Shown here piece after piece: positions 1 to 59,419 of a stretch of 59,419 nt of DNA (positions within the stretch are counted from its first letter, which is position 1; the number at the start of each line of letters is the position of its first letter). The position numbers were made by a program, and so were the translations under genes. The stretch is from Synergistaceae bacterium (GTDB lineage Bacteria > Synergistota > Synergistia > Synergistales > Synergistaceae), in contig JAISZL010000076.1 of the NCBI GenBank assembly GCA_031269245.1, forward strand, positions 1 through 59,419, given 5' to 3'. The notes under the pieces were generated by a model, which was given only the letters and a program-made list of their open reading frames with translations, did not search any database and was not told the origin of the DNA.

Positions 1-126
1 GGTGATAGCAGCACGTTCGAGGTGAGGCTGATAGTGCCGATAGCGATGGAGCCCGGTCTCCGTTTCGCGGTCCGTGAGGGCGGACGCACGGTTGGGGCTG
101 GCGTCGTCACCGAGATAATAGAGTAA
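1..126 (+). CDS. tuf: Elongation factor Tu, C-terminal fragment
   Basis: The first 42 codons of the window are the end of an open frame that begins upstream. The 41 residues match the last part of EF-Tu domain 3, including the [20 protein letters not shown] segment and a GAGVVTEI ending. EF-Tu delivers aminoacyl-tRNA to the ribosome as a GTP complex. Its position directly before rpsJ, with a 23-bp gap and no terminator, fits the common fusion of the str and S10 operons. Only the tail is visible, so nothing can be said about the GTPase domain. Confidence 0.9.
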
Positions 127-149
127 ATCTGGTCCCTGGAGGGATTGAC

Positions 150-455
150 GTGGCGAAAAATATCCGCATAAAACTGAAGGCTTTTGACCATAGAGTGCTG
201 GACGCTTCGGCGGTTCAGATAGCCGATACCGCGGGCAGGACCGGAGCGAAGGTCTTCGGCCCCATTCCCCTGCCCACTGAGAACAAGAAGTTCACTATTC
301 TCAAGTCCCCCCACAAGGACAAGGATGCGCGTGAACAGTACGAAATCAGGACGCATAAACGCCTGATCGACATCATCGATCCGACGCAGAAGACAATGGA
401 GGCGCTTATGCAGCTCAACCTTCCTTCTGGCGTCGATATACAGATCAAGCTTTAA
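150..455 (+). CDS. rpsJ: 30S ribosomal protein S10
   Basis: This 101-residue protein has the full normal length of S10, a 30S head protein that also takes part in NusB-dependent antitermination. The [14 protein letters not shown] start and the THKRLIDI segment are typical. The start codon is GTG, with GGAGGG about seven bases upstream. It is the first gene of the S10 ribosomal cluster and is probably co-transcribed with tuf. Confidence 0.97.
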
Positions 456-488
456 CTCCGGCTTGGTTTGACAAAAGGAGTGAATGGA

Positions 489-1115
489 ATGAGCATTGGC
501 GTTCTGGGGAAGAAAGTGGGCATGACACAGGTCTTCGGCGAAGACGGCCGCGCTGTCCCGGTGACCGTCATCGAGGCGGGCCCCTGCCCCGTAGTAGAGA
601 TCCGCACCCCGGAAAATAACAGCTATTCAGCGGTTCAGCTTGGTTTCATGGACGAGAAGCCGAGCCGCTTAAACAGAGCCAAAAAGGGGTATTTCGAGAA
701 GCAGGGCGTGTCCCCTAAGAGGGTGCTCCGCGAGTTCCGAGTTGACGATTCCTCCGCTTACTCCGTGGGGCAGACGATCACGGTCGAGCTCTTCAGCGGC
801 GGGGAGAAGGTCGACGTCTGCGGCACGAGCAAGGGCAAGGGGTACGCCGGCGGCATGAAGCGCTACCACTTCTCGGGGGGGCCGGCGAGCCACGGCGCGT
901 CGAAGGTGCACAGGAAACCCGGTTCCAGCGGGGCTAACAGCTATCCCGGGCATATATTCAAGGGCAAAAAGATGGCTGGCCGCATGGGGGGAGATCGAGT
1001 CACGACCAAGGGCCTCACGGTCTTCTCGGTCGACGCGGAGAACAACCTCATTCTCATCCGCGGCCCCGTGCCAGGGGCAAACAACGGGCTCGTTCTCATC
1101 TACAAGACGGCTTAG
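489..1115 (+). CDS. rplC: 50S ribosomal protein L3
   Basis: L3 is an early-assembling 50S protein near the peptidyl transferase centre. The protein is 208 residues, starts [16 protein letters not shown], and has the conserved [17 protein letters not shown] loop and [10 protein letters not shown] segment. The frame is open upstream to 468, but AAAGGAG sits just before the ATG at 489 and the family N-terminus begins there, so I take 489 as the start. Confidence 0.96.
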
Positions 1116-1138
1116 GGCAGGGGAGGCGAAATTTTAAG

Positions 1139-1765
1139 ATGCCTATCGTCAAACAGGTTAATTTTAACGGCGAAGTTATAGGGGATTTCGAGCTCTCCAG
1201 CGATATTTTCGAGGCACCCATCCACGTTCCCGCGATGCATCAGGTCGTCGTGGCCCACCTGGCCAATATGAGGGTCGGAACGCACAACACGAAGGACCGG
1301 GGAGACGTCCGCGGCGGTGGTCGAAAGCCGTGGAGGCAGAAACACACCGGCCGCGCGCGCGCGGGAAGCAACAGGTCACCTGTGTGGGTGGGGGGCGGGG
1401 TGGCTCACGGGCCGCACCCGAGGGATTATCACCAGAAGGTAAACAGGAAGGTTCGCCGCCTGGCGCTCAGGAGCGCCCTCTCGCTGAAGGTTCACGAGGA
1501 AAACATGGTGGTGGTCGATCAGTTCAAGATAGACTCGCCAAGGACAAAGGACATGGTCTCCTTCCTCAGCAGGCTGGACGGGGCGAACAAGCCTCTTTTC
1601 GTCCTGCACGAGAGCAGCGTGCCGGTCATCAAGTCGGCGAGCAACATTCCAGGGGCGCTTGTGCTCCATGTGGACAGCATAAACGTGTACGACATCCTGA
1701 ACCACGTAAAGCTGATCGTGACCCCCGAGGCCGTGCGAAAACTTGAGGAGGTGTTCGGGGCATGA
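1139..1765 (+). CDS. rplD: 50S ribosomal protein L4
   Basis: This 208-residue protein is L4 (L4/L1e family). It lines the exit tunnel of the 50S subunit and in some bacteria regulates the S10 operon. The arginine- and glycine-rich loop (about residues 50-85, with GGGRKPWRQKHTGRARAG) is the tunnel extension. The last codons overlap the rplW start by four bases, implying translational coupling. No L4-type leader structure is visible upstream of rpsJ. Confidence 0.96.
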   Translation: MPIVKQVNFNGEVIGDFELSSDIFEAPIHVPAMHQVVVAHLANMRVGTHNTKDRGDVRGGGRKPWRQKHTGRARAGSNRSPVWVGGGVAHGPHPRDYHQKVNRKVRRLALRSALSLKVHEENMVVVDQFKIDSPRTKDMVSFLSRLDGANKPLFVLHESSVPVIKSASNIPGALVLHVDSINVYDILNHVKLIVTPEAVRKLEEVFGA

Positions 1766-2058
1766 TAGCGGTAGCTCACGACATTATAGTCCGTCCGATC
1801 ATCACGGAGAAAAGCAGCAGGATGATGGCTCAGAACAAGTACACTTTCGAGGTTTTGCCCGCGGCCAACAAGATAGAGATTCGCCAGGCCGTGGAGGAGG
1901 TCTTCAAGGTGAAGGTGTCGAGTGTGCACACCATCAAGGTGCACTCGAAGCCGAAGAGAATGGGCCGTTTCTCTGGACGCTCGCGCTCGTGGAAAAAGGC
2001 GATAGTCACGCTTCTTCCTGGAGAGCGCATCCAGTTCTTCGATGGCGCCGGCATTTAA
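1762..2058 (+). CDS. rplW: 50S ribosomal protein L23
   Basis: L23 sits at the peptide exit tunnel and docks trigger factor and SRP. The 98-residue length is normal. The IIVRPIITEKSSRMM start and YTFEVLPAANKIEIRQAVEE segment are characteristic. The ATG overlaps the L4 stop codon. Confidence 0.96.
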   Translation: MIAVAHDIIVRPIITEKSSRMMAQNKYTFEVLPAANKIEIRQAVEEVFKVKVSSVHTIKVHSKPKRMGRFSGRSRSWKKAIVTLLPGERIQFFDGAGI

Positions 2059-2073
2059 GGGAGGACTCAAGAG

Positions 2074-2898
2074 ATGGGCATAAAAAAATATCGTCCTACG
2101 ACGCCGGGCCGCCGCTTTATGACAAGCCCGGATTACTCGGAGGTCACGAAATCGACGCCAGAGCGCAGCCTGACCGAGTCCCTCAAGACTAGCGGGGGCC
2201 GCAACAACACCGGGCGGATCACGATGCGCCACCGCGGAGGAGGCGCTCGTAAGCTCTACAGGATCATAGACTTCAAGCGCGACAAGGTCGGCGTGCCGGG
2301 GCGCGTTGCCGCCATTGAGTACGATCCGAACAGATCCGCCAGGATAGCCCTCATCAACTATAAGGACGGGGAGAAGCGTTACATCTTAGCGCCTGTGGGG
2401 CTCTCAGTCGGAGATCAGGTCTTAGCCGGGCCTGAGGCCGACATCAAGCCGGGGAATGCCCTCAAGCTGAGGAACATACCTGATGGGACCGTCATCCACA
2501 ACATAGAGCTCGAGCCCGGGCGCGGCGGTGTGGCGGTCAGGTCTGCTGGCGTTTCGGCGCAGCTCATGGCCAAGGAGGGCAAGTATGCCTTTGTCCGTAT
2601 GCCGTCGAGCGAGCTCCGCCTGATCCTGCTGGAGTGCTCCGCCACCATTGGACAGGTCGGCAACGAGGAGCACGAGAACGTGGTCCTGGGCAAGGCGGGC
2701 CGCACTCGCTGGACGGGCCGCCGGCCGCACGTGCGCGGCATGGTGATGAACCCGGTCGATCATCCCATGGGCGGAGGCGAGGGGCGCAGCAAGTCCCACA
2801 AGCACCCGGTCTCGCCGTGGGGAACTCCGGCCAAGGGTTACAGGACGCGCAAACGCAAGCCTTCGGACAAATTCATCGTCCGTAGGCGCAGCAAGTGA
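2074..2898 (+). CDS. rplB: 50S ribosomal protein L2
   Basis: This 274-residue protein is full-length L2, required for subunit joining and peptidyl transferase activity. Visible hallmarks are [17 protein letters not shown], the [20 protein letters not shown] segment, and the C-terminal [15 protein letters not shown] loop containing the conserved histidine. GGAGG precedes the ATG. Confidence 0.98.
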
Positions 2899-2917
2899 CA
2901 ATTAGGAGGTATAGGGC

Positions 2918-3202
2918 ATGGCTCGTTCACTTAAAAAGGGACCATACGTGGATGCGAAGCTGCTGAAACGCATAGAGGACATGAACGAATCCGGCAGGAA
3001 GAGAGTCGTCAAGTCCTGGGCGCGGCGCTCCAGCATCACGCCGGAGATGATCGGCCACACGATAGCGGTCCACAACGGGAAGATTCATATACCCGTATAC
3101 GTCAGCGACAACATGATCGGGCACAAATTAGGCGAGTTTGCCCCGACGCGCAAGTTCGGCGGACATGCGGGTCAGGAACGTTCCTCCAAGGTCAAGAAGT
3201 AG
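2918..3202 (+). CDS. rpsS: 30S ribosomal protein S19
   Basis: S19 lies in the 30S head next to S13. The 94-residue protein begins [15 protein letters not shown] and contains [24 protein letters not shown], a clear family signature. AGGAGGT precedes the ATG. It is the fifth gene of the S10 cluster. Confidence 0.97.
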
Positions 3203-3216
3203 GGAGGGGCATGGAG

Positions 3217-3549
3217 ATGGAGGCAAAAGCAATGACTTGGCAGGTGCGTGTGTCGACCGACAAGGTGCGCGCCGTGCTCGAGCTGATAAGAGGCAAGAAG
3301 GCGGCTGACGCCCTGACGATCCTAAAGTTCACACCGAACAGGAGCGCGCGCTACATCGAGAAAACCCTGAAGAGCGCCCTCGCCAACGCGGAGCACAACT
3401 TCGGGCTCGACATGGATAAGCTTTTCGTAGTGCTCGCCACCGCCGACCAGGGCGCGTACATGAAACGCTTCCGTCCAGTGTCGCATGGCCGCGCACATCC
3501 ATTCAGGCGTCACACGAGCCACATCACTGTAGCAGTGGCAGAGAAATAA
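3217..3549 (+). CDS. rplV: 50S ribosomal protein L22
   Basis: L22 lines the exit tunnel and binds several 23S domains. The protein is about 110 residues, with VSTDKVRAVLELIRGKKAADA at the N-terminus and GRAHPFRRHTSHITVAVAEK at the end. There are in-frame ATGs at 3211 and 3217. The GGGAGGGG element ends one base before 3211 but seven bases before 3217, so the second is the likelier start. Confidence 0.95.
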   Translation: MEAKAMTWQVRVSTDKVRAVLELIRGKKAADALTILKFTPNRSARYIEKTLKSALANAEHNFGLDMDKLFVVLATADQGAYMKRFRPVSHGRAHPFRRHTSHITVAVAEK

Positions 3550-3562
3550 GGAGGGCTGAACG

Positions 3563-4243
3563 GTGGGTCAGAAGGTTCACCCGGTAGGTTATCGTCTGGG
3601 AGTTATTTACGATTGGGAGTCTCGCTGGTACTCGCATGGCCGCAACTACGCGAAGAACCTGCACGCCGACCTTCGTCTGCGCGATTGGCTGAAGCGCCGC
3701 TGGGCGAACGCCGGCATCAGCCGCATAGAGATAGAGCGCATTGGAAACGTCATGAGGTTCACGGTGTTCACCGCGCGCCCCGGAGTCGTTATAGGCAAGG
3801 GCGGCGCCGAGATACAGGCCATTCGCGACGAGCTTCAGTCCATGACCGGAAGCCGGATCATGATCAACATACAAGAGGTAAAGAGTCCCGACAGCGAGGC
3901 GCAGGTCGTGGCGGAGGGCGTGGCAAGCGCGCTCGAGCGCAGGATCAGCTTCAGGAGGGCCATGAAGCAGGCCATCTTCAGGGCGATGAAGAGCGGCGCC
4001 AAGGGTATAAAGATTCAGTGCGCGGGGCGCCTCGGCGGCGCCGAGATAGCCCGCACCGAGTGGTACCTGGAGGGGCAGCTTCCCCTGTCCACGCTGAGGG
4101 CTGACATCAACTACGGTTTCGCTGAGGCCAACACGATTTACGGTGTCATCGGCGTGAAGGTGTGGATATACAAGGGCGAGATAATGGAGCGCCCCCTGGT
4201 GGCCGAGACGGAAATGAGCCAGGCGGCGAAGGAGAGGAGGTAG
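3563..4243 (+). CDS. rpsC: 30S ribosomal protein S3
   Basis: This 226-residue S3 forms part of the mRNA entry channel. The KH domain is visible around residues 40-110 ([18 protein letters not shown]), followed by the C-terminal domain with [20 protein letters not shown]. The start is GTG, with AGGAGGG seven bases upstream. It begins [12 protein letters not shown], as expected. Confidence 0.97.
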
Positions 4244-4249
4244 CGAACG

Positions 4250-4669
4250 ATGCTCTCCCCTAAAAGAGTCAAGTACCGCAAGCCGCATTTGACCCCCCTT
4301 AGAGGCATTTCCAAGGGAGCTGTTAAAGTGGATTTCGGCGAGTATGGATTGCAGGCGCTGGAGAACGGTTGGATAACTGCTCGTCAGATAGAAGCTGTGC
4401 GCGTCGCGATCTCTCGTAAGATGAAGAAGGGCGGAAAGATCTGGATTCGCATCTTCCCGGATCGCCCAGTCACGGAGAAGCCCCTCGAAACCCGCATGGG
4501 AAAGGGCAAGGGCAACGTGGAATATTGGACGGCGGCGGTCAAAAGAGGGCGCGTGATGTTTGAAATCGAGGGTGTCCCGCGTGAAGTGGCGGAAGCGGCT
4601 TTTCGCACGGCGTCGTTCAAGCTCCCCATCAAAGTCAAGCTGTTAGCCAGAGAGGGAGTGGGTGTTTAG
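4250..4669 (+). CDS. rplP: 50S ribosomal protein L16
   Basis: L16 helps position the A-site tRNA on the 50S subunit. The 139-residue protein starts [14 protein letters not shown] and has the conserved [19 protein letters not shown] and [13 protein letters not shown] segments. AGGAGG from the end of rpsC provides the ribosome binding site. Confidence 0.97.
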
Positions 4670-4670
4670 C

Positions 4671-4886
4671 ATGAATCCCAAGGCGCTTCGCGATCTTACG
4701 CCGGATGAGCTGCGCGACAAGCATCGCCAGTACAAGGAAGAGCTTTTTAATCTGAGGTTCCAGAACGCAATCGGCCAGTTGAGCAACACGAGCCGCATCA
4801 AGGAAGTCCGTCGTACCATAGCGCGTGTCCTGACTATACTTCAGGAGAAGGAAAGCGCTGGCGGGCGAGCCGGAGTAAGGGGGTAA
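4671..4886 (+). CDS. rpmC: 50S ribosomal protein L29
   Basis: L29 is a small two-helix protein at the exit tunnel and part of the SRP and trigger-factor docking site with L23. The protein is 71 residues, with [20 protein letters not shown] and the [19 protein letters not shown] segment. The frame opens at a GTG at 4662, but GAGGGAG lies about ten bases before the ATG at 4671, and L29 proteins start there. Confidence 0.94.
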
Positions 4887-4892
4887 TGGGCG

Positions 4893-5186
4893 ATGGAGGA
4901 AAGCGCTTCTCATCGTAAGGTCAGGACAGGTATAGTGGTTAGCGACAAGATGGATAAGACGGTGGTCGTCCGAGTGGATCGGATGTCCAAGCACCCCTTG
5001 TACGGAAAGCCTGTCTTGCGCATGAAAAAATACATGGCGCATGACGAGGCAAATGAGTGCCATCCCGGAGACAGGATCTTGATAGAGGAGACTCGCCCGC
5101 TCAGCAGGCACAAGAGGTGGCGTGTCGCCGAGATCATAGAGCGCGCTCCCGTCCTGGGCGCGGAGCTCAAGGAGGAGGAAGCGTAG
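4893..5186 (+). CDS. rpsQ: 30S ribosomal protein S17
   Basis: S17 binds the 5' domain of 16S rRNA. The 97-residue protein shows [20 protein letters not shown] and [20 protein letters not shown], both typical. It is slightly longer than most S17 proteins because of an acidic C-terminal tail (ELKEEEA). It follows rpmC by six bases. Confidence 0.96.
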
Positions 5187-5188
5187 AG

Positions 5189-5557
5189 ATGATTCAGTTG
5201 CGCACGGTTCTCAATGTGGCTGATAATTCAGGCGCTAAAAAGATCCTCTGCATTCAGGTCAAGGGCGGCTCGTTCCGCAGGGTGGGGTCGGTGGGAGACG
5301 TCATCGTGGCGTCCGTAAAAGAGGCTATCCCGAACAGCAACGTCAGCAAGGGAGACGTCATAAGGGCCGTCATAGTCCGTACCAAGAAGGAGGTCCGCCG
5401 CAAGGACGGATCTTACGTCAGGTTTGACGACAACGCGGCCGTGCTTATCGACAACAACGGAGACCCGAAGGGCACTCGCATCTTCGGCCCGGTAGCCCGC
5501 GAGCTCAGGGAAAAGCGCTACATGCGGATAGTTTCCCTGGCGCCCGAGGTCGTGTAG
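5189..5557 (+). CDS. rplN: 50S ribosomal protein L14
   Basis: L14 lies at the subunit interface and is the docking site of RsfS. The protein is 122 residues, the standard length, starting [18 protein letters not shown] and ending [17 protein letters not shown]. The ATG at 5189 follows GGAGGAGG in the end of rpsQ. The frame is open further upstream, but that part overlaps rpsQ and is not coding. Confidence 0.96.
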
Positions 5558-5569
5558 GAGGGCTTGGCT

Positions 5570-5896
5570 ATGTCTAAAATGCGAATGCGCAAGGGAGATC
5601 GCGTATATATAATCTCCGGCAAGGACAAGGGCAAAGAAGGCAAGATATTGCGCAGGGATCTCGCTAGAGATCTCGTTGTGGTGGAAAACGTGAATATGGT
5701 CACGAAGAGCACGCGCCCCTCCCAGAAGAACCCGAAGGGCGGCCTGATAAAGATGGAAGCGCCAATCAGCGCGTCAAAGGCGATGCTCGTGTGTCCATCC
5801 TGCGGCAAACCGACTCGCGTCGCCAGGGCATATCTCGACAGCGGCAAAAAGGTTCGAGTGTGCAAAAAATGCGGCGAAGTGATCGACAAGGTATAG
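5570..5896 (+). CDS. rplX: 50S ribosomal protein L24
   Basis: L24 initiates 50S assembly. The 108-residue protein has an N-terminal KOW motif (KGDRVYIISGKDKGKEGKIL) and a C-terminal CPSCGKPTRV...CKKCGEVID tail with two CxxC pairs that could bind zinc, a variant found in many bacterial L24 proteins. A TTG at 5564 is in frame, but AGGAGGG is seven bases before the ATG at 5570. Confidence 0.95.
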   Translation: MSKMRMRKGDRVYIISGKDKGKEGKILRRDLARDLVVVENVNMVTKSTRPSQKNPKGGLIKMEAPISASKAMLVCPSCGKPTRVARAYLDSGKKVRVCKKCGEVIDKV

Positions 5897-5912
5897 GAGG
5901 GGAGAGACGAAG

Positions 5913-6455
5913 ATGACCCCACGTCTCCTGGAGAGATATAAAGCAGAGGTCGCGCCTCGCCTTAAGACTCAGTTCGCGTACAAGAGTCCGATGCAGATAC
6001 CGAACCTCTCGAAGATCGTCATAAATATAGGCGTGAGCGAGGCGAAGGTCGACATGAAATACATGGAGGCCTCGATAAGCGAACTCGCCACTATCACAGG
6101 CCAGCGCCCCATGATGAAACGCGCGCGCACGTCTGTGGCCGGTTTCAAGGTGCGCGAGGGTATGCCGGTGGCTTGCTGTGTCACCTTGAGGGCCGCTAAG
6201 ATGTGGGAGTTCGCGGATCGTCTGATCAGCACGGCACTGCCGCGCATCAAGGACTTTCAGGGAGTGGCCAGGCGAGGGTTCGACGGCAGGGGCAACTATA
6301 ACCTGGGTCTCCGCGAACAACTCCTTTTCCCTGAGATAGAATATGACAAGGTAATCCGTATGCGCGGCATGAACGTATCGTTCGTGACCACAGCGCGCAC
6401 AGACGAGGAGGCCTTCGCCCTGCTCTCTGAACTCGGAATACCTTTCGGCAAGTAG
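5913..6455 (+). CDS. rplE: 50S ribosomal protein L5
   Basis: L5 binds 5S rRNA and forms a bridge to the 30S head. The 180-residue protein is full length, with IVINIGVSEAKVD, the ITGQRPMMKRARTSVAGFKV segment, and the FQGVARRGFDGRGNYNLG and MRGMNVSFVTTARTDEEA segments near the end. GGAGGGGAG precedes the ATG. Confidence 0.97.
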   Translation: MTPRLLERYKAEVAPRLKTQFAYKSPMQIPNLSKIVINIGVSEAKVDMKYMEASISELATITGQRPMMKRARTSVAGFKVREGMPVACCVTLRAAKMWEFADRLISTALPRIKDFQGVARRGFDGRGNYNLGLREQLLFPEIEYDKVIRMRGMNVSFVTTARTDEEAFALLSELGIPFGK

Positions 6456-6469
6456 GAAGGAGCTAGACA

Positions 6470-6655
6470 ATGGCGCGCAAAAGTTTGGAGAACAAAGCCC
6501 GCAAGGAGCCGAAATTCAAGGTCAGGCATTACAACCGCTGCCCGATATGCGGCCGCCCTCGCGGATACATGCGGATGTTCAATATGTGCCGCTGCTGCTT
6601 CAGGAGACTGGCTCGCGAGGGAAAGATTCCTGGCGTTGTCAAGTCCAGCTGGTAG
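6470..6655 (+). CDS. rpsN: 30S ribosomal protein S14, zinc-binding type
   Basis: This 61-residue protein is the short zinc-binding form of S14. The ligands are CPIC (about residues 24-27) and CRCC (about residues 40-43), within [20 protein letters not shown]. An extra cysteine sits in the second pair, where most relatives have CRIC. It lies between rplE and rpsH as usual for the spc operon. Confidence 0.96.
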
Positions 6656-6679
6656 GGCGGGAAGGGAGGATCATCAGGG

Positions 6680-7084
6680 ATGCATGTCACAGATCCTGTA
6701 GCGGATATGCTCACTCGGATTCGCAACGCGAATACCGTCTATCATGAGATGGTGGATATGCCGATGAGCAAGCTGCGCCTCGAGATTGCCCGCATTCTCA
6801 AGGACGAGGGATATATCCGCAACTATAAAACAGTCACAGATCCCAAGCTGCCCGTGCATACACTTAGGGTCTACATGAACTATGGCTCTGGCCGGGAGCG
6901 GGTTATCCAGGGCCTGCGCCGCATAAGCAAGCCGGGCCGCCGCATCTATGTCCACAGAGAGGACGTGCCTAAGGTCATGGGCGGCCTCGGCATAGCCCTA
7001 ATCTCCACTTCGAGCGGTCTGATGACGGACGCGGAGGCGCGCAAGCGCGGTCTCGGCGGCGAAGTCATGTGCTACGTCTGGTAG
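6680..7084 (+). CDS. rpsH: 30S ribosomal protein S8
   Basis: S8 is a primary 16S-binding protein and the usual autoregulator of the spc operon. The 134-residue protein begins [16 protein letters not shown] and ends [20 protein letters not shown], both diagnostic. GGGAAGGGAGG precedes the ATG. Confidence 0.97.
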
Positions 7085-7098
7085 GAGGTAGATGGAAG

Positions 7099-7638
7099 AT
7101 GTCGCGTATCGGACGGAAACCCATACTCCTGCCTAAGGGCGTGGACGTGAAGATCGAAGGTGCGGAGGTGACGGTCGAGGGAGCCAGGGGAACTATGGCT
7201 TTCGGCATTCTCCCCGACATCTCCGTGGCGTTGGAGGACGGCCGTGTGCTCGTCTCGCGCGCGAACGACGAGAAGAACGTCCGTGCGGCCCACGGAATGA
7301 CCAGGGCCATCATCAGTAACATGATAACGGGAGTCAGCCAGGGGTTCGAGAAGGCTTTGGAGATCATAGGGGTGGGTTACAGAGCCCAGATGCAGGGCAA
7401 AAACCTGGTACTGGCCCTAGGCTTTTCGCACCCGGTGGAGTTCGCCCCGCCCGAGGGCATAGAGCTGGCGGTCGACGGACCCACCAAGGTCATAGTGAGG
7501 GGCATCGACAAGCAGCTTGTCGGACAGGTTGCGGCCGACATCAGGAGTTGCAGGCCGCCAGAGCCCTATAAGGGCAAGGGCATTCGCTACGTCGGCGAAT
7601 ACGTGATCCGCAAGGCCGGCAAGGCCGGCGGCAAATAA
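7099..7638 (+). CDS. rplF: 50S ribosomal protein L6
   Basis: L6 lies near the GTPase-associated centre. The protein is 179 residues, starting MSRIGRKPILLPKGVDV and ending with the conserved EPYKGKGIRYVGEYVIRKAG segment. The open frame extends back to 7069 into rpsH, but TAGGAGGT precedes the ATG at 7099, where the family start lies. Confidence 0.96.
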   Translation: MSRIGRKPILLPKGVDVKIEGAEVTVEGARGTMAFGILPDISVALEDGRVLVSRANDEKNVRAAHGMTRAIISNMITGVSQGFEKALEIIGVGYRAQMQGKNLVLALGFSHPVEFAPPEGIELAVDGPTKVIVRGIDKQLVGQVAADIRSCRPPEPYKGKGIRYVGEYVIRKAGKAGGK

Positions 7639-7656
7639 ACAGCGAGGTGATGGAAG

Positions 7657-8025
7657 ATGATCAATAATCGCAGCCGCAACGAGATGCGAGTGCACCGCCA
7701 TCGCCGCTTGCGCAAGCATATCGCGGGCACCGGTGTTTGCCCGCGCCTGTCGGTGTTCCGCAGTCTGAAGCATATTTACGCGCAGTTGATCGATGATGAG
7801 GCTGGTAACACGATCCTTGCGGCCTCGTCCTTGGACAAGTCGCTGTCCGGCACGCTCAAGAGCGGAGGGGACCAGGAGGCGGCCAAGAGCGTCGGAAGGC
7901 TCATAGCGGAGAGGGCGCTGGCTAAGGGCATATCCTCCGTCGTGTTCGACCGAGGCGGCCATATATTTCGAGGGCGTGTGAAGGCGCTAGCTGACGCTGC
8001 GCGTGAAGTCGGTCTGAAGTTCTAG
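7657..8025 (+). CDS. rplR: 50S ribosomal protein L18
   Basis: L18 binds 5S rRNA together with L5. The 122-residue protein has [39 protein letters not shown], and the C-terminal [20 protein letters not shown] segment, all typical. Confidence 0.97.
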
Positions 8026-8037
8026 GGAGGGACGAAT

Positions 8038-8562
8038 TTGGCAACCCAGAGTCAGCAGCAAACTAAAAATTACAGTCAGAGAGGCATGGAGCTGACGGAG
8101 CGAGTCGTATCCATAAACCGCGTCAGCAAGGTCGTGAAGGGAGGCAAGCGATTCCGCTTTTCGGTCCTCGTGGTCGTCGGCGACGGCATCGACCAGGTCG
8201 GAGTCGGAATGGGCAAGGCCCGTGAAATCTCCGAGGCGGTCCGTAAGGGGATAGATCACGCCAAAAAGAACATGATCGACATGAAGAAGGTCGGCAGCAC
8301 GATCCCTCATCCTATACAGGGCAAGTTCGGGGCCGCTGAGGTTCTGATAAGGCCTGCCGCCCCTGGGACCGGAGTCATAGCGGGCGCGGTAGTTCGCGCT
8401 ATAATGGAGCTTGGCGGGATCAAGGACGTGCTGACTAAGGTCATCGGCCGCACGTCGAACCCAATCAACGTCGCCTACGCGACCTTCGAGGCCGTTCGCG
8501 GCCTCAGGACTCCCGAAGAGGTTCGCAGGCTTCGCGGCCGCGAAGCCCGAGGGTCGGTTTAA
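8038..8562 (+). CDS. rpsE: 30S ribosomal protein S5
   Basis: S5 contributes to decoding fidelity and mRNA unwinding at the entry channel. The 174-residue protein starts at a TTG preceded by AGGGAGG. It contains the N-terminal double-stranded RNA-binding domain ([19 protein letters not shown]) and the C-terminal [20 protein letters not shown] segment. Confidence 0.96.
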
Positions 8563-8574
8563 GGAGGATTTGTC

Positions 8575-8775
8575 ATGGCAAAGCTGCTCGTTACTTGGAA
8601 GAAGAGCGCCATCGGCCGCCCCGACAGGCAAGCCCGGACCTTGAGGGCCCTGGGTCTGCACCATCTCAACGAAACGGTCGAACACGACGACTCGCCGCAG
8701 GTGAGGGGAATGATAATGAGCGTTATCCATCTCGTTGAGTTCACCGAGGCGAAACAGGAGGGCGAATTACTATGA
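8575..8775 (+). CDS. rpmD: 50S ribosomal protein L30
   Basis: L30 is a small 50S protein. The 66 residues include LLVTWKKSAIGRPDRQARTL and the LGLHHLNETVEHDDSPQVRG segment, the family core. AAGGAGG precedes the ATG and the end overlaps the rplO start by four bases. Confidence 0.95.
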   Translation: MAKLLVTWKKSAIGRPDRQARTLRALGLHHLNETVEHDDSPQVRGMIMSVIHLVEFTEAKQEGELL

Positions 8776-9218
8776 ACATTCACGATTTATCCCCAGCGCC
8801 GGGGTCGAGGCGTAAGCCCAAGCGCCTTGGCATGGGAATCGGCAGCGGGACTGGGAAGACCGCTGGCAAGGGGCATAAAGGCCAGAAGGCAAGAGCGGGG
8901 CACAGCGTGAGCCCGCGTTTTGAGGGAGGCCAGATGCCTCTCTCTCGCAGGATTCCGAAGCGCGGCTTCAGCAACTTCAGGCACTCGAAGAATTACCAGA
9001 CGGTAAACCTTGAGGAGATCGAGAGCCGCTTTGAGACCGACGCGGAGATTACGCTCGATGACCTTCGCCTGCGGAGGCTGGTTGGCAGTTCGAATTTGCC
9101 GGTGAAAATACTTGGAGACGGCGAACTGACGAAGAAGCTCACGATACGCGCCAACGCTTTCAGCGCATCCGCCAGGGAGAAGATAGAGGCCTTGGGCGGA
9201 AAGGCTGAGGTGATATAG
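8772..9218 (+). CDS. rplO: 50S ribosomal protein L15
   Basis: L15 is a late-assembly 50S protein. The 148-residue protein has the glycine- and arginine-rich N-terminal extension (GSRRKPKRLGMGIGSGTGKT...GHKGQKARAG) and the folded C-terminal domain ending in ALGGKAEVI. The secY start lies two bases downstream. Confidence 0.96.
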   Translation: MNIHDLSPAPGSRRKPKRLGMGIGSGTGKTAGKGHKGQKARAGHSVSPRFEGGQMPLSRRIPKRGFSNFRHSKNYQTVNLEEIESRFETDAEITLDDLRLRRLVGSSNLPVKILGDGELTKKLTIRANAFSASAREKIEALGGKAEVI

Positions 9219-9219
9219 C

Positions 9220-10509
9220 GTGATCGACGGGTTCCGGGATGCATTTCGTCTGCCCGATCTCAAAAGGCGGATATTGTTTGTCTTAGGCGCCCTCTTTATC
9301 TACAGGCTCGGAGCGCATATCCCAACGCCCGGAATTGACTCGGAGGCGGTCTCCAGACTCTTCTCGCAGGGCGGGGATATCTTTGGTTTTCTCGACCTCT
9401 TCGCGGGCGGGGCGCTGAGCCGATTCAGCATATTCGCGCTGGGCGTGGCTCCATATATCAACTCCAGCATAGTGATGCAGCTTCTCGTGGTAATATTCCC
9501 CGCACTCGAAAAGCTGCAGAAGGAGGGCGAGGAGGGGCGAAAGAAGATAACCCAGTACACGAGGTTCGGGACTATTTTCTTCGCGTTGGTCCAAGCGATT
9601 GGTATGACGACGTTCCTCAGGAGCCAGGGCATCTTCGCGGGCGGATGGTTGACCGCGATAGTGGTGGTGTTCACCGTCACCACAGGGTCTATAGTGGTCA
9701 TGTGGCTTGGTGAGGTCATGTCGGACCACGGCGTGGGCAACGGCATATCGATGCTGATATACGCCGGCATCGTGGCGAGGCTGCCGCAGGCCGTGTATGA
9801 TACGGCGAGGATGGTCGGCCTTCGCGAGATGAACATACTGACGCTCCTTGTCGCGGCGGTCATGATCGTTTTCGTGGTAGCGGGCTGTGTTTGCCTTCAG
9901 GAGGGGAATCGCAGGCTCCCGGTGCAGTATGCCAAACGCATGGTCGGCAATAAGGTATACGGCGGCCAGAGCACGTTCATACCGCTCAAGGTGAATACGT
10001 CGGGGGTCATCCCGATCATATTCGCGTCGTCGGTGTTGCTTTTTCCGTACACCATCGCCAGTTTTTTCAGCGGCAGGGCGGCAAATGCGATAAGATCGGC
10101 TTTTTCACCGCAGCACATCGTGTATATAGTGCTCTATGTCCTGTTGATCGTGTTCTTTTCGTATTTTTACACGGCCGTCGTGTTCAATCCGACCGACCTG
10201 TCTAACAATATGAAAAAATATGGCGGCTTCATCCTGGGCATCAGGCCCGGCAGGCCGACGACCGAGTACATTGAGCGCGTGATGAACCGAATCACGCTCG
10301 GCGGGGCTGTGGCACTTGCGGTGATAGCGCTTATACCGACTTTCATGTCCGGCGTTCTCAGGATCGGGACGTTCTACTTCGGCGGCACGGCTGTCCTCAT
10401 AGTAGTGGGTGTCGCCTTGGACACCATCCACCAAGTAGAGGGACAGATGCTAATGCGGCACTACGACGGAATACTCAAGCGCCGCAGCAAGAGCGGCGGA
10501 CTTCTGTAG
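9220..10509 (+). CDS. secY: Preprotein translocase subunit SecY
   Basis: SecY is the channel-forming subunit of the SecYEG translocon in the inner membrane. The 429-residue protein has the usual ten hydrophobic segments. It shows RLGAHIPTPGID near the N-terminus and the AKRMVGNKVYGGQSTFIPLK loop, which corresponds to the cytoplasmic ribosome/SecA-binding region. The start is GTG. The gene sits in the standard spc-operon place after rplO and before adk. Confidence 0.97.
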   Translation: MIDGFRDAFRLPDLKRRILFVLGALFIYRLGAHIPTPGIDSEAVSRLFSQGGDIFGFLDLFAGGALSRFSIFALGVAPYINSSIVMQLLVVIFPALEKLQKEGEEGRKKITQYTRFGTIFFALVQAIGMTTFLRSQGIFAGGWLTAIVVVFTVTTGSIVVMWLGEVMSDHGVGNGISMLIYAGIVARLPQAVYDTARMVGLREMNILTLLVAAVMIVFVVAGCVCLQEGNRRLPVQYAKRMVGNKVYGGQSTFIPLKVNTSGVIPIIFASSVLLFPYTIASFFSGRAANAIRSAFSPQHIVYIVLYVLLIVFFSYFYTAVVFNPTDLSNNMKKYGGFILGIRPGRPTTEYIERVMNRITLGGAVALAVIALIPTFMSGVLRIGTFYFGGTAVLIVVGVALDTIHQVEGQMLMRHYDGILKRRSKSGGLL

Positions 10510-10540
10510 AGGAGTTTAATTTATTCCGGGAAGGGGATAT

Positions 10541-11197
10541 ATGGCGATGCGAATAATTCTGATAGGGCCGCCTGGGTCCGGGAAGGGAACTCAGGCGACG
10601 TCAATAAGAGAGAAGCATCCTATAGCACATATATCTACCGGGGATATATTGCGCGAGAACGTCCGCGCGGGCACGGAGCTCGGGCAGACGGCGAAGCGCT
10701 TCATGGACGCCGGGCAGTTAGTGCATGATAATTTGATAATAGCCATGATGCGCGCGCGCCTCGCTGAGGACGACGCGCAAAATGGTTTCATCCTGGACGG
10801 TTTCCCGCGGAACGTCTCGCAGGCGGACGCATTGTCCTCCCTGCTTGACGGCATGTCGCTGCGGCTCGATGCGGCGGTGTTGCTGGAGATATCGGACGAA
10901 ACGGTGGTGAGGCGCCTCACGTGCCGCAGGGTGTGTTCGTCGTGCGGTTCGATCTATAACGCGCTGTCGCACCCACCGAAGGCCAGAGGTGTGTGCGACT
11001 CCTGCGGAGGGCGCGTCGTGCAGCGCGCGGACGACCAGGAATCTGTAATACGCAACAGGCTCGCGGTGTACCACAAGGAGACCGCGCCCCTTGTGGAGTA
11101 CTATGAGAGCAGGGGCATGCTCCGCAGGGTTCCGGCGGATGGGGAATCGAACGCGGCGTTGAAGTATTTAGAGTCCCTGCGGGCAAGTGGGAAATGA
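10541..11197 (+). CDS. adk: Adenylate kinase, zinc-binding LID type
   Basis: The enzyme interconverts ATP + AMP and 2 ADP. The 218-residue protein begins with a P-loop (GPPGSGKGTQ), followed by STGDILR and FILDGFPRN, the AMP- and ATP-site motifs. The LID carries CSSCGSIY and CDSCGG (about residues 130-155), the four-cysteine zinc form. ATGs at 10541 and 10547 are both possible. The last codons overlap the map start. Confidence 0.97.
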   Translation: MAMRIILIGPPGSGKGTQATSIREKHPIAHISTGDILRENVRAGTELGQTAKRFMDAGQLVHDNLIIAMMRARLAEDDAQNGFILDGFPRNVSQADALSSLLDGMSLRLDAAVLLEISDETVVRRLTCRRVCSSCGSIYNALSHPPKARGVCDSCGGRVVQRADDQESVIRNRLAVYHKETAPLVEYYESRGMLRRVPADGESNAALKYLESLRASGK

Positions 11198-11964
11198 TAA
11201 CGCTCAAGAAGCCCGACGAGATAAACAGGATGAGAAAAGCCGGCCGCATCGTCGCCGACGTCCTTATACTGATGGGCGACCTGATCAAGCCTGGGATAGA
11301 CACGCTCTCCCTTGACGAAGCGGCGGAGGACCTGATACTGCGTGCGGGGGCCAAAGCCGCGTTCAAAGGTTACAGAGTAGCCGGGATTCGGCATCCGTTC
11401 CCCGGGGCCATCTGCGTTTCGATCAACGAAGAGGTGGTTCACGGCTCCCCCAGCAGGGAGCGTTTTTTGCGCGAGGGCGACATAGTGAGCGTGGATGTAG
11501 GAGCCGTGATAGACGGTTACTATGGTGATGCGGCCCGCACTTTCCCGGTGGGCGGGATCAGCCCTGAGAGGCAGTTCCTGCTAGACGTGACTTATAAGGC
11601 GCTTCACGCCGGTATTGACCAGGTGGCGCCGGGCAGTACTATCGGCGATATCGGCCACGCCATAGAGACGTGGACCCTGGGGCAGGGATGCGGTCTCGTG
11701 CGGGACTATGCCGGGCATGGGATCGGCAGGCGGCTTCATGAGGCGCCCCAGGTGCCGAACCACGGCCGCCCTAACAACGGGTTGACTTTGAAATCCGGCA
11801 TGACTTTCTGCATAGAGCCAATGGTCATGAGCGGCGCTGAGCCGGTGAAGAGCTTGTCGGACGGTTGGACGGTCGTCACTGAGGATGGTTCCGACGCCGC
11901 GCACTTCGAGCACGCGCTGCTCGTCACCGGGGATGGCGCGGAAATACTGACGCCATGGGAATGA
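11194..11964 (+). CDS. map: Methionine aminopeptidase, type I
   Basis: This enzyme removes the initiator methionine from nascent proteins. The 256-residue protein carries all five metal ligands of the family at D101, D112, H175, E208 and E239 (DVGAVIDGYYGDAARTF, AGHGIGRRLHEAP, CIEPMV and HFEHALLVT). The start overlaps adk by four bases and the end overlaps the next gene, so the three are probably translationally coupled. Confidence 0.97.
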   Translation: MITLKKPDEINRMRKAGRIVADVLILMGDLIKPGIDTLSLDEAAEDLILRAGAKAAFKGYRVAGIRHPFPGAICVSINEEVVHGSPSRERFLREGDIVSVDVGAVIDGYYGDAARTFPVGGISPERQFLLDVTYKALHAGIDQVAPGSTIGDIGHAIETWTLGQGCGLVRDYAGHGIGRRLHEAPQVPNHGRPNNGLTLKSGMTFCIEPMVMSGAEPVKSLSDGWTVVTEDGSDAAHFEHALLVTGDGAEILTPWE

Positions 11965-12254
11965 GTTGCGGCAACGGCGAAGCGTTCCCCCTGGGCGGTT
12001 TGGTTGTTGTAAAGCGAGGAAAACATGTAGGCTCCGTTTTTGTTGTAGTCGGGATTGATGAAAAACAGGAAAAAAATGGTAGAATCCTGATTGCCGACGG
12101 CAGGAAGATTTCCGCAGCTCGGCCAAAACGGAAGAATTCGCGTCACGTTGAGGCGACGGGTATAGTTTCCGACCTGGTCAGGCAACGACTTGCAGGGGGA
12201 AAATTTCTTGACGATGGATGGCTTTCTGAGGTTATCTATCGTCTTAAAAGTTGA
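11955..12254 (+). CDS. KOW-domain (L14e-like) RNA-binding protein
   Basis: This 99-residue basic protein has a KOW-type beta-barrel start (GGLVVVKRGKHVGSVFVVVG, about residues 13-32) and a lysine/arginine-rich middle (ISAARPKRKNSRHVEATG). It resembles the L14e/L6e/L27e-like KOW proteins encoded between map and infA in many Firmicutes and related phyla. Their role is not settled; ribosome association is inferred from context. ATGs at 11955 and 11961 both overlap the end of map. Confidence 0.8.
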   Translation: MGMSCGNGEAFPLGGLVVVKRGKHVGSVFVVVGIDEKQEKNGRILIADGRKISAARPKRKNSRHVEATGIVSDLVRQRLAGGKFLDDGWLSEVIYRLKS

Positions 12255-12293
12255 GATTTCGCAGCTTATTTTCAAGGAGGTTGGTCTGTTCGT

Positions 12294-12512
12294 ATGGCGA
12301 AGGACGATGTCATAGAGGTAAAGGGCAAGGTGGTCGAACCCCTGCCGAACGCGATGTTCAGGGTGGAGCTGGAGAACGGGCACAAGGTTCTGGCTCACGT
12401 ATCGGGGAAGATGAGGATGCACTTCATTCGCATTCTTCCCGGCGATAGGGTTCTGATTCAGCTTACGCCATACGATCTTACGCGAGGCAGAATAGTTTAC
12501 AGATATAAGTGA
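12294..12512 (+). CDS. infA: Translation initiation factor IF-1
   Basis: IF-1 occupies the 30S A site during initiation. The 72-residue protein is an OB-fold of standard length, with [19 protein letters not shown] and [27 protein letters not shown] lies about twelve bases before the ATG. Confidence 0.98.
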
Positions 12513-12566
12513 TATGAATAGGACGCAATATCATTTTTTTCAAGCGGCAGGGAGGATGTCAGCATA

Positions 12567-12692
12567 ATGAAGGTAAGGCCGTCGGTCAAAACCGTTTGCG
12601 AATATTGCAGGATAATCAAAAGGCACGGAGTGGTCCGCGTCATCTGCAGCAGGAACCCAAGACATAAACAGCGCCAGGGCGCGAGGAGGTAG
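12567..12692 (+). CDS. rpmJ: 50S ribosomal protein L36
   Basis: This short frame of 41 codons encodes [20 protein letters not shown] and ends in [10 protein letters not shown]. The zinc ligands C11, C14, C27 and H33 (CEYC, CSRNPRH) are all present. L36 is the smallest 50S protein. It lies between infA and rpsM as in most bacteria. GGGAGG lies upstream of the ATG. Confidence 0.96.
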
Positions 12693-12698
12693 CGTTAT

Positions 12699-13076
12699 AT
12701 GGCACGCATCGCAGGAGTGGATCTGCCAAGGGAAAAAAGGATCGAGATAGGGCTCACGTATATTTTTGGCGTCGGCCTCTCCTCGTCCAGGAAGATATTG
12801 GCTCAGACCGGGATCAATCCCGACACCAGGGTCAAGAACCTCACGGACGACGAAGCCCAGAGGCTGCGCGCGGAGCTTGAGAACAATTACAAGGTCGAGG
12901 GTGACCTGCGCAGGGAGATCAGCATGAATATCAAACGCCTTATGGACATAGGGTGTTATCGCGGCATCAGGCATCGTCTCGGCCTTCCCGTCCGCGGGCA
13001 GCACACGAAGACGAACGCCCGCACGCGCAAGGGACCCAAGCGCACCGTCGCCGGGAAGAAGAAGGCTGCCAAGTAA
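12699..13076 (+). CDS. rpsM: 30S ribosomal protein S13
   Basis: S13 contacts the 50S subunit and P-site tRNA from the 30S head. The 125-residue protein starts [20 protein letters not shown] and ends in the basic [20 protein letters not shown] tail. The GAGGAGG ribosome binding site lies inside the end of rpmJ. Confidence 0.97.
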
Positions 13077-13115
13077 TCCGGTCTTTTCGAGGCAATAACA
13101 AGGAGGAATAATCAG

Positions 13116-13508
13116 GTGGCAAAAAGAGTGCAGCGCAGGGGTAAAAAGAAGGAAAAGAAACACGTAGCTTACGGCGTGGCTCACATTTACTCCACGTTCA
13201 ACAATACGATAGTGACCCTCACCGACAAGCAGGGCAATGCGCTGTCGTGGGCGTCCGGCGGGAACGTGGGTTTCAAGGGCACTAGGAAGTCGACTCCTTA
13301 CGCGGCTCAGATGTCCGCGGCTCAGGCGGCTAAAATGGCTCAGGATCACGGCGTCGTGGAAATAGACGTCGTGGTTAGGGGGCCTGGGCCGGGGCGCGAG
13401 TCGGCAATCCGCTCGCTTCAGACCGCGGGCCTTCAGGTGAACGTCATACAGGATGCGACACCAATTCCACACAACGGTTGTCGTCCTCCAAAGAGGCGTC
13501 GCGTATAG
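13116..13508 (+). CDS. rpsK: 30S ribosomal protein S11
   Basis: S11 forms part of the 30S platform. The 130-residue protein has the [20 protein letters not shown] core and ends [20 protein letters not shown], both diagnostic. The start is GTG after AAGGAGG. In most gene orders rpsD comes next; here rpoA follows directly. Confidence 0.97.
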
Positions 13509-13517
13509 TCGTTTTTT

Positions 13518-13538
13518 CGCCGGCAACAGGGCCCGGCG
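13518..13538 (+). other. Small GC hairpin between rpsK and rpoA
   Basis: A perfect 6-bp inverted repeat (CGCCGG / CCGGCG) with a nine-base loop lies in the 61-bp gap before the rpoA start and is followed by CTTTTAG. It could reduce read-through slightly or act in the rpoA leader. The T-run is too short for a convincing terminator, and rpoA is expected to be co-transcribed. Confidence 0.35.
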
Positions 13539-13569
13539 CTTTTAGTGCACTTTGAAAGGTGGGGGAACT

Positions 13570-14598
13570 TTGGATCACGCCCGCTATGAAATTATAGTAG
13601 AGGAAAGCACTCCTTCCTATGGCAGGATCGTTATCGAGCCTCTGGAGAGGGGCTATGGGGTGACGCTCGGCAACTCCCTGCGGAGAGTACTGCTCTCCTC
13701 GATTTCGGGGGCAGCAATCACGGCGATCCGCGTGGATGGAGTTCTGCATGAGTTTACGACCGTGCCCGGCGTCAAAGAGGACATGATAGAGCTTCTCATG
13801 AACGTCAAGCACGTCCCGGTGAGATCTTACTCCTCGGAGTTCAGGATACTGCACCTGGAGACGGAGGGGCCGAAGATCGTGACCGCCTCCGACATACAGC
13901 CCGACAGCGAGGTGGAATTCCCCGATCCGGATGCGGTGATATGCCATCTTGGAGCGGATTCCAAGCTGTCGATGGATTTTTACATCGAAGCCGGCACGGG
14001 GTACGCGTCTTTGGACAGGCCGAGGCCGGTGTATCTCCCGGTCGACGCGCTTTTGGTGGACGCCATATTCTCGCCGGCCAAGCGCGTCAAGTACGACGTG
14101 CAGGACAAACGGATGGGACAGAGGACGGACTACGACAGCCTCGTCCTCGAGCTGTGGACGAACGGGGTGGTGTGCCCGGAGGATGCGGTGCGGGAGGCTG
14201 CGGTCATACTCAGGGATTACTTCCTCAACATCGCGCTGGCCGTGTCCCCGGACCATCCCGATATGCACATGGATATAAAGGGGCAGGATATCGTCAAGCT
14301 GCCCGAAAAGGCAGGGCTTGGGGAATCCGCCGCCAAGAACTTCATGAGGCTGGGGGACAATCCGGCGTATGGAAGGCCGGTCAGGGACCTCGAACTCTCG
14401 GTGCGCAGCGAGAATTGTCTCATGCGCGGCGGCGTTCACTATATCGGCGAGCTCGTCTCACGCTCGCGCGCGGATCTGCTCAAAATCCGCAACCTTGGGA
14501 AAATTTCGCTCCGCGAAATAGAGGAGAAGCTGACCAAGTTCGACCTCTCTCTCTCCGGCGAAATCGAGGACGACACTGAGGACGGTTTTTACAAGTAA
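13570..14598 (+). CDS. rpoA: RNA polymerase subunit alpha
   Basis: Alpha dimerises to start core assembly and contacts promoters and activators. The N-terminal domain (about residues 1-230) shows GYGVTLGNSLRRVLLSSISG. The C-terminal domain (about 260-320) shows IGELVSRSRADLLKIRNLG. A TTG at 13552 is in frame, but AAAGGTGGGG sits just before the TTG at 13570, giving MDHARYEIIVEES as the likely start and 342 residues. Confidence 0.95.
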   Translation: MDHARYEIIVEESTPSYGRIVIEPLERGYGVTLGNSLRRVLLSSISGAAITAIRVDGVLHEFTTVPGVKEDMIELLMNVKHVPVRSYSSEFRILHLETEGPKIVTASDIQPDSEVEFPDPDAVICHLGADSKLSMDFYIEAGTGYASLDRPRPVYLPVDALLVDAIFSPAKRVKYDVQDKRMGQRTDYDSLVLELWTNGVVCPEDAVREAAVILRDYFLNIALAVSPDHPDMHMDIKGQDIVKLPEKAGLGESAAKNFMRLGDNPAYGRPVRDLELSVRSENCLMRGGVHYIGELVSRSRADLLKIRNLGKISLREIEEKLTKFDLSLSGEIEDDTEDGFYK

Positions 14599-14602
14599 TT
14601 CA

Positions 14603-14730
14603 TTTCAAATCAACTCTTAATGGACGAGTTGATTTGAAAAAACCTCAACACTTCGTGTTGGGCGCAACATTACGTTGCGTGATTCCGATTCTGAATCAAA
14701 TTACAGTCCGTTTGATGTTAGAATCGGAAT
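14603..14730 (+). repeat. Row of hairpins between rpoA and rplQ
   Basis: Four inverted repeats lie end to end in this gap. The first is a perfect 14-bp stem at 14603-14616/14626-14639 with a nine-base loop. The second is CAACAC/GTGTTG at 14646-14660. The third is CGCAAC/GTTGCG at 14663-14679. The fourth is an 11-bp stem at 14682-14692/14720-14730 that encloses a nested 6-bp stem. Together they fill almost the whole 162-bp gap. They could be a repetitive palindromic element, or an mRNA structure that separates expression of rpoA and rplQ. Neither role can be told from sequence alone. Confidence 0.75.
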
Positions 14731-14760
14731 AAGACAATATAAGCAAAGGGGCAAACTAGG

Positions 14761-15114
14761 ATGAGACATCGCATGAACTTGAGGCGTCTTGGACGCTATG
14801 GCTCGCACAGGCGCGCTATGTTGGGCAACCTGGCTGCCAGCCTGTTTGTGGAGGGAAGCATCGTAACCACGGTCACGCGCGCGAAGGAGCTGAGGCGCGT
14901 GGCTGAAAAGTTGATCACAAAGGCAAAATCGGGCACACTTGCCGACCGCCGGTTGGTTATCGCGCGGATGCCGCACAAGGCCGCGGTCACGACTCTCTTT
15001 AACGACCTCGCTCCTCGCTATTCGGAGAGGAACGGCGGGTACACGAGAATAGTCAAAATAGGGAATAGGGTCGGAGACGCATCTCCGATGGCGGTCATAC
15101 AGCTGGTAGAGTAG
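14761..15114 (+). CDS. rplQ: 50S ribosomal protein L17
   Basis: L17 closes the alpha-operon. The 117-residue protein has [20 protein letters not shown] and the [20 protein letters not shown] segment of the family. It is separated from rpoA by an unusually structured gap. The EcfA1 gene starts five bases after its stop. Confidence 0.97.
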
Positions 15115-15118
15115 CCTG

Positions 15119-15940
15119 ATGGATCAAAAATCCATGTTCTCCATCCGCGCGGCGGCGTACTCATATTCGGAGTCAGGCACGCCGGCGCTGGATGGAGTCG
15201 ATCTTGAGATTGAACAAGGAGAATGGGTTGCCCTCGTAGGAGCGAACGGTTCCGGGAAGTCCACGCTTGCGAAAATTTGCAACGCCCTGCTCGCACCGAC
15301 GCAGGGCACTTGTTTTGTGATGGGGCTTGACGCCTCCGATCCGCAAAACACGAGCGCCATCAGGCAAAACGTCGCGCTCGTCTTTCAAAATCCGGAGGAT
15401 CAGATAGTGGCCAGCATAGTCGAGGAGGATGTGGCGTTCGGCCCTGAAAACCTCGGCCTGCCGCCCGACGAGATAAGGCGGAGGGTGGACCGCGCGCTTC
15501 TCCTGACCGATTTGGAGCTGTACAGGGCACGGGGCTCGTACTCGCTCTCGGGCGGCCAGAAGCAGAGGCTGGCGCTCGCCGGGGCTCTGGCGCTCGAGCC
15601 GGACGCGCTGCTGTTGGACGAATCCACCTCCATGCTGGATCCGGAGGGACGGGACTCGTTCCTCTCGTGTCTGGGCGAGCTCAATCGTAGGGGCATGACG
15701 ATCCTTCAGATCACGCACAGAATGGAGGAGGCGGCCCTGGCCGGGCGCATCGTGGTAATGGAGTCCGGGCGCGTCGCGTGGGATGGCCCGCCGCCGGATT
15801 TTTTCGACGGCGGGTACCTGAGGTGGAGTTTCGAGGAGCCGCCGGAGATGGCCCTCCATCACGCGCTGCTGACCAGGGGCCTCATCCCTCAGGGGACCAA
15901 GCCTGGCGTGGAGGACATGCTGGAGGCCCTATGCCTATAG
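15119..15940 (+). CDS. ecfA1: ECF transporter ATPase EcfA1 (CbiO-type)
   Basis: This is an ATP-binding subunit of an energy-coupling factor importer for vitamins or metals. In the 273 residues I see the Walker A GANGSGKST, the Q-loop QNPEDQ, the signature SLSGGQKQRLALAGALA, Walker B LLLDEST and the switch THRMEEA. Immediate proximity to rplQ and a shared module with ecfA2, ecfT and truA is a common arrangement in Firmicutes-like genomes. The substrate-binding S components are not in this window, so the cargo is unknown. Confidence 0.94.
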   Translation: MDQKSMFSIRAAAYSYSESGTPALDGVDLEIEQGEWVALVGANGSGKSTLAKICNALLAPTQGTCFVMGLDASDPQNTSAIRQNVALVFQNPEDQIVASIVEEDVAFGPENLGLPPDEIRRRVDRALLLTDLELYRARGSYSLSGGQKQRLALAGALALEPDALLLDESTSMLDPEGRDSFLSCLGELNRRGMTILQITHRMEEAALAGRIVVMESGRVAWDGPPPDFFDGGYLRWSFEEPPEMALHHALLTRGLIPQGTKPGVEDMLEALCL

Positions 15941-16791
15941 TGGCCGACAACATAAGCTACGCGTACAACGTTGGCACGAGCGCGGAGAGCGTGGCTCTCC
16001 GCGGCGTGTCCTTCACCGTCGAGCGGGGTGAGTGGGTCTCCGTAGTCGGGCACACGGGCAGCGGCAAGTCGACACTCGCGCAGCACCTGAACCTGCTCTT
16101 GACCCCGCGATCCGGCTCCGTATCGATCGACGGCGCGGAGGCGAAGCCCGGGTCTGGCGAGAGCCGCGTTGCGCGGCGCAGGGTCGGGCTGGTCTTTCAG
16201 TACCCCGAGACTCAGTTCTTCGCGGAGACGGTGCGCGCGGAGATAGAGTTCGCGCCGTCCAACTGGGGTGTCTCGGGGGGCGCGCTCAAAGCGTGCGTGG
16301 ACGAAGCGGTCTCGGCGTCGGGTTTGGACCCGGCTCTGCTCGAGAGCAACCCGTTCGCGCTCTCCGGCGGGCAGAGGAGGCGAGTGGCGATCGCGTCCGT
16401 GATCGCCATGAGGCCGGACTATCTCGTGCTCGACGAGCCGACCGCGGGGCTTGACGCCGCTGGGATCCGCGAGCTGATCCAGTTTTTGTCCGGTGTGCGC
16501 GACGCGGGGCTGGGGGTGGTTCAGGTCACGCACGACTTGAGGAGCGCTCTGTCGTACAGCGACAGGATACTCGTGCTTGAGAACGGCTCGCGCGTGGTCT
16601 CCGGGACGCCGGAGTTCGTGGCACGGCACATAATCGACAATCCCGTGAGGGGGCTCGTGATCCCCCCGGTGGTGCGATTCGCGGACGCGCTGCGAAAAAA
16701 GGGCATGAACGTGCCGCTTATATGCGAGGTCGATGAGATGGTTAGGGCAATTGGGATTTACAAGGAGCGGAACAAAAAATGCGGTTCATGA
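15931..16791 (+). CDS. ecfA2: ECF transporter ATPase EcfA2
   Basis: This is the second ATPase of the ECF module, 286 residues. It has GHTGSGKST (Walker A), QYPETQ (Q-loop), ALSGGQRRRVAIASV (signature), YLVLDEPTAGLD (Walker B) and VTHDL (switch). The ATG at 15931 overlaps the end of ecfA1 by ten bases. The same frame is open further upstream inside ecfA1, but that part is not coding. Confidence 0.94.
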   Translation: MPIVADNISYAYNVGTSAESVALRGVSFTVERGEWVSVVGHTGSGKSTLAQHLNLLLTPRSGSVSIDGAEAKPGSGESRVARRRVGLVFQYPETQFFAETVRAEIEFAPSNWGVSGGALKACVDEAVSASGLDPALLESNPFALSGGQRRRVAIASVIAMRPDYLVLDEPTAGLDAAGIRELIQFLSGVRDAGLGVVQVTHDLRSALSYSDRILVLENGSRVVSGTPEFVARHIIDNPVRGLVIPPVVRFADALRKKGMNVPLICEVDEMVRAIGIYKERNKKCGS

Positions 16792-17618
16792 GCGCTCCAT
16801 CCATAGGGCAGTTCATCCCGGGGGAGTCCTTCATACACGGTCTTGACCCCAGGTGCAAGATAGTAGCCACAGTCATACTCATGACCGGGCTCTTCATGGC
16901 GAGCGGCATTCCGGATTTTCTCCTGTGGTTCTGCCTCCTCCTCCTCTGCTCCGCGCTGTCCGGAATAAAGTTGGGGGTGATCCTGCGCTCGGGCCGCCCC
17001 GTGTTGTTCCTGGTCCTCGTCACGGTTGTGATGAACCTCCTCTGGACCCCGGGCACGGAGCTGGCGAGGCTAGGACCGCTGCGAATAACTCGGGAGGGGG
17101 TGCTGCTGGCCAGCTCCATGGGGCTCAGGCTTCTCTTCCTGGTCATATTCGCGGGGATGCTCATGATGACGACCAGCCCAATGGCGTTCTCCGACGGTCT
17201 CGAACGCATCATGTCCCCCCTGTCGCTGCTGCGCTTCCCGACCTCCGAGATGGCGATGATGATGACGATCGCGCTCAGGTTCATACCCACCCTCTTCGAG
17301 GAGACGGACCGAATCCTAAAGGCTCAGATATCGCGCGGCGCCGATTTCGAGAGCGGCGGCATCCTGCGCCGAGCCAGGAGCTTCATACCCATCCTGGTGC
17401 CGCTCTTTGTCCTCGTCTTTCAGAGGGCGGAGAACCTGGCTGTGGCGATGGAGTCGAGGTGCTATGTCCCTGGGGCGCGCCGGTCGAGGATGAACCCGCT
17501 CAAGTGGCGGGGAAGGGACTCGTCGGCACTGGCGGGCCTCGCGCTGTTCGTCGTCTTCGCGATATTCTGCGATCGATATCTTTTCAAAGCGATCCTGGCA
17601 TGGCTCGCTATGCGATAG
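16779..17618 (+). CDS. ecfT: ECF transporter transmembrane subunit EcfT
   Basis: EcfT couples the two ATPases to exchangeable S components in the membrane. The 279-residue protein has several hydrophobic segments and the two short coupling helices near residues 185 and 225, seen as QISRGADFE and AMESRCYVPGARRS. It overlaps ecfA2 by 13 bases and truA by 19 bases. Confidence 0.93.
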   Translation: MRFMSAPSIGQFIPGESFIHGLDPRCKIVATVILMTGLFMASGIPDFLLWFCLLLLCSALSGIKLGVILRSGRPVLFLVLVTVVMNLLWTPGTELARLGPLRITREGVLLASSMGLRLLFLVIFAGMLMMTTSPMAFSDGLERIMSPLSLLRFPTSEMAMMMTIALRFIPTLFEETDRILKAQISRGADFESGGILRRARSFIPILVPLFVLVFQRAENLAVAMESRCYVPGARRSRMNPLKWRGRDSSALAGLALFVVFAIFCDRYLFKAILAWLAMR

Positions 17619-18400
17619 AGCTGTCTTACGACGGGACCGGTTACAGCGGCTGGCAGTCCCAGCCCGGAGGCGCGGGCGTGCAGGACGCGGTTGAGCGCGC
17701 GTTCGCCGAGCTTGGCGAGCGCGTCCGGGTCGCGGGCGCTGGGCGCACCGACGCCGGGGTCCATGCGCGCGCTCAGGTGGCGCACGCCGATCTCTCGAGG
17801 GAATGGGACCCGGGGAGGCTGGCCGCGGGCCTAAACTCCAAGCTACCGCCGTCCGTCGTCTGCATGGACGCGGCGCGGGTCGGTGAGTATTTCCACGCGA
17901 GGAGGAGCGCCGTCTTAAGGGAGTATCGATACTTCATCTGGAACGCCCCGGCCTGCTACCCTCATATCAGGCCGTATGTCCTCTGGCTGCGGGGCGGCCG
18001 CTATGACTGGCAGAGGGCCATAAGCGCCGCCGGCATGTTCGCCGGCACGCACGACTTCAGGGCGTTTTGCCGCACGAAGGACTGTCCCGGCAACACCGCA
18101 AGGACCGTGTCGCGCTCAAAACTGTCGCGCCGCGGCCCTCTTCTGGTCTTCAGCATAGCGGCGAACTCGTACCTCACGAACATGATCAGGATAGCTATCG
18201 GGAACCTGCTGGAGATAGCCTCCGGCAGGCGCGGCGAGAATTGGCTGCGCGATCTGCTGGACGGAGCCGGCCGCCGCGCGAGCGCTCGCACCGTTCCCCC
18301 ATCCGGCCTGTTCTTCTGGAGGGTCGATTATCCGGTTGAAGTTTTCAGGAGAGGCTGGGGATCGCGAGCGGCGGCCGCTCCTCCTCCAATTCGCCCTTGA
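17600..18400 (+). CDS. truA: tRNA pseudouridine(38-40) synthase
   Basis: TruA isomerises uridines 38-40 in the anticodon arm. The 266-residue protein starts MARYAIELSYDGTGYSGWQS and has the catalytic aspartate in GAGRTDAGVHARAQ. The middle contains FHARRSAVLREYRY and GTHDFRAF. The ATG lies inside the end of ecfT. The last 56 bases overlap the 3' end of the oppositely oriented oxidoreductase gene, and the final residues (RAAAAPPPIRP) are probably a low-constraint tail. Confidence 0.93.
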   Translation: MARYAIELSYDGTGYSGWQSQPGGAGVQDAVERAFAELGERVRVAGAGRTDAGVHARAQVAHADLSREWDPGRLAAGLNSKLPPSVVCMDAARVGEYFHARRSAVLREYRYFIWNAPACYPHIRPYVLWLRGGRYDWQRAISAAGMFAGTHDFRAFCRTKDCPGNTARTVSRSKLSRRGPLLVFSIAANSYLTNMIRIAIGNLLEIASGRRGENWLRDLLDGAGRRASARTVPPSGLFFWRVDYPVEVFRRGWGSRAAAAPPPIRP

Positions 18401-19370
18401 GCTCCCGCCTGAACTTCTCTATCAGCAGATGGTTCCTGATCAATGGCCTGGCCATTCCGAAAAAGCCTATGCCGGTGGAGTTCAGTATGGACGTCATCTC
18501 CGACACCTTCCTGTTACCGCCGGTCAGTATGACCGATACGTCGTTCTCCTCCGCGATCGCCGCCGCGGCCTCCTTGAAATACGCCCCGGACTTGAGTGCC
18601 AGCGGCGACCAGTTTCCGCTCACCTCTATGGCGTCTATGCCTAAATTAGTCAGTCGGCGGCAGACGTACTTGAAGTCGTTGTTCGAGATGCCGTCGGGGA
18701 TGCCGTCCATGCTGTTAAGTTTTATCCAGACCGGGTAGCCGGGGCCGACGGCATTCCGAATCGCGGAATACGTCTCCAAAACCATCCGGGCCCTGTTCTC
18801 CGCAGAGCCGCCGTAGAGGTCCATTCTCTGGTTGTAGTGGGGGGTGAGGAATTGGCTGAGCAGGAAACCGTGCGCCGCGTGTATCTCGACGCCGTCGTAT
18901 CCCGCCGCCTTCGCGCGCTTCGCCGTCTCCGCGAATTTGTCCTGCGCCATCCTTATCTCGCCGGCCCGCATCTCCCGGGCCAGGGTGCCTGTGACGAGGT
19001 TCGCCACCGAGCTCGGCGCCAGGGCGACCAATCCGCCCATGTTCCCCTGCGTGAACACGTATGACCCTATATACACCAGTTGGGCCAATATCACGCAGTT
19101 GTGCCTGTGAACCGCCTCCGTCACCCTTCTGTGTCCGGGTACAAAGGAATCGCTGCACAGCGCGGCAACCGGCATGAACTTTTCCTCTCCGTCCACGAGC
19201 GTTATCCCCGTCACTATCGATCCGATGCCGCTGGCCGCCAGCCTCTCGTAGGTTTCCACCACTGAGTCGCCGACATATCCGTCGGAAGTCTGGTCGGCCA
19301 CCGCAGCCCTTACGAAGCGGTTTTTTACAGGCAGTTGTCCAATCGTGGTTTCGTCGAACAATGTCTTCAT
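18345..19370 (-). CDS. NADH:flavin oxidoreductase (Old Yellow Enzyme family)
   Basis: This 341-residue TIM-barrel FMN enzyme has the family segments PVKNRFVRAA, GYDGVEIHAAHGFLLSQFLT, YGGSAENRAR and ILTGGNRK. The HAAHGFLLSQFLTP core matches the substrate and FMN site of OYE and 2,4-dienoyl-CoA-type reductases. I see no C-terminal Fe-S/FAD extension, so it is the single-domain form. The frame is open to 19472, but the ATG at 19370 follows GGGAGG and fits the family start. The substrate is unknown. Confidence 0.88.
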   Translation of the reverse strand: MKTLFDETTIGQLPVKNRFVRAAVADQTSDGYVGDSVVETYERLAASGIGSIVTGITLVDGEEKFMPVAALCSDSFVPGHRRVTEAVHRHNCVILAQLVYIGSYVFTQGNMGGLVALAPSSVANLVTGTLAREMRAGEIRMAQDKFAETAKRAKAAGYDGVEIHAAHGFLLSQFLTPHYNQRMDLYGGSAENRARMVLETYSAIRNAVGPGYPVWIKLNSMDGIPDGISNNDFKYVCRRLTNLGIDAIEVSGNWSPLALKSGAYFKEAAAAIAEENDVSVILTGGNRKVSEMTSILNSTGIGFFGMARPLIRNHLLIEKFRRELKGELEEERPPLAIPSLS

Positions 19371-19442
19371 AAAGAGATTTCCTCCCGCCTGGAATCGCCG
19401 TATCAGTGTGGCTCGACAAAGCCATGGTAAAAGTATAGCAGA

Positions 19443-19472
19443 ATAATACGGATGGGATATGCCATCTGACAA
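19443..19472 (-). promoter_or_regulatory. Putative promoter of the flavin oxidoreductase gene
   Basis: On the minus strand TTGTCA (19467-19472) and TATTAT (19443-19448) are spaced by 18 bases, a plausible sigma-70-type promoter about 70 bases before the start codon. The call rests on hexamer similarity alone. Confidence 0.4.
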
Positions 19473-19493
19473 AAAATTTTAGTTGTTTTTAAT

Positions 19494-19985
19494 TTACCCC
19501 GTTCTTTTAGGCAGCACTCGCTCGCGCATCCTACGGAACACTCCGGGAGGGACGAACTCCTGGATCGCGCCGCCGAAGTTGAACACCTCCTTCACCCCTC
19601 GGCTGGAGAGGTATGAATATTTGGCGTCAGTGACCATGAAGAAGGTCTCGGTCTCCGGCGCCAGCTGTTTGTTCATCTGGGCGAGCTGGAACTCGTACTC
19701 GAAATCGGAGAGCGCGCGGAGCCCCCGCAGTATGACGCGGCTCTGCCGCAGCCGCATGAAATCCACCAGCAGGCCCTCGAAGGCCATGACCCGCACGTTC
19801 GGCAGGTGGACGACGGCCTCCCGCATCATCATCTGGCGCTCCTCCACGCTGAACATGGCGTTCTTGTCGGTGTTGACCAGTACCGCCACGATCAGCTCAT
19901 CGAACAGAGCGGAGCCCCTCTGGGTAATATCGAGGTGTCCGTTGGTGAAGGGGTCGAACGACCCCGGGTATACAGCTCTGGTCAA
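19494..19985 (-). CDS. coaD: Phosphopantetheine adenylyltransferase
   Basis: CoaD makes dephospho-CoA from 4'-phosphopantetheine and ATP. The 163-residue protein begins MTRAVYPGSFDPFTNGHLDI, containing the nucleotidyltransferase HxGH-type motif as NGHL. It also has RGLRALSDFEYEFQLAQMN and the YSYLSSRGVKEV segment. It lies four bases downstream of rsmD on the same strand, a very common pairing. Confidence 0.96.
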   Translation of the reverse strand: MTRAVYPGSFDPFTNGHLDITQRGSALFDELIVAVLVNTDKNAMFSVEERQMMMREAVVHLPNVRVMAFEGLLVDFMRLRQSRVILRGLRALSDFEYEFQLAQMNKQLAPETETFFMVTDAKYSYLSSRGVKEVFNFGGAIQEFVPPGVFRRMRERVLPKRTG

Positions 19986-19989
19986 CGCG

Positions 19990-20541
19990 TCATTCCTCCC
20001 GCTCCGGTATCGGCTTCCAATAAAATGACAGCACCGTGTCGCCGTAAGTTCTGTCCTCTCTGGGCATGGATATCTCCGCCGGCGTCTCCCTGGACGAGCG
20101 CTCCATGACGAACACCCCGCCCCGTGCTAGGATTCGCGGGTTCGCATCTATCATGGGCGGCAGGACCAGGGCCCATCCCATGAGGTACGGAGGGTCGGCG
20201 AATATCACGTCGAACGGGGGGCATTTGTCCGAATTCGCCGCGAGCCTCGGTATCGCCCGCCTCACGTCGGCGCGCACGCAGCTTGCCTCCGTCCCCTCCG
20301 CCATGCGGCGCGAGATGCCGGCCGCGAGTGCCCGGTCGGATTCGACCGCCAGGACGCGGCTCGCTCCTCTCCTCAACGCCTCCATCGCCACCGCGCCGGT
20401 ACCGGAGAAGAGGTCCAGGAACGACGCCCCCGTCAGGCGCCCGGACGCGGAGAGTATGTTGAACAACGCGGCGGACGTCTTGCTCGACGTGGGCCTTGTG
20501 TGTTTTAAAGCGGTTGAACGCTTGAATGCAGTCTCGGCCAT
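19990..20541 (-). CDS. rsmD: 16S rRNA (guanine966-N2)-methyltransferase
   Basis: RsmD methylates G966 of 16S rRNA. The 183-residue protein shows RPTSSKTSAALFNIL, the SAM-binding FLDLFSGTGAVAMEALRRGA (motif I) and the catalytic DPPY within FDVIFADPPYLMGW. It is followed by coaD. Its promoter is probably in the AT-rich 98-bp divergent gap with the MFS gene. Confidence 0.95.
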   Translation of the reverse strand: MAETAFKRSTALKHTRPTSSKTSAALFNILSASGRLTGASFLDLFSGTGAVAMEALRRGASRVLAVESDRALAAGISRRMAEGTEASCVRADVRRAIPRLAANSDKCPPFDVIFADPPYLMGWALVLPPMIDANPRILARGGVFVMERSSRETPAEISMPREDRTYGDTVLSFYWKPIPEREE

Positions 20542-20639
20542 TTTATCGGCACTCCCTCAGATAGATTCGAGAGTATAATTATATAGTTGTTTTGCCGTTT
20601 TGCGAAAGCCGCGTATGCGGGTCAGAGGGGTGGTAAAGG
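20542..20639. promoter_or_regulatory. Divergent promoter region between rsmD and an MFS gene
   Basis: This 98-bp gap separates two genes that read away from each other, so it should hold both promoters. A TATAAT on the plus strand at 20574-20579 lies in an AT-rich stretch, but I find no convincing -35 hexamer for either direction. Confidence 0.4.
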
Positions 20640-21866
20640 GTGAAATCAGCGGAATGTAAAAGGGGCTCGGCCGCGCCTGGCGCGGTGGAGTCCCTCAGGT
20701 TCAGGGCTCTTGTGTCGGTCTCGTTCATGCACTTCCTGAACGACCTCCATCCGACCATGCTGCCGGCCTTTTTGCCGGTGATAGTGGAGCGTCTTTCGCT
20801 GTCGCTCGGCCGCGCGGGTTTTCTCAGCACGGCGTTCGGGATGGTGAACATCATGGTGCAGCCCCTGGCCGGCTATCTCGCGGACAGGCGGGATGCGCCG
20901 ACGTTTGCCCTGTGGGCGCCGTTTTTCACCGCTGCGGGCGCGTGTCTTCTTCCGGTGGCCCCGAATTACGGCGCGGCTCTGCTATTCGTCGCGGTGATGG
21001 CGTGCGGGACGGCGGGCTTTCACCCGCAGGGCCACGGCATCACCGGGATCGCGGGAGGTTCGAGCCGCCTTGGTGTGTATCTCGCGATATTCGCCTCGGC
21101 CGGGACGCTGGGCGCCGCGCTGAGCCCGCTCTACGGCGTGTTCCTGCTGAGTGCGGCGGGGCCCAGCTTCGTGCCGCTGGCCCTGCTGCCGCTGCTGGTT
21201 CTCATACTGGCGGCGAGGCATTTTCTGCCGTCCAGGAGCATGATCCTCCCTCCAACCGCCGGCGCGGCCTCGGACGCGCGCGGGAGCGAGAGCTTTTTCA
21301 AGAGCACCGGCAGGGTGCTTGGAATATGTCTGCCGCTCGTCGTGATCTCCATAGTGCGGGACGCGACCTCGCAGGGGATAAGGGTGTTTCTGCCGATGCT
21401 CGTAACGAGCCGGGGCGGGAGCCTGGAGATGGGCGGCTCCGTGCTGTTTGCCTTCACGGTAGCGGGATCCGCCGCGAATTTGGCCGGGGGCAGGCTCGCC
21501 GACATGTTCGGCAAGGAGAGGGTCATAACGGCAATGCTCGCCCTCTCCCCGGTATTTCTCCTCCCCGCGGTGCTGATGGACGGCCTGGTCTCGGTCGCGC
21601 TCTTCGTGCTGGGAGGAGCGTGCATAGCCGCCACGAGCCCGGTCACGCTCGCGATGGCGCAGGAGTACGTCCCGGGCAGCAGAAGCTCCGCGAGCTCGCT
21701 CGTCATGGGTGTGTCGTGGGGGTTCGCTAACATAGCGGCGTCCCCCATAGGAGTGCTGGCCGACAATATCGGCCTGGCGCCGGCCTTGGCTGTAGTCTCC
21801 CTCTCGCCGCTCCTTGTCGTGGGCTATATCGCCTTCAGCAAATTCGTCCTGAAGCGCGGCCTGTGA
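20640..21866 (+). CDS. MFS transporter, fosmidomycin-resistance-like
   Basis: This 408-residue protein has about twelve hydrophobic segments and the MFS loop motif as GYLADRRDAP after the second segment. The HFLNDLHPTMLPAFLPVIVE start is close to the Fsr (fosmidomycin resistance) and related exporter group. The GTG start follows GAGGGGTGG. The substrate cannot be predicted; efflux is the usual role of this subgroup. Confidence 0.82.
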   Translation: MKSAECKRGSAAPGAVESLRFRALVSVSFMHFLNDLHPTMLPAFLPVIVERLSLSLGRAGFLSTAFGMVNIMVQPLAGYLADRRDAPTFALWAPFFTAAGACLLPVAPNYGAALLFVAVMACGTAGFHPQGHGITGIAGGSSRLGVYLAIFASAGTLGAALSPLYGVFLLSAAGPSFVPLALLPLLVLILAARHFLPSRSMILPPTAGAASDARGSESFFKSTGRVLGICLPLVVISIVRDATSQGIRVFLPMLVTSRGGSLEMGGSVLFAFTVAGSAANLAGGRLADMFGKERVITAMLALSPVFLLPAVLMDGLVSVALFVLGGACIAATSPVTLAMAQEYVPGSRSSASSLVMGVSWGFANIAASPIGVLADNIGLAPALAVVSLSPLLVVGYIAFSKFVLKRGL

Positions 21867-21897
21867 GGCGAGGCCGCGCCGGAAGAGCCCATCGTAA

Positions 21898-22029
21898 CCG
21901 TCGAAGAGGAACGGCCGTCACTACGCCGCTCAGGTGATTGGCGAAAATCGCGTGATCCCGTGCCACGTCGAAAAAGACGACCTGCGGCAGATCGCCGCTA
22001 TCGTTGGCGGGAAGGCCGAAAAAACATGA
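21898..22029 (+). pseudogene. Possible 3' gene remnant
   Basis: After a TAA at 21895, the frame reads RNGRHYAAQVIGENRVIPCH and then a charged helix-like tail to a TGA at 22027. The 43 codons look protein-like and end as a gene end would, but there is no start codon with a ribosome site. The VIGENRVIPCH segment is loosely like the C-terminus of MBL-fold hydrolases (VIPMH), a weak resemblance. I read it as a decayed gene tail. The codon pattern could also be chance in GC-rich DNA. Confidence 0.35.
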
Positions 22030-22119
22030 TATAATTGTATTCAAAGTTTAGATCGTTTTTACGAAATTCAGTTATTGGTACAATTTGTTATCGATTTTAA
22101 AGCTGGAGGGATGTTCTGC

Positions 22120-23214
22120 ATGTTGCATTGTGGGATCGTTGGCCTTCCACTGAGCGGGAAGAGCACTGTTTTTAATGTTATTACGAGAGCCGGGGCTGAG
22201 GTGAAGCCGTACCCAGGGGGGAAGACCGATCCCAACAGGGCTGTGGTCAGCGTCCCGGACCCGCGCTTCGACAGACTTGCCTCGGTACACAAACCTAAAA
22301 AGACGACGCCGGCCCAGGTGGAGTTCGTCGACCTTGCCGGTCTTTCGCGAGGCGCGGGGAAGGGAGAGGGGCTCGGCAACTCGTTTCTGTCCTTCGCTGC
22401 GGATGCTGACGCCCTGATACACGTTATAAGGTGTTTCAACAACGCCGCTGTCGCGCATCCCGAGGGCAGTGTCGACCCGTGCCGGGACTGGGGGATACTG
22501 GACATGGAGCTCATCTTCCGCGACTTGGCTGTGGTCGAAAACCGGCTCGACAAACTGACGTCGAAGAAAAAACTCATGACGTCCGAGGCCGTGGAGCGCC
22601 AGCTTCTGCTGAGATGCAGGGAGTGCCTCCTGGAGGAGCGCCCCTTGAGGGCGCTCGACCTGACGGAGGATGAGTACCGCGCGCTGCGCGGGTTCACCTT
22701 CCTCACGATCAAGCCCCAGATAATAGTCCTCAACATGGACGAATCGGAGCCGGAGATTGAGAATGCGCCGTGGGGTGGCGAGCTCAAGAGGATGATAGAT
22801 CTCCTTGGGGCCACCGCGATTCGCGTCTACGGGCGCCTCGAGATGGACTTGATCGACCTCTCGCCGGAGGAAGCGGAGGAATTCACCGAGGGTCTCGCGA
22901 TAGAGGAGCCGGGGCGGGAGCGCCTTATCGCGACGGCTTACCGTGCGCTCGGCCTGATAAGTTTTTTCACCTGCGGCCCCGACGAGGTCCGCGCGTGGAC
23001 GCTCAACGACGGGGACAGCGCGGTCGACGCCGCCGGGGCTATACACAGCGACCTGGCGAGGGGTTTCATCAGAGCGCAGATCGTCTCCTACGAGGACTAT
23101 ACCAGGTTCGGCGACTCCTACGCGAACTGCCGCGACGAGGGCGTGCTGAAGCTGGAGGGCAAAGATTATAAGGTCAGGGACGGGGACATAATAGAGATAC
23201 GGTTCAACGTCTGA
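22120..23214 (+). CDS. ychF: YchF/Obg-type GTPase with TGS domain
   Basis: YchF proteins are ribosome-associated P-loop ATPases/GTPases. The 364-residue protein has the P-loop as GIVGLPLSGKST, the G3 region FVDLAGLSRGAGKGEGLGNS, a coiled-coil middle, and a C-terminal TGS domain (about residues 280-364, GFIRAQIVSYEDYTRFG). The P-loop has LSGKS where most YchF proteins have NVGKS, and the G4 element reads LNMDE. ATGs occur at 22111 and 22120; AGCTGGAGGG touches the first and is nine bases before the second, so I choose 22120. Confidence 0.85.
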   Translation: MLHCGIVGLPLSGKSTVFNVITRAGAEVKPYPGGKTDPNRAVVSVPDPRFDRLASVHKPKKTTPAQVEFVDLAGLSRGAGKGEGLGNSFLSFAADADALIHVIRCFNNAAVAHPEGSVDPCRDWGILDMELIFRDLAVVENRLDKLTSKKKLMTSEAVERQLLLRCRECLLEERPLRALDLTEDEYRALRGFTFLTIKPQIIVLNMDESEPEIENAPWGGELKRMIDLLGATAIRVYGRLEMDLIDLSPEEAEEFTEGLAIEEPGRERLIATAYRALGLISFFTCGPDEVRAWTLNDGDSAVDAAGAIHSDLARGFIRAQIVSYEDYTRFGDSYANCRDEGVLKLEGKDYKVRDGDIIEIRFNV

Positions 23215-23236
23215 TGCTTGACGGGGATTTCAAGAG

Positions 23237-24163
23237 ATGAAGATCGGCATAGACCTTGGCGGGCACACACTGATAGCGGCACTCGTGTCAGATGCCGCGC
23301 GCGGCGCGGCTCCCGTGATTGTGAGGAGGATATCCCTCGACACCCCTCGCGGGAGGGGCGCGTCGGATGTAATAGACGCCATGACGGGTGCGATAGCGAA
23401 TTTGGCCGAGGGACAAGAGGTGAGCGGGGCGGGCGTGGCAATGCCGGGCATGATAGACGCGGATCGCAGGCACGCTCGCAGGATGCCCAACTTCCCGAAG
23501 GAGTGGGACGATCTGGACGTCGCCGGTTGCCTCGATTCCGCGCTCAATTCACGCGGTCTTGGCATACGGGCGAGAATAGAGAACGACGCCAATTGCTACG
23601 CACTCGGCGAGGGCAGCTCGGGCGCGGCGATCGGGATCCGCGACTTCATAGTCCTCACGATGGGCACCGGCATAGGGTGCGGTATCGTCTCCGGCGGGCG
23701 GCTGCTGGTGGGCTCTCATGGGATGGCGGGCGAAGCCGGGCATCTCGTGGTACGCGGGGACGTGCAGTGCCGTTGCGGCGGCATGGGACACGCGGAGACG
23801 CTGGCCGCAGCCGACGGTACTTCGGCAAGGGCCCGCACTGCCGGCTTGCCGGAGGACTTCGGCGAGCTTTGGGGCATGATGGGTAGGGGTGGAGCAGGCG
23901 CCGCGATAGACGTAATAGAAGTCACGCTCGACGCGATGGCCCGCGTGATAGCGTCGGTCTGCCACCTGCTCGACCCAGAGCTGGTGATATTGGGCGGCGG
24001 CATGAGCAAGGCTCACGGCATAGGCCCAGCCATCCGCGAGCGCGCCATCCCGTACCTCTCCAGGCCATTCAAGAACACGCTCCGTTTGGAGATATCGCCT
24101 CTAGGCAACGATGCCGCCCTCTACGGCGCGGCCGGTATCGCACTGGCTCGCGGCGCGCAATAA
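23237..24163 (+). CDS. ROK family sugar kinase (glucokinase-like)
   Basis: ROK kinases phosphorylate glucose or related sugars using ATP. The 308-residue protein has the phosphate-1 motif GIDLGG, the ENDANCYALGE catalytic region, the LTMGTGIGCGIV phosphate-2 motif, and the zinc motif region GHLVVRGDVQCRCGGMGHAE. The third zinc-site cysteine of the family (CxCGxxGC) is replaced by histidine. A C-terminal LVILGGGMSKAHG completes the ATP site. The exact sugar is not predictable. Confidence 0.85.
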   Translation: MKIGIDLGGHTLIAALVSDAARGAAPVIVRRISLDTPRGRGASDVIDAMTGAIANLAEGQEVSGAGVAMPGMIDADRRHARRMPNFPKEWDDLDVAGCLDSALNSRGLGIRARIENDANCYALGEGSSGAAIGIRDFIVLTMGTGIGCGIVSGGRLLVGSHGMAGEAGHLVVRGDVQCRCGGMGHAETLAAADGTSARARTAGLPEDFGELWGMMGRGGAGAAIDVIEVTLDAMARVIASVCHLLDPELVILGGGMSKAHGIGPAIRERAIPYLSRPFKNTLRLEISPLGNDAALYGAAGIALARGAQ

Positions 24164-24262
24164 AATTAAGAGCCTGTCCAATAATAGTCATATCCCGTTT
24201 ATGTAGTAGTTTGCTTCGTGAATAGCCGCTATCCTCGCGCTCAACCGCTCGCCAGTTCGCGG

Positions 24263-25294
24263 TCATGGACCTGAGGCCGAATCGGCGCCGGATTGCCGGG
24301 GAGGGGCCTCTTTGCCGCCGGCGGACTTATTGCGCCTGCCAAGCCTGCCAAGAACGTTGGAGTCGACAGCAAGTATCGGCAGCTCTATCAGAGGGCCTAT
24401 GACGAGCGCCAGCGATATCAGCGGGTGGTCTGGATACGTGAGCGCGGCTATCGCCAGCGATATGGGCGAGTTGCGCGCCGATGTCGTGAAGAGGAGCGAC
24501 ACCCTATCCTCAAACGGCATCCCCATGCATTTCCCCACAGCCAGCGCGAGGACGAAGTTGACGGCAAAAAACAGGGCGAGCGGCGGCAGCATCTCCAGGA
24601 AGAGCCCGCCGTTGCCGAGCAGGAGCCTCCCCTGCGACGCGAACATCGCGGTGATGGCGAGGCACAGGAGGAGCAGTTGGGCGTTGTCCGAGTGGCGCGA
24701 CACGGCGTCGCGGAAGATCTCTCTCTTCGCGGTCCCGCTAACGGCCCTCTTCGCCGCGTTCGCCAGGAAGAGCGGGAGTATCAGGACGAGGGCGACGCTC
24801 TCGATCATCGCGGCGGGGTCGAAGCGCGCCGAGTCGCCCATAAAAACCCACAGGTAGGCCGGAAGCAGGAGGATTTGCAGTATGAGGTTCATCGGCAGGA
24901 CCGACGAACCCAGCGGCACGTTGCCACCCGTCATGGCGGTGAATATCAGGTACCAGTCCGTGCAAGGCGTCACCATCAGCATCAAAAATCCGGTTCGCAG
25001 GTCGAGGTTCCCGGAGAGGAATGCCAGGCCGAGCAGGTGCGCAAAGATCGGGGTCCATATGAAGTTGATGGCGAGTGCCGCGGCCGAAAACCTGACGTTG
25101 GCGAACGACCTCCTGATGTCGCGGATGTCTACCGCCAGGAATATCAAAAACATCAGCGTCATCAAGAAAAATTCGACCAGCCGCCGCGTGAGCGCCGCTG
25201 GAATCCCGAGATGCCCCAGCAGTATGCCGGAGGCCGCGGCTATGATGATTATGATGGGTTGGAGTTTCAACGCCAAGCTCAACGGGCAGAACAC
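24263..25294 (-). CDS. ACR3/bile-acid-symporter-type arsenic resistance transporter
   Basis: This 343-residue membrane protein has about ten hydrophobic segments and the MVTPCTDWYLIFTAMTGGN segment, which carries the conserved cysteine of ACR3-like and arsenic resistance permeases. A second polar half-site is in FTTSARNSPISLAIA. There is no arsR or arsC beside it, so arsenite efflux is an inference from family alone. Bile-acid/sodium-symporter-type substrates remain possible. Confidence 0.75.
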   Translation of the reverse strand: MFCPLSLALKLQPIIIIIAAASGILLGHLGIPAALTRRLVEFFLMTLMFLIFLAVDIRDIRRSFANVRFSAAALAINFIWTPIFAHLLGLAFLSGNLDLRTGFLMLMVTPCTDWYLIFTAMTGGNVPLGSSVLPMNLILQILLLPAYLWVFMGDSARFDPAAMIESVALVLILPLFLANAAKRAVSGTAKREIFRDAVSRHSDNAQLLLLCLAITAMFASQGRLLLGNGGLFLEMLPPLALFFAVNFVLALAVGKCMGMPFEDRVSLLFTTSARNSPISLAIAALTYPDHPLISLALVIGPLIELPILAVDSNVLGRLGRRNKSAGGKEAPPRQSGADSASGP

Positions 25295-25355
25295 GCTCCT
25301 TCATAATGTTATGTGATAATTTTATCAGAATCCGGTAAAGAATAACCAAGATTTT

Positions 25356-25535
25356 TCACATAAGAGCGCCAGAGCAGAGCGTGTCGTCCACCATGAACAC
25401 GTTTACTCTGTCTTCGCCGGTCGTTTCGTATAACCTCCCGTCGATTATCGACGAGGACGGCATAGTGGTGAACTTGAACCGGTTGATGCGGCAGGAATTG
25501 ACGAACCGGTAAAACGTGTCCGCGGGCCCGGAGCA
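25356..25535 (-). pseudogene. Possible gene fragment in a long intergenic region
   Basis: On the minus strand a frame opened by an in-frame TAG reads DTFYRFVNSCRINRFKFTT and then MPSSSIIDGRLYETTGEDRV to a TGA at 25356-25358. The composition looks like real protein. However, the only ATG leaves 35 codons, and no ribosome site is present. I do not recognise the sequence. It may be the tail of a decayed gene or a short unrecognised peptide. Confidence 0.3.
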
Positions 25536-25688
25536 CTAGGTAACAGCGATCCCCGCTGACTTATAGTCAGCATACACATTCTCCGCTTCCCTGTCACTGT
25601 GGGTTTCGTCCCGTTTGGTGATGGTTTGACATCGCGGATGGCTGTAACAGTCCATGATAGGAGGGTATGCGCGCATCGCGTAAAAAAT

Positions 25689-25718
25689 TTGTAAAATGTT
25701 AATCGCGGCAGGTATAAT
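25689..25718 (+). promoter_or_regulatory. Putative promoter of the thioredoxin-like gene
   Basis: TTGTAA (25689-25694) and TATAAT (25713-25718) are separated by 18 bases, about 45 bp upstream of the start codon at 25765. The -10 element is a perfect match to the sigma-70 consensus. It would drive the three-gene redox module. Confidence 0.55.
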
Positions 25719-25764
25719 ATGCGCGTGTGTCAGAGCTTAAAATTTTGATAGGGGATGATCTGTT

Positions 25765-26283
25765 ATGAAGTTCCAAAAAAGTTTAACGATGTCTGTCATT
25801 GCGATCGCGCTGCTGTCGGTATTTTCGTCGGCCGTGATCTCGGAAGCCTCTCAGACCTTCAGCTTCAAATCGAAGACGTTCGACGGTGAATCCGTCACGG
25901 ATGCTGTTTTCAAAGACTACAAGCTTACGATGGTGAATTTCTGGGCGACCTGGTGTCCTCCGTGCGTCCGTGAGATGCCGGAACTCGCCAGGCTGGCTGG
26001 TTCCATGCCAAAGGGGACGCGGCTGGTGGGGGTCATACTCGACGTGACGACCAGGGATGAAGGCGCCAGAAGTGCCGCCGAAGAAATTTTGGAGAATTCC
26101 GGGGCTGATTTCCCCCAGATATTGAACGATCCCAGCATGGACTCTTATACGAGCGGCGTGGAGGCGATCCCGACCACGATATTTGTGGATTCTCAAGGCC
26201 GCGTAGTCGGCGAGCCGATCGTCGGCAGCAACAACGAGCGAACATACAGGGCAGCGATAGAAAAAGCGCTGAAAAAACTGTAG
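25765..26283 (+). CDS. TlpA/ResA-like thiol-disulfide oxidoreductase
   Basis: This 172-residue exported thioredoxin-fold protein has a signal peptide or membrane anchor over residues 1-29 and the redox centre WCPPC at residues 63-67. The cis-proline loop is in [17 protein letters not shown]. It probably reduces disulfides outside the cytoplasmic membrane. It is directly followed by a small CxxC membrane peptide and a membrane Fe-S protein, which suggests these supply its electrons. Confidence 0.9.
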
Positions 26284-26287
26284 CGAA

Positions 26288-26434
26288 ATGATCGGCAGGG
26301 TGAGGAACATTCTTCGCGCCGCTCTCTTTTTGATCGCTTTGGCCTTTATCGCCGCGGGGATTTCGCGGGGCGAGATGTCGGCGGTCTTTCGCAAAGCGGT
26401 CATCGTTTGTTTAGAGTGTATAGGAATTGGCTGA
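26288..26434 (+). CDS. CD1871A-like small CxxC membrane peptide
   Basis: This short frame of 48 codons encodes one hydrophobic segment (about residues 8-27, [16 protein letters not shown]) and a C-terminal CLECIGIG with a CxxC pair. The pattern and the neighbours match the CD1871A family of CxxC-containing small proteins found between TlpA-type thioredoxins and 4Fe-4S membrane proteins. It could relay electrons across the membrane between them. It starts four bases after the thioredoxin stop and overlaps the next gene. Confidence 0.75.
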
Positions 26435-27338
26435 CCGGCGGCGCATAATCCAGTGGGCCGCCCTGCTCGCTAATAACGCTTACTTGAAGGGGTTCGCGGC
26501 GGGGCGCATTTATAGAGGCGGCCTCAAGTCGATCTGCGTCCCGGGCCTTAACTGTTATTCGTGCCCGGGAGCCGTCGCTTCCTGTCCGTTGGGTTCGCTT
26601 CAGGCGATTCTCGGAGATTACGGATATAAGTTCAGCTTCTACGTCGTCGGTTTGATGATGGGATTCGGACTGGTTTTCGGCCGTTTAATATGCGGTTTCC
26701 TCTGCCCGTTCGGTTTGATGCAGGAACTGTTTTACAAAATCCCGTCACGCAAGGCGGCGAACGGAGGCGCGCGATGGTTGCGTTGGGGAAAGTACGTGAC
26801 GCTCGCTGTCTTCGTGATTGCGATCCCCATATTTTTCCGCGGCGATTTGGGCATCGGCGAACCCGCTTTTTGCAAATATATCTGCCCGGCGGGGACCATC
26901 ACGGCTGGTTTGCCCCTCGTTGCCGCGAAGTCGTCGTTGAGGGAAGCCGTCGGGGGGCTGTTCGCTTTTAAGGTGTTCATCGCCATTGCGGTCGTTTTCG
27001 CCTGCGTCGTGATATATCGTTTTTTTTGCAAGTCGCTCTGCCCGCTCGGAGCTTTTTATGGTTTTTTCAACAAGATAGCCCTGTATCGCATGAGCTGCGA
27101 CGGGAATAGCTGCGTTCGCTGCGGCGCGTGTTCAGGCACCTGCAAGATGGGAGTGGATCCTTCGCGCGAGCCGGACAGCGCCGAGTGCATACGGTGCGGA
27201 GAGTGTTTGAAAGCCTGTCCTTCGTCAGCCCTTCGCGCGGGTTTCGAGTTTGGCCGAACTCTTCACGGCGGCGCAAGCGCCCAGCATATCGTGAGTGGAA
27301 CCGCGGCAACTCCCCGCTATCTTCAAAAAAGGCTGTAA
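26427..27338 (+). CDS. NapH/YccM-like 4Fe-4S membrane protein
   Basis: This 303-residue protein has several membrane segments. Each is paired with a cysteine motif: [37 protein letters not shown] and [13 protein letters not shown]. The C-terminus carries two ferredoxin-type clusters in [14 protein letters not shown] and [12 protein letters not shown]. Such proteins move electrons through the membrane, here probably toward the TlpA-like thioredoxin. The TTG start at 26427 overlaps the end of the CxxC peptide, with only a weak ribosome site. Confidence 0.85.
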
Positions 27339-27452
27339 CGCGGTCTCCAGTATTTTTTCCCTGACCTCATGATTTCGAGGTATAATCCGTCAGATGCGGA
27401 GTGGTTTTAGGGGTTATTTTGGATCAGTTCGGACCGTGCTGGATTGACGCGA

Positions 27453-27538
27453 TGGTGCCGAGGGGGGGACTCGAACCCCCACGTGGTCGCCCACGGCGGA
27501 TTTTGAGTCCGCTGCGTCTGCCATTCCGCCACCTCGGC
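27453..27538 (-). tRNA. tRNA-Leu (anticodon CAA)
   Basis: On the minus strand the sequence folds as a class II tRNA with a seven-base-pair acceptor (GCCGAGG/CCTCGGC) and an encoded CCA end. The long variable arm is typical of leucine tRNA. The anticodon loop CTCAAAA gives CAA, which reads UUG. A TGGACA element lies about 40 bases upstream of the 5' end and could be part of its promoter. Confidence 0.95.
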
Positions 27539-27608
27539 GCGTGCTTAGATATTCAACCATACTTAGCTTGCGTTGTCCAGTATTTTTTGCGTTTGGAGGG
27601 GGAAAATT

Positions 27609-28547
27609 TTGTCAGTTTATGCCATAGCAGTCGCGCTAATGTTGGATTTCGTCATCGGAGACCCGGTGTGGAGGTGGCATCCGGTTCGCGTCCACGGATA
27701 CCTCATAACGAGGCTCGAAGTTTATTGCAGGGACATGCCGGTGTCCCCGAAAGCGCAGGGAGCCGTATTCCTCTCGCTGAACATGTTCTGTTTCGCCGGC
27801 CCCGTCGCTATCGTCCTTCTCGTCTCCTCGGTGAGCGCGGTCCTCGATTTGCTGGTCCGGGGCGCGCTGATTTACTTCGCGCTCGGCGGGACGTGTCTCG
27901 CGCGTGAGGTGTCGGGGGTCTCGGACTCCCTCGTGAGCGAGGGGCTCAAGGGAGGCAGGGAGAAAATACGGATGCTGGTGAGCCGCGACGCCGACATGAT
28001 GGGGGAGGGGGACATAGTGTCGTCGGCCATTGAGACGCTGGCGGAGAATTTCAGCGACAGCGCCTGCGCCACTCTTCTCTGTGCCGCGATCGGCGGGCCT
28101 GTCCTCGTATGGATCCACAGGGTCTCCAACACGCTCGACGCCATGGTGGGCTACAAGACCAGGGAGTACGCCGATTTCGGCTTTGCCTCCGCCAAGCTGG
28201 ACGACGCTCTGAACTTCATACCGTCCAGGATATCCGCTCTGATCGTGGCAGCCGCGTCGCCCACAGTCAATGGGAGCGTGTCCTCCGCGTTCGCCCGCGT
28301 TCGCTCCGACGGGATGCTGCTTCCCAGCCCAAACTCGGGTTATCCGATAGCGGCCTTCGCCGGAGCGCTCGCGGTGAAGCTGTGCGGCCCGGCGCGCTAC
28401 TTCGGCGAATTGAAGGAAAAGCCGTTTATCGGCGACGGCCCGCGCCCTGGCGTGCCTGACTTGGCCCGCGCCCTGGCGTTGTACTGGAACTCGTATGCGC
28501 TCGCCGCCGTCCTCTCCATCCTCGCGGCGGGGGTGATGGCGATATGA
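27609..28547 (+). CDS. cbiB: Adenosylcobinamide-phosphate synthase CbiB
   Basis: CbiB attaches the aminopropanol arm to adenosylcobyric acid in cobalamin synthesis, in the membrane. The 312-residue protein has MLDFVIGDPVWRWHPVR near the start, AETLAENFSDS around residue 145 and a hydrophobic C-terminus. The TTG at 27609 follows TGGAGGGG. The stop overlaps the cobD start by four bases. No cobalamin riboswitch is visible in the short upstream gap. Confidence 0.92.
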   Translation: MSVYAIAVALMLDFVIGDPVWRWHPVRVHGYLITRLEVYCRDMPVSPKAQGAVFLSLNMFCFAGPVAIVLLVSSVSAVLDLLVRGALIYFALGGTCLAREVSGVSDSLVSEGLKGGREKIRMLVSRDADMMGEGDIVSSAIETLAENFSDSACATLLCAAIGGPVLVWIHRVSNTLDAMVGYKTREYADFGFASAKLDDALNFIPSRISALIVAAASPTVNGSVSSAFARVRSDGMLLPSPNSGYPIAAFAGALAVKLCGPARYFGELKEKPFIGDGPRPGVPDLARALALYWNSYALAAVLSILAAGVMAI

Positions 28548-29596
28548 GCTCGCACGGCGGCAATATCTACGATTTGATCCATCCGGGAGAGGCAATAGAT
28601 TTCTCGAGCAGCATCAACCCCTTCGGGCCTCCCGGCTTCGCGCTCGCCGCCGCGCGCGATTCGCTGGAACTGATAAAAAAATACCCCGACGCGAGGGAGT
28701 CTGGGATAAGGGGCGCTTTCGCGTCGTGGCTCGGCGTTGATCCAGACGGGCTTGTGTTCGGGAACGGGGCGAGCGAGATGATATACGCCGCTATGGCCGC
28801 CATCGCGCCCCGCAGGGCGCTCGTCATGTCGCCGACGTTCTCCGAGTACGCGTCGTGCGCGTCCCGCCTCGGGATCGAGGTGGTCGAGATACCGTCGATC
28901 GCCCATAATGATTTCGCCTTTGACACGGACGCTATAATGAGGATTTTTTCGCGCGGCGACCTGCTGACAATATGCCAGCCTAACAATCCCACTGGGACCG
29001 CGTGGAGCGAGAGCGAGCTGCGGATGATTTCGGCGATGTGCCGCGAGAGAGGCGGGTATATGATGGCGGACGAGTGCTTCATCAACCTGACCAGCCCGCG
29101 CGCGCCGTCGTGCATCGGCATGGTCGGGGACGAAAACGTAGTTGTGCTGCGCGCCGTCACCAAGGACTTCTCCGCGCCCGGGCTTCGCGTCGGGTTCACG
29201 ATATCGTGCCCAGCCGCCGCCGCCGCTATAAGGTCCCGCATCCAGCCGTGGCCGCTAAACTGCGTGGGGGAGGCTTACGCCGTCGCGTGCGCCCGCGAGC
29301 CAGAGCCGTTCTTGAGCGAATCCGCGAGCCGCGTATCGGCGCTCAGGGAACGCATGTCGCGCGCGCTGCGCGGCCTCGGCTACTCGCCCTACCCGTCTGA
29401 CGTGAACTTCATGCTGGTGCGCGGCGGTTCAGAGAGCGCGGAGGAGATCTATTCATTCCTGCTTGAACGCTCGATACTCGTGCGAAGGTGCTCGGATTTT
29501 TCGCAGCTCGACGGACGATTCTTCAGATTGGCGGTGCGCCCCGAAGACGATCAGGACAAATTGTTCTCCCGGCTTGCAATGATGAGGCATCGCTGA
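28544..29596 (+). CDS. cobD: Threonine-phosphate decarboxylase CobD-like aminotransferase
   Basis: This PLP enzyme makes (R)-1-amino-2-propanol O-phosphate, the substrate used by CbiB. The 350-residue protein of the histidinol-phosphate aminotransferase fold has IDFSSSINPFGPPG, NGASEMIYA, CQPNNPTGT and the RAVTKDFSAPGLRVGF segment with the likely PLP lysine. Translational coupling to cbiB supports the CobD call over histidinol phosphate aminotransferase. Confidence 0.88.
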   Translation: MSSHGGNIYDLIHPGEAIDFSSSINPFGPPGFALAAARDSLELIKKYPDARESGIRGAFASWLGVDPDGLVFGNGASEMIYAAMAAIAPRRALVMSPTFSEYASCASRLGIEVVEIPSIAHNDFAFDTDAIMRIFSRGDLLTICQPNNPTGTAWSESELRMISAMCRERGGYMMADECFINLTSPRAPSCIGMVGDENVVVLRAVTKDFSAPGLRVGFTISCPAAAAAIRSRIQPWPLNCVGEAYAVACAREPEPFLSESASRVSALRERMSRALRGLGYSPYPSDVNFMLVRGGSESAEEIYSFLLERSILVRRCSDFSQLDGRFFRLAVRPEDDQDKLFSRLAMMRHR

Positions 29597-29651
29597 TATG
29601 CTTGCCAAGCCGGGTATGCAAAATACATTATAAATATTGGAGAACAGCCGA

Positions 29652-30332
29652 ATGAGTGACGCTATTTTCGCCCCCGCGAGCATTCCCAACCTTCGGGAGG
29701 TGGTTTTTGAGAGGATAAAGGAGGCGATCGTGACCGGGGCGATCCCCGCCGGCTCGAAGCTGTCGGAGATAGAGCTTTCGAGGCAGTTCGACGTTTCGCG
29801 CACCCCGGTGAGGGAGGCGATCCGCCAGCTGGTGGAGACGGGCCTGGTTCATCTTACGACCCGCCGGGGGGCCTACGTCCTGCTGCCGACCGCGAAGGAC
29901 ACGCGCGACCTCTACGAGATCCGCACGGCTCTAGAGTTTATATCGGTCGACCACCTGTGCGCGAATCCGCCGGAGGAGGACATGCTCCGTGCCCGCGGGC
30001 AGTTTGAGGAGGTCTCCAACGAGTGGGACGCCATCAGGTTTATGGAGATGGACGTCGAGTTCCACGCGATGCTTTCGAGGCACGCCAACAACAACTACCT
30101 AGACTTCATGCTGGAGAGGGTCGGGTCGATACTTCAGATCTGCCGCCACTACGCGATAGGCAACATCCCTAAGGTCAGCTCGTCAAGGGAGCACATCGCG
30201 ATAATAGACGCCGTGATGTCACGCGACGCGGAACGCGCCAGGGAAATGATGCGCGATCACCTGAACAACACCCGCGACGGCCTGCTCGAGTACATCTCGC
30301 ACCATCCCGAGGCGACGGCGCCGAAGGATTGA
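29652..30332 (+). CDS. GntR family transcriptional regulator (FadR/FCD type)
   Basis: The 226-residue protein has an N-terminal winged helix (about residues 15-75, KLSEIELSRQFDVSRTPVRE) and an all-helical C-terminal FCD-type ligand domain with FMEMDVEFHAML and SSREHIAIIDAVMSRD. The ATG at 29652 follows TTGGAGAA. FCD-domain GntR proteins usually bind organic acids. The target genes are unknown; the neighbours are cobD and lspA. Confidence 0.9.
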   Translation: MSDAIFAPASIPNLREVVFERIKEAIVTGAIPAGSKLSEIELSRQFDVSRTPVREAIRQLVETGLVHLTTRRGAYVLLPTAKDTRDLYEIRTALEFISVDHLCANPPEEDMLRARGQFEEVSNEWDAIRFMEMDVEFHAMLSRHANNNYLDFMLERVGSILQICRHYAIGNIPKVSSSREHIAIIDAVMSRDAERAREMMRDHLNNTRDGLLEYISHHPEATAPKD

Positions 30333-30364
30333 GGCGGGTTAGGCGCCAGGCGCCCTATGCGCTC

Positions 30365-30832
30365 ATGAATCTGAAAATTTTCGGTCCCATCGGTCCCATC
30401 GCGAGGAGCGTTCGCCCCCTGGTGTTCGCGCTCTTTCTTCTGCTGGACAGGGCGGCTAAGTTTTGGGCGATGTCGAGCCTGGCGCGTCAGCCCGACGGCG
30501 CGAGGCGTGCTTTTCTGTCGCTCGGCCTCTATTTCAACAGGGGGATATCGTTCTCGCTCCTGGGCGGGCACGACCGCCTGGTGCTTTTGGCCTCGCTCGC
30601 TGGCCTGGCTGTCATCTCCCTCGCGTGCGCGAGGTCTGAGAAAATCAGGACGATGCGGGGCATTCCGCTGCTTTACGCGGGGGCGGTAGGCAACCTGTCC
30701 GATCGATTGGCGTATGGGTACGTGATTGACTGGATTTACGTCGGCTTGCACATAAATCTGGCCGACGTCTGGCTCTGCGCGGGGTGCGCGCTGATCGCGG
30801 CCGAGCTCGCGAAAAGCCCAGAGCGCGCGTAG
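30365..30832 (+). CDS. lspA: Lipoprotein signal peptidase (signal peptidase II)
   Basis: LspA cleaves the signal peptide of diacylglyceryl prolipoproteins in the inner membrane. With the ATG at 30365 the protein has 155 residues, several hydrophobic segments and the family boxes: DRAAKFWA, YFNRGISFSLL, AGAVGNLSDRLAYGYVIDWI and INLADVWL. D122 and D134 correspond to the catalytic aspartates. A TTG at 30329 would add twelve residues and overlaps the previous stop codon; neither start has a strong ribosome site. Confidence 0.87.
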   Translation: MNLKIFGPIGPIARSVRPLVFALFLLLDRAAKFWAMSSLARQPDGARRAFLSLGLYFNRGISFSLLGGHDRLVLLASLAGLAVISLACARSEKIRTMRGIPLLYAGAVGNLSDRLAYGYVIDWIYVGLHINLADVWLCAGCALIAAELAKSPERA

Positions 30833-30924
30833 GAATCTTTTATCTGGAGGCTCATTATAGCAATCCCGCATACGATTAGGGACATGCTGATTTATTTATT
30901 GTAGAGAATCTAATATGTTCTGTG

Positions 30925-30930
30925 TATAAT
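30925..30930 (+). promoter_or_regulatory. Putative -10 element upstream of the nfn pair
   Basis: A consensus TATAAT lies 53 bp before the start codon at 30983 in an AT-rich stretch. The nearest -35-like TTGTAG is 20 bases upstream, which is long, so only the -10 is proposed. Confidence 0.4.
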
Positions 30931-30982
30931 ATTCGCGTTTCCAATCGAACGAAAAAATTTTATAGTTCTGGGAGGCTGTCGG

Positions 30983-31828
30983 ATGTTTAAAATTTTATCG
31001 GCGAAACGCATAGCCCCGAAGGAATACGATTTTTGGGTGGAGGCGCCGCGGATAGCAGTTCACACGCGCCCTGGGCAATTTGTGGTGCTGAGGCCTGACG
31101 AGACGGGCGAGAGGATACCGCTCACGATCGCTGACTTCGATCGCGGGAGCGGCGCCATACGGATCATCTTCCAGGCTGTCGGCAAGACCACGGCGATGAT
31201 GGCCTCCATGAAGGAGGGGGAATGTTTCCTCGACATATCCGGTCCCTTGGGCACGCCGAGCGAGATATCGAACCTCGGAACCGTCATGATGGTAGGCGGC
31301 GGCGTCGGTATAGCCGCGCTGTTCCCCATAATCAGGGGGCTGAAGGAGCTTGGCAACAGGGTCATAACGATATTGGGCGGGCGCACGTCCGAGCTGGTCA
31401 TCATGAAGGACGAGTGCGCCGCGCACTCCGACGAGCTGATAGTCACCACCGACGATGGGTCGGAGGGGATCAGGGGGCTCGTCACGGACGCGATGAGGAT
31501 GGTCGCGGCGCGCGGGGACAAAATAGATCAGTCGTGGGCTATAGGACCGTCGATAATGATGAAGTTCTGTGCGCTCACGGCGGTCGAGCTCGGCCTCCCG
31601 ATATGGGTCTCCATGAATCCCATAATGGTCGACGGCACCGGGATGTGCGGCTGTTGCAGGCTCACCGTCGACGGACATATCAAGTTCGGCTGCGTCGACG
31701 GGCCGGAATTCGACGGCTCGAAGGTCAACTGGGACGAGTTTATGAATAGAATGAAGCAGTACAGGGACGAGGAAAAGATATCCATGGACAAATATCTGGC
31801 GGAAGCGGGTGACCTGTCATGGCTGTGA
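30983..31828 (+). CDS. NfnA-like / sulfide dehydrogenase FAD-[2Fe-2S] subunit
   Basis: This 281-residue protein resembles the small subunit of NADH-dependent ferredoxin:NADP oxidoreductase (Nfn) and of sulfide dehydrogenase. It has a flavin-binding start (RPGQFVVLRPDETGERIPLT), a nucleotide-binding GGGVGIAALFPIIRGLKELG segment, and a C-terminal [2Fe-2S] motif in GMCGCCRLTVDGHIKFGC. The next gene overlaps by ten bases and encodes the partner. NADPH production coupled to ferredoxin and NADH is the likely role. Confidence 0.85.
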   Translation: MFKILSAKRIAPKEYDFWVEAPRIAVHTRPGQFVVLRPDETGERIPLTIADFDRGSGAIRIIFQAVGKTTAMMASMKEGECFLDISGPLGTPSEISNLGTVMMVGGGVGIAALFPIIRGLKELGNRVITILGGRTSELVIMKDECAAHSDELIVTTDDGSEGIRGLVTDAMRMVAARGDKIDQSWAIGPSIMMKFCALTAVELGLPIWVSMNPIMVDGTGMCGCCRLTVDGHIKFGCVDGPEFDGSKVNWDEFMNRMKQYRDEEKISMDKYLAEAGDLSWL

Positions 31829-33222
31829 GCAAGAAGAAAACCCCCATCTCCGAGCAATCGCCCGGTGAGCGCGTCAAAAACTTCAAGGAGGTATGCCTTG
31901 GCTACACGCTGGAGGAGGGGATGGCGGAGGCCGCACGCTGCCTCCAGTGCAAGGACGCTACCTGCATCCCCGGCTGCCCGGTCGCCATAGACATACCCGC
32001 TTTCATCCTGGCGATCAAGAACGGCGACATGCCATCCGCGGTCTCGGTGATGTCCAAATACACGAACCTCCCCGCCGTCTGCGGCAGGGTCTGCCCGCAG
32101 GAGACGCAGTGCGAGGGCGTGTGCAGGCTGGGGCACGCGCGCGGTTTCGATCCGGTCGCGATAGGCAAGCTGGAACGTCTGGTGGCCGATTGGAACTACG
32201 CGCGCGGCGACGCTTCGGTGGAGGGCGTGCCTCCTGAGAAGATAGGGCGCGTCGCCGTGGTCGGCTCGGGCCCCGCGGGGCTCACCGCGGCGGGCGACCT
32301 GGCCAAGATGGGGTACGAGGTCACGATGTACGAGGCGCTTCACGCGCCGGGCGGCGTCCTCATGTACGGCATCCCGGAGTTCAGGCTGCCCAAGTCCATC
32401 GTCGGATTGGAGATCGGCATGATAACCAAACTGGGCGTGAATTTCGTCCCCAACGCCGTTATAGGCCGCACCATCACGATGCGTGAGATAATGTCCGAGT
32501 TCGACGCGTGCTTCATCGGGGTGGGCGCTGGCGCCCCTAATTTCCAGGGCATACCGGGGACCACGTTGAACGGCGTCTACTCCGCGAGCGAGTACCTGAC
32601 GCGGATCAACCTCATGCACGCTTATGAGTTTCCCAAGTACGACACGCCCACGAAAAAATCCCGCACCGTCGTTGTCGTCGGCGGCGGCAACGTCGCGATG
32701 GACGCCGCGCGCTCCGCGAAGCGCCTCGGCGCCGACGAGGTTGCCATCGTCTACCGCAGGTCGCTCTCCGAGCTGCCGGCGCGAATCGAGGAGTACCACC
32801 ACGCCGTCGAGGAGGGGATCGTCTTCCACTGGCTGACGAACCCCGTCGAGTACGTGGACGACGGGTCGGGCAAGGTGAAGGGCGTGACGTGCATCAAGAT
32901 GGAGCTGGGCGAGCCGGACGCATCCGGCCGCGGCCGCCCGGTGCCGGTCCCGGGCAGCGAGTTCTTCATCGAGGCCGACACAGCCATCGAGGCGATAGGG
33001 CAGAGCTCGAACAGGGTGCTGCTCTCGACCTACCCGGAGCTGAAGCTCAACAAGTGGGGCTACATCGAGGCAGACCCCGAGACCGGAGCGACTTCGGTGC
33101 CGGGTGTGTACGCCGGCGGCGACATAGTGACCGGCGCGGCCACGGTCATACTCGCCATGGGCGCCGGCAAGGCCGCCGCGGCCGCGATCGATCGATACGT
33201 CCGCGAGAAGAAAAACATTTGA
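31819..33222 (+). CDS. NfnB-like / glutamate synthase small subunit homolog
   Basis: This 467-residue FAD/NADPH protein belongs to the GltD/NfnB/SudA group. The N-terminus has CLQCKDATCIPGCPVAIDIP and CGRVCPQETQCEGVC for two [4Fe-4S] clusters. VVGSGPAGLTAAGDLAKMGY binds FAD, VVVGGGNVAMDAARSAKRLG binds the second dinucleotide, and GVYAGGDIVTGAATVILAMG is the GD box. No large glutamate synthase subunit is present, so an Nfn-type role fits better than glutamate synthesis. Confidence 0.87.
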   Translation: MAVSKKKTPISEQSPGERVKNFKEVCLGYTLEEGMAEAARCLQCKDATCIPGCPVAIDIPAFILAIKNGDMPSAVSVMSKYTNLPAVCGRVCPQETQCEGVCRLGHARGFDPVAIGKLERLVADWNYARGDASVEGVPPEKIGRVAVVGSGPAGLTAAGDLAKMGYEVTMYEALHAPGGVLMYGIPEFRLPKSIVGLEIGMITKLGVNFVPNAVIGRTITMREIMSEFDACFIGVGAGAPNFQGIPGTTLNGVYSASEYLTRINLMHAYEFPKYDTPTKKSRTVVVVGGGNVAMDAARSAKRLGADEVAIVYRRSLSELPARIEEYHHAVEEGIVFHWLTNPVEYVDDGSGKVKGVTCIKMELGEPDASGRGRPVPVPGSEFFIEADTAIEAIGQSSNRVLLSTYPELKLNKWGYIEADPETGATSVPGVYAGGDIVTGAATVILAMGAGKAAAAAIDRYVREKKNI

Positions 33223-33294
33223 CGCCAGGTTTTCTCGAGTTGCGCGGGCAGCGCGACGGATATCGGTAATAATACATAAAAATAAACAGAAGTA

Positions 33295-33323
33295 TTGCTC
33301 GCGGTTATTCACGGCCCTATAAT
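33295..33323 (+). promoter_or_regulatory. argF promoter
   Basis: TTGCTC (33295-33300) and a perfect TATAAT (33318-33323) are spaced by 17 bases, about 57 bp before the argF start. Two symmetric elements lie immediately downstream, making regulation likely. Confidence 0.6.
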
Positions 33324-33324
33324 C

Positions 33325-33365
33325 AATTAGTCGTAGTCCCGCGCGCGACTAATTCAATTGAATTA
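33325..33365 (+). promoter_or_regulatory. Symmetric elements in the argF leader
   Basis: Immediately after the -10 box there is a 9-bp inverted repeat (AATTAGTCG / CGACTAATT at 33325-33333 and 33346-33354). A perfect 16-bp palindrome, TAATTCAATTGAATTA, follows at 33350-33365. The palindrome contains ATTCA and TGAAT halves like those of arginine-repressor boxes, but in the opposite order to the consensus. It could be a repressor operator or a leader hairpin. Confidence 0.5.
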
Positions 33366-33379
33366 AGGGGGAATGTAAA

Positions 33380-34333
33380 ATGGCTTTGAACCTGCACGGT
33401 CGCAATTTCCTGACTCTCAAGGACTTTACCACCCAGGAGATTGAGTTTCTTTTAGACCTCTCCGCGGACCTCAAGGCGAAGAAGAGAGTTCGCACGTGGA
33501 ACCCGCTTTTGAGGGGGCGCAACGTGGCTCTCATATTCGAGAAGGCGTCAACCCGCACTCGCTGCGCGTTCACTGTCGCCGCCATAGACGAGGGGGGGCA
33601 CCCCGAGTACTTGAGCAAGAACGACATCCACCTGGGCGCCAAGGAGGACACCAAAGACACCGCCCGCGTCTTGGGCCGCATGTTCGACGGCATCCAGTTC
33701 CGCGGCTTCAAGCACTCGACGGTGGAGGAGCTGGCAAAGTACGCCGGGGTCCCGGTGTGGAACGGCCTCACCGATGAGTACCATCCGACGCAGATACTGG
33801 CCGACATGCTCACGGTCCGCGAGCACCTGGGCGGATTCAAGGGCAGGAAGCTTGTCTACGTCGGTGACGCGCGCAACAACATGGGCAACTCGCTGATGAT
33901 AGGCTGCGCCAAGCTGGGCCTGCACTACGTGGCCAGCGCGCACCCCTCGCTTCTCCCTGCCGACGAGCGAATAGCCGAGTGCAGAAAGATAGCCGAGGAG
34001 TCGTTCTCAGGAGGTACAGTGGAGACGGAGACCGACCCCAGGAAGGCCGTGAAGGATGCCGACGTGATATACACCGACGTGTGGTATTCGATGGGCGAGG
34101 AGGAAAAGGCCGCCGAGCGCAAGGCGCTTCTCTCCGCGTACCAGGTGAACATGGACCTCTTCAAGGCGACGGGGAAGCGCGACACGATCTTCATGCACTG
34201 CCTGCCCGCGTACAAGGGCAACGAGGTCACGGAGGACGTGTTCGAACACCCGAACTCCAAGGTGTTCGACGAGGCCGAGAACAGGATGCACACGATCAAG
34301 GCCGTCATGGTCGCCACCATAGGGGACATCTGA
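33380..34333 (+). CDS. argF: Ornithine carbamoyltransferase
   Basis: This enzyme makes citrulline from ornithine and carbamoyl phosphate, or runs in reverse in arginine fermentation. The 317-residue protein has the carbamoyl phosphate site FEKASTRTRCAF, the ornithine-side FMHCLPAYKG segment and a DEYHPTQILAD loop. No other arg genes are adjacent, so anabolic and catabolic roles cannot be separated. A 100-bp repeat begins at the base after the TGA. Confidence 0.95.
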   Translation: MALNLHGRNFLTLKDFTTQEIEFLLDLSADLKAKKRVRTWNPLLRGRNVALIFEKASTRTRCAFTVAAIDEGGHPEYLSKNDIHLGAKEDTKDTARVLGRMFDGIQFRGFKHSTVEELAKYAGVPVWNGLTDEYHPTQILADMLTVREHLGGFKGRKLVYVGDARNNMGNSLMIGCAKLGLHYVASAHPSLLPADERIAECRKIAEESFSGGTVETETDPRKAVKDADVIYTDVWYSMGEEEKAAERKALLSAYQVNMDLFKATGKRDTIFMHCLPAYKGNEVTEDVFEHPNSKVFDEAENRMHTIKAVMVATIGDI

Positions 34334-34433
34334 TACCGACTCGCGGTCAACAGGCTGTTTTTGATGCGGCTCTAACGGCTGCCCAGACCAGTTTTAACGC
34401 TTCACCCTTCAGGCATGTGATTTCAAATGGGTA
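34334..34433 (+). repeat. 100-bp repeat, copy 1
   Basis: This exact 100-base unit begins TACCGACTCGCGGTCAACAG and ends in a GGTA terminus. It aligns without gaps to the copies at 34550, 37118 and 40908. The ends are imperfect inverted repeats; the blocks at positions 1-36 and 58-100 are conserved and the middle varies. It begins at the base directly after the argF stop. Confidence 0.9.
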
Positions 34434-34549
34434 TTATAGGCCGAGCTTGAAGGGTTTTATCGGGAGGACGGTTCGAACGACGCCGGGCGCGTGTCAAATG
34501 GCCTGGCGTCATTTGTGGCACGCTCTTTCGGAGGGCCGGCCTCCCCTGA
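34434..34549. other. Palindrome-rich spacer between two 100-bp repeats
   Basis: The 116 bp between repeat copies 1 and 2 contain GACGCCGGGC facing GCCTGGCGTC (one mismatch) and a GGAGG/CCTCC hairpin. I see no gene. With the flanking repeats the whole 34334-34649 block may be a small composite element. Confidence 0.5.
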
Positions 34550-34649
34550 TGCCGATTCGCGGTCAACAGGCTGTTTTTGATGCGGCTCCAACGGCTGCCC
34601 GGACCAGTTTTAACGCTTCACCCTTTAGGCATGTGATTTCAAAGTGGCA
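34550..34649 (+). repeat. 100-bp repeat, copy 2
   Basis: This 100-base unit differs from copy 1 at about eight positions, making it the closest relative within the window. Its ends are TGCC and GGCA instead of TACC and GGTA, so both partners of one terminal pair have changed together. That keeps the terminal pairing intact. Confidence 0.9.
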
Positions 34650-34757
34650 TGAGCTTCGCGGCCGGCGGCAAAACAACTCTGGTCTAAACCGCGTTAATAT
34701 AGTATTATCTTTACTTGATTGTCATCAGCATATCTTCTGATGGAGAGGGGTGCCGCT

Positions 34758-35366
34758 ATGAGGGTCAGGCTTGATGACGTTGAGCTCTCCGCCGACGGCG
34801 ACATAGCGCAAAAGAGCAAGTCCGAGATTTATGACATGGCGCATCGGAGCGCTATCTCCAAAAACAGGGTGATCGTCAACATGTTGGTGGACGGCGAGGC
34901 GATCCAGGATGAGGAGGCTTTTCTCTCCCTCTTCGGGGGAACGGACATCCAGTTTGTCTCGCAGCCGGTGATCGACCTGGTCAGGGAGTCTGTCTCAGAG
35001 GGACAGAGGTACCTCCCTACGCTCACGGCGGGACTGCGGGGGATAGCGACCATGTTCGAGGAGGGCAGGGACCAGGACGCGAAGATATCGTTCTCGCAGG
35101 CCATCGACGGCATCAACTGGCTGGTGAGCGTGTTCGACAGGAGTTGCGGGCTTCTCGGGATAAATTCGAACAGCTTCAGGTCGGGAAACATGACGGACGA
35201 CTTCAGCTATCTGAACAAAACCCTGGAGGAGGTGGCCTCGGCGATGGGTGGAGGCAAGTCGATGCGCATAGCGTACCTGATCCGCGAGCGGATGCTGCCA
35301 GGGATAAACAAGTTCGCGGCTTACTGGTCGGAGGTCGCGGAACAGCTGGACAGCCCTCTTCAATAA
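34758..35366 (+). CDS. Protein of unknown function
   Basis: I do not recognise this 202-residue protein. It is acidic, with no signal peptide or membrane segment, and appears largely helical after residue 70 (for example TAGLRGIATMFEEGRDQDAK and SYLNKTLEEVASAMGGGKSM). The N-terminal 60 residues could form a small beta-rich domain. The ATG at 34758 follows GAGAGGGGTG; the frame is open a little further back. Two repeat copies lie directly upstream and a UPF0104 membrane protein gene follows after 90 bp. Confidence 0.75.
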   Translation: MRVRLDDVELSADGDIAQKSKSEIYDMAHRSAISKNRVIVNMLVDGEAIQDEEAFLSLFGGTDIQFVSQPVIDLVRESVSEGQRYLPTLTAGLRGIATMFEEGRDQDAKISFSQAIDGINWLVSVFDRSCGLLGINSNSFRSGNMTDDFSYLNKTLEEVASAMGGGKSMRIAYLIRERMLPGINKFAAYWSEVAEQLDSPLQ

Positions 35367-35456
35367 ACCGCTTGCCTTAGTCGTTCCAGGTTCAAGCCTG
35401 TCCGCTCTTGTCCCGCTTGAACTGGAGGTAGGATCCGGCGGGAAGGGAGGGCTCTT

Positions 35457-36530
35457 TTGTCTGTAAAAAAAGGCTTGAGCTTATTTTTTCTGTTGAGCGC
35501 CGTCGTGTGCGGCGCAATTTTGTTTTCCAGCGTGGACAGAACATCGTTCGAGATATTCAAGCGCGCTGACCCGCTCAAGCTCGCGTGTTCGGTGTTGCTT
35601 GCGGTTGTGGTGTGGCTTCTCGACGCGCTCAAAATATCCCTGCTCGTCCGAGCGGCTGGGGAGAGGATATCCCCAAAGCTGTCGCTGGAGCTGACGTGGA
35701 TAAACTATTTCGGTGCGGCGATCACGCCGATGCAGAGCGGGGGAGGACCGTTTCAGATGTACGTCATGTACCACAACGGCATCAGCGTCGGGAAGTCGAT
35801 AGCGATAACGATCGCGCGAACGGTCCTGACCATGCTCATTTTGGGGTTCGCCATTCCGTTCGCCCTGATGTTCGCCGACGACATGCCCCAGACGAGCTGG
35901 GGCGTGAAGGGCTTTGTCTTCTACGTTATCGTCTTCGGCCTGGCCGCGTGGCTGTTCATAATATTGAGCCTCGTGCGCCCGAAGATAGTGAAGCGCATCT
36001 GCGGGGGAATCGTCATGAAGCTGAAGCGCGCCGGCCTCCTGAAGCCTGGTCGTGTGGTCAGGCTGCTGAAGCGAGTCAACCACGAAATAGACGCCTACAA
36101 CGAGAACATACGCGCCTTCATGACCACGGGCAGGATGAGTTTCCTCGGCGCGGCCGCCGTTGCGTTCGCCCAGTTGCTGGCTCAGCTCTCCGTCATGCCC
36201 TGCATGATATGGGCCATGGGTTTCGGCGTCAAGTACTTCGAGTGCGTCCTCATACAGTCCCTCTTCCTCTTTTTGCTCTACTTCGTGCCGACCCCTGGAG
36301 GGAGCGGCGCGGCGGAGGGCGGGGCCGCCCTCGTCTTCAGCATGTTCGTTCCGTGGAGCGCGGCGGGGATGCTGGGGGTCGGGTGGCGCTTCCTGACGGA
36401 GTACACGGGCATATTTATCGGCGCCGTCGTCGCGGCCAGGCTCATAGGGTGGAGGCTGGCTAACCAGATAATGTCAAAGGCGCGGGACGATGGGAGCTTC
36501 GACGGTTCGCCCGGGGACGGCCAGGGTTGA
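35457..36530 (+). CDS. UPF0104 / lysylphosphatidylglycerol synthase-like membrane protein
   Basis: This 357-residue protein has about eight hydrophobic segments and the family core TWINYFGAAITPMQSGGGPFQ and YFVPTPGGSGAAEGGAALVF. Proteins of this group are the membrane part of aminoacyl-phosphatidylglycerol synthases and related flippases; the soluble transferase domain is absent here. The start is TTG after GGGAAGGGAGG. The stop overlaps the next gene. Confidence 0.85.
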   Translation: MSVKKGLSLFFLLSAVVCGAILFSSVDRTSFEIFKRADPLKLACSVLLAVVVWLLDALKISLLVRAAGERISPKLSLELTWINYFGAAITPMQSGGGPFQMYVMYHNGISVGKSIAITIARTVLTMLILGFAIPFALMFADDMPQTSWGVKGFVFYVIVFGLAAWLFIILSLVRPKIVKRICGGIVMKLKRAGLLKPGRVVRLLKRVNHEIDAYNENIRAFMTTGRMSFLGAAAVAFAQLLAQLSVMPCMIWAMGFGVKYFECVLIQSLFLFLLYFVPTPGGSGAAEGGAALVFSMFVPWSAAGMLGVGWRFLTEYTGIFIGAVVAARLIGWRLANQIMSKARDDGSFDGSPGDGQG

Positions 36531-37093
36531 GGGGCGCGATTTTCAAATACAGGGGTCTCCTGTGGGGAATATTCGCCGCTTTGGTCTTTGTCGTCCCCGC
36601 GCGGCCGAGCCTTATCAGGATGGCGCTGGCGGCTCCGCTCGTCCTGGCGGGGCAGCTCTTGCGCTTTTGGGCCGCCGGGGTCATCCCCAAGTACAGGACC
36701 CTCACGCTGGACGCGCCGGCGTTGGTGACGCGCGGGCCTTACGCGTGGATCCGCAACCCGCTCTACGCGGGCAACGCGCTGCTTGGGTGCGGATGGTCGC
36801 TTATGGTGGGGTGGGCGCTAGTGCCCGCCTTCGCCGCGGTCTACGCCGTCATCTACTCGCTCGTGATAATTCCCTACGAGGAGAGATTTTTGCTGGCGCG
36901 CTTCGGGGACGAGTACCTGAGCTACAAGCTCGCCACCCCGAGCATGGTGCCCGGATTCTCCAATTTCGCGTCGCGTGCCGCCCGCGGTAGCGAAGGGTTT
37001 GGCGCGCGAGAGTCCTGGTCCATGGAGCGGCACTCGCTGCGCATGAATTTGCTGGTCACGGCCTTGATCCTGGCCCGGCTCTATCTGATGTAG
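36527..37093 (+). CDS. Isoprenylcysteine/phospholipid methyltransferase-like membrane protein
   Basis: The 188-residue protein has about four hydrophobic segments and the PEMT/ICMT-type SAM-binding region VTRGPYAWIRNPLYAGN (about residues 66-82), followed by IPYEERFLLARFGDEYLSYK. Substrates of bacterial relatives are mostly unknown; lipid methylation is an inference supported by the coupled UPF0104 gene. The TTG start lies inside the preceding stop codon region. Confidence 0.8.
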   Translation: MRGAIFKYRGLLWGIFAALVFVVPARPSLIRMALAAPLVLAGQLLRFWAAGVIPKYRTLTLDAPALVTRGPYAWIRNPLYAGNALLGCGWSLMVGWALVPAFAAVYAVIYSLVIIPYEERFLLARFGDEYLSYKLATPSMVPGFSNFASRAARGSEGFGARESWSMERHSLRMNLLVTALILARLYLM

Positions 37094-37117
37094 CTGCCTT
37101 TGTGAAACGCTGATTTA

Positions 37118-37217
37118 TACCGATTCGCGATCAACAGGCCGTTTTCGATGCGGCCGAAGCGGTCCTCCAAACCTGTTTTAACGCTTCACCCTTTAGGCAT
37201 GTGATTCCAAATTGGTA
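37118..37217 (+). repeat. 100-bp repeat, copy 3
   Basis: This 100-base unit runs from TACCGATTCGCGATCAACAG to ATTGGTA, between two convergent genes. Here AACAGG (near position 16) can pair with CCTGTT (near position 55), and GAAGCG with CGCTTC, giving extra internal stems. It is followed immediately by a second partial stretch (TTAACGCTTCACCCTTTAG, to about 37236) that repeats an internal block of the same element. Confidence 0.9.
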
Positions 37218-37235
37218 TTAACGCTTCACCCTTTA

Positions 37236-37284
37236 GCCTTGGGAGGGCGGTCCCGCCGCGCGCGCGGGGCCGCCCTCCCAAGGC
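37236..37284. terminator. Strong hairpin after malic-enzyme-like gene
   Basis: A perfect 15-bp inverted repeat (37236-37250 and 37270-37284, arm GCCTTGGGAGGGCGG) with a GC-rich 19-base loop lies five bases beyond the stop of the minus-strand gene. It sits between convergent genes, so it is probably a bidirectional transcription barrier. No T-tract follows on either side, so classical Rho-independent termination is uncertain. Confidence 0.6.
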
Positions 37285-37289
37285 CCTCG

Positions 37290-38534
37290 CTAAATGTGCT
37301 CGATATCCCCGAACAGCCTGTACCACGTCTCCTGATATATCTTTCCTCCCGGCGGGCTGAGCGACGCCACGCCGTCGCGTATCGCCGCCTGACCGACCGC
37401 CTCGGCTATCCGAGGCGTGGTCTCGCTGCCGAAGAACTGGGGGCAGATGCGGTCGGGCGAGAGGTGCCGCCTGTCGACCATGTTCGCCAGCGCGTCGGCG
37501 GCGGCGAGTAGCATGGAGTCGGTGAGTTTTTTGGCCCTCACGTCGAACGCGCCCCTCACGATGCCCGGGAAGGCGTGGATGTTCAGCATCGCGTTCGGGT
37601 TTTCGACTATCCCCGACGCGTATATGTACGCCCCGGCCTCCTTGGCGTCCGCCGCCGCTATCTCGGGCTCCGGGAACGCCAGCGCGAGCACGACGGGTTT
37701 TTTGTTCATCCTTCTGATCTGCTCCTGAGACACGGTGTTCCCCCTCGAAAGTCCCACCAGTATGTCGGCCCCTTCTATCGCCTGGTCCAGCCCGCCACTC
37801 AGGTTCCTGGGGTTCGTCCTCATCGCGAGATCGGACTGGATGGGGTCCATGTTGGGGTTCGAATCGCGGAGTATCCCGTCGACGTTCAGCGTGACGATGT
37901 CGCAGGCCCCGGCGGTTAGCAGGAGCTCAGTGGCGGCGATACCGGCGGCGCCGGCGCCCATCACGACGATGCGGGCCTCCTCGATGGTTATGTCGAGAAG
38001 TTTGAGGGAGTTCCTCACAGCGGAGAGTATTATCACGGCTGAACCCTGTTGGTCATCGCAGAATACCGGTATGTCGAGCGAGTCCGCGAGCTCCCTCACG
38101 ACGTAAAACGTGGCTGGGCTGCCCACGTCCTCTATGTTTATCCCGCCGACCGTGGGCGCGATCATCCTGCAGAAGGTCGTTATCTCCTCCGTGGTCGCCG
38201 CGTCGATCGCCATTGGGATCGCGTTTACGTCGCCCATCTGTTTTAGCAGAAGCGCCTTGCCCTCCAGCACCGGGAGGCAGGCGCCAGGCCCCACGTTGCC
38301 CGTGCCCAGGACGGCGCCTCCGTTGCCTACCTCCGCCAGGCGGTTGGACTTGCCGGTGTAGTCGTATGCCGCGCTTGGGTCATTTTTTATCTCCTCGGAC
38401 GCGATGATGCTGCCCGGCGCGTAGGCCAGCCCCAGCTGGCGCTCGTTTCTGATGTTGACGGTTGGCATCGTCTGCACCTTCCCGCGCGCTTTTCTGTGAA
38501 ACTCCAGAACCTCTTCCCTCTCCAGCCCATTCAT
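37290..38534 (-). CDS. Divergent malic-enzyme-like oxidoreductase
   Basis: This 414-residue protein aligns along its whole length with bacterial malic enzymes, which convert malate to pyruvate and CO2 with NAD(P). The Tyr-containing YDYTGKSN and Lys-containing GPGACLPVLEGKALLLK motifs, the INIEDV acidic site and the MGAGAAGIAATELLL nucleotide fold are present. Several normally invariant motifs are altered: FHDDQHGTA appears as FCDDQQGSA, DGTAVLGLGD as GNGGAVLGTG, and ANP as AFP. It may have a shifted substrate. Cofactor preference is not clear. Confidence 0.8.
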   Translation of the reverse strand: MNGLEREEVLEFHRKARGKVQTMPTVNIRNERQLGLAYAPGSIIASEEIKNDPSAAYDYTGKSNRLAEVGNGGAVLGTGNVGPGACLPVLEGKALLLKQMGDVNAIPMAIDAATTEEITTFCRMIAPTVGGINIEDVGSPATFYVVRELADSLDIPVFCDDQQGSAVIILSAVRNSLKLLDITIEEARIVVMGAGAAGIAATELLLTAGACDIVTLNVDGILRDSNPNMDPIQSDLAMRTNPRNLSGGLDQAIEGADILVGLSRGNTVSQEQIRRMNKKPVVLALAFPEPEIAAADAKEAGAYIYASGIVENPNAMLNIHAFPGIVRGAFDVRAKKLTDSMLLAAADALANMVDRRHLSPDRICPQFFGSETTPRIAEAVGQAAIRDGVASLSPPGGKIYQETWYRLFGDIEHI

Positions 38535-38555
38535 GCGCGTATTCCCCTCCCCTTG

Positions 38556-38581
38556 TATTCGCGTTTGATTTCAAAGCGGTA
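38556..38581 (+). repeat. Miniature derivative of the 100-bp repeat
   Basis: This 26-base stretch joins a 5' TATTCGCG directly to the 3' block TTTGATTTCAAAGCGGTA, as if the centre of the 100-bp unit were deleted. It overlaps the 3' end of the MBL hydrolase gene and supplies that gene's TGA on the minus strand. Confidence 0.55.
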
Positions 38582-39386
38582 TAAGCCGCGGCAGTTCGTC
38601 TATGTCCACGGTCATCCCGTCAGTGGCGGCGACGGCCCTGGTCCAGTTGGTCGATATGCGGTCCGCTAGCCGCTCCGGCCCCATGTCGAGTAGCATGCCG
38701 CCCATGTGGGTCAGTATCGCGAGGCGGGGGCGCAGTACCTGGAGCAGCGACTTTACGTCCGCCGCCGACATGTGGTCGAGCCTTGGAACCGGCAGCGGCA
38801 GCGTCGTGTTTATCACGAGCATCCGGCACTCCGCGTATCGCTCTGGAAAGTGCGGCTGCGCCATCGTGTCGCTTATGACACCCCACGTCGGGAGCCCGTC
38901 CTTCCTGAAGACCAGCCCGTAGCACTCCACCCCGTGATGTTTGTGTATGACAGATTCGACCATCATCCCGGGGACTATCTCCGTGATTTTGCGATCGCTG
39001 TGAAAGTGCGTGTTTTTTATCCTGTCGGCGAAGTATTTCATCAGCGCGGCGTCCTCCCCTGACGCGCTGTCGCGCGGCAGGAGGATGTTCCCCTTTTTCG
39101 CGCGCGACCTTAGCGTCATCCCCTCGGCCAGCGCGTTTACGTCGGAGCTGTGGTCTATATGCTTGTGGGTGAGTATGAGGGTGTTTATGTCCGTGGCCGC
39201 TAAGGGCGGCGCTGCCGCGCATATGCCCACGAGGCTTCCGGGTCCGGGGTCGATCACGCCCCTGCTTCCTCCGTAGGAGAACCAAATCCCCCCGGACGCC
39301 CTCCTCTGCGAGAGCATTATGAAACGAGTGCCGGCGGTGCCAAGAAAACGAATGAAGTTGAGGGGATATCCCGCGTCGCCCTGCAA
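38571..39386 (-). CDS. MBL-fold metallo-hydrolase
   Basis: This 271-residue protein has the metallo-beta-lactamase fold signature THKHIDHSSD (the HxHxDH motif) near residues 73-82. Further metal ligands are probably the histidine in KHHGVECYG and the aspartate in GVISDT. The TTG start follows GGGAGGTC about eight bases upstream. Substrates of this family vary widely (nucleic acids, lactones, phosphonates), so no specific function is assigned. Confidence 0.82.
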   Translation of the reverse strand: MQGDAGYPLNFIRFLGTAGTRFIMLSQRRASGGIWFSYGGSRGVIDPGPGSLVGICAAAPPLAATDINTLILTHKHIDHSSDVNALAEGMTLRSRAKKGNILLPRDSASGEDAALMKYFADRIKNTHFHSDRKITEIVPGMMVESVIHKHHGVECYGLVFRKDGLPTWGVISDTMAQPHFPERYAECRMLVINTTLPLPVPRLDHMSAADVKSLLQVLRPRLAILTHMGGMLLDMGPERLADRISTNWTRAVAATDGMTVDIDELPRLIPL

Positions 39387-39510
39387 AAAAAGACCTCCCA
39401 GCCGCCTGCGTCTTGCCGCCGCTGGGTCTTGCGCGCGCGGCGGTTCGAGTGCTATTATATTCCCTTCTGTGCCGAGATCAAACTGGGATGAACGAATTTT
39501 AAATGGAATT

Positions 39511-39540
39511 TTGGCAAATTGCCGTCAAATGTGGTATGCT
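39511..39540 (+). promoter_or_regulatory. Putative promoter overlapping a diverged repeat
   Basis: TTGGCA (39511-39516) and TATGCT (39535-39540) are spaced by 18 bases, upstream of the gene at 39672. The -10 box overlaps the first bases of the diverged repeat copy at 39537, so the transcript would begin inside the repeat. Confidence 0.5.
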
Positions 39541-39635
39541 CATTCGCGGTCAATCAAGGCGATCTGTAAAAAGGCTGATTTATCGTTAGCGTTACCCTGT
39601 TTTCTTAAAAAGGGGCATGTGAGTGAGCTTTGGCA
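39537..39635 (+). repeat. Diverged 99-bp copy of the repeat family
   Basis: This stretch keeps the CATTCGCGGTCAA start, a CCTGTTTT block, GGCATGTGA and a TTTGGCA end in the same order and spacing as the 100-bp units. Length is 99 bases and the ends are TGCT and GGCA, which can still pair with one wobble. A separate 10-bp inverted repeat (GCTGATTTAT / ATAAATCAGC at 39574-39583 and 39635-39644), followed by five T residues, could act as a leader terminator. Confidence 0.65.
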
Positions 39636-39671
39636 TAAATCAGCGTTTTTGCGCGCAAGGAGGTGCGAAGA

Positions 39672-40199
39672 ATGAGTGATTCTCGAGATTTATGGATGGT
39701 GGGAGATGTTCTTGACGCCATGTCCGGTTCAACTGTCCCCGGCTATGTCATCAGGATCATGGATGAGGTCGAGGCATGGCTTGCGTCCGCGGTGTCCGAG
39801 GAGTACATGATGGACCCGGCGGACGTGACGGGCGCCGGCGAGCGAAATCTCTCAGCGGATCTGGAGTATCTCTTCAATCAGCTCGAGTGGGCCGGGGCGC
39901 ACGCGGATATTTTGCCCGTCCTTAAAGGAAGCGTTCGTCACGAGGACGCCGTGATACTCTCGGTCGGTCCGATAATACTCGACGAGGGGCTTCGCATGAT
40001 GGTGGATCACGCGGCGATATTCGCGCGCGGTTCGTGCCGCAGGGTGTGGCTGATCTCCGACACCTGGGTGATAGGTGACGTGCTCTCGTACATGCCTCAC
40101 TTGAGGGTTCTGCGCGAGGGGGGGGTCCAGGTTCATTTCATGCTGGTGACGCCGTGGGGCCACTCTGAGATTCCGTGGAGCCTCGGTGCGAAAAAATAA
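39672..40199 (+). CDS. Protein of unknown function
   Basis: I do not recognise this 175-residue protein. It has no signal peptide or clear membrane segment and is acidic. The C-terminal half alternates hydrophobic strands and helices (DAVILSVGPIILDEGLRMM, RRVWLISDTWVIGDVLSYMP, GGVQVHFMLVTPWGH), like a Rossmann-type alpha/beta fold. The ATG at 39672 has AAGGAGGTG upstream, a strong site. It has its own promoter and a repeat-derived leader, suggesting separate regulation. Confidence 0.75.
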   Translation: MSDSRDLWMVGDVLDAMSGSTVPGYVIRIMDEVEAWLASAVSEEYMMDPADVTGAGERNLSADLEYLFNQLEWAGAHADILPVLKGSVRHEDAVILSVGPIILDEGLRMMVDHAAIFARGSCRRVWLISDTWVIGDVLSYMPHLRVLREGGVQVHFMLVTPWGHSEIPWSLGAKK

Positions 40200-40262
40200 A
40201 AATCCTGACCGCGCTCACTCCGGCACTGATGATTCAGAGCCCGAGTGAGCGCGGCCCGCGGG

Positions 40263-40886
40263 CTATCCCTTCGAGGGATCCCGGCTTCCCGGCTTCACGA
40301 TCGGCACGCCGCCGCGGCACAGCTCGCAGTCGCGCTCGTCCCATGACGCTATGTCCACGGCGAGCAGCGGGATGAACTCGACCCCGAAGTCGACGGCGCC
40401 GCCGGATCGGTCCACCATGGTTCCGACGCCCGCCACGTCCGCGCCCATGTCCTGAAGGAGTCCGATGACCTCCTTGACCGAGCCTCCGGTCGTCACCACG
40501 TCCTCCACCACGAGCACGCGCTCGCCCGGCTCGACCTTGAACCCGCGCCGGAGTGTCATGGCGCCGTTCTCGCGCTCCGCGAAGATGCCGCGGGCGCCTA
40601 GCGCGCGCGCCGTCTCGTAGGCCATGATTATCCCCCCGAGCGCCGGCCCGGCGACCGCGTCGACGCGACGGCCGCGGGCGCCCAGTTTCTCCGCGAACGC
40701 ATCGGCCAATCGCCCGCACAGCTCCGCGCTCTCATCCGGGTGCTCGAACAGCTTCGCGCACTGCATGTACCTGTCGCTGTGACGCCCGGACGTCAGCCTG
40801 AAGTGCCCGGTCCGAAGCACCCCCAGCCGTTTCAATATCTCCAAAGTCCCCTCGTTCGCGGTGGACTTGCCGTCGTTAGTTCTCAT
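40263..40886 (-). CDS. pyrE: Orotate phosphoribosyltransferase
   Basis: PyrE joins orotate and PRPP to make OMP. The 207-residue protein has the PRPP-binding motif VLVVEDVVTTGGSVKE and the LTSGRHSDRYMQCAKLFEHP orotate side, plus the GPALGGIIMAYETARALG loop. It lies downstream of pyrD on the same strand, but a 183-bp gap with a 100-bp repeat separates them. Confidence 0.95.
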   Translation of the reverse strand: MRTNDGKSTANEGTLEILKRLGVLRTGHFRLTSGRHSDRYMQCAKLFEHPDESAELCGRLADAFAEKLGARGRRVDAVAGPALGGIIMAYETARALGARGIFAERENGAMTLRRGFKVEPGERVLVVEDVVTTGGSVKEVIGLLQDMGADVAGVGTMVDRSGGAVDFGVEFIPLLAVDIASWDERDCELCRGGVPIVKPGSRDPSKG

Positions 40887-40907
40887 GCCAGCAATACCTC
40901 CTTATAC

Positions 40908-41007
40908 TACCAATTCGCGGTCAATAGGTTGTTTTCGATGCGGTTTTTGCTATTATCCAAACCTGTTTTAACGCTTCACCCTTCAGGCCTTTGATTTCAA
41001 ATTGGTA
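40908..41007 (+). repeat. 100-bp repeat, copy 4
   Basis: This unit runs from TACCAATTCGCGGTCAATAG to CAAATTGGTA and lies between pyrD and pyrE. Read in the same orientation as the other copies it is on the plus strand, opposite to the flanking genes. The internal AATAGG can pair with CCTGTT through a G-U pair where copy 3 has a Watson-Crick pair. The terminal pairing is almost complete. Confidence 0.9.
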
Positions 41008-41069
41008 TTAGAAATAATCGGTTCGCCGCCAACGCCGGCTGTTGGGTGCCCTAGAAAATCGCATCGGCA

Positions 41070-41981
41070 TCAGGATGTCTCCAGTGCCCCGACCAGCTCG
41101 TTTATGTCGGCTATCCCATTCGTTCGCGCGAAACCCTCCAGCTCCGCCAATATGCGCGGGCCTGCCATCGGGTCCGTTATGTTGGCCGTCCCGATCATGA
41201 CCGCGCGGGCGCCGGCGAGCATGAACCGCGCCACGTCCTCCGCGTCCGCTATCCCCCCCATGCCGACGACTGGGATGGAGACGGCCGATGCGGCCTGCCA
41301 GACCATGCGGAGCGCTACGGGCTTTATGGCAGGCCCCGAGAGGCCGCCCGTGACGTTGGCCAGGACGGGGCGCCTGGTCCTGACGTCTATAGCCATGCCG
41401 GTGATGGTGTTGATCAGGCTTATGGCGTCGGCCCCGGCGTCCTCCGCCGCGCGCGCCGCCACCGCTATGTCCGCGGTGTTGGGCGAGAGCTTCACCATGA
41501 GGGGCTTGGACGAGTGCCGCCTCGCGGCGGATGTCGCCTCCCCGACACTCCTGGGGGAGGCGCCGAACTGCGCGCCGCCCTCCTTGACGTTGGGGCAGGA
41601 TATGTTAAGCTCGATGATGGCGGTCTCGGTGTCGGAGAGCTTGCGCACCGCCTCGCGGTAGTCGTCCAGGTCCGACCCGGCCACGTTCGCTATGACGGTC
41701 ACCCCGCGCGAGGCCAGCCTCGGCAGCTCGTCCCGTATGAACGCGTCGATCCCCGGGTTCTCCAGCCCGACGCTGTTCAGCATCCCGGACGCGGTCTCGG
41801 CTATCCTGTGGGGAGGGTTCCCGCTCCGGGGGAGGTTGGTGAGCCCCTTGACGGAGATCGCGCCCCAGCACGATATGTCGTAGAGCTCGTCGTACTCCCT
41901 CCCGAAGCCGAACGTGCCGGAGGCGGCGATCAGAGGGTTTTTCAGCCTCACGCCGCACAGGTTCGTCTCAAGTGACGTCAT
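41070..41981 (-). CDS. pyrD: Dihydroorotate dehydrogenase, class 1B catalytic subunit
   Basis: PyrD oxidises dihydroorotate to orotate with NAD through the PyrK electron-transfer subunit. The 303-residue TIM-barrel protein has ASGTFGFGREY, the catalytic cysteine in NISCPNVKEGG, INTITGMAID and VVGMGGIADAEDVARFMLAG. The ATG at 41981 overlaps the pyrK stop; the frame upstream lies inside pyrK. Confidence 0.95.
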   Translation of the reverse strand: MTSLETNLCGVRLKNPLIAASGTFGFGREYDELYDISCWGAISVKGLTNLPRSGNPPHRIAETASGMLNSVGLENPGIDAFIRDELPRLASRGVTVIANVAGSDLDDYREAVRKLSDTETAIIELNISCPNVKEGGAQFGASPRSVGEATSAARRHSSKPLMVKLSPNTADIAVAARAAEDAGADAISLINTITGMAIDVRTRRPVLANVTGGLSGPAIKPVALRMVWQAASAVSIPVVGMGGIADAEDVARFMLAGARAVMIGTANITDPMAGPRILAELEGFARTNGIADINELVGALETS

Positions 41982-42784
41982 TTGAAGATCACCTCCGAGA
42001 GATCGAAGGAGGGCCCGTCGCGGCAGACCCTCCTGTATCCGGCCCCGCCGCCGGCTCGCGCGCGGCGGCTGCACACGAGGCAGGCGCCTACTCCGCACCC
42101 CATCCGCGCCTCGAGCGATGCGTAGGCCGCTATGCCGTTAGCCGAGCATATCCCCTGAAGCGCCTCCAGCATCGGCTCGGGGCCGCACGCGAGCACCGCG
42201 TCGGGCGCGCCGCGTCCAAGCGACTCCTCGAGCGCGTCGGTGACCAGCCCTCCGATCACCAGGCGGCACGCGCCGGCCCGCCCGAACTCGTCCGCGCCGA
42301 ACGACGAGGCTTCATCCCTGAACCCGGCGAACGATTCGACGCTGAAAATTCCTCCGCGCACCTCGTTTAAGGCCCTGATGAAGTCCGCGGCGAAGAGCAG
42401 GGGCGCCGCCCCTATGCCGCCCGCCACGAGATGGATTTTTTTTGCTCCGCCCGACTTCCCCCGCCGCTCCGCCAGGTCTTCGACGGGGAACGGGCTGCCG
42501 AGGGGCAGGAGCATCCTGACACTCTCCCCCGGCTCGAGGGAGGCGATGGCTCCGCTGCCCCTCCCGGCGTTTCGCACAATCATCCTGACCCGCAGGCTCT
42601 CACCGTCGAACCCCGCGATGCTGATCGGGCGCCTCAGAAAGAGCCCGCCGACGGACAGGTGCGCGAACTGCCCCGGTCTCGGATCGATCCCCGACGCCTC
42701 CGGCGGCAGTTCGAGCGATATGTCGGAGACGAGCTCGGCGGCGCGGGCATTCGATATGACGCGGGCGACGAAATCGCCCTTCAC
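41978..42784 (-). CDS. pyrK: Dihydroorotate dehydrogenase electron transfer subunit PyrK
   Basis: This FAD and [2Fe-2S] protein passes electrons from PyrD to NAD. The 268 residues include RPGQFAHLSVGGLFLRRPIS (flavin), VAGGIGAAPLLFAADF (nucleotide) and the cluster motif MGCGVGACLVC followed by a fourth cysteine in RRVCRDG. The gene overlaps pyrF and pyrD by four bases each. Confidence 0.94.
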   Translation of the reverse strand: MKGDFVARVISNARAAELVSDISLELPPEASGIDPRPGQFAHLSVGGLFLRRPISIAGFDGESLRVRMIVRNAGRGSGAIASLEPGESVRMLLPLGSPFPVEDLAERRGKSGGAKKIHLVAGGIGAAPLLFAADFIRALNEVRGGIFSVESFAGFRDEASSFGADEFGRAGACRLVIGGLVTDALEESLGRGAPDAVLACGPEPMLEALQGICSANGIAAYASLEARMGCGVGACLVCSRRARAGGGAGYRRVCRDGPSFDLSEVIFK

Positions 42785-43671
42785 GGCGCGAGCCCCGGCA
42801 GGACGCGCATCAGGTCGGCTCTCATCCTGATCGCCTCCTCGCGGGCGGCGGAGGCGAAGTCGTCCGTCCCCGCTGTCCTGTGCGCGCGGATGATGCTGCG
42901 TGACGCCGCCACGATCGCGCCCGACCCGTCCCCGTCAAAACAGCCCGCGAGATGCGAGGCAGGCGCGCCCTGAGCGCCGTAGCCGGGTAGGAGGAAGAAC
43001 GTGTGCGGCATTTTCTTTCGGAGCTCCGCGCCCTGCTCGGGGTACGTCGCGCCCACCACCGCCCCTACGGAGCTGTAGCCATTGTGCCCGATCAGCCCGC
43101 TCCCCCATTCGGAGACCCGTTCCGCCACGTGTTCGTAGACCGTGCGCCCGTCGGCGCACAGGATGTCCTGAAACTCGCCCCCCGACTTGTTGGACGTCTT
43201 GACCAGCGCGAATATGCCGCGCCCCGTTCTCCCGCAGTCCGATATGAACGGCGAGACGCCGTCAGTGCCGAAGTAGGGGTTGACCGTCAGGAAGTCGGAT
43301 GCGTAGGGCGCGCCGCTCCCCAGGTACGCGGACGAGTACGCCTCCGCGGTCGGCCCGATGTCGCCGCGCTTGGCGTCCGCTATGACGACGTAGCCGAGCC
43401 GCCGTGCCTCCTCCATCGTGTCCCCGAGACAGGCCATGCCGCCGGCGCCCATCATCTCATAGTACGCGGCCTGTATCTTGACGCAGGGTATTATGTCGCG
43501 GAGCGCGCGCAGCAGCTCGCGGTTGAACGCGAGCACGGCCGCCGCCCCGCCCCCCTCCCCGGCGTGCGCGCGGGCGAACGGCTCGGGCACGTACTCTATC
43601 CTTGTGTCCAGCCCAAGCGCCGTGGGGTTCCGCAGCTCGCGTATGGCCTCGATCAGCCGGTCTATCCGCAT
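42781..43671 (-). CDS. pyrF: Orotidine 5'-phosphate decarboxylase, type 2
   Basis: PyrF decarboxylates OMP to UMP. This 296-residue protein is the long type-2 form, with LGLDTRIEYVP at the start and the catalytic VIADAKRGDIG segment. The GLIGHNGYSSVGAVVGATYP and FFLLPGYGAQGA segments contribute the phosphate site. The ATG at 43671 lies ten bases inside the end of pyrC. Confidence 0.94.
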   Translation of the reverse strand: MRIDRLIEAIRELRNPTALGLDTRIEYVPEPFARAHAGEGGGAAAVLAFNRELLRALRDIIPCVKIQAAYYEMMGAGGMACLGDTMEEARRLGYVVIADAKRGDIGPTAEAYSSAYLGSGAPYASDFLTVNPYFGTDGVSPFISDCGRTGRGIFALVKTSNKSGGEFQDILCADGRTVYEHVAERVSEWGSGLIGHNGYSSVGAVVGATYPEQGAELRKKMPHTFFLLPGYGAQGAPASHLAGCFDGDGSGAIVAASRSIIRAHRTAGTDDFASAAREEAIRMRADLMRVLPGLAP

Positions 43672-44963
43672 GTCCACTCGCGCCCGTACGCTATCTCCCC
43701 GCCCGCGATGGCGCACTTGACGAGCCCTGAGAGCGTGTGCCCGGAGAACGGGGTGTTGTGCCCCCGGCTCGCGAACTTTGAGCTGTCCACTGTCCACTCC
43801 GCGCCGGGGTCTATTATAGTTATGTCCGCCGCGCCCCCCTCGGCCAGCGCGCCGGCGTCAAGCCCGAGTATCCTGGCTGGGGCCGAGGTCATTTTCTCGA
43901 AGAGCGCCTCCGGGGTCATGCGCCCGCTCTTGACGAGCGCTGTCCAGCAGATGGAGAACGCCGTCTCGAAGCCGGATATCCCGCTCGCCGCGATGGCGTA
44001 CTCGACGTTTTTGTCGTCCGCGTGGTGAGGGGCGTGGTCGGTCGCTATGCAGTCGATCGTGCCGTCGAGCAGTGCGTCTATCAGCGCTAGGCGGTCGTCC
44101 TCCGTGCGAAGCGGCGGGTTGACCTTGGTGTTCGTGTCGTAGTCCCGCACCCACTCGTCGGTGGCGTAGAGGTAGTGCGGGGCGGTCTCGCATGTCACGG
44201 CCGCGCCGAGCCTCTTGGCGTTCCTTATTATATGGGCGCCGCCGGCGGTGGACACGTGCGCGATGTGGATGGACGTGTTCTCCACTGCGGCCAGCATACA
44301 GTCGCGCGCTATGATCGTCTCCTCCGCGGCCCTCGTCGCGCCGGGAAGCCCTATCGCGGCGGACCAGTAACCCTCGTTCATCACCCCGCCGTCCACGAGG
44401 TCGGTGTCCTCCGGGTGGGAGATAACCTTGAGGCCGAACCTCTTCGCGTAGCGGAGCGCGAGCCTCATCATGCGGGCGTTCCCGACGGACTTTCCGTCGT
44501 CGGAGAGTGCTATCGCGCCCGCGTCGGCGAGCTCGCCGGCCTCGGTCAGCTCCTCCCCGCCGAGCCCTTTGGTCAGGGCCGCTATGGGGTATACGTGAAC
44601 CGGCCCGGCTTCCGCGGCGCGTTTCTTTATGAACTCCGTCACCACCGCGCTGTCGTTGACCGGGTTCGTGTTGGCCATGCAGCAGACCGACGTGAAGCCG
44701 CCCTTAGCGGCGGCGGCCGTCCCGCTGGCTATGTCCTCCTTCTCTTCGCCTCCCGGCTCCCTCAGGTGGCAGTGTATGTCCACCAGCCCAGGGATCACCC
44801 ACATCCCCGACGCGTCTATGACGCGCGCGCCGTCCAGAGCGAGGCCCCGGCCGATGGCCGTTATCGCGCCGTCGCGCACGCTTATGTCGCGGACCTCGGC
44901 GCCGGACGCCGTGAGGACGTTGCCCCCCCTTATGACAAACACATTTGTGTCAGCGCGCTTCAT
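43662..44963 (-). CDS. pyrC: Dihydroorotase, type I
   Basis: PyrC closes carbamoyl aspartate to dihydroorotate. The 433-residue amidohydrolase has the metal motif DIHCHLREPGGEEKED and also HIAHVST and CIATDHAPHH. The protein is of the long class I type, as found beside pyrB in many bacteria. The ATG at 44963 follows GGAGG in the pyrB end. Confidence 0.94.
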   Translation of the reverse strand: MKRADTNVFVIRGGNVLTASGAEVRDISVRDGAITAIGRGLALDGARVIDASGMWVIPGLVDIHCHLREPGGEEKEDIASGTAAAAKGGFTSVCCMANTNPVNDSAVVTEFIKKRAAEAGPVHVYPIAALTKGLGGEELTEAGELADAGAIALSDDGKSVGNARMMRLALRYAKRFGLKVISHPEDTDLVDGGVMNEGYWSAAIGLPGATRAAEETIIARDCMLAAVENTSIHIAHVSTAGGAHIIRNAKRLGAAVTCETAPHYLYATDEWVRDYDTNTKVNPPLRTEDDRLALIDALLDGTIDCIATDHAPHHADDKNVEYAIAASGISGFETAFSICWTALVKSGRMTPEALFEKMTSAPARILGLDAGALAEGGAADITIIDPGAEWTVDSSKFASRGHNTPFSGHTLSGLVKCAIAGGEIAYGREWTCG

Positions 44964-44964
44964 C

Positions 44965-46604
<1,640 letters not shown>

Positions 46605-46645
46605 ACGTTGTCTCGCATCGAGGAGGATTTCCCCGAATCGCGGGT

Positions 46646-46674
46646 ATCTTATCACGCGCCCGCGCGTTTGTCCA
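46646..46674 (-). promoter_or_regulatory. pyr operon promoter
   Basis: On the minus strand TGGACA (46669-46674) and TAAGAT (46646-46651) are spaced by 17 bases. Transcription would start near 46639 and give a leader of about 180 bases that contains the PyrR loop and the terminator. Confidence 0.6.
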
Positions 46675-46830
46675 TAAACGCTGGGGGCCAAGATTTTTTG
46701 CCTGATCGCGGATTATCTGCGATAATGATCATTCGCCCGGGAGCGTTGCGCGCAAACCGCGCAAAGGGACAATGCCCCGGCAGGCTGTACTTGCTACAAT
46801 GCGAGGCGGCATAGGGAGGGAGGCGGCGAG

Positions 46831-47895
46831 TTGTCCATAGATCTGTCGGAGTTCAATTGGCAGCTCATTTTGATCATCGCGGCGATAAGCGGCACGGTCT
46901 CCTACGTCGGCGACGTGCTGGGCATGAAGATAGGCAAGAAGAGGATATCCCTCTTCGGCCTGCGCCCGCGGTACACGTCAACCGTGATAACCCTGTTCAC
47001 GGGGGTTGGCGTGGCGCTTTTGACGCTGATAGTCGCCGCGTCATCGTCGGACAGGGTGGCCCAGGCCATATTCGGCCCCAACATTTTGATGAACGAGCTC
47101 GCGAACCTCCACAGCCAGGTGAGGGAGACGCAGGACGAGCTGGAGATGATGAACGTCGAACTCGTCGGGACTCAGGGGGAGCTGTCGTCGCTGGGGAAGG
47201 AGAAGGCGAGGGTGGAGGAGTCGGTCGAGGCCCTTCGCAGGGAGACGGAGATCTTGAAGCGCGGGCTGGCGGAGATGAAGGAGGGGCGCGTCGTCGCGTT
47301 TCAGGGGGAGGTGCTCGCCACGGCGTTGTTCGACGGCGGATCCGGGAGCCTCGACGTCAACGGGATATCGGACCTGCTGGTGAAGTCGGCGGAGGAATAC
47401 TTAATCAGTAAAATGAGGGACGCGGGTATCGTTGATATGGAGGACGCTCCGAGGGTCGCGCTGGCGGATGATGTGAGGGCGAATATGGAAAACATCCTGT
47501 CCTCGTCCAAGGGGAGGAAGGTCCTGCGCCTCACGGCCCCGTCCAACACGGTCATTGGGCAGACGGTGTCCGGCGTGGTCAGCATGTTTGACAGCCGCCT
47601 CGTCTACGCCGAGGGCTCGGTCCTGATGAGGGAGACTATGAGGGGCGGCATGGCCCGCGAGGACGCCGCGGACGTGATCTACGCGATGCTGAAGCGGATG
47701 AACCGCGAGGCGGTCTCCGAGGGAGTCATGCCCGACCCGATTTCTGGAACGGTCGGGAAGCTGGACACGATGGATTTCTACGGCATAGCCGATCAAATTG
47801 AGGAGTCCAGGAACGAATGCGTCGTTACATTTCTTGCTGCTACCGACATCTATACGGAGGGCCCCGTGAACATCAGGATCGAGGTCGGGGAGTGA
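46831..47895 (+). CDS. DUF3084 domain membrane protein
   Basis: This 354-residue protein has two hydrophobic N-terminal segments around residues 12-30 and 50-70 and the sequence SYVGDVLGMKIGKKRISLFG, the DUF3084 signature. A predicted coiled coil follows over about residues 85-150 (VRETQDELEMMNVELVGTQG). The C-terminal half is alpha/beta. The function of the family is unknown. The TTG start follows AGGGAGGGAGG. A similar gene is found in many cyanobacteria and Synergistota. Confidence 0.85.
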   Translation: MSIDLSEFNWQLILIIAAISGTVSYVGDVLGMKIGKKRISLFGLRPRYTSTVITLFTGVGVALLTLIVAASSSDRVAQAIFGPNILMNELANLHSQVRETQDELEMMNVELVGTQGELSSLGKEKARVEESVEALRRETEILKRGLAEMKEGRVVAFQGEVLATALFDGGSGSLDVNGISDLLVKSAEEYLISKMRDAGIVDMEDAPRVALADDVRANMENILSSSKGRKVLRLTAPSNTVIGQTVSGVVSMFDSRLVYAEGSVLMRETMRGGMAREDAADVIYAMLKRMNREAVSEGVMPDPISGTVGKLDTMDFYGIADQIEESRNECVVTFLAATDIYTEGPVNIRIEVGE

Positions 47896-47915
47896 TTGGA
47901 AAGGGGTGGCGTCAT

Positions 47916-48242
47916 ATGCTGATAGTCGGTTGTCAATCGTGCGGAGAGGTGAAGATATTGGCTGGCACGCCGGACAAGGACGGCGTGGCCAGGATGAATT
48001 GGAGCTGCCCCCGCTGCGGCGCCGGGCAGGTTTTGCAGCTCGAGGTAGCCAGCCGTGCCCGGATGAACGATCTGCACGGCATTCTGGGAGGGCTGGCCTT
48101 GAGCGGCGGCCCGGCCGGAGAGGTCGCCGCGGAGATTCGCCGCGCGAGGGCGAGCGAGCTCTGCGGCGACGCGCGGCATCTCCAGGGGGAGGCGCGTGGG
48201 CATGGAGAACGCTCGCGGCCGAGACGAAACGAGAGGGTTTGA
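47916..48242 (+). CDS. Zinc-ribbon protein of unknown function
   Basis: This 108-residue protein has two cysteine pairs, CQSCGE (about residues 6-11) and CPRCGAG (about 31-37), that form a likely zinc ribbon. A helical arginine-rich tail follows. Nothing else is recognisable. The ATG at 47916 follows GGAAAGGGG. It is 20 bases after the DUF3084 gene and probably in the same operon. A function in nucleic acid binding is possible but not shown. Confidence 0.65.
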   Translation: MLIVGCQSCGEVKILAGTPDKDGVARMNWSCPRCGAGQVLQLEVASRARMNDLHGILGGLALSGGPAGEVAAEIRRARASELCGDARHLQGEARGHGERSRPRRNERV

Positions 48243-48318
48243 TGGCATTACTATAGAGTCCCGATCGAATATCCGTGATATTATATAGTTATAGCGGTGT
48301 GCGACGGCATACTGCTAA

Positions 48319-48356
48319 TGCCAATTCGCGATCAATAGTTTGATCTCGAATTGGTA
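48319..48356 (+). repeat. 38-bp miniature derivative of the repeat
   Basis: This near-perfect hairpin reads TGCCAATTCGCGATCAA, loop TAGT, TTGATCTCGAATTGGTA. The arms match the two ends of the 100-bp unit with the centre deleted. Only one mismatch and one G-T pair occur in a 17-bp stem. It lies 28 bases before the metK start codon. Confidence 0.8.
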
Positions 48357-48384
48357 TAAAAACACAAAACAGGAGGTGTGTTCG

Positions 48385-49593
48385 ATGAGCAAAGAAAGGT
48401 ACCTGGTAACATCGGAGTCGGTTACGGAGGGACACCCTGACAAACTCGCGGACCAGATCTCCGATGGAGTTCTTGATGCCATTCTGGAGCAGGAACCCAT
48501 GGGGCGTGTTGCCTGCGAAACGCTGGTCAGCACAGGTCTGGTGGTGGTAACGGGGGAGATAACGACCGGGGTCTACGCCGATATCCCGAGGATAGTGAGG
48601 AGCACCATAAAAGAGGTGGGCTACACTAGGGCGAAGTACGGCTTCGACGGGGACACGTGCGCGGTCCTGACCGCCATAGACGAGCAGTCGCCTGACATAT
48701 CGCGCGGGGTCGACAGGGCTTTGGAGGTCCGCGAGTCCGAGATGCGCGACGAGGAGATCGACAGAATTGGAGCCGGGGACCAGGGGATGATGATCGGCTA
48801 CGCGTGTGACGAGACGCCGGAGCTGATGCCGATGCCGATCGCGCTGGCCCACAAGCTGTCGCGCAGGCTGGCCGGGATCCGCAAGGACCTGGTTCTCGCG
48901 TACCTGCGCCCCGACGGGAAGACTCAGGTCACGTTGGAGTACGACGGACTGCGCCCCGTCAGGGTAGACACGGTGGTCGTCAGTGCGCAGCATCATCCGG
49001 CGGTCGACGAGAAGCAGATAGAGGCCGACGTAATAGAGCACGTCATAACGCCGGTCCTGCCCGAGGAGCTGATCGACGGGAGGCCGAAGATACTGGTCAA
49101 CCCGACGGGGAGATTCGTGCTGGGCGGACCGCAGGCCGACACCGGTCTCACCGGCCGCAAGATAATAGTGGACACTTACGGAGGCGTCGTCCCGCACGGC
49201 GGAGGCGCGTTCTCCGGCAAGGACCCGACCAAGGTCGACAGGTCCGCCGCCTACATGGCGAGGTACGCCGCGAAAAACGTGGTGGCCGCCGGCGTAGCCG
49301 AGAGGTGCCAGATTCAGGTGGCGTACGCCATAGGGGTCGCCAACCCGGTATCGATAATGGCGGATACCTACGGGACCGGTAAGATAGAGGACAAAAAGAT
49401 AACGGAGCTGGTGCGGCGCCGCTTCGACTTCCGCCCGGCTGCCATAATCAGGGACCTCGACCTGCGCAAGCCGCAGTACCGCAGAATAGCGGCCTATGGG
49501 CACATAGGCCGGACGGACCTCTCTCCCATGCCGCGATGGGAACTGACCGACAGGGCCGACTCCATCAGGAAAGACGCGGAGGCAATGGCGTAA
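48385..49593 (+). CDS. metK: S-adenosylmethionine synthetase
   Basis: MetK makes SAM from methionine and ATP. The 402-residue protein has [19 protein letters not shown], the [15 protein letters not shown] hexapeptide region and [19 protein letters not shown]. The ATG at 48385 follows ACAGGAGGTG. No SAM riboswitch is seen in the leader; a short palindromic repeat derivative is there instead. Confidence 0.97.
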
Positions 49594-49633
49594 CGAGAGG
49601 GGTAAAGGCGCGCCGGGCCGTCCCGCCGACAGT

Positions 49634-50311
49634 TTGAAGAACTTGCGGCCCGGCGAGTTTCTGTCCGGGATATCAAGGGCCGTTGCGCACATCGTGTGGC
49701 CCCGCGTCTGTCTGGTGTGCGGCGCGCTTGGGGTGGATGTGTGCGCGTCGTGTCTGGCGTCGCTCGCGGAGATGAGCACGAGGTTCTGCGTGTCGTGCGG
49801 CGGTGCTTTCCCGTGCGCGGCCCACGCGGATGGCATGTCGTGCGTCGCGTTTTCGCTTTACCGGGGCGTGAACAGGGACGTGATTCACGCGATGAAGTAC
49901 TCGAACGGCAGACGCATAGCACTGATGATGGGGCGTTTGATGGCTGGCTCCATCCCGAGGCCTGACGCGGATTTTCTCGTGCCCGTGCCGTTGCATGGGG
50001 GCAGCGAGCGCGAGTACAATCAGGCGGGGCTGATTGCGCGCGGCGCTTCGGAGGTGTGGGGGATGCCTGTCAGGGACGTCCTGATGTGGAGGGCGGGTTC
50101 GACGAGCCAGGCGAGGAAGAAAAAAGCATTGCTGCGCAATTTGCCCGATGATGCTATAATAGCGCGAAGATCCGTTTCATCCGGCGCGCGGGTGTTCCTG
50201 GTGGATGACGTGTTGACGACCGGCGGTACCATGAGGGCCGCGCGCGGCGCGATGGAGAGGAGCGGCCTGTCCGTGGCCGGCTCGATGGTTTGGAGCAAGA
50301 GCGCGTCATAG
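49634..50311 (+). CDS. ComF family phosphoribosyltransferase-like protein
   Basis: This 225-residue protein has the zinc-finger-like N-terminus of the family (CLVCGALGVDVCASC and CVSCGG), then a phosphoribosyltransferase fold with the PRPP-type motif VFLVDDVLTTGGTM. ComF/GntX proteins function in DNA uptake in some bacteria. The TTG start has no good ribosome site. It is 40 bases from metK and overlaps nothing. Confidence 0.85.
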   Translation: MKNLRPGEFLSGISRAVAHIVWPRVCLVCGALGVDVCASCLASLAEMSTRFCVSCGGAFPCAAHADGMSCVAFSLYRGVNRDVIHAMKYSNGRRIALMMGRLMAGSIPRPDADFLVPVPLHGGSEREYNQAGLIARGASEVWGMPVRDVLMWRAGSTSQARKKKALLRNLPDDAIIARRSVSSGARVFLVDDVLTTGGTMRAARGAMERSGLSVAGSMVWSKSAS

Positions 50312-50337
50312 CTTCGCAAAAGGGCGGTGACAGTTTT

Positions 50338-50613
50338 ATGCCTTTGGATCTGGTCAAGTGCGTCATATGCGGCAAGGCGGTGGTTATCGAGAGGGGTACT
50401 AATGAGATATGCCCTCTCTGCCGCAGCGAGGAGCAGAGGCTTTACAGGGAGGTCCGCTCGTTGATCTTGGAGAGTGCCGGCAAGAGGTACACCATCTCCG
50501 AGGTCGCCTCTGAGCTCAATGTCGATGAGAAGAAGATAACCCACCTCGTGGAGATCGGGTATTTTCAGCTCGTTCGGAGCCATGTGTTGTTGGACTATCA
50601 TAAGGTTCTATAA
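50338..50613 (+). CDS. YvyF-like flagellar region protein
   Basis: This 91-residue protein has an N-terminal zinc ribbon, CVICGKAVVIERGTNEICPLC, then a helix-turn-helix-like segment KRYTISEVASELNVDEKKIT. It resembles the small TIGR03826/YvyF protein found just before flgM in Firmicutes. The ATG at 50338 fits the family; the frame is open back into comF. It may tune flagellar gene expression, but this is not established. Confidence 0.75.
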   Translation: MPLDLVKCVICGKAVVIERGTNEICPLCRSEEQRLYREVRSLILESAGKRYTISEVASELNVDEKKITHLVEIGYFQLVRSHVLLDYHKVL

Positions 50614-50689
50614 AAAACATAATTATTAAGGCGGATGTCGCTGATTCAGTTATAAGTAAAAATATTTTGGCGGATGACGTGTTTTGGCG

Positions 50690-50716
50690 TAAAACATCGG
50701 ACGCCACATCCGATAA
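50690..50716 (+). promoter_or_regulatory. Sigma-28 type promoter upstream of flgM
   Basis: TAAA (50690-50693) and TCCGATAA (50709-50716) are separated by 15 bases, nearly identical to the FliA/SigD consensus TAAA-N15-GCCGATAA. It lies 45 bp before the flgM start and is appropriate for late flagellar genes. Confidence 0.75.
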
Positions 50717-50760
50717 TACGTATAGCAAGTGGTTTCCACCCATGAGAGGTGATGTTTATC

Positions 50761-51054
50761 ATGATTGAGAAGATCAAAGATCCCCTGGGAGTAGGTTCAA
50801 TAGGCAGCGTCAAGCCGCGACGCGGCGTCGGGGAGAGTTTCGATGATTCCGCGGCGTCGCGGGACGGTCTGGCCGTCAGTCAATTCGCCAGGGAGATGGC
50901 CGGTATCTCCCTGGAGTTGGCGAAGGTCCCTGACGTCAGGGAGGACAGGGTGAATGACTTGAAGAAGCGGATTGAGGAGGGTAGCTACGACCCCAATTTG
51001 AACGCGCTCGCCTCTCGTCTGCTCTGGGCGGGCATAAACAGAATAGAGGACTGA
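50761..51054 (+). CDS. flgM: Anti-sigma-28 factor FlgM
   Basis: FlgM holds sigma-28 inactive until the hook-basal body is complete and it is exported. The 97-residue protein has an unstructured N-terminus and a helical C-terminus (REDRVNDLKKRIEEGSYDPN, NALASRLLWAGINRIED), the family signature. The ATG at 50761 follows GAGAGGTGATG; in-frame starts at 50749 and 50752 are too close to it. Confidence 0.88.
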   Translation: MIEKIKDPLGVGSIGSVKPRRGVGESFDDSAASRDGLAVSQFAREMAGISLELAKVPDVREDRVNDLKKRIEEGSYDPNLNALASRLLWAGINRIED

Positions 51055-51512
51055 TGCCGGAGAGTTCGGAGAGGCTTGCGGATATCCTGCTAAAACAGGA
51101 CGAGATCCTTTCTGAGTTGCTCGTCGTCGTCGTAAGGCAGAGGGACGCGCTCAAGGAGGGGCGCATCGCGGACCTCCAGGACCTTATGTCCGAACTGAGG
51201 CGCCTGGCCGTCAGGGCTCAGGCTATCGAGACCAAGAGGGTCCACGCGTCGGACGGCATGGCGCGCGAGCTCATGTGCGAGCCGGTGGTGTCCGAGATCA
51301 TCAAAGCCCTCCCCTCTGAAGCCGCCTCCATGTTGGAGGGGCCGGCGAAGAAGCTGACCGGCACCGTGAACGGGCTCAAGATGGAGATGTCCATAGTGTC
51401 GCGCCTCATGGAGGAGGCGACGGCGCTCAACAATATGCTGCTCGCCGAGTGGCGGCGCCTGGGGCAGCGGTCGCTGGGTTTCGCCAGCGGGACCTTCGAC
51501 ACGAAAATATGA
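51054..51512 (+). CDS. flgN: Flagellar chaperone FlgN
   Basis: FlgN is the export chaperone for the junction proteins FlgK and FlgL, acting in the cytoplasm. The 152-residue protein is largely helical (LADILLKQDEILSELLVVVV, GTVNGLKMEMSIVSRLMEEA), as expected. It overlaps the flgM stop by one base and lies upstream of two flgK genes and flgL, its clients. Confidence 0.82.
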   Translation: MPESSERLADILLKQDEILSELLVVVVRQRDALKEGRIADLQDLMSELRRLAVRAQAIETKRVHASDGMARELMCEPVVSEIIKALPSEAASMLEGPAKKLTGTVNGLKMEMSIVSRLMEEATALNNMLLAEWRRLGQRSLGFASGTFDTKI

Positions 51513-51534
51513 GAGCGGGATAGTTCCTTCCCCG

Positions 51535-51568
51535 TTCACCCTTCAGGTCTTTGATTTCAAATTGATGT
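51535..51568 (+). repeat. Truncated 3' half of the 100-bp repeat
   Basis: Just after the flgN stop there is TTCACCCTTCAGGTCTTTGA followed by TTTCAAATTGATG, corresponding to positions from about 68 to the end of the 100-bp unit. The 5' part is missing and the terminal GGTA is degenerate. Confidence 0.6.
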
Positions 51569-51571
51569 GAG

Positions 51572-51598
51572 CGGAGGCCGCGAGGCCTCCGTTTTTTT
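51572..51598 (+). terminator. Rho-independent terminator after flgN
   Basis: A perfect 8-bp stem CGGAGGCC / GGCCTCCG with a GCGA tetraloop is followed by seven T residues. It ends the flgM-flgN transcript and implies a separate promoter for the flgK genes. Confidence 0.85.
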
Positions 51599-51629
51599 CG
51601 GTACGGCCTCGGCATCGCGCTCCCCAATT

Positions 51630-51896
51630 TCACAATTCGCGTCAATTTGCCAAAAGTTTTCGTCTGATGGAGTCGATACTAGTCAGGGAGAGAAATATCC
51701 TCGTCTCCGATCGGGCGTTAATTATCTCGGCCCACAAGCAAGACCTCGGGGCTCCGCCCTGAACCCCGCAAGGGGACCAGTCCCCTTGACCCTGTTATAA
51801 AAAGGGTCCAGGGAGCTAGCTCCCTGGCGGGTGCGGGCAGAGCCCGCGGTTTTGATCCCGCGGTTTGAGGAATTAGGCACTTGATCGCAATTGGTA
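51630..51896. repeat. Possible interrupted copy of the 100-bp repeat
   Basis: A TCACAATTCGCGTCAATTT stretch at 51630-51648 resembles the 5' end of the 100-bp unit. CTTGATCGCAATTGGTA ending at 51896 resembles its 3' end. The chain of palindromes lies between them, so one element may have inserted into another. The arms are short and this reading is tentative. Confidence 0.4.
51741..51860. repeat. Chain of palindromes upstream of flgK
   Basis: This block strings together six short hairpins: GGGCTCCGCCC, CCCCGCAAGGGG, AGGGGACCAGTCCCCT, GACCCT...AGGGTC, the perfect 20-bp CCAGGGAGCTAGCTCCCTGG, and GCGGG...CCCGC. A CCCGCGGTTT unit occurs twice after it. Similar multi-hairpin sequences occur in intergenic DNA of many bacteria. 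Function is unknown. Confidence 0.7.
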
Positions 51897-51929
51897 TGAA
51901 ATTGGATTGGCGTCAGAGGGGGAGTCATC

Positions 51930-54599
51930 ATGGTGAGCACTTATCATGGCATAGAGAGCGGGCGCAGATCCATATCATATTTCCGAAAGGGGATGGAGCT
52001 GTCCGGCACGAACACCTTGAACATATTGAAAGAGGGCTACACGAGGCAGGTCATGAGCGGCACCGCCAGCCCCGGTCTCTCCGGGCAGGGCAGCCTGAGT
52101 ATGCTCGGCGCCGGGGTCGAGTTGGAGGCCATAAAGAGGATGCGGGACGCGGTGCTTGACGCGCGCATGAGGAAGTCCTCCGTGGCCCAGGCCAACTGGG
52201 CTACTATGGCGCTGGGGGCCGCGAGGATCGATAAATTTATAATCGACCAGAGCGAGAAGGGGTTGAACAACTATCTCGACTCGTTTTGGGCGGCGTTGGA
52301 GGAAGTTCACAAGAACTCCGGCGACCAGGCGGTGAGCCAAGCGTTCCTCCAGGAGGCGGACAGCCTCGCACTGTTCTCCAAGTCACTCTGCCAGTCCTAC
52401 GTCTCGTACAGGGACGAGCTCAACGGCGACATAAAGTCGATGGTGGACGAGGCCAACTCCGCTCTGGACCAGATCGCCCTGCTGAACAAGGCGATACATT
52501 CAGTGAGGCAGGCCGGAGGGGACCCCAACGAAGTCCTGGACAAGCGGGATCTCCTGGTCGATCAGCTGTGCATGCTCACCGGGGCGGTGGCCGGCACCGA
52601 GTCCGACGAGCTGGATGGGGACTACAAGATATACCTCAACGGGGTGACGATCGTTCAGGGCAGCGAGGTGAAGCACCTGGTGCTGGTGGAAAATCCGGCG
52701 AACGGCAATTACTACGACGTCCAGATAGAGTACAACCAGTACGACGTGACGAGCGACGCGGGCGTGGCCGCCGTCATGCTGGAGCGCGGGGCCGGCACGC
52801 CGTCGGAGTCGGCGCGCGAGATGGAGGTCCTACGCATGGCGGACGAGATGTACTGGATGGTCGGGTACGGCCAGGGGCAATCCAGCGGAGGCGCCAGGAT
52901 GGACAGCGTGTCGAGCCCGAATGACGCGCTCAACCTGGATGGCTCGTTCGCGCTCCAGGTCGGATCGAAGGGAGTCCGCGCGTGGAGCCATGTGTTCGGC
53001 GACAACCCTCCCGGCCTTGGGGTGGTCAAGGGCGCGCCCGGTCCCGGCGAGCCCGCTAGTTATTCGTTCAGGATATCCTCAGGGGAGTTCGAGGCGACGG
53101 TCCTCTTGGAGTGGGACGCATCGGCGAGCGGGTGGACGATCTCCGACAACCGGGGAAGCGCATCGTTCGACGCCGAAACGGAGATAACGGTGGAGGAACT
53201 GGGCAAGTTCATGAACGACAACTACTCCCCGTTCGGCATCGACGTCCAGTACGCTAACAACACGCTCGTGCTGGAGAGCAAAGACCGCCAGATGATGTCG
53301 GTGAACGACATGTCGGGGGATCTCATGCGGTCTTGCGGACTCGCCAACGACAACCCCATCGTCAGGATAGACGTGACGTCGGAGGACTCGCTTCAGACGA
53401 TAGCGAACAAGATAAACAACGCCTACATGTTCGACAGGACCTTCGAGGTGGACTCGGACGGCGTGAGCGTGCCGATGGGAGATCTCAAGTACGAGACCCT
53501 GCCCCCCGGGACCGCGCCGTCGTCGCCGGATCAGTGGCTGCACGCGTCGGTGGAGGAGGACGAGAACGGATTTCATTACCTGCTGTTGACCTCCAACACG
53601 GCGGGTTCGGCGGCTCGCATCAACGTCATGCCCGGCTCCATCTGCGGCGGAGGGTCGGACGACATGAGCGCGGCACGGCTCTTGGGTCTGGTTGACGACA
53701 CGTCATCGAATCAGAGCGACGTGACGAGCTATATACAGCTCGACAGGGAGGAGGGCGTGATTACGAACCGCGACGATCCTTACGGCGACGTCTACGTCGA
53801 TGACGCGTGGGTCGTGCTTGACGGGGATGAGTTCGTGTCGTCCTTCAACTCCTTCAAGGACGCGCGCGGAATAGCCCCGGTCGGCAACGCCCCCGCCGAC
53901 GCGCTGGTCGAGTTCTCGCGCGGAATGAGGGTGACTCTGAACGGGACGGGCAGTACCACGATTCAGGTGAAAAACCCGCTGAGAAGCGGGATGATTTTCG
54001 CGCACCTGAAGCTCCGCGACGACGTCCTGCTCTCCCAGATGGACGTCTTCGACGACATGATGTACAAGCTATCGAGTGAGTTCAACGCCATACACTTCTC
54101 CGGCTACGGCTCCGGCGATCTATCGGGTGTGACGGGCATGGCCTTTTTCGCCGAGATCCAAAATCAGTACGGGGCGTTCGGCAAACTGGCGTATGACGCG
54201 GCGCTGGAACTGGACCAGGATCGTTTCGCGGTATCGACCGGGGACGGGAACGGCGCCTCGCTGGGCACGGGCGACGGCTCCAACGCGCTCTCCATGGCCA
54301 GGCTGAAGCAGGAAAAGCTTTTCCTGAAGGGGACCGCCAGCTTCGACGATCTGTACAAGTCCTTCGCGGCCGACGTCGAATCGTTCAAGGCGACCTCCGA
54401 GATGTCCTTGGAGACCGAGAATTACATAGCGGAGCAGATCGACACCCGCAGGCAGTCGATAATGGGCGTCGACACCAACGAGGAGATGCTCTGCATAATG
54501 GAGATGAACAAGGGCTTCAACGGCACGTCGCAGTACATTTCGACGCTGTTCCAGGTGATAGACTCCATCATCACCGGCGTCGGGCGGGTGGGGATATGA
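51930..54599 (+). CDS. flgK: FlgK-like hook-filament junction protein, divergent paralog
   Basis: This 889-residue protein is homologous along its length to the next gene, with shared YYDVQIEYNQYDVTSD, VLDKRDLLVDQLCMLTGA and the C-terminal SIMGVDTNEEMLCIMEMNKG. The N-terminal rod/hook motif, normally HNIANANTPGYSRQ, is degenerate (TNTLNILKEGYTRQ). A Flagellin_IN-like element (SEDSLQTIANKINNA) sits near residue 485. GAGGGGGAG precedes the ATG. It is much longer than typical FlgK (about 450-650). It may be a specialised junction or sheath-like component. Confidence 0.8.
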   Translation: MVSTYHGIESGRRSISYFRKGMELSGTNTLNILKEGYTRQVMSGTASPGLSGQGSLSMLGAGVELEAIKRMRDAVLDARMRKSSVAQANWATMALGAARIDKFIIDQSEKGLNNYLDSFWAALEEVHKNSGDQAVSQAFLQEADSLALFSKSLCQSYVSYRDELNGDIKSMVDEANSALDQIALLNKAIHSVRQAGGDPNEVLDKRDLLVDQLCMLTGAVAGTESDELDGDYKIYLNGVTIVQGSEVKHLVLVENPANGNYYDVQIEYNQYDVTSDAGVAAVMLERGAGTPSESAREMEVLRMADEMYWMVGYGQGQSSGGARMDSVSSPNDALNLDGSFALQVGSKGVRAWSHVFGDNPPGLGVVKGAPGPGEPASYSFRISSGEFEATVLLEWDASASGWTISDNRGSASFDAETEITVEELGKFMNDNYSPFGIDVQYANNTLVLESKDRQMMSVNDMSGDLMRSCGLANDNPIVRIDVTSEDSLQTIANKINNAYMFDRTFEVDSDGVSVPMGDLKYETLPPGTAPSSPDQWLHASVEEDENGFHYLLLTSNTAGSAARINVMPGSICGGGSDDMSAARLLGLVDDTSSNQSDVTSYIQLDREEGVITNRDDPYGDVYVDDAWVVLDGDEFVSSFNSFKDARGIAPVGNAPADALVEFSRGMRVTLNGTGSTTIQVKNPLRSGMIFAHLKLRDDVLLSQMDVFDDMMYKLSSEFNAIHFSGYGSGDLSGVTGMAFFAEIQNQYGAFGKLAYDAALELDQDRFAVSTGDGNGASLGTGDGSNALSMARLKQEKLFLKGTASFDDLYKSFAADVESFKATSEMSLETENYIAEQIDTRRQSIMGVDTNEEMLCIMEMNKGFNGTSQYISTLFQVIDSIITGVGRVGI

Positions 54600-54657
54600 G
54601 GGGCCGCCCGATTATAGGCGCGCGCCGCGCGGATTATAGCCGGGGAGGAGCGTGACC

Positions 54658-57390
54658 ATGGGAAATTTATTCGCCGGCCTTTCGACCGGCAACGCGGCCC
54701 TTGGATACTACAGGGCGGGCATAGAGACCGCCGGGCACAACATAGCGAACGCGGGGACGGAGGGTTTTTCGAGGCAGAGGGTGAACGTGAGCGCCAACGC
54801 CCCGACGATAGACGGAGGGAACCTCATCGGCGGCGGCCTGTCGATAGAGTCGGTCACCAGGCTGAGGAGCGCTTTCCTCGACGCGCAGTACAGGGCGCAG
54901 CTCCCGAAACTCGGCTATTGGACGACGAGGTCGGATTGCATAACGAACCTCGAGTATTTCGCGGGGCAGGTGAGCACAGGCACGTTCAAGGTCGTCCTGG
55001 ACAACTACTGGTCGGGCCTGGAGAACCTCCACCTGACGCCAAGCGCTGAGACCACCCGCAAGATCCTCCTCTCGAACGCTGACGCGATGATATCCTCGAT
55101 GATCGAGACGAGGGGCGATTTCGACAGCTACAGGGAGGACTTGAACGCCAGGGTCGCCGACATGGTGAAGGAAGCCAACCAGCTCATAGACGACATAGCC
55201 GAGATTTGCCGCGAGATATCCGCCGCTCAGGGACGCGGGGAGATCCCCAACGACCTGCTCGACAAGCGGGACCTCATGGCGGACCGGCTGTGCGGGCTCA
55301 CCGGCGCGACGGTGGGCAGCCCGACGATCGACGAGAGCGACGGCAGCTACAAGATATACCTGGACGGCAAGAACCTCGTCCAGGGAGGGGCTCAGTACGA
55401 CTGCGGCGGGACGGTGAAGAACGTGCGCCATCTCGTGCTGGTGCCGATGGTCGGCAACAACAGCTACTACGACGTTCAGGTCGAGTACGACCAGTACGAC
55501 CACATAAGCGACCTCTCCGTCGCGTCCGTCATAGTGGAGCGCAACGCGACGAATCCCGCGAGCTGCGGCAGGAACGGCATCCACGAGCTCTTCGTGGAGC
55601 GCCTGGCGAACGGGAAGACGTGGACCGTTGGGGGGGCCGCCGGGATATTGAACGGCGGCGAGCGCTTGGACACCATATATGACAAGAACGCCGCCCTGGG
55701 CATCAACGGGTCGTTCTCCCTCCAGGTCGGAACGGGCGGCGTTAAGGTGTCGAGCGATTCGTTCTCCCTAACCAACGGGGTCGTCGTGAAAGAACCGGCC
55801 GTCGGCGAGCCGAAGGAGTACGAGATCAGGATCGCGGCCGGAGACTTCGAGACGTACGTCAAGATGACGTATGACGGAGCGTCGTCATCGTGGCGGATAA
55901 CGACCGACAACGGCGCGACGCCGCTGGGCACGAGCGCGTCGTCCGACCTGACGGTGGACGACATAAGGACCGCGCTTCAGCGATACCCGCGGCTCAAGGT
56001 CTCCTACGATGCCAGCGTCCAGACTTTGGCTATCGAGGCCGCCAACACAGACAGCATGAGGGGGCACTTGATCTCCATATCCGACATCAGGGGGACGCTC
56101 GCGTCGGCGATGGGGATAGTCAACGAGAACCCGGCGGTCGAGATAACGGTGACCGAGGAGGACTCGCTCCAGACGATAGCGAACAAGATAAACTCCGCCT
56201 ACAAGACTGAGCTGGCTGGCGGGGACGGCGCTCTCTACCAGACCAACCCTCCGGGCACCGCGCCGGACCGCCCGGAGGAGTGGCTGCACGCCGTCGTCGT
56301 CACGGAGCCCAACGGCACGAACTACCTGGCCCTGGTCAGCGACGTCTCGGGCGAGGCGAACAGGATCAACGTCCTTCCGGGCGAGGTCTGCGGCGCCAAC
56401 GGTGACTTTTCGGTCGCCAGGCTGCTGGGCCTCACGGACTCGGGGACCAACTCGACCAGCTATATGCAGTTCAGCGCGGACAAGAACGCCGTCTCGACCA
56501 TCGACAGGAGCGACGCCTTCGTGAACGACGCGTACTTCATATACGACGGCAAGCACTTCTTGTCGGAGAGCAACAGCTTCGCGGAGGCTAGAATATTCAA
56601 GACGACGGACGCCTACGGCGCCGTGACCGAGTGGAACAACCCGGCGGCCGACGAGAGCGCCCGCTTCGGGAAGGGGATAAGGCTCAACCTGAACGGACTC
56701 AATCGCTTCTATGACAATTCCGGCTCATACTCCGGCAACAAACCGACGATAATAAGGGTGGAGCCGCAGATCACCTCCGGCGAGATATTCGCGATGCTCG
56801 AAAGCCGCGACGACCTGGTCCTGGGGCTCGAGGACTACCTCGACGATCTGGCGTACAGGATGGCGATCGAGACGAACGCGGTCCATTACTCGGGGCATGG
56901 CGCGGGCGAGAGCGAGAGCATCACCGGGACGGCGTTCTTCGGGCATATATCGGCGGGGTACGGGGCGTCGAGGCTGCTGACTCTGAACAGTGCCGTCGTG
57001 GATGACGACAGCCTGATCGCCGCGGCCTCAGGGGACGGGAACGGGTACAGCCGGGGCGCCGGGGACGGCAGAACGGTCTTGCTGATGGCCCAGCTCAAGA
57101 CGGAGCGCGTCTTTGAGGGGGGCACGGCGGACTTCAACACGTATTTCCTCGCGTTCATGTCGGACCTGGGCACTCAGGGTTACGCGGCCAACTACGAGAT
57201 GGAGGCGTGTCAGATCGTCAACGACCAGATTCAGGCGCAGCGCGACTCCGTCATGGGGGTCAGCACCGATGAGGAGATGATGGACATCATCCGCTTCCAG
57301 CAGGGGGTGGGCGCCATCTCGCGGTACATGACGGCCCTGGACGACATGCTGGACCGCGTGATAAACGGAATGGGCCGCGCGGGCGTTTGA
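54658..57390 (+). CDS. flgK: Flagellar hook-associated protein FlgK
   Basis: FlgK (HAP1) joins hook to filament. This 910-residue protein has the canonical N-terminal motif GHNIANAGTEGFSRQ and the C-terminal helical motif IMDIIRFQQGVGAISRYMTA. It has long inserted domains in the middle, with a Flagellin_IN-like element (EEDSLQTIANKINSA) near residue 501. The ATG at 54658 follows GGGGAGGAG. Tandem duplication with the gene before it is clear. Of the two it is the better candidate for the standard junction role. Confidence 0.88.
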   Translation: MGNLFAGLSTGNAALGYYRAGIETAGHNIANAGTEGFSRQRVNVSANAPTIDGGNLIGGGLSIESVTRLRSAFLDAQYRAQLPKLGYWTTRSDCITNLEYFAGQVSTGTFKVVLDNYWSGLENLHLTPSAETTRKILLSNADAMISSMIETRGDFDSYREDLNARVADMVKEANQLIDDIAEICREISAAQGRGEIPNDLLDKRDLMADRLCGLTGATVGSPTIDESDGSYKIYLDGKNLVQGGAQYDCGGTVKNVRHLVLVPMVGNNSYYDVQVEYDQYDHISDLSVASVIVERNATNPASCGRNGIHELFVERLANGKTWTVGGAAGILNGGERLDTIYDKNAALGINGSFSLQVGTGGVKVSSDSFSLTNGVVVKEPAVGEPKEYEIRIAAGDFETYVKMTYDGASSSWRITTDNGATPLGTSASSDLTVDDIRTALQRYPRLKVSYDASVQTLAIEAANTDSMRGHLISISDIRGTLASAMGIVNENPAVEITVTEEDSLQTIANKINSAYKTELAGGDGALYQTNPPGTAPDRPEEWLHAVVVTEPNGTNYLALVSDVSGEANRINVLPGEVCGANGDFSVARLLGLTDSGTNSTSYMQFSADKNAVSTIDRSDAFVNDAYFIYDGKHFLSESNSFAEARIFKTTDAYGAVTEWNNPAADESARFGKGIRLNLNGLNRFYDNSGSYSGNKPTIIRVEPQITSGEIFAMLESRDDLVLGLEDYLDDLAYRMAIETNAVHYSGHGAGESESITGTAFFGHISAGYGASRLLTLNSAVVDDDSLIAAASGDGNGYSRGAGDGRTVLLMAQLKTERVFEGGTADFNTYFLAFMSDLGTQGYAANYEMEACQIVNDQIQAQRDSVMGVSTDEEMMDIIRFQQGVGAISRYMTALDDMLDRVINGMGRAGV

Positions 57391-57445
57391 TGATCATGAT
57401 GGCGGATACAATGATTTTTATCGTGCTGAAGGCGGGTGACGGTCT

Positions 57446-59419
57446 ATGACCTACAGAGTTACCAACAATATGATGCGATCCCTGATGATGGGCAGCTTGA
57501 ACAGCAACATGAACAGGCTCTTGGAGATTCAGCAGCAGCTCGCTACGGAGAGAAAATATCCCACCGCCTCGAAGAACCCCCATGCCGTCACGAAGGGCAT
57601 GGGCCTGGAGACGAAGCTGACCGAGGCGGACCAGTACAGGAAAAACCTCGAGGACGCGGTCGCGTGGCTGAAGTTCACGGACGACGCCATGATGCAGATG
57701 AACGACCTCTACAAGCGCGTAAACGAGCTCGCGATCAAGGCGGGCGACGGCTCCGAGGAGGATCTGGACAGGGGAGCTATCGGCGCGGAGCTGCGCCAGT
57801 TGAAGGACGCGATGATGTCGTTCGCCAACTCCACCATCGCGGGGGAGTATCTCTTCTCTGGCCTCATGACCGATAAGACGCCGTTTTCCCTGGGGGAGAA
57901 CGGAGCGGTGCGGTACAACGGCAACAACTACGCCCTCTTCTGGGAGTTCGCCCAGCGCGAGACGGGAAAGGTCTCCATCACCGGGAGGGAGATCTTCCCT
58001 CTCGACGAGACGACGAACAGCCTCAAGGGTATAGAGGTGCCGATCGATTTCCAGTGGAAGGGCAGGAGCGAGATACTGGAGTTCAAGGTGGGCTGGCGGA
58101 CCGTGAAGGTCCGCATACCCGAGAGGTGGGAGGACGAGATTCGCGACAGCCTCGCCGACTCGTCCGACTACAACCGCTTCAGGGACCCCGGCGAACCGCT
58201 CGACGGCTACTCCCTGGACGAGATAGCCGATTTGATAAACAATAGCACGGAGATGGGCGACGTTAGCAAGCTGCTCAAGGCGACCGTCGTGAAGGACATC
58301 GACAATGGCGTGCAGTACCTGCGGATACAGAGCCTGACGGGAGAGCCGGTCAACCTCACGGGCTGGCCCGAGACCGACCGCGCGGACCTGCCGGAGGGCA
58401 TCAGGGTGGGTGACGGGCCGCTGGGCAGTAGTGGTATCGCCAGCGACGGGCAGGTGACGTTCCGCTTCTCGGACAACTCGGTCTACTCGGTAGACGTCGC
58501 CGCGGGGGATACCCTGGAGGACGTGGCCGATAAGCTCAACAGCCTGCGGGACGGCAGGGTGTGGGCGGCGTACAAGACCGACGGGACGAACGAGTGGATC
58601 GACATCGTAGGCCGCGAGCCGGGGGATTCGTACACCATTGAGGCGAGCGGCGGCGCGGCCGACGTCATCGGTTCGGATATTGTGGGGTCCGAACCCATAA
58701 TGATGAACTACGACCACACGCATATGGGGTTCGCCGCCCTGATGGGTATCGAGACCTCCTTGACGAGCGGGGAGTATCAGGCGGGGTCCACCGCATGGGA
58801 CACCACGGCTAGCGGTGAGGCGGTTCACCTCAACTTCGTGAGCGGCGGCAGGCGCGCGGAGGTGTTCATCGGCGACGACGCGGACCTCACCCTGGAGGAG
58901 CTGGCGGCGAGGATAAGCAACGTGTGCGGCGATTGGCTGGAGGCCGTGGTCGAGGCCGACGAGTCCGACGGAACGTACCCGGCGCCGGACCCGCTCCGCA
59001 ACAGCGGCGACAGCGAGGAGCTCGCGACGCTGCGCCTCGTGCTGCGCACAAAGGACGGCTCTCCCTTCGCGGTCTACGACGGTCTGGGGAAGAACGGGCA
59101 GGTCGCCGGCTCCTACGCGTCCATGCTCGGCATAAACACGGCGCTCTCGATAGAGGACGTCCCCGTCGTTTATCCTGACGACGAGGACGCCGGAATGTTC
59201 GACGAGAACATGCCCGCGACCCTCGAGGTCACGGTCGGCGACCGCGTGTACCAGGTGAAGGTGTGCAAGAACAACCGCTACAACGGGCGTCTCGTTGCCG
59301 AGGCGATAAGGGACCAGGTCAACGCGCAGTTCGGCGGCACGCTGATCTCGCTGGGCGAGAACATCTCGCAGAACGGCGATCCGAACACGTACTCCGTCTA
59401 CGCCGTGACCGGCGAGCCT
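57446..59419 (+). CDS. flgL: Flagellar hook-associated protein FlgL, incomplete at window end
   Basis: The frame from the ATG at 57446 stays open to the last base, giving at least 658 residues. The N-terminus (VTNNMMRSLMMGSLNSNMNR, LLEIQQQLATERKYPTASKN) and the following helical region (EADQYRKNLEDAVAWLKFTD) are typical of FlgL/flagellin. The rest is unusually long, since most FlgL proteins are about 300 residues. It contains at least two Flagellin_IN-like elements (DTLEDVADKLNSL near 354, LTLEELAARISN near 481). The C-terminal helix lies outside the window. Confidence 0.85.
   Translation, partial: MTYRVTNNMMRSLMMGSLNSNMNRLLEIQQQLATERKYPTASKNPHAVTKGMGLETKLTEADQYRKNLEDAVAWLKFTDDAMMQMNDLYKRVNELAIKAGDGSEEDLDRGAIGAELRQLKDAMMSFANSTIAGEYLFSGLMTDKTPFSLGENGAVRYNGNNYALFWEFAQRETGKVSITGREIFPLDETTNSLKGIEVPIDFQWKGRSEILEFKVGWRTVKVRIPERWEDEIRDSLADSSDYNRFRDPGEPLDGYSLDEIADLINNSTEMGDVSKLLKATVVKDIDNGVQYLRIQSLTGEPVNLTGWPETDRADLPEGIRVGDGPLGSSGIASDGQVTFRFSDNSVYSVDVAAGDTLEDVADKLNSLRDGRVWAAYKTDGTNEWIDIVGREPGDSYTIEASGGAADVIGSDIVGSEPIMMNYDHTHMGFAALMGIETSLTSGEYQAGSTAWDTTASGEAVHLNFVSGGRRAEVFIGDDADLTLEELAARISNVCGDWLEAVVEADESDGTYPAPDPLRNSGDSEELATLRLVLRTKDGSPFAVYDGLGKNGQVAGSYASMLGINTALSIEDVPVVYPDDEDAGMFDENMPATLEVTVGDRVYQVKVCKNNRYNGRLVAEAIRDQVNAQFGGTLISLGENISQNGDPNTYSVYAVTGEP

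Follow-up and report, generated by a model that had tools for sequence, protein, structure and literature searches.

RUP, Correia, ERIC and Nezha elements use TA targets of the IS630/Tc1-mariner type. They are short and intergenic, have imperfect inverted ends and are mobilised in trans, with a length of ~107 bp in the case of pneumococcal RUP (review PMC10969869). A target of three bases is described for the IS1031 group, which produces a TNA duplication, including TGA, and has ends of the type GAACCTGTC/GAG..., those of its member ISLrh being GAACCTGTCTAGTATCT (PMC12016507). In Porphyromonas, the ends of the MITEs BrickBuilt and MITEPgRS resemble those of IS5-family elements (PMC4596501). 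Finally, the 147 MITEs reported for Anabaena sp. 90 are type II MITEs, short inverted-repeat elements that are mostly intergenic and have no IS with matching ends in that genome (PMC3542288).

The repeat analysed here belongs to the same size class as RUP, Correia, ERIC and Nezha and has the same lifestyle, but its ends differ and it duplicates TNA. Instead of the TA duplication typical of IS630/Tc1-type MITEs (RUP, Correia, Nezha), we found a 3-bp unit with a matching middle base. The TNA 3-bp duplication is shared with the IS1031 subgroup of IS5 (e.g., ISLrh), yet the ends of the repeat are TACCAATTcGcgATCAA and thus not of the GAACCTGTC/GAG... type. BrickBuilt and MITEPgRS are set apart by their ends (GAGACCTTTGCA or ACGTCA...), by internal tandem repeats and by inconsistent target-site duplications. 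The likeness to the Anabaena sp. 90 elements lies in the short inverted-repeat structure, the mostly intergenic location and the lack of a matching IS.

With a probability of about 90%, we interpret the repeat as a MITE, in other words a non-autonomous DNA transposon of ~100 bp, moved in trans by a DDE transposase with a 3-bp TNA target. It apparently represents a new, unnamed family of type II (orphan) MITEs without known partner. A literature search found no description of any MITEs in Synergistetes/Synergistota, and the statement of an earlier note on this DNA that the repeat has no name stands, given that neither an Rfam match nor a published description was found.

Units and derivatives in the window

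The window, i.e., the whole stretch of 59,419 nucleotides that was analysed, corresponds to a single contig out of the 98 that make up a draft genome of 2.34 Mb. The earlier note had recognized four intergenic, 100-base units in it that align without gaps, with conserved flanks, a variable middle (~37-57) and imperfect inverted ends TACC...GGTA. All coordinates were reproduced exactly (Table 1), the mean column identity of the alignment is 90%, the variable middle was confirmed and the ends are present in all four units. An HMM built from the four units scores each of them with 97-109 bits, whereas no match in 20 Markov-shuffled windows exceeds 10.4 bits. Two units are located between argF and the next gene, one between convergent genes and one between pyrD and pyrE. 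The accompanying remark that no target duplication is visible is contradicted by exact 3-bp duplications at 34550 (TGA/TGA) and 37118 (TTA/TTA), and an ends-only element and two right-end remnants had been overlooked.

Table 1. Copies, derivatives and remnants of the putative MITE family in the window.
Feature	Position	Strand	Description
Putative MITE, copy 1	34334..34433	+	100 bp; directly 3' of argF stop codon TGA; flanks TGA/TTA (2/3 equal; decayed pair)
Putative MITE, copy 2	34550..34649	+	100 bp; TSD TGA/TGA exact; 92% identity to copy 1
Putative MITE, copy 3	37118..37217	+	100 bp; TSD TTA/TTA exact
Partial second copy of internal block (TTAACGCTTCACCCTTTAG)	37215..37244	+	directly after copy 3
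Right-end remnant	38561..38581	+	then TAA; weak match
Putative MITE, copy 4	40908..41007	+	100 bp; pyrD-pyrE junction, antisense to operon; TTA-(tac)-element-TTA
38-bp ends-only derivative	48319..48356	+	~20 bp left end and ~18 bp right end; TSD TAA/TAA; upstream of metK
Right-end remnant	51535..51567	+	then TGA

The insertion of copy 4 is lineage-specific: only the genome studied here carries an element at the pyrD-pyrE junction. In the eight congeners that have both genes on one contig, the genes are adjacent, with at most ~70 bases between them, and the element is lacking; since these congeners are ~68-76% identical in PyrE, the comparison shows lineage-specific presence rather than an exact empty site.

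A second dispersed repeat family of ~105-120 bp, with the ends AAAACGCTGATTWA...TWAATCAGCGTTTT, was observed as well. It occurs in the window at 39566-39653 and further at L020:1724-1829, L045:1471-1575, L296:1162, L053:139 and L023:453, with 14 sites in 0.3 Mb (some being the two ends of one element) versus none for the reversed control. Despite the different ends, its internal block ACCCTTYAGGC is common to the 100-bp family. Copy 3 of the latter adjoins an end of the second-family type (AAACGCTGATTTA, directly followed by TACC).

The family and its target sites in the host genome

The covariance-model search that the earlier note had suggested for this and related genomes yielded many further copies in the own genome and a patchy occurrence in relatives. 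Built from 31 copies, the model gives 117 matches at E<=1 in the own genome, most of them spanning all 100 positions. The reservation that further copies might be lacking elsewhere in the genome has thereby been removed, the family comprising ~110 copies. When three mismatches at most are allowed, the pattern TACCAATTCGCGATCA of the ends occurs at 173 sites versus 7 for the reversed control. The sequence quoted for the 100-bp family in this genome is TTTGATTTCAAATTGGTA; the terminal inverted repeats (TACCAATT...) are imperfect and ~17 bp long, and 51 of the 68 measured copies have a length of 99 or 100 bp. Mean identity amounts to 87% between the copies and their majority sequence and to 81% among the copies themselves, so most of them are old. 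The outermost bases are no better conserved than the internal blocks at positions ~23-31 and ~51-76, and this conservation suggests that the blocks may be candidate subterminal binding sites. It also counts against the MITE reading, as conserved internal blocks are not required of a purely end-driven element.

The flanks were compared for 68 near-full-length copies of the own genome by setting the three bases before each element against the three bases after it. They are equal in 34 copies, whereas shuffled right flanks agree in 16.2 on average and in 27 at most (2000 shuffles); with four bases, not a single equal pair occurs in the same 68 copies. Both flanks read TNA in 41 copies, 34 of which also have the same middle base on either side (null expectation 17.6, maximum 27 of 10000). 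When the flank frames are shifted outward by 1, 2 or 3 bases, the signal is lost and only 1-3 agreements are left. The 3-bp TNA match, its dependence on the frame and the absence of any match at 4 bp thus establish a 3-bp TNA target-site duplication, and the claim of a missing duplication fails genome-wide as well. About half of the copies have no exact duplication, which may reflect decay or other processes. Among these 41 copies, TGA predominates with 26 cases, whereas the complementary TCA accounts for 4, which suggests that the element favours one orientation when inserting at TGA. Among the left flanks that read TGA or TAA, 10 of 33 end a frame of at least 130 codons, versus 24 of 163 nearby TGA/TAA triplets, a difference which hints that stop codons may be favoured as insertion sites.

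Some arrangements of the ends deserve separate mention. At L057, L058 and L130, head-to-tail MITEs or ends share one TNA (GGTATGATACC), as if the duplicated site beside an end had served a second time as target. Solo left ends directly precede an apparent ribosome-binding site and start codon at L044:1799, L047:1699 and L051:1776, and are possibly remnants taken over as leaders.

Distribution in Synergistales and other phyla

Matches are present in 15 of 53 genomes of the same family, all Synergistales genomes used being drafts, and they are very unevenly spread: under strict filters the own genome (G000) has 77, G034 has 63, G037 has 25 and ten congeners have 0-3. A scan of 151 genomes of the order with the right-end pattern revealed one further rich genome, G127 from another family (42 sites versus 0 for the reversed control), and almost nothing in the rest. 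The copies in G127 have a length of 99 bp or ~153 bp; they are near-identical and their TNA duplication is intact in 24 of 29, thus pointing to a recent burst. The cores of the Synergistales elements, among them those of a second subfamily that the own genome carries, are homologous to one another, with 56-69% identity over the inner 60 bases in the correct orientation, a level reached by no shuffle. They consequently form one old family of constant length, and the notion of unrelated Synergistales cores sharing one length was dropped. Most of the named records that show such right ends belong to MAGs of Synergistaceae (isolates Nc350, Po218, Cd354, Gsp477, Roe453 and Lab288), whose names suggest that they may be termite-gut series.

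The same scan also matched Nostoc, Desmonostoc, Okeania, Anabaena and one Bacteroidales MAG. Elements with paired terminal inverted repeats and ends TACCAATTTGAAA... have equal TNA flanks there in 10 of 17 pairs and in 2 of 2, and the paired ends are mostly spaced by ~91-106 and 159-224 bp from each other. In Nostoc, the core that was tested is unrelated to the Synergistales cores. The shared ends across phyla reflect either one transposase lineage or convergence. We regard it as a tentative and rather improbable idea that the elements of Synergistales, Nostocales/Okeania and Bacteroidales constitute one cross-phylum class of orphan MITEs that share the ends TACCAATTTGaaa..., a TNA duplication and a preference for lengths of around 100 bp, served by one undescribed transposase lineage whose synapsis would select the element length. 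In Okeania G156 (e.g., L207, L209, L211), ~45 copies of the cyanobacterial end TACCAATTTGAAAAAAGAATG were seen; the ends are often paired, and their spacings of ~104 and ~190-215 bp give the impression of nesting. Single matches in Shewanella, an alphaproteobacterium, Helarchaeota and others were judged to be due to chance. Scans of IMG/VR for the repeat ends gave nothing or single matches, and BLAST searches of phages and plasmids gave nothing useful.

Proposed mechanism and competing explanations

In support of the guess that the units are a non-autonomous element, the repeat combines terminal inverted repeats, a short length of 100 bp without transposase gene, a duplication of fixed length (34/68 copies in the own genome, 24/29 in G127), a high copy number with insertion polymorphism (~110 copies; pyrD-pyrE, where the insertion is lineage-specific), a patchy distribution and ends-only derivatives. 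As the simplest account, we propose that a DDE transposase would act in trans on the paired ends and cut at TNA with a stagger of three bases. Its action on the ends is an inferred step, and so is the IS1031/IS5 type to which the TNA duplication points; the enzyme would now be lost or unassembled in the own genome. The family has probably spread by bursts of copying, after which the copies decayed, and insertions were probably tolerated for the most part in intergenic positions.

An autonomous partner whose ends match those of the repeat, as required for type I but not for type II MITEs, was not found, which counts against the proposed reading: none accompanies the ~22 orphan ends examined in the own genome, nor does one lie between the ends at ~40 loci in G127 and at 38 loci in cyanobacteria and Bacteroidales. 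Transposases of PF01609 (nine genomes), PF07592 (seven) and PF13586 (nine) never lie between TACCAATT ends, although absence is not proven by draft genomes. The own genome also contains decayed fragments of PF13586 (IS5-type) transposases, but their ends, AGACAGGCTC, are unlike those of the repeat. Fragments of an ISAzo13-family transposase (PF07592) were noticed at G000:C2:7-456 and G000:C4:435-575 (L273, L275), one of them at a contig end, and their flanks carry no MITE ends. An open reading frame between two such ends in Nostoc (L229) was set aside, being not transposase-like and reading, by eye, like a flavin-dependent monooxygenase.

Three other explanations were weighed against a MITE. 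The earlier note had also considered a structured RNA, in which case the unit would be transcribed, fold as a hairpin and act as a small RNA or mRNA element. The ends do pair, and on both strands the fold of the consensus is better than that of shuffled sequences (z -4.4 and -3.8), but the inverted ends alone account for this good fold, and the full-length copies of the window, taken as DNA, fold little better than shuffles. The two hallmarks of a structured RNA family, compensatory base changes and a covariance-model match, are both lacking: for two structures and 77 distinct copies, neither double-sided pair changes nor paired cells clearly exceed those with shuffled partners, and Rfam gives no match even at E<=5. 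We consequently deem an RNA element very improbable. A REP/BIME-type or other palindromic repeat, whose spread without target-site duplication would be due to recombination or to a transposase of the Y1 (REP-associated) kind, would fit the high copy number, the intergenic location and the palindromic ends. REP-type elements are not known to make a target-site duplication, and the significant 3-bp TNA duplication, nearly universal in young copies, as well as the long non-palindromic core of the 100-bp unit, leaves very little room for such an origin. Equally little credit is given to the idea that the units are decayed remains of some larger, autonomous insertion sequence, produced by repeated internal deletions and not replicating as a family: the common subterminal sequence and the existence of ends-only and 60-bp versions would agree with it, but lengths of mostly 99-100 bp, homologous cores across genera, the young homogeneous set of G127 that was amplified as ~100-bp units, and the lack of any large version do not.

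As a MITE, the family occupies roughly 0.5% of the genome, given about 110 copies of 100 bp in 2.34 Mb, and at least one junction within a biosynthetic operon has received an insertion. With TNA as its target, the element could insert at TGA/TAA stop codons and at the same time regenerate them, so that insertion may be cheap. As these ends recur in three phyla and no transposase was found with them, they provide a search target, i.e., the enzyme recognising TACCAATTTG ends.
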